Virus record (IMG/VR): IMGVR_UViG_3300044699_000123
Coordinates: 1 to 37,365 of that record
DNA length: 37,365 bases
Strand: one strand, 5' to 3'
Origin: a virus
Numbering within the stretch: position 1 is the first letter of the stretch; the number at the start of each line of letters is the position of its first letter. The notes beneath the pieces were generated by a model. The model searched no databases. It had not been told where the DNA came from and saw only the letters and a list, made by a program, of their open reading frames with translations. Of this stretch, positions 1-37,365 are shown piece after piece. A program made the translations under genes and the position numbers.

Positions 1-286
1 CGGCGCTGGGTGGTGCGCCGCTGCTGGTGCTGCTGGCCGACGACGTCGCCGAGATCCGCCGGCGCAGCTACGACGACGGAGTGAGCACCGGGCGCGAGCT
101 GCAGCAGGCGATCCACTCCGGCCAGGCGCCGTTCCCGCCGGCCGGGTTCGGCCAGGTCTTCCCGCGCGCCGGCGTGGAGGTACGCCCGCGGCAGGATCCG
201 CCCCCCAGCCCCCGACCGCGCCCGAGCAGCATCGCCCCGTTGCGCTCGACCACTCGCGCCGCCCGGCCACCGGGGGCGGCGGGTGA
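1..286 (+). CDS. Hypothetical protein, 5' partial, frame change near 200
   Basis: The gene enters from the left edge in the frame starting at base 3 and reads GGAPLLVLLADDVAEIRR, then a charged stretch and a Pro-rich tail. After the C-run at about 198-206 the sensible frame becomes the one ending at TGA 284-286, which overlaps the next start (GTGA). Staying in the first frame would run through the next gene. The N-terminal residues seen are hydrophobic, so a membrane segment may begin outside the window. I do not recognise the family. Confidence 0.45.
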   Translation, partial: GAGWCAAAGAAGRRRRRDPPAQLRRRSEHRARAAAGDPLRPGAVPAGRVRPGLPARRRGGTPAAGSAPQPPTAPEQHRPVALDHSRRPATGGGG

Positions 287-423
287 GCCGCGTCAACTAC
301 CCCCTGTGGATCGCGGTTGTGCTGATCGTGCTGCTGGTCGTGCTCGTCGCGTCCTGCTCACCGCCGCTGGTGCGCGTGGAGACCACTTGCGTGCCCGCAC
401 CCGACCAGACCGAGAGGACATGA
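283..423 (+). CDS. Very small lipoprotein-like membrane protein (46 aa)
   Basis: The start GTG at 283 overlaps the stop of the previous gene. The protein opens with a few residues, then about 18 consecutive hydrophobic residues, then V-A-S-C at about residues 24-27. This matches a bacterial lipobox with the Cys as the lipidation site. Only about 20 residues would remain after signal peptidase II cleavage, rich in Pro, Thr and Val. Small phage lipoproteins can act in superinfection exclusion, but nothing here proves that role. It could equally be a simple single-pass membrane protein. Confidence 0.6.
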   Translation: MSRVNYPLWIAVVLIVLLVVLVASCSPPLVRVETTCVPAPDQTERT

Positions 424-453
424 CCATGGACCACGGCCAGGCGATCGCGTGGG

Positions 454-902
454 GTGGACGATGAGATAGCCGGACTCCCCGAGACCGCGACCTGGCGGCT
501 TCGGCGCTCCGAGCTGCTCAGCCTGCGCAGCGTGCTGCAGGTCGGCCAGAGTTGCCAGCGGGTCATCGACCAGCTCGCGCCGCTGTGCCCGTGCTCGCTC
601 AACCCGAGAGCTACGAGGGCCCTCAGCAGGAGTGCCCAGTCCATGGCGATGGCGAGATGTTCGTGGCGCTGTGCCGCTGGCGGGATGCGGTCGTGGCGGC
701 GGCGATGACCTTCCGGGAACTGCACCCAGACCTCGGCGAGCAGTTCGAGTCCGACGAGCCGACGACCTGGGACCGGGTCTGCGAGCTGCTCGATGACGGG
801 CCGTGGGCGCCGCCGGCCGCGCAGGTCGTCGGTGCGGCCGCCGAGCTGGAGATCGAGGGGCGCGGCCCGTACGGCAGCGCCGACCCCGACAGGTGGTTCT
901 GA
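454..902 (+). CDS. Hypothetical Cys-containing protein with an apparent frameshift near 605
   Basis: Two overlapping frames join into one plausible protein. The first half (GTG at 454) contains LLSLRSVLQVGQ and a Cys-rich part, CPCSLNP. After about 605 the good sequence continues in another frame with ESYEGPQQECP, an acidic and Trp-containing region, and the end ADPDRWF. One lost base near the junction explains this. A 12-codon ORF (426-464, starting MDHGQ) overlaps the start and may be the true beginning or a tiny leader. The stop overlaps the next ATG (TGATG). The function is unknown. Confidence 0.5.
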
Positions 903-1108
903 TGGCCGTGCAGAACGTCGACGAGCCGGAGCCGCCGGCCTTCCCTGCCCGCTACTCGGGCGAGTGCTCTGAGTGCGGCGACGAGTTCGACGAGGGCGAG
1001 CTGATCCGCGCCGACCAGTGCGGCGGCTGGTCTCACGCGTTGTGCCCGATCGTGGCGGACGCCGGCGAACCGTTCACCGGCACCTCTCTGGACGAGATGG
1101 GGTACTGA
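902..1108 (+). CDS. Small zinc-ribbon protein (68 aa)
   Basis: The ATG overlaps the upstream TGA. A C-x2-C pair (ECSECGDEF) is followed by a second group, with a Cys near DQCGGW and then H-A-L-C-P. This is the pattern of a one-zinc ribbon of the kind common among small phage proteins. The first residues, MAVQN(V/I)D, are shared with the next gene at both DNA and protein level. A nucleic-acid or protein-binding adaptor is the likely kind of role; the specific target is unknown. Confidence 0.7.
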   Translation: MAVQNVDEPEPPAFPARYSGECSECGDEFDEGELIRADQCGGWSHALCPIVADAGEPFTGTSLDEMGY

Positions 1109-1111
1109 CCG

Positions 1112-2689
1112 ATGGCCGTACAGAACATCGACGCGCGCGCGCCGGCCAACCCGGGCGGGGCGAAGCGCGACGACTTCGAGGACTTCCCGCGCGACCGCTG
1201 GAAGCGCCCGAAGATCATTCGCGCCGAGCTGGTCGGTGGCCGGTGGGTCGTCCCGCGCGACGTCAACGGCAACCCCGTGCACGAGCTGGTGCCCTACACC
1301 CGCGCCAGCACCTTGGGCGGCGCGCTGGAGTATCAGGAAGGACTCAGCCGCTGGAAGGCGGCCGTCGCGCTATGGGGGGTGGTGCGCTCGCGCACGCTGG
1401 CCAAGCGCGCCCGCGCCGTGGAGGGCTACTCGCGCCCGGACCAGAAAACCGAGCTGTACGAGGTGCTCGACAAGGCCAAGGCGTTCGCCGAGTCCGACTC
1501 GGCGGCCAACCACGGCACCGCGCTGCACTCGCTGTTCCAGCGCATCGCCGAGGGTGAGACCGTCGAGCAGCTGATCGAGTCGGGCGCGGTCGACGACGAG
1601 GACGTGCCCGCACTGCGGGCGTTCGCCGACGCGCTGAGCCGCTGGGACGTGCTGTACTGCGAACGCCGCGTCGTCTGCGACGAGGCCATGGCCGCCGGAA
1701 AGTACGACCTGATCGTCACCGCGCGCCGCCCGATGCCGGTCACCGACAAGGCTGGCAAGGTCATCGACGTCATCCTGCCCGGTGAGAAGATCGTCGTCGA
1801 CAACAAGACGTCGTCCTCGGCGGACTACTTCGGCGAAAAGTTCACCGTGCAGCTGTGGATCTACGCGCACGGGCGCGACTACGACAAGGAGACCGGCGAG
1901 CGCACCGAGGTGGGCGCCTCGAAGCGCTGGGCGCTGATCCTGCATGTGCCGTCCGGCACCGGCCTGGACGAGGAGGGCAGGCCCAACGCCGAGGGTGGTG
2001 TCGCCGAATGGCACTGGGTGGACCTCTCGATCGGCGAGAAGCTGGTGCGCGACGCGCGCGACGTGCTGGAGGATCGCAAGCTGGGCAAGGCGGCCATCGT
2101 CCGGGCCGACCTGGACGCCGAGATCCCGCCCGAGCTGCTGGAGGCGCGCATGCGCGAGGTGGCCGACGGCCTGGACCCCGACGTGCCGATGCATCTGGCG
2201 GCCGAGGTGGACCAGGAGCTGACCGAGGCGGAGTACCAGCGCCAGCAGGCGGGTGACCAGGCGTTCCGCGACCGGCTCGCCAGCGACGACCTGGCGGCCG
2301 AGCAGGGGCACGCCCCCGGCTGCGACGGCAACCACCCGATCATCGATGGCATGACGTGCCCGGACCCGTACCTGCCACCCGGTGAGGTGACGATCGAGCT
2401 GGCGAGTCCCAACGGGGCGCACATGACCGCGGAGCTGGCCGCGCAGTACCGCAAGGTCCTGGCGGAGCGCCCCATGCCCTCGACCGGCGCCCCGCCAGTC
2501 CGCGAAGACCTGGCCGAGCACCTGCAGCGCGCAGCGACGATCAACGTGCTGCTGCGTGAGGTGGGCCGGGCGGCCACGATCGCCGACCTGCTGGACCTGT
2601 TCCGCCGCGCGGACAGCGCCGGGTACGTGGACGACGACGTCAAGGCGCGGTTTACCGCGCGCCGGCTGCAGCTGGAGGGGCGGGCGTGA
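1112..2689 (+). CDS. Cas4/RecB-like PD-(D/E)XK nuclease (525 aa)
   Basis: The intact frame carries the signature of the RecB/Cas4-type exonuclease fold: NHGTALHSLF (about 134-143), a Glu in YCERRVV (184), Asp in GKYDLIV (199), the D-x-K core VVDNKTS (Asp230, Lys232) and the following QLWIYAHG (Gln247). These residues bind metal and cut DNA in the family, and phage members act in recombination or replication. The C-terminal 200 residues are a less conserved, mostly helical extension with a Cys/His patch near GCDGNHP. The gene is followed by overlapping genes ending in a methyltransferase. The start ATG 1112 lies three bases after the upstream stop. Confidence 0.75.
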   Translation: MAVQNIDARAPANPGGAKRDDFEDFPRDRWKRPKIIRAELVGGRWVVPRDVNGNPVHELVPYTRASTLGGALEYQEGLSRWKAAVALWGVVRSRTLAKRARAVEGYSRPDQKTELYEVLDKAKAFAESDSAANHGTALHSLFQRIAEGETVEQLIESGAVDDEDVPALRAFADALSRWDVLYCERRVVCDEAMAAGKYDLIVTARRPMPVTDKAGKVIDVILPGEKIVVDNKTSSSADYFGEKFTVQLWIYAHGRDYDKETGERTEVGASKRWALILHVPSGTGLDEEGRPNAEGGVAEWHWVDLSIGEKLVRDARDVLEDRKLGKAAIVRADLDAEIPPELLEARMREVADGLDPDVPMHLAAEVDQELTEAEYQRQQAGDQAFRDRLASDDLAAEQGHAPGCDGNHPIIDGMTCPDPYLPPGEVTIELASPNGAHMTAELAAQYRKVLAERPMPSTGAPPVREDLAEHLQRAATINVLLREVGRAATIADLLDLFRRADSAGYVDDDVKARFTARRLQLEGRA

Positions 2690-2841
2690 GCGAGTGCGCG
2701 GGATGCCGGGAGGCGCGCCGGCGCGAGCTGGCGCTGTGGGAGGTGCTGCGCAGCCAGCGCACCGGCGGCGCAACGGTGGTGCGGATCGAGCTGATGGAGG
2801 CGCTGCTGCGCCGGCCGCCGACCGGCGGGGACCGGCCGTGA
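2686..2841 (+). CDS. Small hypothetical protein with CxxC (51 aa)
   Basis: The GTG overlaps the nuclease stop (GTGA), and its own stop overlaps the GTG of the methyltransferase. It begins VSECAGCREARRRELALW: a CxxC near the start, then a basic amphipathic helix. The double overlap implies translational coupling between nuclease and methyltransferase genes. A single CxxC is too little for a full zinc site unless it dimerises. Confidence 0.55.
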   Translation: MSECAGCREARRRELALWEVLRSQRTGGATVVRIELMEALLRRPPTGGDRP

Positions 2842-4593
2842 TCGATCTGCGCGCAGGTGACGTCCTGGACCGACTGCGCGAGCTGCCCGACGCCAGCGTG
2901 GATGCGGTGATCACCGACCCGCCCTACGGGCTGAGCGAGCACCCGGCCGCCGAGCTGGTGACCGCGCTGACCGCGTGGTGCAACGGCGACCGCGAGCGGG
3001 TGCCCGACGGCAAGGGGTTCATGGGCAGAGCGTGGGACGCGTTCGTGCCGCCCCCGGCCGTCTGGGACGAGTGCTACCGGGTGCTCAAGCCCGGCGGACA
3101 CCTGCTCGCGTTCGCCGGGTCGCGCACCTACGACCTGATGGGGTTGAGCGTCCGGCTGGCCGGGTTCGAGGTGCGCGACGGGCTGCAGTGGTTGTACGGC
3201 AGCGGGTTCCCGAAGGGGATCGACGTCGGGAAGGCGATCGACAAGGCGCGCGATGGGCCGCCACCTGGAGGCGCTCTCGGTCACCGTGCCTATAGCGGCC
3301 GCCATGCGAGAACGGGGCATCTCCCGATCAGACCTGAATCGGGCGTGCGGGCTGGGTGACAGCGGCGCGGGTAGCGCTCAATCCTGGTCGACAGTCGTCG
3401 CGGACGGCGCACACAAGCCGCGAGTGCCAACGGTCGAACAGTGGGCGCTCCTGCGGGGCGTTCTAGGACTGGAGCGGCTGGACGCCGAGGTGTGGCGACT
3501 CAACGGCCGCAAGGGCACCCCGGGCGAAGCATGGGAGCAGCGCGCGGTGCTCGACGTCATCCCGGACCGATGGGCAGGCAAGGGCGAGGTGCTGGAACGC
3601 GCGAACCAGGCGCCCGGCACCGACGTCAAGATCACTGCTCCCGCCACCCTCGACGCCGCCCGCTGGGACGGCTGGAACACGTCCCTGAAGCCAGCTCATG
3701 AGCCGATCGTCCTCGCGCGCAAGCCGCTGTCCGGCACGGTGGCGACGACCGTCCTGGAGCACGGAACGGGCGCGCTGAACATCGGCGCGTGCAGGGTGGC
3801 GGGCCAGGTGCCCCGCACGACGCAGGGGCAGTCACAGAACGCGGGCCAGCTCTACGGGGCCGATCAGCGCGACCAGCGAGCGTTCGAGCCGCACGCCGCC
3901 GGCCGCTGGCCCGCGAACGTCCTGCTCTCGCACCTGCCCGAGTGCGGCCCGGAAGAGGATCCGCAGCCGTGCGCGCCCGGGTGCGTGGTCACCGAGCTGG
4001 ACGCGCAGAGCGGGACGCTGCGGGCGGGCGAACGTCCCGCGCAGCGTGACGGCATGGGCTATCACGACAACGACCGCAAACGGTCCGGGGCGCAGGGCGT
4101 GCGCGACGTGCTCGACTCCGGTGGCGCCTCCCGGTTCTACCCGACGTTCCGCTACCAGGCCAAAGCCCCGACCAGCGAGCGGCCGAAGATCGACGGCAAG
4201 GGCTGGCCGACGGTCAAGCCGCTGGCGCTGATGCAGTGGCTGGTCCGCCTGGCCACCCCGCTCGACGGCACCGTGCTGGATCCATTCGCCGGGACGGCCA
4301 CCACCCTGCAGGCGGCGCAGCGTGAGGGGTTCTCGGCCATCGGCATCGAGCGTGACCCGCTCGCGCTCGCGCTGGGCGCCCAGCGCCTGGGCATCCCCGT
4401 GCCTGCGCCGGTACTGCGCGCCCAGCTGCCCAGCCTGCAGTCCCCGACCCTGCTCGACCTGGTCCGCCAGGCGCGCGACATGTCGACGCTGGTGCTGCTC
4501 TACCGGGCGCACTGCGGCACCTGGTCGGACGAGGTGAACGACGCGGCCCGCGAGCGCCGGCGTCAGCTGGAGTCGGCCGCCGTCTCCGCCTAA
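2838..4593 (+). CDS. DNA methyltransferase, beta-class order, with inserted HTH-like domain; frame change near 3250
   Basis: Catalytic motif IV, TDPPYG, lies at about residues 26-31 and the AdoMet-binding motif DPFAGTATT lies near the C-terminus. Order IV, target-recognition region, I is that of beta-class amino-methyltransferases, which make N6-methyladenine or N4-methylcytosine. At about 3250 the frame changes within a GCGCGC run. Downstream lies an inserted region of about 80 residues with an HTH look (GISRSDLNRACG) and then VWRLNGRKG, as in other actinophage methylases. Methylation probably protects phage DNA from host restriction. No cognate restriction gene is seen nearby. Confidence 0.75.
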
Positions 4594-4635
4594 CCCGGGG
4601 TGGACTACCGCTCAACCCCGGGGTAGACTCTCCCC
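4593..4635 (+). promoter_or_regulatory. Leaderless promoter with paired ACCCCGGGGT operators, site 1
   Basis: TGGACT (4601-4606), a 17-base spacer and TAGACT (4624-4629) form a sigma70-type promoter, and ATG 4636 follows six bases later. ACCCGGGGT (4593-4601, one C short) and ACCCCGGGGT (4615-4624) directly precede each hexamer. Confidence 0.7.
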
Positions 4636-5102
4636 ATGACCAACCCCCTGGAGGACACCGTGGGCACGCCACCACGACCGTGACTGTCGAGCAGCTGCTG
4701 GCCGACGTGCGCAGCGCGCAGGCTCAGCGCCAGGCGCTGCAGGGTCGCCTGACCGGCGCCGGCCACGCGATCAAGGCGCAGCTGATGGACGACATCACCG
4801 AGACCTACCGCGCCGAGGCACGGGCGTGGAACCTGGTCGGCGCGCCGCTGGTCGGACAGCTGGACGGGCCCGTGTTCGACCTGCTGATCAACGCCGCGTC
4901 CGCGGCGCAGGCGCTGGCGAATGACTACATCGACCGCTGGAGCGAGCACGCGGCCAACGCCCGCCGGCGCGCCGAGCGCATCGAGCAGAAGGCCCTGCAG
5001 GCGTTCGCGTCCGGACCGATCACGGTGCCGACCCCGGAGCGCGCCGGACTGCGCCTGGTGCCCGGCGAGCTGGCCTGCGACGGCGGACCGGACGGCGCGT
5101 GA
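4636..5102 (+). CDS. Hypothetical helical protein from a leaderless start; frame change near 4668
   Basis: Two in-frame starts exist: ATG 4636 (MTNPLEDTVG), at the expected transcription start, and GTG 4660, preceded by the conserved CCCTGGAGGACACC leader. Both then meet a stop at 4681 unless one C is restored in the CC run near 4668, which joins them to VTVEQLLADVRSAQ. The body is mostly helical and Ala/Arg-rich (about 140 residues). I favour ATG 4636 because the other leaderless genes also start M-T-N. The family is not recognised. The stop overlaps the next ATG. Confidence 0.6.
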
Positions 5103-5377
5103 TGACCGGCGAGCCGTACGCGGGCGCGGACCCGCAGACCGACATCGTCTACGTGATGTGGGGCGATCGGGGTCTCGGCGTGCGGATCACCCCGGACCTG
5201 CAGGTCTACGAGTGGTTCGTGGCGCCGACCATCGACATGATCCCCTTGCTGGACGAGGTCATCGACCGCGATGCCGTGCTGTCCGCGCTCTCGGACGTGC
5301 GGCTGCCCAAGCGGGTCCGAGACGAGCTGGCCGAGGTGCTGCGCGCCGACGCCGACGACATTGGGAAGCGATCATGA
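5102..5377 (+). CDS. Hypothetical acidic protein (91 aa)
   Basis: ATG 5102 overlaps the upstream stop (TGATG); a GTG three bases earlier is an alternative. The sequence starts with a beta-rich half (DIVYVMWGDRGLGV) and continues as an acidic helical half (LLDEVIDRD, ELAEVLRADADD). It overlaps the following HTH gene by four bases (ATGA), so the two are likely made together. I do not recognise the family. Confidence 0.6.
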   Translation: MTGEPYAGADPQTDIVYVMWGDRGLGVRITPDLQVYEWFVAPTIDMIPLLDEVIDRDAVLSALSDVRLPKRVRDELAEVLRADADDIGKRS

Positions 5378-5580
5378 GCCGCCCCGTGCTGCTCACCGAG
5401 GCGCAGGCCGACGTGCTGGGCGCGCTGGCACTGTGTCGGACCCCGCAGCGCATCGCGCGTCGGCTCGGCATGTCCCACGGCGCGGTCAGCAGTCAGATCA
5501 CGAACCTGCGCTATCGGCTCGGCGTCGAGAGGACCGACCAGATCGTGCCGCGCGCCCGCGAGCTGGGACTGATCCGATGA
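5374..5580 (+). CDS. Stand-alone LuxR/GerE-type helix-turn-helix protein (68 aa)
   Basis: Nearly the whole protein is one LuxR-type DNA-binding domain: LTEAQADVLGALAL, then RIARRLGMSHGAVSSQITNL (recognition helix) and RYRLGVERTDQIV. There is no receiver or ligand domain, so it would be a constitutive regulator or depend on partners. It could control the early promoters of this phage or host genes. The ATGA overlaps on both sides place it in an operon. Confidence 0.75.
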   Translation: MSRPVLLTEAQADVLGALALCRTPQRIARRLGMSHGAVSSQITNLRYRLGVERTDQIVPRARELGLIR

Positions 5581-5759
5581 CCCCCGAGATCGTCACGAGC
5601 TGGATCGGGGTGGCCTTCACGCTGGTATGCCTGCTGCTGGCCACCATCGGCGCGGCGATGCTCTCCGCGTACTGGATCACCCTGTACGTGCGCGAGCTGG
5701 CCAGGCCGCACAGGACGCGCTGCGAGACCTGCCGTAGAACCATGGGGCTGCGTCCATGA
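5577..5759 (+). CDS. Small single-pass membrane protein with CxxC tail (60 aa)
   Basis: It overlaps its neighbours by four bases at both ends. A hydrophobic segment at about residues 8-33 (GVAFTLVCLLLATIGAAM) is followed by a basic, probably cytoplasmic, tail with CETC. Such proteins are typical of actinophage early operons. The function is unknown. Confidence 0.65.
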   Translation: MTPEIVTSWIGVAFTLVCLLLATIGAAMLSAYWITLYVRELARPHRTRCETCRRTMGLRP

Positions 5760-7445
5760 CCGCCACCCTGACCCCCGGGATCGACCTGCGGGACTACCAG
5801 CTCCAGGACGTGGACGCGACCTGCGCGCGCTGGGACGCCGGGGACGAGCTGGTCGCCGGGCAGGCGGCCACCGGCCTGGGCAAGACCACCTACCTGGCCG
5901 AGCTGGCGCGCCGGTCGCTGGAGGCCGGGCGCCGCCCGATCCTGCTCGCGCACCGCGACGAGATCACCGGCCAGATCGTCGAGCGCATCCGCGCCCACAT
6001 CCCGGCGGCCAGCGTCGGGGTCGTCGCCGCCGGCACCTACCAGGCGCAGCGCGACGTCACCGTGGCCATGACCCCCACGCTGCGCGGCAAGCGCGCCCAG
6101 CACGCCCTGGAGCGGCGCAGGGTGGCTTGGGACGACGTCCTGTACGACGAGGCCCACCACGCGGCCAGCCCGGCGCACGTGAGCATGCTGGACTGGCTCG
6201 GCGTCGGGCCCGAGCACCGCGAGCCGGGTCGGCGCATGCTCGGGCTGTCGGCCACCCTGACCCGCGCCGACCGCCACCACCTCGGGCGGATCTTCCACCG
6301 GGATGCCGCGTTCGAGCGCGGCATCCCGTGGGCCGTCGAGCACGGCTGGCTGGTGCGCCCGTTCGGCCGGGTCGTGGTGGCCGACCACGTCGAGCTGGGC
6401 ACCGCGAAGGTCCGCGGCGGCGACTACGTGGACGCCGAGCTGGGCGAGATGGTCACCCAGGACGTCGACCAGATCGTGGCCGCCTGGCGCGAGCACGCAT
6501 CGGATCGGATCACGATCGCGTTCACGCCGACCGTGGGCAGCGCCCAGGCGCTGACCGACGCGTTCGTGGCCGCCGGCGTGGCCGCCGAGTGCGTGATCGG
6601 CTCGACCAGCACGTCGGCAAGGCGGGGCATGTATGCCCGCCTGGCGGCCGGCACGACGCGGGTCCTCGTCTCGGTCATGGTGCTCACCGAGGGCTGGGAC
6701 TGCCCGGCGGTGAGCTGCGTGCTGATGGCGCGACCCACCCGGCTGGCCGGGCTGTACCAGCAGATCGTCGGGCGCGGTCTGCGCTTGTCGCCGGAGACTG
6801 GCAAGACCGACTGCATGGTCCTCGACGTCGTGGGCGCCTCGCGCGGGCAGAGGCTGGCCAGCTGGTCGAGCTGTACCCGGGCGCCGAGCAGGACACGTCC
6901 GAGCTGGACGCGCTGCCCTGCCAGGACTGCGGCGACGCGCCGTGCACCTGCGCGCCCGAGGTGGGCGCGCGCGACCCGGACGGCGGGCGGCGCAAGCTGG
7001 ACGGCCCGGCGGTCTACGAGACCGTCGACCTGCTGGTGGCCGACTCGGACGGAGCCTGGCTGGCCACCGAGGCCGGGATCCCCTTCCTGGTGAGCCGGGC
7101 GAACGACGGCCGGCGTGCGGCGGCGATCATGCAGGAGCGCGCCGGCACCTACCGGGTCGGGCACATGGCGATGCGCGGGCGGATGGATACCGTGCGCCTG
7201 GGCGAAGGGTGCACGCTGGACCAGGCGCGCCGGCTGGCCGAGGACTGGGCGATCGGGCGCAATCAGTACCTCAAGCACCCGAACAGCGTCTGGCGCACCA
7301 ACGCGCAGACCCCCTCGCTGCGCGAGCTGCGCGAGGCCAGCCGCCTGCAGATCCCGCACCGGCCCGCTACGGCGCCCGCGAGCTGTCCGAGCTGATCGAC
7401 CGGCGGATCATGAGCCAGCGCCTGGACATCTGGGTGACCCGGTGA
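5756..7445 (+). CDS. DEAH-box superfamily 2 DNA helicase; frame changes near 6860 and 7370
   Basis: This is a replication or recombination helicase. The motifs in order are the Q-like region LRDYQLQD, Walker A TGLGKT (about 39-44), DEAH (131-134), SAT (165-167), TEGWD (311-315) and QIVGRGLR (336-343), the complete SF2 set. After about 6860 the sequence continues one frame over with LVELYPGAEQDTSELD, a CxxC...C-x-C patch (CQDCGDAPCTC) and a domain ending RIMSQRLDIWVTR, with a second frame change near 7370. Each break fits loss of one base, so the intact protein would be about 560 residues. It follows the small membrane gene with an ATGA overlap. Confidence 0.85.
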
Positions 7446-7448
7446 CCT

Positions 7449-7493
7449 ACCCCGGGGTTGACTGCAACTCCACCCCGGGGTAGAGTTCCTCCC
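7449..7493 (+). promoter_or_regulatory. Leaderless promoter with paired ACCCCGGGGT operators, site 2
   Basis: TTGACT (7458-7463), a 17-base spacer, TAGAGT (7481-7486) and seven bases to ATG 7494. The palindromes at 7449-7458 and 7472-7481 begin 23 bp apart and touch the first T of each hexamer. No Shine-Dalgarno fits in the remaining leader, so the mRNA should start at or beside the A of ATG. Confidence 0.85.
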
Positions 7494-7688
7494 ATGACGA
7501 ACACCACCGCCCCCCAGTCCGTCACCTACGTCACCTCGGGCGTCAGTGACTTCAGTGACGTCTACTCGTTGTGCTGCGGCGACAGCGAGCACCGACCTGC
7601 TGGAAACGGTCCCGGTAGCCCGTGGTTCTGCATGTCCTGCGGCAAGACGCGGCCCGACAGCCCGCCCGCTAGGCGCCAGCGCGCCTGA
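7494..7688 (+). CDS. Small Cys-rich protein from a leaderless promoter (64 aa)
   Basis: It starts MTNTTAPQSV at the predicted transcription start. After a Thr/Ser-rich N-terminus come CCGDSEH and FCMSCGK, which together could hold one zinc ion. Its promoter is almost identical to that of the next gene, so the two would be expressed together under one repressor or activator. The function is unknown. Confidence 0.7.
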   Translation: MTNTTAPQSVTYVTSGVSDFSDVYSLCCGDSEHRPAGNGPGSPWFCMSCGKTRPDSPPARRQRA

Positions 7689-7700
7689 CCGTCACCCCCT

Positions 7701-7745
7701 ACCCCGGGGTTGACTCGTGCTCCACCCCGGGGTAGAGTTCCTCCC
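7701..7745 (+). promoter_or_regulatory. Leaderless promoter with paired ACCCCGGGGT operators, site 3
   Basis: TTGACT (7710-7715), a 17-base spacer, TAGAGT (7733-7738), the same seven bases TCCTCCC as site 2, then ATG 7746. The palindromes are at 7701-7710 and 7724-7733. Confidence 0.85.
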
Positions 7746-7982
7746 ATGCCGAAGCGAAACACCACCCCGACCGCCACCGCCACCATCGTGCCCGTGGAGG
7801 CCGGCCGCCACCGCTACGAGGCGCGCACCCGCATCGTCGGGCGCCGCACCGGCGCCGTGACCGAGGGCAGCTACCCGCTCGTCGACCGCGACCAGGTCAC
7901 CGAGTACGTGCAGCACTTCGCCCGCACCGCCGGCGCCGACGGCCACCGCGTCCAGGTCACCGACACCACCCGCGGACGCTGA
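7746..7982 (+). CDS. Small hypothetical protein from a leaderless promoter (78 aa)
   Basis: The start is MPKRNTTPTA, followed by a beta-rich domain (RYEARTRIVGRRTG) and a helix with DQVTEYVQHFARTAG. It is flanked by its own promoter and by a perfect hairpin terminator at 7987-8016, making a one-gene transcription unit. The family is not recognised. Confidence 0.7.
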   Translation: MPKRNTTPTATATIVPVEAGRHRYEARTRIVGRRTGAVTEGSYPLVDRDQVTEYVQHFARTAGADGHRVQVTDTTRGR

Positions 7983-7986
7983 CCAC

Positions 7987-8016
7987 GCGACCGGGCCCCG
8001 CTCGGGGCCCGGTCGC
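7987..8016 (+). terminator. Perfect 13-bp GC hairpin terminator
   Basis: GCGACCGGGCCCC and its exact complement flank a four-base loop GCTC. There is no U-run, as is common in high-GC actinobacteria. It ends the 7746-7982 unit and directly precedes a CCCTGGAGGA leader. Confidence 0.75.
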
Positions 8017-8034
8017 CTCCCCCTGGAGGACTAC

Positions 8035-8213
8035 ATGCCCGCCCGACCGACCAACCGCCCGCACCCGCCCAGCGCCCCGGCCGCCACCGGCGCGAGCTGG
8101 AGCCGGGCGAGCCGAACCCGACCGCCGAAGCGTTCCGGATCGCCGCCCGCGGGGTGCGCGCCCAGACCGCCCGCGACTGGGTGGCTCGCCAGCTGACCCT
8201 GCTGGGAGCCTGA
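8035..8213 (+). CDS. Small hypothetical protein, frame change near 8085
   Basis: The ATG follows CCCTGGAGGACTAC (8021-8034). The first frame begins MPARPTNRPHPPSAPA, then the plausible sequence continues one frame over as ELEPGEPNPTAEAF, then RIAARGVRAQTARDWV and LTLLGA before TGA 8211-8213. One lost base in the GCC/CCG-rich stretch explains the break. The corrected protein of about 59 residues is helical at the C-terminus. Confidence 0.5.
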
Positions 8214-8217
8214 CGCC

Positions 8218-8529
8218 ATGCCCATGCACGTCAACACCTGTCCCATCTGCGGCGCGCAGTTCGCCAGCCTGACTCCCGGCGACGTCTGCTCGGCCAGGTG
8301 CTCGGGCGAGCAGCGCCGGCGCGCCGCCATGGGCAAGCAGGTCCCCGACGCCGAGCCTCGCTACCGCACCGGGGCGCCCGATCGGCGCGGCAAGAGCAAG
8401 GGGCCCGGTCCCGTGCCCACTGGCAAGAAGAACTGCCTCGTGAACGCCGTCGCGCTCGCCGGTGGGGCGGCCGCCATGGCCGCCGGCGCCGGGGCGGCCG
8501 TCGTCGAGCTGATCCGCCACCTCGCCTGA
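8218..8529 (+). CDS. Zinc-finger protein with C-terminal membrane helix (103 aa)
   Basis: The N-terminus has CPICGAQF and VCSARCS, a four-Cys zinc site of the type used to recognise nucleic acid or protein. The middle is basic (RRRAAMGK, KGPGPVPTGKK) and the last 25 residues form an Ala/Gly-rich hydrophobic helix. Zinc finger plus membrane anchor is an unusual pairing and suggests a membrane-tethered adaptor. A perfect hairpin follows at 8539. Confidence 0.65.
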   Translation: MPMHVNTCPICGAQFASLTPGDVCSARCSGEQRRRAAMGKQVPDAEPRYRTGAPDRRGKSKGPGPVPTGKKNCLVNAVALAGGAAAMAAGAGAAVVELIRHLA

Positions 8530-8538
8530 CTCGATCCT

Positions 8539-8571
8539 CCGCCCGCCCCCGCTGTCATCGGGGGCGGGCGG
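8539..8571 (+). terminator. Perfect 13-bp GC hairpin terminator
   Basis: CCGCCCGCCCCCG and its exact complement enclose the seven-base loop CTGTCAT, without a U-run. It is followed within six bases by the conserved CCCTGGAGGACACC leader of the next gene, so some transcripts must read through or restart here. Confidence 0.75.
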
Positions 8572-8590
8572 ACCCACCCTGGAGGACACC

Positions 8591-14717: not shown

Positions 14718-15779
14718 TCAGCTCACCGCACCGGCGCGGCGGCCGGCGGTCTTCGTGGCGGCACCGGCCCGGCGGCCGGCGGTCTTCGTGGCCGTCCCCG
14801 CGCGCAACGGGCGCACCAGCGCCACGGTCTCGGCGCCGAAGAGGTGGACGGCCTGCAGCGGGATCGACGCGGCCAGTGCACCGCCGGTGACCACCTCGCC
14901 AGCCAGGGCGAGCTGCTGCAGCGGGATCGACGCGGCCAGAGCCCCGCCGGTGACGACGTCGCCCGGCAGCGCGAGGGTCTGCAGCGGAATGGACACGGCG
15001 ACCTGACCGCCCACCACCACGTCACCCGGCAGCGCGAGGGTCTGCAGCGGGATCGAGACCGCGACAGCGCCGCCCACGATCACCTCGCCGGGCAGCGAGA
15101 CCGTCTGTAGCGGGATGGACGCGGCCAGCTCGCCGGTCGTCCCGGCGTCCGGCAGCGTCGGGTCGGCCTCGGTGGTGACGGCCGTCGAGCCGGCGGTCAG
15201 GTCCCGGCCGTTGCCGGAGTGGTCGGTGAGATCCGTGTGCACGGTGAGCGGCCAGTCCGCCCACAGGCCCGACGTGCGCACCGGGGTCGCCGAGTCCCAT
15301 TCGGCCTCGATCTCGGACTGGCTGAGCACGGCCGTCCACACCCGGAAGTAGACGATTCGGCCGTTCCACCACTCGCTGGTGTCGCCACCGCCGCGCCCGC
15401 CGATGGCCAGCTGCGTCGGCGTCCCCGAGGACGACACCGTGCCCGAGTCCACCTCGGTGGAAAACCCGGGGTTGCGCACGAGCGACTGCGCCGACGTGCC
15501 CGTGCAGGTCACCGCGACGTTGCGCCACTCGCCGACCGGCAGGCCCTCGCTGTTGGTGACGGTCCCGCCGCCGGTGAAGTAGTTCGGTCCGCCGGTGCCG
15601 TCTCCCGAGCTAGCCCAGGTCAGGATGGTAGAGCCGGACGCGTGGATGCGCCCGATCGTGGCGAACTCGTCCTGATCGACGCTGTTGTAGACCGTCGCAA
15701 CCATCGTGATGCCCGACGCCGGGCTCGGCGGGCTCGCCCGGGTCAGCTGATCGGTCGACGCGTCCAGGCGAACCGACAT
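14718..15779 (-). CDS. Tail fibre-like protein with LamG-type domain and five 21-residue repeats (353 aa)
   Basis: The first 210 residues resemble a concanavalin A/LamG-type lectin fold (GEWRNVAVTCTG, WWNGRIVYFRVWTAVLSQSE, LTDHSGNGRDL), which binds cell-wall sugars in phage tail proteins. The C-terminal part consists of five 21-residue repeats of A-x-SIPLQTLALPGDVVVGG type, likely a beta-stranded stalk, and ends with a doubled basic motif, ATKTAGRRAG. It lies at the end of the tail-tip genes and probably contacts the host. The basic Lys/Arg/Ala end could bind nucleic acid or acidic wall polymers. Confidence 0.7.
   Translation of the reverse strand: MSVRLDASTDQLTRASPPSPASGITMVATVYNSVDQDEFATIGRIHASGSTILTWASSGDGTGGPNYFTGGGTVTNSEGLPVGEWRNVAVTCTGTSAQSLVRNPGFSTEVDSGTVSSSGTPTQLAIGGRGGGDTSEWWNGRIVYFRVWTAVLSQSEIEAEWDSATPVRTSGLWADWPLTVHTDLTDHSGNGRDLTAGSTAVTTEADPTLPDAGTTGELAASIPLQTVSLPGEVIVGGAVAVSIPLQTLALPGDVVVGGQVAVSIPLQTLALPGDVVTGGALAASIPLQQLALAGEVVTGGALAASIPLQAVHLFGAETVALVRPLRAGTATKTAGRRAGAATKTAGRRAGAVS
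14853..15126 (-). repeat. Five tandem 63-bp coding repeats
   Basis: CTGCAGCGGGAT-like units begin at 14853, 14916, 14979, 15042 and 15105, exactly 63 bp apart, each encoding 21 residues with the core SIPLQ. The copies differ at scattered bases, so the array is not recent, yet the spacing is perfect. Confidence 0.85.
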
Positions 15780-15782
15780 GGC

Positions 15783-15857
15783 TCAGTCCACCCAGGTCAT
15801 CTCGTCGACCGCTGGCCAGTCGGGGGAGTCCGGCCAGATGATCAGCGCCCGGCGCAT
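15783..15857 (-). CDS. Very small ORF between tail genes (24 aa)
   Basis: MRRALIIWPDSPDWPAVDEM and four more residues fill almost exactly the gap between two tail genes (stop of one at 15859, start of the next at 15779). The tight packing supports translation. It could be a small tail protein or a remnant. Confidence 0.4.
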   Translation of the reverse strand: MRRALIIWPDSPDWPAVDEMTWVD

Positions 15858-15858
15858 G

Positions 15859-16278
15859 TCAGTCGGCCGTCCCGGCCGGCTGGGTCAGCGTGCCACCGGT
15901 GATGTCGACGGCCTCGCCGGACACCAGCGCCGTGTCCTCCAGCGTGATGTCGCCGCCGCCCCCGGTCGCAGTGACCCGGCCGTCGAACAGCGCGGTCGCA
16001 TCGCTGGTGAAGAACCGGCACCAGGTGGCCGTGCCGGTGGCGACCGCATCGACACTGGCCGGGTTGGTCAGCGTGCAGGCGCCCGAGCTGGCCGCGCCGA
16101 ACGCCGGGTCAGCGAACACCACGGTCGCCAGCAGGGTGCCGGTGGCCGTGGTGCCGGGCCCGGCCGGGCGGGTGCCGGAGCGGATCTCGACGTAGCCGGC
16201 GCCGGACCCGCCGTCCAGCGAGTCCGCCAGCAGGTCCGCCAGCGCGTTGCGCAGGGTGGTGGACAGGGTGATCGTCAT
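15859..16278 (-). CDS. Phage tail-tip/fibre protein (139 aa)
   Basis: It begins MTITLSTTLRNALADLLADS, then YVEIRSGTRPAGPG and a beta-rich Ala/Thr/Gly domain. This pattern (helix, then EIRSG-type strand) recurs in small proteins of actinophage tail-tip operons, presumably fibre or adaptor subunits. The exact function is unknown. It follows the 132-residue gene after 23 bases. Confidence 0.6.
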   Translation of the reverse strand: MTITLSTTLRNALADLLADSLDGGSGAGYVEIRSGTRPAGPGTTATGTLLATVVFADPAFGAASSGACTLTNPASVDAVATGTATWCRFFTSDATALFDGRVTATGGGGDITLEDTALVSGEAVDITGGTLTQPAGTAD

Positions 16279-16301
16279 CGGGGGCAGCTCCTACTGATCG
16301 G

Positions 16302-16700
16302 TCAGCGGGTGACCTGGTGGTAGAGGGTGAAGGTGGACGGCGCGATGATCTGCTCGGCGCCGTCGCTGGTGGTGATCTCCAGGTCCCACCAGACGACGGC
16401 GCGACCATCGCGGCCCGGCCAGAGCAGCTGCCATTCGTCGGTCTCGGCGGAGTCGACGTGCAGGCGCACCACCGACTCGCCGCCGTCGTCGACCAGCTCG
16501 ATGGTGTCGTCGTCGACCGAGAACACGTAGAGGATCACGTCCGAGTCCACCGAGGCACGCACGTGCGCGCGGGCGTCGGTGACCGAGGCCGTCGGGGTGG
16601 CCGTGCCGTCGCCCTGCAGCACTGGGACCGGCAGCTCGAACGGCGTGCCAGCCAGATGCACGACGTCGAGCCGCTCCAGCAGGGCGCCCACCTCGGCCAT
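16302..16700 (-). CDS. Tail-associated hypothetical protein (132 aa)
   Basis: ATG 16700 overlaps the upstream stop. Beta-rich with Asp clusters (DSDVILYVFSVDDDTIELVD), then WQLLWPGRDGRAVVWWDLEI and a C-terminal TLYHQVTR. It resembles small beta-sandwich proteins near phage fibres (LWPGRDG with WWDLEI is typical of baseplate-type domains). The role is inferred from position. Confidence 0.6.
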   Translation of the reverse strand: MAEVGALLERLDVVHLAGTPFELPVPVLQGDGTATPTASVTDARAHVRASVDSDVILYVFSVDDDTIELVDDGGESVVRLHVDSAETDEWQLLWPGRDGRAVVWWDLEITTSDGAEQIIAPSTFTLYHQVTR

Positions 16701-17428
16701 CAGCCCACCCGCCAGATGTCCATGTGCACCCAGGCGCCGGAGTTCGGCTCCAGGGTCCGCGTGGTCCCGGTGCCGTTGTAGAGGTAGGCGACCAGCGTGG
16801 TGCCCGCGGGCAGGTAGGTGGGCTTGCCGGCGTTCAGCGAGCGCGGCAGACCCTCGCGCCGGCCGCCGTCCGGACTGATGTTGTAGTCGAAGCTGGTGCC
16901 GCCGGCCAGGTCGGCCCACAGGGACAGGCTCATCTCACCCGCCGCCGCCGAGCTGGCCACCCGCGCGGACGCGGCTGCCGACCAGATCCCGGAGTCCGAG
17001 AGCGCGAACTTGTGGCCGGCGCCCTCGGTGGTCCGGGTGACGCCAGCCGGCGCCGGGATGCCCGAGCCGGACACGACGGTGCCGAACGCCACGATCGTGC
17101 CGGGCCCGGATGTGGTGTTCGGGATGGACTGCGCGCTCGACCCGGCCGACCAGCGCCCGCCGACCGCCGACCCGCCGCCACCTCCGCCGGACCCGCCCGA
17201 GCCGGTGCCGATCCAGCCGGCGCCGTCGTAGACCAGTACCAGGTCGGTGTCCGTCTCGTAGATCAGGAAGCCCGCCGGCACGCCGGTAGGCCGCGTGCTC
17301 GACGTGCACGCGAACGCCCGGCCCAGCGCGTCCTCGACGTCCTCGGCCAGCTCCGCCAGGTCCAACGGGACGTTGGTCTCGTCGCCCGGCTCCGGGTAGC
17401 GCAGGTCCCACCGCGTCGTCTCGCCCAT
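16700..17428 (-). CDS. Minor tail/fibre protein with Gly linker (242 aa)
   Basis: The N-terminal 80 residues (MGETTRWDLRYPEPGDETNV, LIYETDTDLVLVYDGAGW) are an adaptor found at the start of many actinophage fibres. A Gly/Ser linker follows at about 80-90, then a beta-rich C-terminal domain (KPTYLPAGTTLVAYLYNG) likely to be a jelly-roll receptor binder. Confidence 0.65.
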   Translation of the reverse strand: MGETTRWDLRYPEPGDETNVPLDLAELAEDVEDALGRAFACTSSTRPTGVPAGFLIYETDTDLVLVYDGAGWIGTGSGGSGGGGGGSAVGGRWSAGSSAQSIPNTTSGPGTIVAFGTVVSGSGIPAPAGVTRTTEGAGHKFALSDSGIWSAAASARVASSAAAGEMSLSLWADLAGGTSFDYNISPDGGRREGLPRSLNAGKPTYLPAGTTLVAYLYNGTGTTRTLEPNSGAWVHMDIWRVG

Positions 17429-17438
17429 GGTCGGCCCT

Positions 17439-17813
17439 TCAGGTCTTCAGCGGGAAGGTCACGGTGATGCTTTCCGGCGGCAAGGTGACGTCGGCGCCGG
17501 CGGTCACCGATCCCACCGAGACGACGCCGACCAGGCCGACCGTGCCGCCGGTGGACTGCGTCCAGGCGGTGAAGAACAGCCAGGTCTCGGTGGCCGCCAC
17601 CGTGGTGATGTCCACCTCGGTGGTCGGCTGGATCGACCCGTCCGCCGCCGTGTCCCATACGACCTGGAACCGGGTCGACTCGGCGGCGATGTTGCTGGTG
17701 CCGGCCGCACCCGGGTCGCCGGTATGCAGCTGCAGCCAGTCGTACTCCGCGCCGGTGGCGCCGAGCGTGTCCAGCATGATGTTGGCCAGCGGCTCGTAGA
17801 GCGCTGCGGTCAT
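17439..17813 (-). CDS. Small tail protein with LHTGDPG motif (124 aa)
   Basis: It starts MTAALYEPLANIMLDTLGAT; the following WLQLHTGDPGAAGTSN is a well-known opening of a phage tail/fibre protein family. The rest is beta-rich. It probably caps or attaches a fibre at the tail tip. Confidence 0.65.
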   Translation of the reverse strand: MTAALYEPLANIMLDTLGATGAEYDWLQLHTGDPGAAGTSNIAAESTRFQVVWDTAADGSIQPTTEVDITTVAATETWLFFTAWTQSTGGTVGLVGVVSVGSVTAGADVTLPPESITVTFPLKT

Positions 17814-17823
17814 CGCCCCTCCC

Positions 17824-18087
17824 TCATGGTGCTGGCTCGGCGTTGTAGATCCGTCCGAGGATGATCGGCGCGGCTGGGGTGTCGATCAAGAGCACCGGCC
17901 CGACGGCCAGCGCGGTCGGGTTGATCATGTGCAGGTTGACGAAGGTCTGCGCGCCGCCGGCCACGACGTTCTCGCGGGTGGTCGGGTTCCACTCGGTCAT
18001 GTAGCCGGCGTAGACCAGCAGGGTGCCGCCATCGGGCGCGCCCAGCAGCTCGCGCGCGGTGTCGCTGGATAGTCCAGGGAAGGTCAT
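17824..18087 (-). CDS. Small minor tail protein (87 aa)
   Basis: The ATG overlaps the stop of the large tail-tip gene. MTFPGLSSDTARELLG, then a beta-rich part with FVNLHMINPTALAVGPVLLI. Such short proteins between baseplate and fibre genes may be adaptors. The function is not known from sequence. Confidence 0.55.
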   Translation of the reverse strand: MTFPGLSSDTARELLGAPDGGTLLVYAGYMTEWNPTTRENVVAGGAQTFVNLHMINPTALAVGPVLLIDTPAAPIILGRIYNAEPAP

Positions 18088-20036
18088 CAGCCGCCCCCGT
18101 TGGGCTTGTTGTAAATGCGGATCCAGGCCATCTCGAAATTCGCCGGGCGCGGGTTGCCGCCGAAGTCATCGAGCTGGAAAGTGGGGTGCATCGGGAACGG
18201 CGCGTCGGCGACCCGACCGCTCCCGTTGTAGACCAGGCGCCCGTCGATCCACGCCTTGAGCGTCCTGGCCTGCGGGTTCCACTCGCACGCGTAGTTGTGC
18301 CAATTCTGGATGTCGAGCGCCTCGGTGTAGATGTCCTGCGTGTACGGCTGGTGGTTCGGGAGGTGCATATAGAGGTTGAATTCGCCCGTGCCCTCGAAGG
18401 TCTCGAAGTAGTCATACTCAGCACCGGCTGGCCATTGGTCATTGCTCGGCCAGAGGATGAGCACCGGGTGATAGCGGTCGTTGGTGCCGCCACCGGTGTG
18501 GTAGACCCGCGTCCGGCACTCGACCCGGTAGCCGTACGAGCTGCGCTTGAACGCCGCGCCGCCGCTGACCTTGTTCTCGCCATGGATGCGCAGCACCCCA
18601 CCGGACTGGGAGAACGCGCTTGGCCGGCGCAGCCCGTTGCCGGCGTGGCCCGGCGCGTAGTAGAGGCCCCACAGGTTGGTGTCGATCGTGTCGTCGTTGA
18701 ATTCGTCACCCGCGATGACCGAGCCCCACCCGCCCAGCACCGCCTGCTGGGTGCCGTCGGCCGGGTCCGGGCTGCCGCCGGGTCCGCCCCCGGGATCGCC
18801 CGAGCCGGGATCCTCGCCGGGCGGGTCCTCCGGGTCCGGCGGCGGCGGCGGGGTGGGGTCGTTCTCCACCTCGCCGACCGGGTTGGTGGTGCGCGTGCGG
18901 ATCTGCAGCTCGGCGTTGCCCTCGCCGACCACCAGCGGGATGTCGATCCCGTCGATGATGTGGGTCAGCGGCACCCCGTCCTTGCCGATGCTGTTGATCT
19001 TGTCGAACGGCTGCAGCGACGGGTCCGGCACCGTCCACAGCGACCGCTCGGTGGGCAGGCCCGTGGAACGCGCCAGGATCGACAGGGCGGCCTCGGCGGC
19101 GGCCTCGCTGGTGCGCAGCAACGGAGACGCGTAGTAGCGCACCAGCGCGCCCATCCGGCCCGCCCAGAACAGCGGCGACGCAGTGTCGGCGATGTAGGCC
19201 AACCTGTACCCGGTGGCATAGCCGGGATCCGAGCCGGTCGTGCGAACGATGTTGTAGACGCCCTTGCGGCTGGTCCGCCGGCTCTGGCGCACCAGGGTGC
19301 CGCCATCACCCGGGCGCACGGTGAGCACGGCCAGCGCCTCGGGGTCCGGCTCGCGCGCGATCACCGCCAGCTCGCCGGTCGGCCGGAAGGCGATCACCGC
19401 GTTCTGGCTGTCGACCAGCTTGGCCAGGAAGTCGTAAACGAAGTCGTCCACGGTCAGACCGCTGGCCACCGTGGCCTCGTCCGGGTCGTAGCCCGCGTCG
19501 TCCCAGTCGATCGGCACGTCGGGCCCGACCGGGTACATCCCGTAGGTCCCCGACTCGTCCTCGGCGCCATCCAGCGTGCCGTTCACCAGGCGCTCGAAGA
19601 TCTGGCGGTGCGTGGTGGCCGGCGGCACCTGGTACGGGTAGATCACCCGGACGTCCTGCAGAGTGGCCGTACGGTCGTCGGCGGTCACGCTGACCGCCCC
19701 GAACGGCTCGTCGGTCTGCTCGACGTCCTGGATCCGGTAGTAGCCCAGCGGCACCAACTCGCTGGTGCCGTCGCCGTAGTCGATGCCGCGCTCGACGAAG
19801 ATCTCGGTGCCGTAGGGCTGCACGGCCACCCAGTAGTCCGCCGGCACGGTGACCCGCAGGCTGCCCTTGATGTCCGTGGACGCCGACAAGCTCAACCCGC
19901 CGCCGAGCAACGGCAGCACGGTGCCGCCGGTCGGCGCCGCGCCGAATTGGATCGTCTCCAGCAGCTGCGCGCGCACGGCGACCAGGTGGCTGCCGACGAT
20001 CGTCTGGCGGAACCGTGCGCTGACGTCATAGACCAC
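18087..20036 (-). CDS. Tail-tip protein with C-terminal GH16-like endoglucanase domain (649 aa)
   Basis: Residues 1-390 resemble the baseplate hub-type minor tail proteins of actinophages. A Pro/Gly/Asp-rich linker (about 393-428) joins it to a 210-residue concanavalin A-like domain with the GH16 active-site pattern: Glu540-x-Asp542-x-x-Glu545 in GAEYDYFETFEG, the bulged form seen in laminarinases. Supporting features are DEFNDDTIDTNLW, the strand RSSYGYRVECRTRV, NWHNYACEWNP and IDGRLVYNG. It would cut a glucan, galactan or similar polymer on the host surface during adsorption. The frame is intact. Confidence 0.75.
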   Translation of the reverse strand: MVYDVSARFRQTIVGSHLVAVRAQLLETIQFGAAPTGGTVLPLLGGGLSLSASTDIKGSLRVTVPADYWVAVQPYGTEIFVERGIDYGDGTSELVPLGYYRIQDVEQTDEPFGAVSVTADDRTATLQDVRVIYPYQVPPATTHRQIFERLVNGTLDGAEDESGTYGMYPVGPDVPIDWDDAGYDPDEATVASGLTVDDFVYDFLAKLVDSQNAVIAFRPTGELAVIAREPDPEALAVLTVRPGDGGTLVRQSRRTSRKGVYNIVRTTGSDPGYATGYRLAYIADTASPLFWAGRMGALVRYYASPLLRTSEAAAEAALSILARSTGLPTERSLWTVPDPSLQPFDKINSIGKDGVPLTHIIDGIDIPLVVGEGNAELQIRTRTTNPVGEVENDPTPPPPPDPEDPPGEDPGSGDPGGGPGGSPDPADGTQQAVLGGWGSVIAGDEFNDDTIDTNLWGLYYAPGHAGNGLRRPSAFSQSGGVLRIHGENKVSGGAAFKRSSYGYRVECRTRVYHTGGGTNDRYHPVLILWPSNDQWPAGAEYDYFETFEGTGEFNLYMHLPNHQPYTQDIYTEALDIQNWHNYACEWNPQARTLKAWIDGRLVYNGSGRVADAPFPMHPTFQLDDFGGNPRPANFEMAWIRIYNKPNGGG

Positions 20037-20042
20037 CGGTGC

Positions 20043-21530
20043 TCACCCCATGTCCGCGTAGGTCGGGTAGAGCCCCGGGATGTCGGCGTAGGTGCCGGCC
20101 TGCGTGGCCAGCACCGCGTAGGTCAGCCCGACCCCGACCACCGACGGCGGCGGGGCGGCAATCTCCACCAGCGGGATGGTGAAGATCGAGCGCCTGGACC
20201 TGCTGGCCGGACGCACGTACTCGTAGTCGCCCACCGACGCGTAGATCGTCGGGCAGGCCACCGTGCTCGGCGTGTGCAGGAAGATGGGCACGCCGTCGGA
20301 CAGCGCGTTGTCCAGGGTGTCCCGGTCGGCCACCGAGTGCACCGCGACGTCGACGGAGAACTCCCGGCCGAGGTGCTTGTCGGTGGTGACGACCGGCAGC
20401 TTCGCGCCGGCCACGTCGTAGCGCGCCGCGCGGGAGCGGCGCCGGACCGCCGACCAGCCGACCAGCTCGACGCGGCGGTTCAAAAACGGACGCGCAATGA
20501 ACTTGATCCACACCCGTTCGAGCACCGGGCCGACGTCGATGATCCGGGTCTGCACCACCGCGTCCGGCTCGCCCTCCTGGGTCGACAGGCCCTGGATGCG
20601 GTACTCCATCGTGGCGCCCGAGGAGAACTCGTAGTCGTCCACGGTGCGCGCGAACGCCGCATCCACCACCGGGACCCGCCCGCCGCGCACCTCGCTCCAT
20701 GACGTCGTGCCGGCCTTGCGGTGCGAGACCACGGCGCGCACCACGGTGGCCGCCAGACCCTGCGCGCTGACCCGGATGCGCCCGCGCCGGTCGTCGTAGA
20801 GCGCCGAGACCAGCAGGCCGATCGCCGCCGCCGGAGAGGGCAGCGCGGCGGTCAGCTCGACTGCGGTGATCGTGACCTGCGGGGTTAGTACCGCGCTCGG
20901 GCCGGGCAGCTCGGCGAGCAGCTGCGGAGGCTCGTCGAGCACGATGGTCGACGTCGATTCGCCGTCCGCGCCGTCCCAGCTGGCGCCGTCCGAGTCGCCG
21001 TCGAAGTACTCAGCGGCCAGCCGGTCCAGCTCCAGCGCGACCTCGGCGTCCACCAGCGTGTCGAACTCACGGATCATGCAGGCGGTGGCCTGCGCGCCGC
21101 CGGCGTCCATGCCGGCCAGCACAGGCACCACTCGCGCCGTATTGGTGGGCGCCTGGCCGAGCACGGCAACCCGGGTGGTCGAGCTGCCGGACAGGTTGAA
21201 CTCGCCGTAGTCGGACCCGGCGCCGTTGGTGGTCGAGATGAAGACGTTGCCCGAGGTCTTCCAGTCGATGTTGAGCACGCCCGTCTGGGGGCCCACCGCG
21301 CGCACGCTGACCGAGACGACGTAGTACTTGCCCGCGCTCGCCCCGGTGGCCAGCGAGCAGATCAGGTTGGTGGCGGTCGTCCCGGCGAACGCCGTGGAGC
21401 GCGGCAGGCTCGCGTGCGCGCTCGCGGTGCGCGCCCAGTCGCCCGGGGTCAGATCGTTCCAGGGCGCGCCGGGCGCCCCGTCGTCGACCTTGAGCGCCGG
21501 GACGATGCAGAGGTTCTGCCGGGTGGCCAT
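20043..21530 (-). CDS. Distal tail / minor tail protein (495 aa)
   Basis: It lies directly after the tape measure gene, as expected for distal-tail proteins. The N-terminal half has a carbohydrate-binding-module look (beta-rich, SAGKYYVVSVSVRAVGPQTG). The C-terminal half carries the tail-tube-like part (VWIKFIARPFLNRRVELVGW, then DRDTLDNALSDGVPIFL) and ends YPTYADMG. It connects the tail tube to the baseplate and perhaps binds sugars. Confidence 0.7.
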   Translation of the reverse strand: MATRQNLCIVPALKVDDGAPGAPWNDLTPGDWARTASAHASLPRSTAFAGTTATNLICSLATGASAGKYYVVSVSVRAVGPQTGVLNIDWKTSGNVFISTTNGAGSDYGEFNLSGSSTTRVAVLGQAPTNTARVVPVLAGMDAGGAQATACMIREFDTLVDAEVALELDRLAAEYFDGDSDGASWDGADGESTSTIVLDEPPQLLAELPGPSAVLTPQVTITAVELTAALPSPAAAIGLLVSALYDDRRGRIRVSAQGLAATVVRAVVSHRKAGTTSWSEVRGGRVPVVDAAFARTVDDYEFSSGATMEYRIQGLSTQEGEPDAVVQTRIIDVGPVLERVWIKFIARPFLNRRVELVGWSAVRRRSRAARYDVAGAKLPVVTTDKHLGREFSVDVAVHSVADRDTLDNALSDGVPIFLHTPSTVACPTIYASVGDYEYVRPASRSRRSIFTIPLVEIAAPPPSVVGVGLTYAVLATQAGTYADIPGLYPTYADMG

Positions 21531-21544
21531 CTACATCCCCACCC

Positions 21545-24500
21545 TCACCACGTCGTGCCCGTGCCCGCGCGCAGGCGCTGCGCGGTCGTACGGTCCTGGG
21601 CGCCCACGATCTCCAGCACCAGGTCGGTCAGCTCACGCTGGCCGATGAACACCCGCACCTGGATGCCCGGCTCGTCGGCGCCCGGCGAGCCAGCCACCGC
21701 CGGCGCGGCGGCGCGCTGCTCGCTGGCCACGATCGCCTCCAGGAAGGCGCGCACGTCCCCGCCGCCGGACGCCTTGAACCGATCGACCAGCGCGTCGTTG
21801 AACTGCCCGAGGTTGGCCGACTGCCCCCGGAAGGTGAAGTCCTCGAACAGCGAGCCGCCGCTGTTGAGTCGGCTCAGCGCCTCCTGCGCGGCCGAGCCCA
21901 GGCCGCTGGCACCCAGGCCGGCCTGGGTCGCCGAGGCGATCCGGTCGGCCGTCCCGGCGACGTACTGGAGAACCCGCTCCTCACCGGTGCGGATGCCGAA
22001 CTCCAGGCCGGCCATCAGCGCCTCGCCGTGCGGCACAAGAACGATCTTGTCGTAGGACAGCGGGCCCTTGACCGAGGCGATCCCGTCCGCGATGCCGCCG
22101 ACGAAGTCGAGCAGGCCCTGATAGGCGGCCCGGATCCCGCGCCCCAGTCCGTCGATCAGGTCGCGCCCGGCGTTGAACAGCAGGTTTCCGAGGTAGCCGA
22201 TGGCCTGCTGGATCCGGCCCGGGATGGACTGCAGGAAGATCTGCACCTGCGTCCAGATGGCCACGACGCTGGTAAAAAACCCGTTCATGGCGTCCTGCGC
22301 GGTCGCCACGGCCACCGTGACGAAGTCGGCAATCGCGGCCTGGGCCCTGCCGGGCAGCTCGGCGAGGAACGCGATCGTCGCGTCCACCAGCCGCTGGGTC
22401 TCGGCCAGGAAGGACGAGCCTGCGTCGGTGGCGGTCTGCACGGCGACCGTGACGAAGTCGGCAATGGCCGTGCCGGCCTTGCCCGGCAGCTCGGCCAGGA
22501 AGGCCACCGTGTCGTCGAACCAGGTCGTCGTGGTGTCCAGGAAGTCCGTGCCGGCCTCTTCGGCCTCGTCCACCACGGTGTCGGAGAAGCTGTCGAAGAT
22601 CTCCCCGACGCGGGTGGGCAGGTTGAGGAACATGTCGACCACGGACTGGCCGAAATTGATCACGTGCCCGATGACCTCGCCGAGGGCGAAGCCGACCTTG
22701 CGGGGTAGGTCGGTGAAGAAGTCGGTCACCGCCGTGAAGGCCACCGAGACTCCGTCGGACACGGCGTTGGGCAGCGTCGTGGTGAAGAACGTAGATACCG
22801 CGTCGCCGGTCGCGTCCAGCCCATTGGAGAACGTGTCCGGCAGCGTCGTGGAGAAAAACGTCCCGATGCTGTCGGCAATCCCGTTGATGGCGTTCGGCAG
22901 GTCGGTGGTGAAGAACCCGATGACCCGCTGGCCGGCATCGACGAAGAAGTCGCGCACGGTGAGGTTCAGCTCAAGAAACTTGTCCTTGAACGCGCCGATC
23001 GGCGAGGTCCCCTCCAGGAACCCGGTGCGCAGCTGGGTGATCTCGTCGCCGATGTCGGCGAAGATCCCCGGGAAGTCCAGCTCGGCAATCTGGCGGCCCC
23101 CGCCGACGATGTCGGCGAGGTTGTCTTCCATGTCGGTGAGCGGGCGACCCTCGTCCCGCGCCGCCGCCTGGTTGATCTTGTCAACCTCGACCGCGACCGC
23201 GCCCAACCCGACGATCAGCCCGCCGACCCGCAGGATCCGCGACAGCCCGCCCAGCCGGGTCACCAGCGGCCCCAGCGCCGTGGCTGCGGTGGTGACGATC
23301 GTGTAGCCCTTGAACGCCGCCCAGAGCCCCACCACCAGGGGCGCGAGATCCGCAATGATCTCCTTGTTGTCCGCCAGGAAGGCGGCGAAGTCGCGCAACA
23401 GCGGCCCGACGATCTGCAACGCGTTGACCAGTGCCGCCCCGACCACCTCGGCGATTTCGGAGATCAGCGGCGCCAGCTCGACGACGATCGGCGCCAGCTC
23501 CTGCAGCGCGGTCAGGAAGACCTCGCGGACCACGGCGGCGATGTCGGTAAAGACCTTGCCCAGCGCGCCGAGCGCCTCCTGGATCGCCGGACTCTCCACG
23601 AAGTCGGCGAAGGTGTCGGTGATCTGCGCCAGGGTGGTCAGGAAGTCCTGGCCGGCGCCCTGGGACAACCCGGTGAAGACCGCGCCGATGATCCGCCCGA
23701 TGTTGGTGGCCGCCGTGCCCAGGTTCGCGAACCCCTCCAGCGCCCGGTCGATCATGGCTTCCAGCTCGCCGTTCTCGACGGATTCCTGGACCCACTGGTT
23801 GAACCGCGCGGCCACGTCGTCGATCGCCGAGCCCAGCCGGGGCAGGTGGGTGGCGCCGACCCCAGCGATGCCGAGGATCCCCGCCGCCACGTTGCCCAGC
23901 GCGCCGGTCATGTTGCCCAGCGTTTTGGTGGTCGACTGCAGGATCGATTCGATGTCCTCGGCGGCGGCTGGCGTGGTCAGCGCCTTGGTGGCCTCGCGCC
24001 CCATGAGGTTGAACTGCCGGGCAATCTGCGGCAGCTCGCGACGCAGCGTCGGAAGGTGCGTGTCCGCGATCAGCCGCAGGTCATCCGCGAAGCCCTGGAA
24101 GAACTCCTGCTGGGTCGCGCGGCGCAGCTCGTCGAACGCCGGGCGCAGATCGTCGATCGCGCGCACGGTCTCGCGTGCCGCCGGCGCCAGCTTGGCCAGC
24201 GCGTCGGCGTCCCCGCCGACCGCGTCGGCGAACCCCGCGGTCGCCAGCTTGAAGGTCGCCTTGGCCGCCACCAGCGCGCCGATCGCGCCCACGGCCACGA
24301 AAGCCGCCGGCGCCAGGCTGACCAGCGAGGTGGTCACGCCAGCAACCAGCGGCGCGACGGTGCCGATCGCGCCCAGCTTGGTCACCACGCCCGCGAACGC
24401 CTTCACGGCCGCGGTCGACTTGTCGAGAACCTTTTCGTTCTCCTCGACAGCCTCGTTCATCGAGCGCACGGCCGCACGCACTCGCAGCGCGGCGCGCTCC

Positions 24501-24556
24501 ACCCCGACCACCGACGCGGCGATCGTGATGCTGATAACGCTGCTGACCGATGCCAC
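21545..24556 (-). CDS. Tape measure protein (1003 aa)
   Basis: This is the longest gene in the window. GTG 24556 overlaps the previous stop. The protein is Ala-rich and helical, with membrane-like segments (LVAGVTTSLVSLAPAAFVAV, ALVAAKATFKLATAGFADAV), and has 44-residue internal repeats such as two copies of FLAELPG(K/R)A with IADFVTVAV, and FF(T/S)T(D/T)LP units. Length sets tail length: at the usual 0.15 nm per residue, about 150 nm. It follows the chaperone pair and one small gene. No frame change interrupts 3 kb. Confidence 0.9.
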   Translation of the reverse strand: MASVSSVISITIAASVVGVERAALRVRAAVRSMNEAVEENEKVLDKSTAAVKAFAGVVTKLGAIGTVAPLVAGVTTSLVSLAPAAFVAVGAIGALVAAKATFKLATAGFADAVGGDADALAKLAPAARETVRAIDDLRPAFDELRRATQQEFFQGFADDLRLIADTHLPTLRRELPQIARQFNLMGREATKALTTPAAAEDIESILQSTTKTLGNMTGALGNVAAGILGIAGVGATHLPRLGSAIDDVAARFNQWVQESVENGELEAMIDRALEGFANLGTAATNIGRIIGAVFTGLSQGAGQDFLTTLAQITDTFADFVESPAIQEALGALGKVFTDIAAVVREVFLTALQELAPIVVELAPLISEIAEVVGAALVNALQIVGPLLRDFAAFLADNKEIIADLAPLVVGLWAAFKGYTIVTTAATALGPLVTRLGGLSRILRVGGLIVGLGAVAVEVDKINQAAARDEGRPLTDMEDNLADIVGGGRQIAELDFPGIFADIGDEITQLRTGFLEGTSPIGAFKDKFLELNLTVRDFFVDAGQRVIGFFTTDLPNAINGIADSIGTFFSTTLPDTFSNGLDATGDAVSTFFTTTLPNAVSDGVSVAFTAVTDFFTDLPRKVGFALGEVIGHVINFGQSVVDMFLNLPTRVGEIFDSFSDTVVDEAEEAGTDFLDTTTTWFDDTVAFLAELPGKAGTAIADFVTVAVQTATDAGSSFLAETQRLVDATIAFLAELPGRAQAAIADFVTVAVATAQDAMNGFFTSVVAIWTQVQIFLQSIPGRIQQAIGYLGNLLFNAGRDLIDGLGRGIRAAYQGLLDFVGGIADGIASVKGPLSYDKIVLVPHGEALMAGLEFGIRTGEERVLQYVAGTADRIASATQAGLGASGLGSAAQEALSRLNSGGSLFEDFTFRGQSANLGQFNDALVDRFKASGGGDVRAFLEAIVASEQRAAAPAVAGSPGADEPGIQVRVFIGQRELTDLVLEIVGAQDRTTAQRLRAGTGTTW

Positions 24557-25008
24557 TACGCGCTCCAGCTGCGCACGATCGCGTCAACCATCTCCTGGTG
24601 CGCCTGGCGGATCTGCGGGGCGGCCGCATCCTGGGCCCTGAAGAACCAGTAGGACTGGTTACCCCGGTGCGGGCGGAAGGTGCGCAACGGGCTGACGCCC
24701 CGGTACTGGGGCTTGGCATACCAGCCGGTCCGGCGCTTGATCCCGAACTCGCTGCCGAACAGCAGCGGGTGCGGCCCGGCCGTCACGGCCGGGTTGGTGC
24801 CCGCGGTCGCGGTGCGCACGGTGCGCGCGGCCCGCGCGCTCTGGCGGGTGTCCGCCCGCCCAGCCGCGCGCACGATGCGCGCCAGCTCGCGCGACAGCTC
24901 GACCGCGCCTCGGCGCGCCTCGCGCTGCGCGTCGGCGGGCAGCTGCTCCAGCGCGCGCATCACCTCGCGCGCGCCGCGCACCTTGATGTCCAGGAAGTCA
25001 CGGGCCAT
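24556..25008 (-). CDS. HK97 gp10-like or tail assembly protein (150 aa)
   Basis: ATG 25008 overlaps the end of the chaperone frame. MARDFLDIKVRGAREVMRAL is followed by a basic helical region, LLFGSEFGIKR and a Trp/Phe end. The FGSEFG segment and basic helices resemble head-tail joining (gp10-like) proteins, although the position between chaperones and tape measure is unusual for them. Confidence 0.5.
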   Translation of the reverse strand: MARDFLDIKVRGAREVMRALEQLPADAQREARRGAVELSRELARIVRAAGRADTRQSARAARTVRTATAGTNPAVTAGPHPLLFGSEFGIKRRTGWYAKPQYRGVSPLRTFRPHRGNQSYWFFRAQDAAAPQIRQAHQEMVDAIVRSWSA

Positions 25009-25410
25009 CGCGCCGCTCCTGCTGCTCGACCAGGATGGCCAGCGCCGTGTCGATGTCTCGCGGGTCACCCGCGAGCCACGACACCACCGGGATCCCGGTC
25101 GTCAGAGCGAGCTGCACGATCAGTCGCCTCAGACTTCCGACTGGGTAGGGTCCATGACGCCGGCTCCCTCGGAACCCGCGGTCGGCTCGACCTGCACCTG
25201 GCGACGGAACTCGCCGTACTCGCCGGTCCAGAACTTGCGCCGGCGCGAGGCGAAGTAGGCAATCTCCACCAGGTCGGCCAGTGCGGGCTTGGCCTGCAGC
25301 TGGCCGAAGTACCGCGACGGCTTGGCCAGCTCCCACTCCAGGATGTCGCGGGAGTCGGCCACCAGGTCGTAGGCGTCCCCGTCCTCGGGGGTGCAGCGGT
25401 AGCTGATCAT
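24998..25410 (-). CDS. Tail assembly chaperone, long form made by -1 frameshift
   Basis: The short chaperone frame ends at 25129. The frame one base back continues over the same DNA and then reads SLRRLIVQLALTTGIPVVSW, LAGDPRDIDTALAIL and VEQQERRDGP, a typical second half of siphovirus chaperones. Two products in a fixed ratio are needed to chaperone the tape measure. I could not fix the slippery site; it must lie between about 25140 and 25330. Confidence 0.7.
25129..25410 (-). CDS. Tail assembly chaperone, short form (93 aa)
   Basis: It starts MISYRCTPEDGDAYDLVADS, then a helical region with LAKPSRYFGQLQ and FASRRRKFWTGEYGEF. Its position just before the tape measure and the continuation in the -1 frame are diagnostic. 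It overlaps the upstream gene by four bases. Confidence 0.75.
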   Translation of the reverse strand: MISYRCTPEDGDAYDLVADSRDILEWELAKPSRYFGQLQAKPALADLVEIAYFASRRRKFWTGEYGEFRRQVQVEPTAGSEGAGVMDPTQSEV

Positions 25411-25916
25411 GCGCTGCAGCCGAGGATCACGATGTCGTAGCTCACCGTGGTGGATCCGGCGGAGTTGGTGATGGTGAGCAGGTCGCCAGTGCCGGCGGTG
25501 ACCGCGAGGCCGGTGGCATCGGCCGAGCCGGCGGCGACGGCGAACATCATCCCCGGCCGCAGCGCGATACCGTCGGATGCCGCCATGAACAGCGGAAAGC
25601 CGTTGGACGCCGGCCTGGTCACCTGCACGTTGTTGGTGTTGCCACTGGCCGCCTTGATCGCGATGGCCTTCACCCGCGCGAAAACCTGCGCGGTGCCGAA
25701 CGCGTCGGCCAGCGCGCCCGCCAGGTCGAGATCCTCGGTTCCGGACGCGGCCAGCGAGCGGGTGTCGGCGAAGACCAGGTCGGCCTGCCCGGCGCCGGTA
25801 CCGGCCGCCAGGCTCACCGCCAGCTCGACGGTCCGCCGAGCCTGCGAGGTGCCGAGATCAACGGTGTTCTGCTGCACGCCCTGCAGGGCGAGGCGCACAG
25901 ACGAGGTGAGTGCCAT
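25407..25916 (-). CDS. Virion-associated beta-rich protein (169 aa)
   Basis: MALTSSVRLALQGVQQNTVD, then an Ala/Thr/Gly-rich beta sandwich with FARVKAIAIKAASGNTNNVQ and FPLFMAASDGIALRPG. The length and position between a tail-tube-like gene and the chaperones suggest a tail or decoration protein. It starts 10 bases after the upstream gene, behind a GGAGG site. Confidence 0.55.
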   Translation of the reverse strand: MALTSSVRLALQGVQQNTVDLGTSQARRTVELAVSLAAGTGAGQADLVFADTRSLAASGTEDLDLAGALADAFGTAQVFARVKAIAIKAASGNTNNVQVTRPASNGFPLFMAASDGIALRPGMMFAVAAGSADATGLAVTAGTGDLLTITNSAGSTTVSYDIVILGCSA

Positions 25917-25925
25917 GAGGTCCTC

Positions 25926-26342
25926 CTACGGACGCGACTTGGTGGGCTTGGCCGGGCACTGCAGCACGACCGAGGTCTGCTCGGTGGTGCGCACCTCACC
26001 GCCGACCGTGGGTGCCTTGATCAGCACCTCGCCGTCCCACTGCACGGTCTCGCCGACCGTGTTCGGGTGGTGCACCAGCGTGAAGTCGACGGTTTCGCCG
26101 TCGTTGTCCCAGAGCCAGTCCGAGACCCCCGCGCTGCGCCAGTCCGAGTACATGACCAGGTTCAGCGCGTACGAGTCGTCGGCTGCCTCGACAAAACTGC
26201 CGTCGTCCCCGCCGAAGGTGTGGAAAACGGTGCCGTCGTCGGTGTTGTTCTGGATCTCGGCGGTCACCAGTTGGTTCTCGAAAGAGACGCCGCCGATAGT
26301 GACGGTCATCTCCCGAAGCTTGCGGTTGTGTGCAGCGGTCAT
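25926..26342 (-). CDS. Major tail (tube) protein candidate (138 aa)
   Basis: It starts MTAAHNRKLREMTVTIGGVS, then FENQLVTAEIQNNTDDGTVF and a beta-rich body with WRSAGVSDWLWDNDGETVDF and PTVGGEVRTTEQTSVVLQC. Beta-sandwich composition with a Trp/Asp loop is normal for tail-tube subunits, and the order connector, tail terminator, tube, chaperone is conserved in siphoviruses. Confidence 0.6.
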   Translation of the reverse strand: MTAAHNRKLREMTVTIGGVSFENQLVTAEIQNNTDDGTVFHTFGGDDGSFVEAADDSYALNLVMYSDWRSAGVSDWLWDNDGETVDFTLVHHPNTVGETVQWDGEVLIKAPTVGGEVRTTEQTSVVLQCPAKPTKSRP

Positions 26343-26740
26343 AGCGCTACTTCCGTTTCGATGAAATAGGCGGGCAGCGAAATGGCGCCGACGTCCCAGG
26401 TGCCCGGCTCGGCCGTCCGGACCACCCCGACCCCGGACCCGTCGATCGCCTCGGCCACCTGCGGCACCAGCGCGTCGAGCTGCTCCAGCGCGCGGTCGGA
26501 CGCGCCCACCACCACGACGACCTGGAAGACCGCTTCGCTGGGCTGAGACGAAGCGGTCTTCCAGGTCAGCTGCGGCGGGCTGACCAGCACCGCCGGCGGT
26601 TCGAGGCCGTCACCGGCCTGGTAGGCGCGCAGGTCCGGCACCGCCAGGCAGGCGCTCAGCAGCGCCTCGCGCGCCGCCCACGTGGCGGTCTGCGAGCCGA
26701 TCGCCTGCTCGGCCGGAGTGAGCTGGCCCGGCGCGCTCAT
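26339..26740 (-). CDS. Tail terminator-like protein (133 aa)
   Basis: The four-base overlap with both neighbours points to coupling. LLSACLAVPDLRAYQAGDG, then PPAVLVSPPQLTWKTASSQP, FQVVVVVGASDRALEQLDAL and a final beta hairpin. This alpha/beta pattern fits the tail terminator/completion family that caps the tail tube and joins it to the head. Confidence 0.6.
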   Translation of the reverse strand: MSAPGQLTPAEQAIGSQTATWAAREALLSACLAVPDLRAYQAGDGLEPPAVLVSPPQLTWKTASSQPSEAVFQVVVVVGASDRALEQLDALVPQVAEAIDGSGVGVVRTAEPGTWDVGAISLPAYFIETEVAL

Positions 26741-27096
26741 GCGATCACCGACGGTGCGTGCTTGCCCATCCGCAGCTTGCGGTCGATGTCGGCGTCGAAG
26801 CTGGGCACCCGGTTGGTGCCCAGCTCGCCGGACTGCACGATCCCGTCCGGCGACCGCCCGCGCGCGCTCCAGCGGACGGCCAGCCGGACGGTCCCGAGCG
26901 CCATGTCGGCGTCCGGGATGGGGAGCGGAGCGGCCGTGACGTCCTCGGGCACCTCGCCGAAGTCGTAGCGCCCGTCGTGGAAGCGCTCCACGTAGGCCAC
27001 CGCCGCGTCGAGCATGTCCTGTAGACGCGCGTCGTCGCGGGTGTCGGTGATCTTCTGGTCCCGCTTGAGCAGGTCCAGACTCGGCGGCCAGCTCAT
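26737..27096 (-). CDS. Head-tail connector protein, HK97 gp6-like (119 aa)
   Basis: MSWPPSLDLLKRDQKITDTR, then DDARLQDMLDAAVAYVERFH, a helical bundle, and a C-terminal RKLRMGKHAPSVIA. This matches gp6-like adaptors, which sit as a ring below the portal. The gene order (after capsid and two small genes) agrees. Confidence 0.7.
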   Translation of the reverse strand: MSWPPSLDLLKRDQKITDTRDDARLQDMLDAAVAYVERFHDGRYDFGEVPEDVTAAPLPIPDADMALGTVRLAVRWSARGRSPDGIVQSGELGTNRVPSFDADIDRKLRMGKHAPSVIA

Positions 27097-27368
27097 GCGG
27101 TCTCGCTGCGCACGAGCAGGGTCACGATCGCGTCGCCGGGGGAGTCGCGCACCGCCCAGAGTTCGTCTCCGGCGGTGACCGCGATCCAGCCGTCCAGCGC
27201 GTCCGACGAGATCCCGTCGGACGCGCTGAGCAGCGCTGAGCCACCGATGGACACCCCGTAGGACGAGCTGGTGAACAGCCGCACCTCCTGGTCGTCCGCG
27301 CCGGCCGTGTAGATCAGCTTGGACGGGAAGGTGCCCAGCACCGTGACCTTCTGGACGACGAACGCCAT
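27093..27368 (-). CDS. Small head/neck protein (91 aa)
   Basis: MAFVVQKVTVLGTFPSKLIY, a beta-rich fold with VRLFTSSSYGVSIGG, and the end VTLLVRSETA. It lies between capsid and connector genes, where head decoration or stopper proteins are encoded. Four-base overlap downstream. Confidence 0.5.
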   Translation of the reverse strand: MAFVVQKVTVLGTFPSKLIYTAGADDQEVRLFTSSSYGVSIGGSALLSASDGISSDALDGWIAVTAGDELWAVRDSPGDAIVTLLVRSETA

Positions 27369-27378
27369 GGTCAGCCCC

Positions 27379-27588
27379 TCAGTTCGGAGTGACCATGCCG
27401 AAGGTTTCGAGCACGGTGATGATCGTGTCGATGGCCGTACGGGCCTGCGTGTCGACCGTGCCGCCGCCGGTCGGCGAGGTGATCGCCGACTGGCGGGCGG
27501 CCAGCGTGCCGGTGCCGACCCGGAAGGTGACCGCCCGCATATCGCCGGACAGGTCGCCCGTGCGAGCCGGCGCCTTGATGGCTGCCAT
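27379..27588 (-). CDS. Small hypothetical protein next to capsid (69 aa)
   Basis: The ATG overlaps the capsid stop. MAAIKAPARTGDLSGDMRAV is followed by a beta hairpin (TFRVGTGTLAARQSA) and a C-terminal helix (ARTAIDTIITVLETFGMV). Possibly a head decoration subunit. Role inferred from position only. Confidence 0.5.
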   Translation of the reverse strand: MAAIKAPARTGDLSGDMRAVTFRVGTGTLAARQSAITSPTGGGTVDTQARTAIDTIITVLETFGMVTPN

Positions 27589-28922
27589 CAGCTGGCCGCC
27601 GTCACGACGAAGCGCTTCACGCTCTTGCCCGCCTGGCGGACGATGACCGCGCTGTAGCCCCAGACGCCCGAGCTTGACGCTTCCGGACCGAGGGGCTCCT
27701 CGTAGCGGAAGCGCAGGGTGTCGGACTCGAACAGGATCGTGTCCGCCGCGCGGGCGACGATCACCGACTCGGGGTAGCTGCCGGTCGACACGCCGTCGGT
27801 GGCGATGATCCCGAGACCGCCGAGCCGGCCGTCGACCTGCACGGTGCCCACTCCGATGGCGTTCATCGGGCCCATGGAGTTCTCGACGATCAGCGGGCGG
27901 CCGTCGGCGTCCTTGAGCTTGAGGAACTCGCCGTACCTGACAATGCCCATGGCGATCAGGTCCGCGGGCAGCTTGCGCGCGTTGCGCACCGCGATCGAGG
28001 TATCGATGACCGCGTCGTAGGCGTCCTGGTCGGTCTGGAAGGCGGCCTCGGTCGCGAAGGTCGTCACCGCGCTGGACGCGGCCGTCACCATGGCCGCGCC
28101 GACCTTCTTTTCGATCTTGAGGTTGTACGCGGCCAGCATGTCGCCATAGATCAGCAGGTCGATCGCCGGGCTGGACATGTCCAGCATCTGCCGGGACACG
28201 ATCTGGATACCCGCCGTCGGCTTCGGCGTCACCGTGTCCGTGCTGGAGGCCCAGGCGTCGTCATCCTCGGTCGCGTCGTTCTCCGCGGACTGCTCGACGA
28301 TCTCGGCGTCGGTGCCGGTGGTCTGCTTCGGCAGGGTGATCGGGCGCGGATCGCTGCCCAGCCCGATGTTGCGCACCGCCGAGGCCAGCGCCCGACCCTG
28401 GCGGGCCAACAGCTCGAACTCGTCGGTCAACCAGTGCGGCGGCACCACGCCGGCGCCGGCGGACCCGGTGGTCAGCGCGCGGTTGTGCTCGGCGAGCCGG
28501 CGCGCCGCGTCGTCGTCACCGTGGCGGGACCGGTGCAGGTCGCCGAAGAACGAATTGCGCGCCGACCGGGTGTAGTGCCCGGGGTCGCGGTCCTGCGTGC
28601 GCGCGAGCGGCTGCGCACCGGGGCGCGTGCGGGTGACCGAGGTCAGCTCGGGGTCGGTGCGCGCGCGCACCGCTTCGGCGGTCGCGTCGCCCTGGACCTG
28701 GGCGGCCAGCTCCTGGACCTTGCGGTCGCGCAGCTCCACTTCGGTGAGGTCCTCGATCTGGCGCAGCAGGGGGGCGCCCTGCTCGGCCATGCCGCGCACC
28801 GAGGTCAGCTCGTCCTCGGACAGGTCGCGGTTCTCGGTGACGGCCTTCTCCTTGACCGCAGCCATGGCGGTCTGGAGCTGGGTGTACTTGTCGTGCAGGG
28901 ACTGCAGGTACGGGTTGGGCAC
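27588..28922 (-). CDS. HK97-fold major capsid protein (444 aa)
   Basis: GTG 28922 is chosen because GGGAG lies eight bases upstream and the protein then begins VPNPYLQSLHDKYTQLQTAM. The N-terminal 130 residues form the coiled-coil delta domain that scaffolds assembly and is normally removed by the protease. The body shows typical landmarks: TGSAGAGVVPPHWLTDEF, SAVRNIGLGSD, the E-loop region AGIQIVSRQMLDMSSPAIDL, and a C-terminal EEPLGPEASSSGVWGYSAV. The upstream ORF start (28958) is also possible. Confidence 0.9.
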   Translation of the reverse strand: MPNPYLQSLHDKYTQLQTAMAAVKEKAVTENRDLSEDELTSVRGMAEQGAPLLRQIEDLTEVELRDRKVQELAAQVQGDATAEAVRARTDPELTSVTRTRPGAQPLARTQDRDPGHYTRSARNSFFGDLHRSRHGDDDAARRLAEHNRALTTGSAGAGVVPPHWLTDEFELLARQGRALASAVRNIGLGSDPRPITLPKQTTGTDAEIVEQSAENDATEDDDAWASSTDTVTPKPTAGIQIVSRQMLDMSSPAIDLLIYGDMLAAYNLKIEKKVGAAMVTAASSAVTTFATEAAFQTDQDAYDAVIDTSIAVRNARKLPADLIAMGIVRYGEFLKLKDADGRPLIVENSMGPMNAIGVGTVQVDGRLGGLGIIATDGVSTGSYPESVIVARAADTILFESDTLRFRYEEPLGPEASSSGVWGYSAVIVRQAGKSVKRFVVTAAS

Positions 28923-29003
28923 GGGGACTCCCGACAGATGGGGATGGACTCGACCCACCTACGTGTCGGGGTGCCTACCTACCTGCCAGGGTGCCGCTCT
29001 CGC

Positions 29004-29041
29004 GGGGTGCCGGCCTCGGTGAGGGGTGTCGACCTCGGTGC
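29004..29041. repeat. Two tandem 19-bp imperfect repeats upstream of the capsid gene
   Basis: GGGGTGCCGGCCTCGGTGA (29004-29022) and GGGGTGTCGACCTCGGTGC (29023-29041) abut directly; a further GGGGTGCC occurs at 28968. They lie in the 170-base leader between the cassette terminator and the capsid start, so a regulator or promoter-associated role is possible. Confidence 0.55.
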
Positions 29042-29090
29042 TGCTGGCGCGAGGGTAGCTGATCTACGTTCGCGCTGGCCAGCGAGCGAC

Positions 29091-29124
29091 GAACGGCCCC
29101 CGGACCGAAGCCCGGGGGCCGTTC
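29091..29124 (-). terminator. Perfect 13-bp hairpin ending the repeat-array transcript
   Basis: GAACGGCCCCCGG and its exact complement flank an 8-base loop. It is placed just after the repeat array in the leftward direction and before the capsid leader, so it should isolate the cassette from the capsid operon. Confidence 0.75.
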
Positions 29125-29263
29125 CCACGCCATGGCCCTGCCCTTGCCTACCCAGCCGCGCCCACGCCACGCCGGCCCTGCCTTGCCTGGCCCGGCCTTG
29201 CCTCGTCCAGGCTGGCCATGCCCTGCCCAGCGGTGCCCTGACACGCTAGCCCAGCCGCGCCCA

Positions 29264-29315
29264 GCGCGGGCGTCCGGGACTCGAACCCGGATGTGTGCCG
29301 CTCGCCCAACCGTCC
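29264..29315 (-). repeat. T-arm-like unit 1 of 5
   Basis: Full-length unit, identical over its length to unit 4. The T-stem pairs fully. Confidence 0.8.
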
Positions 29316-29404
29316 ATGCCCTGCCTTGCCTGGCCACGCCCTGCAAGCCGTGCCACACCGAGCTCTGACCTGCCTGCCTCGCCGTGCCATGCCGGGCGCG
29401 CCTT

Positions 29405-29447
29405 GCGCGGGCGCCCGGACTCGCCCGATGTGTGCCGCTCGCCCACC
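29405..29447 (-). repeat. T-arm-like unit 2 of 5, degenerate
   Basis: It keeps the 5' and 3' ends (GCGCGGGCG and TGTGTGCCGCTCGCCC on the plus strand) but has lost part of the T-loop and stem. Confidence 0.75.
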
Positions 29448-29547
29448 TCCTGGCCTGGCCCAGCGTGCCTCGCCGTGCCACGCCTCGCCTTGACTTGCCC
29501 GCCTTGCTGGCCCGACCGAGCCACGCCATGCCAGCCGACCACGCCCT

Positions 29548-29597
29548 GCGCGGGCGTCCGGACTCGAACCCGATGTGTGCCGCTCGCCCAACCGTCC
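29548..29597 (-). repeat. T-arm-like unit 3 of 5
   Basis: It is as unit 1 but lacks one base from each side of the T-stem (GGG to GG and CCCGG to CCCG on the plus strand), which weakens the stem. These could be read errors. Confidence 0.8.
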
Positions 29598-29683
29598 CTG
29601 CCGCGCACGTCGAGCCACGCCGTGCCCTGCCTGACCTAGCCTGACTGCCTTGCCCAGCCGCGCATGCCATGCCGCCCTGCCTC

Positions 29684-29735
29684 GCGCGGGCGTCCGGGAC
29701 TCGAACCCGGATGTGTGCCGCTCGCCCAACCGTCC
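29684..29735 (-). repeat. T-arm-like unit 4 of 5
   Basis: It is identical to unit 1, including the flanking CATGCC at its right end. Confidence 0.8.
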
Positions 29736-29858
29736 ATGCCGCGCCTTGCCTAGCCTGGCCATACCTGGCCATGACTCGCCCAGTCCATGCCACGTCTCGC
29801 CGCGTCGTGCCTGGCCTCGCCCTGCCTTGCCATGCTGTGCCTAGTCCCGCCCGGCCTC

Positions 29859-29910
29859 GCGCGGGCGTCCGGGACTCGAACCCGGGTGTGTGCCGCTCGC
29901 CCAACCGTCC
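29859..29910 (-). repeat. T-arm-like unit 5 of 5
   Basis: It is full length, with one base change beside the T-stem (ATGTGTG to GTGTGTG on the plus strand). Confidence 0.8.
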
Positions 29911-29985
29911 CTGCCTCGCCTTGCCGCGCCCGGCCTCGCCCTGCCCAGCACTGCCATGCCCCGCCGTGCCATGCCGAGCCGGGTC

Positions 29986-30527
29986 CTACTCGCTGACGAG
30001 CTTCTCCAGCTTCGCCAGCCGCTCGTGCAGCGCGGCCACCTCGGCCTCGGTCCGCTCGCCGCGCTGGGTCGTGCTGGACAGGGCTTTCTCCAGCCGCTCG
30101 GTACGCACCGAGAGCCGGCGCGACAAGTCGATCTGCGCGGCCAGCGCCTGGCCGACCAGCTCGAACGCCTGGCGGACGCTGGCGTCCATGCCGTTGAAAT
30201 CGACGTTGACCGCCTTGCTCTGCGCACGCACCAGCGCCCGTCCGGCCTTGCTCTGGTGGTGGCGCGCCAGGTCGAGCTGCACGCCCGGCTCGACGATCTC
30301 GTAGCCCTTGTTCGGCACCGCGCGCGCGGTGCGCCGATCCTCGGTCTCCAGCTCCTTGACGGCACGTCGCACCGCCAGCTGGATGGTCGTGCGGTCGTGG
30401 TCGGGGTGCAGCTCCAGCGCGGTCGCCATGGCCACGTAGGTGACCACCTCGCCGACCTTCGCCACCCGCAGCAGGTCGTAGAGCGTGCGCCAGCGCGCGA
30501 CGGCGCCGACCGGGTGAACGGCGACAT
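29986..30527 (-). CDS. Winged-helix DNA-binding protein with coiled-coil tail (about 180 aa), frame change near 30510
   Basis: ATG 30527 (MSPFTR) overlaps the upstream TGA. One lost base near 30510 joins it to ARWRTLYDLLRVAKVG. A winged helix follows: GEVVTYVAMATALELHPDHD, IQLAVRRAVKELETEDRR and NKGYEIVEPG as the wing. Then ARHHQSKAGRALVRAQSKAV, and about 60 residues of coiled coil ending LHERLAKLEKLVSE. Similar wHTH plus coiled-coil proteins occur in other actinophages without known function. It shares a transcript with the RAMP-like gene and may bind DNA or the array RNA. Confidence 0.65.
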
Positions 30528-31100
30528 CACGTCGATCTCCACCGTGAACCGGCCGTACACCGGGCGCCAGTCCCCGATGCCGACGATCGACCCGGCGAGT
30601 CGGGCGAACTCCTCCAGCTCGGTGCGGTCGATGATCTCCGGGTCGAACTCGATCTCCACGGAGAGCACCCAGTCCCGGAACATGGGGCGGGTGCGCATGA
30701 TCCGCTTGCGCTCGACCACCACCGAGTCCACGGTGCGGAAGTTCGCGTCCTTCCACAGCTCGTCCAGGTCACGCGGGCCCGTGTAGCCCAGCGGATTGAT
30801 CCGCTCCGGGATGAGCACGCCCGCCTGCACCTTGTCTCCGCGCCGGCTGCGCTTAGCCGCTCCACGCAGGCACTGGCGCACGTTCTCGCCGGGCACGAAC
30901 GGGCCGACGTCCGGGTCGAAGTACAGGCCGCCGACGTATTCCAGGCGCGCCAGCGCCTCGCGATCCTCGTCGGTCTTGCGCGACCGCTTGGCCATGATCG
31001 GTTTCATCTCCCGCACGATCGGGTCGAGCGGGTCGGCCAGGCGGGTGTTGTGCATGAGCAGCGGCGCCGTGCCGCGCATCGTGAGCGTTGCGTGAGCCAT
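30527..31100 (-). CDS. RAMP/Cas7-like protein (about 190 aa) from a leaderless promoter
   Basis: ATG 31100 (MAHATLTMRGTAPLLMHNTR) stands seven bases after a -10. Two segments resemble RAMP-fold (Cas7-type) RNA-binding proteins: GPFVPGENVRQCLRGAAK at about 66-83, like the xIPGSSLKGxxR element, and GIGDWRPVYGRFTVE at about 174-188, like the Gly-rich loop near the RAMP C-terminus. Homologues with PLLMHN and GDWRP motifs exist in other phages as hypotheticals, to my memory. Near the 3' end one frame change is needed to reach the TGA at 30527-30529. No CRISPR nuclease is nearby. The RAMP assignment is an inference from motifs. Confidence 0.5.
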
Positions 31101-31136
31101 AGCCCACAAGCTAGCGCATGTTCATGCGCAAGTCAC
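31101..31136 (-). promoter_or_regulatory. Leaderless promoter of the cassette with a 16-bp palindromic operator
   Basis: Read leftward: GTGACT (31136-31131), a 17-base spacer, TAGCTT (31113-31108) and seven bases to ATG 31100. The geometry equals that of the rightward promoters. The spacer is filled by GCGCATG-AA-CATGCGC (31114-31129), an ideal repressor site. A wider inverted repeat (CCCAC...CTAGCGC with GCGCTAG...GTGGG) surrounds it. Confidence 0.7.
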
Positions 31137-31221
31137 GCGCTAGTCGTGGGCCAATGCGGTGCGCTACCCTGATCGACGAGCCAGCGGCGGGCTTCCAAAT
31201 GCGCCGTACCGGGACGCCGGG

Positions 31222-31248
31222 GCGGGACCGTCACAGCGACGGCCCCGC
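31222..31248 (-). terminator. Hairpin after the prohead protease gene
   Basis: GCGGGACCGTC and GACGGCCCCGC pair over 10 of 11 positions around the loop ACAGC. It lies about 100 bases after the protease stop, and would separate head genes from the cassette. A smaller hairpin, TACCCG/CGGGTA, lies at 31269-31287. The rest of 31137-31345 shows no gene. Confidence 0.6.
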
Positions 31249-31345
31249 TGTCCTACCGCTACCTGAGCTACCCGCGCCCGCCGGGTACGCCACCGCCCGA
31301 GGATGGTCCGGGAAGGGAAGCGCCCCGACCAGGCGCTGCGGGCAT

Positions 31346-31991
31346 CTACTCCGGCAGCGCCGGCAGCGCGCCCATCCCCGCCAGCAGCGCGTCGACCTGG
31401 TCGATCCGGCGCGGCTCCGGGCGCCAGGCGGTCTGTCCCTGCTGCTCGCCCGAACGCACCGCGAGGATCGTCGCCCCCTCGCCGTAGGCGCCCTCCAGCA
31501 CCACCGACACCTCGCGCAGGTCCGCGCGCACGCGCGTGATCGTCCCGTTGGCCTCGCGGAAATTCTCCCGCTCGCGGAAGCCCACCGACAGGTCGCTGAG
31601 CACCTCGTCGCCGACCAGCGCGAGCAGGTCGTCACCGGCCGAGGTCTTCGACACCCGGTAGGCGCCCCACAGGCCCAGCGCGTCCTCGCGGAACTCGATC
31701 GCCTTGCCGACCAAGGTGCCGCCCAGGGTCATGTGCTCCCAGGAGAACGGCACCCGTGCGCCGCGCGCAGCTGGTGGGAGAACGCGCCGGGGGCGAACTG
31801 CTCAACCAGGGTGTGGTCGATGCGCTGCTCGCGCAGGTAGGGCACGGCGATGCCTCGATCACCCGCCCGTCGCCGCCCTTGCCGACGGTGCGCACCTCCA
31901 GCAGCGGGCGGAACCTGCGGGTGAAGACCGACTCGCCGCCGTAGGGTCGGTTCGGGTCGGTCGCGTTGGTCCCGGGGATCCCAGCGGTCAT
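31346..31991 (-). CDS. HK97-family prohead protease, frames changed near 31856 and 31758
   Basis: ATG 31991 (MTAGIPGTNATDPNRPYGGE) overlaps the endolysin stop. After RVIE a lost base leads to AVPYLREQRIDHTLVEQFAP, and a second near 31758 leads to VPFSWEHMTLGGTLVGKAIE. The family landmarks are the catalytic His in SWEH, the Ser in LSDLSVGFRERE and the late strand ADLREVSVVLEGAYGEGAT. It cleaves scaffold domains of the capsid protein. The capsid gene normally follows at once; here the cassette intervenes. Confidence 0.8.
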
Positions 31992-32799
31992 CGGCCTTCC
32001 ATCCTCTCGATCCGCGCAGCCAGCTCGGCCAGGGCGCGGTTGGTCTGCTGCTGGGCCAGCAGCAACGAGCCCAGCACGGCCTCGGCGCGAAAGCCCATGC
32101 CGTCGGCGTTGGCCGCGTAGCCCGCGGGCGTGTCCTGGCCGCCGTTGACGATCGTGCGCCCGCTCGGGCCGCGCCGGTTGGCCAGCGGGGTGGTCAGCTC
32201 CCGGTGCATCCGGTCGAGCTTGGCCCGGTCGGCGTCGCTGAACATGTCGTCGTCCTCCCCTGCGGCCCACAACCGCGCAGCCTCGCGTTGATCTGCCGTA
32301 CGCGCGCGTACGCGCGGTCGCCAGGACAGCTGGTCGCCGCACCCGGCGCGTCCCGGTGTCCGCCGACCAGCTCGGGCAGGCACCACCAGCCCGCCTGCGC
32401 ACCGCGCGCCAGCAGCAGCGCCACGGCGGCCAGCTGCTGCTCGGTCGGCTCGCGGGTCATGTAGCTGCCCACCAGCACGATCGCGCGCGCCACCATGTTC
32501 TCGCCCTTGGTGTGCGCGCCGCGCCGGGTCGGCCCGGTGCCCTCGAAGATCCGCCCCGACTCGCACACCGCGAACGTGTAGCTGATCCCGCCGCCGAACC
32601 GCTCCTGGCCGGTCCGCTCCAGCGCCTGCACCGTGGCGATGTCCGCGTCCAGCGTCGCGTTCGGCCCCGCCGAGACGGTCTCGGAATGGTGCAGCCACAC
32701 CCGCGCGGCCGGCATCGGAGCCGGACCGAACCCGGCCGGGTAGACCGCGCCCCATCGGACGCGCTGCACCAGCTGGCCGGCCGGGATGATGACGTTCAT
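31988..32799 (-). CDS. Endolysin: PGRP/amidase_2-type N-acetylmuramoyl-L-alanine amidase, frame change near 32275
   Basis: ATG 32799 overlaps the portal stop (ATGA). The zinc ligands of the T7-lysozyme-type fold are visible: His37/38 (VWLHHSET), His148 (GGHRDA) and Cys158 (ATSCPGD), with Tyr74 in SYTF. Conserved parts are RIFEGTGPTRRGAHTKGEN and PTEQQLAAVALLLARG. After about 32275 the frame shifts to the usual actinophage lysin tail, FSDADRAKLDRMHRELT and YAANADGMGFRAEAVLGSLL. It cuts the amide between MurNAc and the peptide. Its place inside the head genes is unusual. Confidence 0.85.
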
Positions 32800-34430
32800 C
32801 CGTTCGGCAGCCTTCCGAACACGATGCGGTACCAGGCCGAGGTGGTCGCATCCAGCTTGCGCCCGGACAGGTACTTGGACAGGTGGCGGCGCAGCGTGCG
32901 CCACGGGGTCGGCGAGGTGCGCCACTTCGCCAGGCCCGGCCCGGTCGTCCAGTAAGCCTTGAGCCGGCCGCCGGACAGGTCAGCGGCACGCGCCTGGTCC
33001 GGGCCTGCCGGCGTGAAGTCGGCCTCGACGGCAACCGGCTCGTCGTCGTCGAGCGCATCGGCCTCGTCGAACCACACGATCACCGGGTCGACGGTCTCGT
33101 CCTGCTGCTCGCCCGGTCCGGACGGCGCCGTGCGCACGGCGAGTACCTCTAGCTCAGCCTGCACCCGGTTGGCCACCTCGCCAGGGGACTGCGGCATCAC
33201 CGGTGCCGAGGACTGCTGGCCGGCCGGGCCCGCGGGCGCCTTCGCGTTGGCCGCCTGGATCTGCTGCGCGCTGCTGCTCGGTGAGCGGGTCGCGGTCTTC
33301 CAGCTCGCGCGCCTCGTCCGGGGTGAGAAAGCCCCCGGCGATCCCGATCGCGTGCGTCTCGTAGCGGGTCTTCGTGCTCGGCCGCAGCGTGAAGTCCATG
33401 TTGGCCTTGACGTACTGGCCGCGCGGGAGCTGCATGGTCAAGGTCTGCTCGAATTCCACGACCATTTCACCAGGTCGTCCGTATCGCAGCAGATCCAGAC
33501 CCTTTTCCTCCAGATTTCGCGTAGGTCCCTTCGGAGAGTCACCACCGAGGAAACGACGAGTCGATACCGAAGATGTTGGCCCATTCGGTCAGGGTGTACT
33601 GCCGGGCTTCCAGCAGCTGCGCGTCGGTCGGCGACCAGCTGATCGGCTCGAACTCGGTAGAGGGGTTCAGCACGGCCACCGTGCGGGTCTGCTGGGCGGC
33701 GCGCCACGCATCCTTGAGCGCGGTCGCCTCGGCCTGCGTGATGTCCGGGTTTCAGCGACTTGAGCAGGCCGGTCGGTACCGCGTTCGCGTCCACGTCGGA
33801 CGCCTGGCGATCCAGCTTCCTGGATCGGTCCAGCGTGGCGAAGTGGTTCTCCAGCACCCCCATCCCGCGCAGGTCGCCGGGCTTGCAGGGGCCCTTAAAG
33901 TGGATCACTTCGTACTGGTGGTAGTACCGCCCGCCGATGTACCAGACGATCTCGCCCTCGGCGAACCCCGCCGGCATCCACCCCTGGCCGGCGCGCGCCA
34001 CCGAGACCATCTCGGCCGACACGGGGGTGTAGGCGCTCGGCCAGCCGTCCGGCGTGCGGGCGGCCACCAGGCCGATCCCGTTGCCGTGCGCCATCCGGTC
34101 CATCGCCCAGCCGTGCCAGGTCCGCAACGGGATCTCGAAGCTGCCAGCCGGGTAGTCCAGGATGGTCGGCTCCGGGTCGAGCTTCACCGGGCGCTTACCG
34201 GCCACCTTGCGGTAGCCGCACCAGGGCACCCGCCCGAGAAGACCGGCGATCAGCATCATGGCCTGGTCGGCGGCCGGGATCCCGAGTAGGCCGCGATACG
34301 CGCCCGCGCTCCAGTCCGGGTACATCCCCGGACCACCGTCGGTGACGATCGTGTAGGTGTCGGTCGCGCCGGACTGGGTATTGGTGACGTCATAGACCAG
34401 ATTGCGGGTCAGCAGCGCGCCCAGTCCCAC
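32796..34430 (-). CDS. Portal protein with long C-terminal extension, frames changed near 33275, 33555 and 33750
   Basis: GTG 34430 follows AGGGG. The portal core is clear: GGPGMYPDWSAGAYRGLLGI, WHGWAMDRMAHGNGIGL, EVIHFKGPCKPGDLRGMGVL, then (one base extra near 33750) DITQAEATALKDAWRAAQQT and QYTLTEWANIFGIDSSF. One more extra base near 33555 gives GPTRNLEEKGLDLLRYG. Past ELEDRDPLTEQQ another change leads to a 130-residue tail with RLKAYWTTGPGLAKWRTS and SAWYRIVFGRLPNG. Such a tail is often a separate minor-head or MuF-like part in actinophages. The dodecameric portal drives packaging. Confidence 0.85.
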
Positions 34431-34434
34431 CTGC

Positions 34435-34638
34435 TCACCCCTCGCTCTGTCGTCGTGCTGGTGCGGATGATCGCACGCCGACGCGCGGACCTGCCACGAT
34501 CTCGGCCAGCGTCGACACCGCCAGCAGTGCGGCACCGGCCGCGACCATCGCCCACGCCAGGCCGGCCAGCAGGTACAGCCCCGCCAGCAGCAGGCCGGCG
34601 CCGAGCACCTGGCCGGCGGTGGCCACCAGCGCGCGCAT
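34435..34638 (-). CDS. Small membrane protein between terminase and portal (67 aa)
   Basis: ATG 34638 overlaps the terminase stop (TGATG). Two hydrophobic helices (VATAGQVLGAGLLLAGLYLL and AMVAAGAALLAVSTLAEIVA) are followed by a basic tail. A membrane protein within the packaging genes is unusual. It might be a holin partner of the nearby endolysin. Confidence 0.6.
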   Translation of the reverse strand: MRALVATAGQVLGAGLLLAGLYLLAGLAWAMVAAGAALLAVSTLAEIVAGPRVGVRSSAPARRQSEG

Positions 34639-36294
34639 CAGAACACCGCCGAGCGCGGCACCGGCGGCGGTGGCGGCGCGAGCTGGCCAGGTACGCCGCG
34701 CCGGCCGCCGCGCGCACCGCGGTGACGTGCCCGCCGTCGGTGCGCCCGAAGGTCCACCCACCCGGACGCGGGATCTTCACCGCCGCCGCGCCGTGCGCGG
34801 TCATCAGCGGGTCCGGGCTGCGCAGGATCCGACCGGCGCGCACCTTCGCCGAGAACCCCATGGCAGCCTCGCGCTCCATGCCGGCCACCAGGCGGGTCAG
34901 CTCGTCCTCGTCGTACTCCTGCACGTGTCGCTCGCCCCGCTCACCGACCACCTTCGCCAGCGCGCGCCGGGTGCGCAGGCGCAGCGAGCGCAGCTCGGCG
35001 CCGTAGGCGGCCGCCCCGCCCGAGGGGTACCAGCCCATGTCGAGCGGGCGGATGCGCTCGATCAGCTCGGGCAGCTCGGTGCGCATCGTCTCGACGTCGT
35101 TCCACGCGGCCATCGTCTCGACCGGATCCGCCCGTCGCCCAACACGCCGCGCCGGCCAGCACCGCGTGTCCGCCGCCCTCGGCGACGTCGACCACCACGC
35201 AGACCTGCTCACGCACCGTGACCAGCGAGCCGGAGTGATCCACGCAGTTCGCCCAGGCCACCGGGTCCAGCGGCGGGTCCAGCGCGGACACCCGCTGGCA
35301 GAGCACCTCGGTCCGGTACACCCCCGGCGGCTCGACGGCGCGCATGCCGGCGGCCACCCGGGTGGTGAACCCGGAGCCGGGCAGGTTCAGCGTCGGGCAC
35401 GCGCAGGCCAACGCTTCCTCGTCGTCCAGGTCGCAGCCATCGGGCGCCGACCACTCCATGAGCGCGATCGAGTCGTCCGCGTCCGGGTCGTCCATCGCGG
35501 CCAGCGCGGACTCCCTGGTCGCGTTCAACACCACCGAGCGGTCCTCGCCCGCGTTGCTGATTAGCACGGTGAGCGCGTTGAGCTGGGCAATCGTGGTCTT
35601 GGTCAGGCTGGCCCAGGCCGCCCAATCCCGGTGCTCGCGCAGCTCGTCCAGGATCAGCAGGCCCACCGACAGCCCGCGCCCGGCCGACGGAGTGGCCGCT
35701 ACCGTGCGGTAGCGCGGGGCCCATCTCGTCGGGCACCACCTGGCCGGTCGTCCGTGACCGCTTGACCAGCGTCAGGCAGGTCTTGCCGTTGCCCCGGATG
35801 ATCGAGGCAACCTCCTCGGCGAGCGCGGGCGTGGACTGTGCCAACTCGACTGCGCCCTTCCAGGACTCGTCGGCGATGTCCAGGGACTGCGCGGCGCCCA
35901 GCACCAGCTGCACGTGCCCGAGGTACATCGCCCAGAGGCTGAGCACCTTGAGCAGCCAGGTCTTGCCCTGCTGGCGCGCAACCAGGGTCAGGATCACGCG
36001 GAAGCGGAACGAGCTATCGGGCCGCAGCTCCAGGGCGTGGATCAGCCACCAGCGCTGCCAGGGCCACAGCCGCACGCGCAGCACGTCCGAGGCGAACCGG
36101 ATGGCCTGGAAGCCCAGCGAACTGTGCTCGGTCAGCGCGCAGCCGCACCCGCACGGACCCGGCTCGCCGACCACCAGCGGGTCCGCGTCCAGATCCGCGG
36201 GGTGGTCGAGCCCAGCACCGGGCCGGAGTCCGGCCGGCCAGGGGGGGCGCGAGCGGCCCTGCGGCCGGCGGGCGCGCTGATCGAGAGTGGTCAC
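34638..36294 (-). CDS. Terminase large subunit, frames changed near 34690, 35160 and 35720
   Basis: This is the packaging motor: ATPase and nuclease. Walker A-like VARQQGKTWLLKVL is at about residues 105-118, Walker B LLILDEL follows after a frame change near 35720, and then the coupling-type TKTTIAQLNALTVLISNAGE. The nuclease part begins VVVDVAEGGGHAVLAGA and, after a change near 35160, continues DPVETMAAWNDVETMRTELP and DMGWYPSGGAAAYG. With one lost base near 34690 the end is a Pro-rich PGQLAPPPPPVPRSAVF whose TGA overlaps the next ATG. An N-terminal Cys patch (PCGCGCALTEHSS) is typical of this family. Confidence 0.85.
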
Positions 36295-36347
36295 GTCAGC
36301 GCGTTGACCTGCGAAAACGGTTCCTCGTACGAGGAACCCCCGCTCAC
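36291..36347 (-). CDS. Very small ORF before terminase (18 aa), perhaps its N-terminus
   Basis: VSGGSSYEEPFSQVNALT overlaps both the upstream stop and the terminase start by GTGA. Coupling suggests translation. With one indel it would fuse to the terminase as an N-terminal extension. It contains the 20-bp palindrome described separately. Confidence 0.35.
   Translation of the reverse strand: MSGGSSYEEPFSQVNALT
36319..36338. promoter_or_regulatory. Perfect 20-bp palindrome before terminase
   Basis: GGTTCCTCGTACGAGGAACC is exactly self-complementary without a loop, so it is a dimer-type protein site rather than a terminator. It lies 25 bases upstream of the terminase GTG. It may be a late operator or part of a packaging recognition site. 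Confidence 0.6.
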
Positions 36348-36550
36348 GGCTGACCCCCGAAGCCGCCGGGCGCGGCGCGTCGGTGGATCCAGCCCTGCGA
36401 CCCGGTGATGCCGCCGGGCTTCCACAGACCGAATATGTCGGATCGTGATCGTGGGAGTACGCAGGCCAGGCCCGGCCCGATCACCGCGTTCCAGGGGCGG
36501 CGTGGAGGACGCCGAGGGTATCGCGCCGTGCGTGCACGCGGCGGTGCCAC
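36344..36550 (-). CDS. Possible small gene upstream of terminase
   Basis: The frame ends SDIFGLWKPGGITGSQGWIH and GGFGGQP, with a stop that overlaps the next GTG, which favours coding at the 3' end. The upstream half (to 36550) looks non-coding and no good start or ribosome site is seen. A small terminase subunit would be expected here, but I cannot recognise one. Confidence 0.25.
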   Translation of the reverse strand: MAPPRARTARYPRRPPRRPWNAVIGPGLACVLPRSRSDIFGLWKPGGITGSQGWIHRRAAPGGFGGQP

Positions 36551-37365
36551 ATAGGTACGTCTATCCTCGGAGCACGGGGACAGGATCGCTGTGAGCGCCG
36601 CGTATACAGGTCTGGGTACTGCGGATCAGCAGGTATCAGCAGCTGTAGTATGACTAACGTATCGCGTTCGGGCGCAGGCCGTCGGGAGTGCAGTGCCCGG
36701 GGCGAGGTACAGGAGCGCTCTGGCGTGAGCTCACTAGGGCATGAACAGGCATGTCTTGTCTCTGACATAGGGCAGGTCGAGTCTTTGCTCGTCGGCTATG
36801 GTCGGGGGGATCTAGGGAGCGCGGTCACTCTCTATTGTGGACACACACAACATCACGCTGGCAGGTGGAACATGGTGCGTTCGCCTGAGTGAAGGGAGTG
36901 AGACGATGGGCAGCGCTTCTCGGAGGGAGCGCGAGTGAGGCAGCGCGAGTGTCAGGGTGAGGGGCTGGGGGTGGTGGTAGGGGAGTGGGGGTTTCACGTG
37001 CGAGGGATGCTATTAGGGAAGAACGCTCGAGAGTCTCCAGGTAGGAAGTGGACTCGCGGATCGGGTCTGCTCAGGGGTAGGCGGGGCGGGTGGATCTGGG
37101 GCGTGCACGAGCGTACGCAGGCGACCATGAGTCCGAGTGACTTGCGTGGTGAGGACTAGCTCTCGGCGATGGGGAGCACGAGGGGGGGTGCGTGCACGTG
37201 AGGCCGTGACAGCCGTTGGCGAGCGGGAGCTGTTGCGCTGGCCGGGGGTCGCGAGCTCACAGCCGTGGCGCGCTGCTGATGGCCGCCAGCGTGGTGGCAG
37301 CGGAGCAGGGTTGCTCACGCGCGCGTCGAAGCCGCTGGAGCCTGCGTACTGGAGGGAGAAGAGAA
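36551..37365. other. Right-end region without supported genes
   Basis: About 0.8 kb in which all frames are short and of non-phage composition. The plus strand becomes purine- and G-rich, with words such as GAGTG, GGGAG and GCGCGAGTG repeated. A tandem ATCAGCAG pair (36628 and 36638) and a G-quadruplex motif lie here. It could be a packaging end, error-rich sequence or foreign sequence; I see no promoter or gene I would defend. Confidence 0.5.
36961..36991 (+). other. G-quadruplex motif
   Basis: Four runs of four or five G (36961-36964, 36967-36971, 36980-36983, 36987-36991) with loops of 2, 8 and 3 bases meet the usual G4 definition. Function unknown. Confidence 0.5.

Follow-up and report, generated by a model that had tools for sequence, protein, structure and literature searches.

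Introduction

VIPR (Viral Interference Programmable Repeat) was described in a 2026 preprint (PMC13142463), where it is proposed as a RAMP system that predates CRISPR. In SUSP1, the RAMP protein Vipr binds a vrRNA built of alternating GGY/NN pentamers and reads double-stranded DNA through base pairing of the NN dinucleotides, between which one DNA base, mostly at a codon wobble position, is left unread. Transcription of rival mobile elements is thereby repressed, an effect enhanced by the DNA-binding protein Vap (PMC13142463). In the clades studied there, each vrRNA holds 9–16 repeats and ends in an invariable 3′ tail, which is pseudoknotted in the SUSP1 clade, and arrays interspersed with hammerhead ribozymes are also named (PMC13142463). 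The words 'tRNA' and 'RNase' do not occur in the preprint's main text. Two other kinds of system invite comparison. Class 1 CRISPR-Cas complexes (Csm/Cas7) have RAMP-fold subunits that take part in RNA-guided recognition, and in engineered tRNA-flanked guide arrays (drive-and-process arrays, PMC9120480) guides joined to tRNAs are released by tRNA-processing enzymes.

Here we describe a 2-kb phage cassette that is very probably a VIPR system of an actinobacterial phage, with guides that are separated by tRNA-like minihelices, which host enzymes would process. With the preprint's systems (PMC13142463, PDB 36pp), as far as its main text describes them, the cassette shares a phage-borne Vipr RAMP protein, an adjacent DNA-binding Vap, and tandem GGY/NN repeat RNAs encoded on the vipr strand with hypervariable NN positions, and its relatives share the 1-nt skip. 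It differs in the tRNA-like minihelices placed between the vrRNAs and in its occurrence in actinobacterial phages; a pseudoknotted tail of the SUSP1 type was not noticed in its array.

A two-gene cassette between the protease and capsid genes

The DNA analyzed (the window) is a 37.4-kb IMG/VR virus record (IMGVR_UViG_3300044699_000123; 37,365 nt), and the cassette lies on its minus strand between the prohead protease and capsid genes. A sequence-only reading of this interval had described a self-contained accessory unit with its own promoter and operator, two coupled genes for RAMP-like and winged-helix (wHTH) proteins, a tRNA-like repeat array and a terminator, all on one strand. These elements are real, and all were recovered on the minus strand at about the positions given in that reading. 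The window capsid shares ~30% identity with Mycobacterium phage capsids, e.g. those of Courthouse and Bipper, which makes an actinobacterial host likely. Courthouse has the protease gene next to the capsid gene, and by this comparison we regard the cassette, as had been proposed, as an accessory unit inserted in the head operon. A sister phage, L006 (IMGVR_UViG_3300032017_000002), carries the cassette at the same site in the protease/capsid interval; its first protein is 97% identical to that of the window, it has three repeat units as compared with five, and the stretches resembling spacers differ. Only two genes, vipr and vap, are contained in the 2-kb cassette, where no further cas-like gene was seen, and Pfam and PADLOC searches yielded nothing usable for it. 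Two sequences outside the cassette are mentioned for completeness: a 63-bp tandem repeat of 4.4 copies at 14853–15128 and, on the minus strand at 31222–31300, a hairpin with a degenerate tRNA-looking sequence that occupies the gap between the protease gene and the leader and is absent in L006.

The stretch directly upstream of vipr (31101–31150, minus strand) contains the palindrome GCGCATGaaCATGCGC and is nearly identical in L006, with divergence further upstream. It is a probable promoter/operator; the conservation and the palindrome agree with the regulatory region proposed previously, but a consensus scan revealed no sigma-70-like promoter, nor did it reveal a T-run terminator. Such absences are not unusual in phages of high-G+C actinobacteria. 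At the other end, a perfect terminator hairpin, GAACGGCCCCCGG..TTCG..CCGGGGGCCGTTC, is present at 29091–29124 (minus strand). The segment 29130–29085 folds at −39.9 kcal/mol (z=−6.4), and in L006 the stem is preserved by compensatory changes (GTACGG../..CCGTAC).

The two proteins match Vipr and Vap

The first gene, vipr (30534–31100, minus strand), begins with an ATG at 31100; an indel near 30530 hides its natural stop. Its product matches phrog_4652 (E=7.4e-57), a family present in 130 GenBank phage records that extend from Felixounavirus through Gordonia and Mycobacterium phages. A profile built from nine sequences, the window protein and eight homologues, matches PDB 36pp, 'SUSP1 Vipr protein', with E=2.6e-82. 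The AlphaFold model of the 97% identical L006 protein has a pLDDT of 94.5, and its top Foldseek matches are Csm3/Cas7 with a probability of 1.00, indicating a RAMP fold; the motif G-x-G-D-W-R-P...G-R-F, which provides the glycine-rich loop feature, is conserved among the homologues. Directly downstream, vap (29986–30527, minus strand) encodes a protein whose AlphaFold model shows a wHTH fold followed by a long helical C-terminus. The actinophage family of this second protein aligns with the Vipr neighbour of Felixounavirus and Pseudomonas phages (hhalign, 98.4%, E=1e-14), and by this homology the gene is assigned as a Vap partner of the SUSP1 kind (type II, vap1). Structure prediction of both proteins thus confirms the RAMP-like and wHTH assignments made before, and sequence alone could not place the cassette in VIPR more firmly.

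In the deposited window the vipr/vap junction is frameshifted: a CCCC run is short by one base, and a second indel is located at the overlap. L006 has one extra C near window position 30513 and an intact vap frame, and its overlap, GAGTGATG, is intact as well, so the window carries small frameshifts that reflect either assembly errors or decay. The gene pair described earlier is accordingly present, and coupled in L006, but its coupling is broken by indels in the window as deposited. Probable single-base indels are found at 30500–30535 (vipr/vap) and at about 31840–31750 (protease gene). A decayed, inactive VIPR copy would account for these indels, which also break the register of tracts 2–6 of the array described below, and for the degenerate state of two separators; yet the protein is 97% identical to, and the leader nearly identical with, those of the intact L006 copy, and a structural gene is seemingly also frameshifted, which points to errors of metagenome assembly. 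We consider decay unlikely; the two frameshifted regions, vipr/vap and the protease gene, suggest assembly errors in the window contig.

Tandem GGY/NN tracts form the body of the array

The sequence between vap and the terminator is occupied mainly by stretches with a 5-nt period. Tract 1 (29904–29980; this and all following tracts on the minus strand) consists of 14 GGYNN pentamers with the NN series TC AT AC GG AT AG TG AG GA CG GC AA GA AG. Tract 2 (29729–29858) has about 24–26 pentamers and one indel. Several indels break the register of tract 3 (29591–29683), and indels are also present in tracts 4 (29446–29547) and 5 (29309–29404). Tract 6 (29131–29263) retains an 11-pentamer core in which the NN are identical to those of L006 tract 4. 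The longest in-register GGYNN run of the window has 13 pentamers and that of L006 has 23; runs in 300 dinucleotide shuffles reached 6 at most, and those in the rest of the window 4 at most. Entropy in L006 is 0.37–0.45 bits at the GGY positions and 1.86–1.97 bits at the NN positions. On this evidence the low-complexity stretches between the repeat units are read as guides (vrRNA) with their information in the NN dinucleotides. The sequence-only reading had taken these stretches for filler and found no true spacers, which was wrong; it had also treated the tRNA-like repeats as the array itself, and these are real but only separate the guides, which make up its main body. A CRISPR-like reading with contiguous spacers was ruled out: the stretches between the units are 5-nt periodic and the repeat is a tRNA-like minihelix. 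The cassette differs from class 1 CRISPR-Cas in lacking palindromic repeats and contiguous spacers and in its noncontiguous code.

Tracts of this kind accompany the gene pair widely. Among 155 related IMG/VR Vipr loci, some of which are the same contig entered twice, 124 carry GGYNN tracts; vipr homologues that routinely lack an array, which the sequence-only reading had named as the finding that would speak against it, are the opposite of this outcome. The gene pair and the array thus belong together, and the pair recurs with its pentamer tracts in well above 100 phage contigs. In these 155 loci 246 tracts lie on the vipr strand and 1 on the opposite strand, with 0 in block shuffles, in agreement with the same-strand organisation noted previously. 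Direct repeats beside a gene for a DNA-binding protein are also the usual layout of iterons, and the pentamers might be bound as DNA by the wHTH protein at a replication origin, partition site or packaging signal. The strict strand bias (246 to 1), the near-maximal entropy of NN within a 5-nt period, the covarying RNA helices between tracts (see below) and the vrRNA function demonstrated for the homologous system (PMC13142463) all argue against iterons, which we regard as extremely improbable.

Returning to the tracts as guides, their length varies: 14 pentamers in window tract 1, 9–14 in most tracts of LittleE and L201, and 22–29 in L006. The tracts of up to about 22–29 pentamers in the window/L006 lineage contrast with the 9–16 repeats given in the preprint's main text (PMC13142463), and two or more vrRNAs may share one long tract. 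Comparison of the window and L006 arrays shows that they have been rebuilt: tract 1 of both begins with the same five pentamers, L006 tract 2 contains a nine-pentamer guide from window tract 1 that differs there in one NN base, and the 11-pentamer core of the last tract has been retained.

The related loci also include other layouts and some annotation conflicts. In L156 (5125–5900) every vrRNA tract comes with a terminator-like hairpin of its own and, after the hairpin, a repeated CCCTGATAGAGTCAGGG-like element; the opposite strand carries a genuine tRNA gene at 5419–5491, between vrRNA tracts. In L011 (Pseudomonas phage LESphi2, a prophage of P. aeruginosa LESB58), GGYNN tracts and hairpins are present upstream of vipr at 3540–3940, between vipr and a gene annotated as a sigma factor. 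The annotated gp35 of LittleE (L010, 3563–3952) overlaps the vrRNA array on the opposite strand, and the N-terminus of annotated gp40 of Trine (L007, 4579–4875) coincides with the array; both look like annotation errors.

Guides of related loci match DNA with a 1-nt skip

The targeting code was assessed with 134 guides from Vipr loci against 2.67 Mb of DNA, with strands counted separately. At three or fewer mismatches, 14 of the 134 guides matched with a 1-nt skip, as compared with 1, 0 and 2 for skips of 0, 2 and 3, respectively. The preprint's 1-nt skip rule is, by this measure, reproduced on independently gathered related loci, although its strongest examples are guides of Pseudomonas-type loci, probably close to the preprint's P. 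fulva clade. Furthermore, one guide from the array of the Mycobacterium phage LittleE, in which tRNA-like separators of the window's kind occur, matches at 22/22 NN bases the DNA encoding DVGLKRDTTAV of the large terminase, with the skipped bases at wobble positions. This match is present in the terminases (TerL, assigned by homology) of two other, different phage contigs and not in LittleE itself. The three last NN pairs of the guide mismatch these terminase sequences, so that what is matched is a relative of the target, not the target proper.

For the guides of the window and L006 the searches returned no target. Exact patterns searched in IMG/VR gave 0, 2 (chance-like) and 0 matches; 395 actinomycete-class genomes gave three matches at 3 mismatches, which we take as chance; and self-targeting was at chance level only. 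LittleE guide B, the one with the terminase match, had no match in 396 mycobacterial genomes. A tblastn search with decoded guide peptides returned nothing, even for the LittleE peptide, and hence this test was too insensitive. The window locus and its relatives provide sequence-level evidence for the GGY/NN code in actinobacterial phages, with the 1-nt skip reproduced independently, and LittleE is useful in having a guide that matches a terminase motif of other phages.

tRNA-like minihelices separate the guides

The separator is a 45-nt minihelix that consists of an acceptor stem of six pairs, a loop that includes a D-loop-like GG, and a T-stem of five pairs closed by the loop TTCGANT; an anticodon arm is absent. 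Five are found in the window, all on the minus strand. With covariance model R1, separators 1 (29859–29903), 2 (29684–29728) and 5 (29264–29308), which are copies in the training set, score 56.2, 55.8 and 55.8 bits, and separators 3 (29548–29590, slightly degenerate) and 4 (29405–29445, degenerate), both outside the training set, score 37.0 and 29.2 bits. In an alignment of ten separators of differing sequence, 98% of cells are paired and 10 of 11 pairs have changes on both sides. The covariation is 0.895, versus 0.215 in shuffled and at most 0.174 in slid alignments; the ten rows were partly picked by a pairing rule, so that this value is inflated and an upper estimate. This covariation in an acceptor-plus-T-arm minihelix bears out the tRNA-like character first noted for the repeats.

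Outside its training set, the covariance model detected units in the window, Trine, MakoManhole, L152, L155, L157, L288 and L289. On 569 kb of unrelated genome loci it gave only weak, chance-like matches (best, 22 bits); the weaker new matches of 19–28 bits in Trine, MakoManhole, L288 and L289 overlap this range, and their assignment also rests on position. The same model found no minihelices in a further 548 kb of VIPR loci, most of which belong to the Pseudomonas and Felixounavirus types. In all, 13 phage VIPR loci have minihelices. These are clustered on the Vipr tree, where well-supported branches force at least two gains or losses. True tRNA genes were ruled out for the separators: they have no cloverleaf with an anticodon, ARAGORN found no tRNA genes, and the Rfam tRNA model remained below threshold. 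No Rfam family matched them above threshold, and the closest sub-threshold match was to the mascRNA/MEN beta tRNA-like RNAs (RF01684, E about 2); these are eukaryotic and retain more of the tRNA fold, and the match indicates a resemblance only. A search of 13 Streptomyces genomes with the minihelix model, run without a positive control, found none.

The minimal acceptor/T-arm shape is accepted by RNase P, and mascRNA, itself tRNA-like, is a substrate of both RNase P and RNase Z. We propose that the window array is transcribed as one long RNA with six guides and five minihelices between them. Host RNase P would cut at the 5′ side of each minihelix and RNase Z, or another 3′ enzyme, at its 3′ side, so that single vrRNAs would be released. 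A released vrRNA together with Vipr would then recognize double-stranded DNA through the NN dinucleotides with a 1-nt skip and repress rival mobile elements, and Vap would enhance this repression. We read the function as VIPR RNA-guided DNA recognition, and not as the tRNA mimicry once suggested. The processing step is proposed from shape and position, by which the separators look like substrates of RNase P and RNase Z: each of the 31 units examined lies at the edge of a tract, with 25 flanked by tracts on both sides, 3 by a tract on the 3′ side only and 3 by one on the 5′ side only.

The minihelix could instead be the structural 3′ tail of each vrRNA, an uncut cap bound by Vipr, comparable to the pseudoknotted SUSP1 tail. 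The SUSP1 vrRNAs indeed have an invariable 3′ tail after the tract (PMC13142463), and most units lie directly 3′ of a tract. However, the first units of Trine, MakoManhole and L201 have no 5′ tract and would have nothing to cap, and a unit is missing after window tract 6, L006 tract 4 and the last tracts of LittleE and L201. In addition, many tracts end in a short tail-like sequence of their own (GGGATC/ATA.. or a GGACCCTTCGGGTC hairpin) ahead of the minihelix. A tail function is therefore possible but rather doubtful; units without a 5′ guide and last tracts without a unit fit better with a separator role. For the fuller proposal, a natural tRNA-punctuated guide array in which anticodon-less minihelices let host RNase P and RNase Z free VIPR guides, a further mode beside the tail and hammerhead types, we see an even chance.

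VIPR arrays punctuated by tRNA-like units appear to be a new variant. The hammerhead-interspersed arrays named in the preprint (PMC13142463) likewise have an RNA element that parts one vrRNA from the next and presumably serves processing, there by self-cleavage, whereas the minihelix would need host enzymes. Drive-and-process arrays (PMC9120480) are man-made and use full tRNAs; the cassette would be a natural counterpart built with minimal tRNA-like units, as the separators suggest. The separators also make the question of vrRNA release testable in a standard system, as LittleE grows on Mycobacterium smegmatis mc2 155.

Decoys that act independently of the guides, titrating a host tRNA-acting enzyme or a tRNA-targeting defence, would also explain why the T-loop and the D-loop-like GG are conserved, and minihelices are found in one record, L021 (IMGVR_UViG_2643221578_000001), with no VIPR nearby. 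Such a role is very unlikely, as the units of both sister genomes, the window and L006, are confined to the VIPR array and always placed at tract borders, neither of which a decoy needs. L021 was the one viral locus with real minihelices in a search of genome contigs for the pattern GGGCGAGCGGCACACA, which is so short that nearly all of its matches are chance. Its minihelices, on the minus strand at 5213–5258, 6122–6166, 1774–1819 and 6694–6740 (the last weak), sit between the protein genes of an unrelated operon, and by this placement the separators of the guide array may be one use of a general RNA-processing signal of actinophages.
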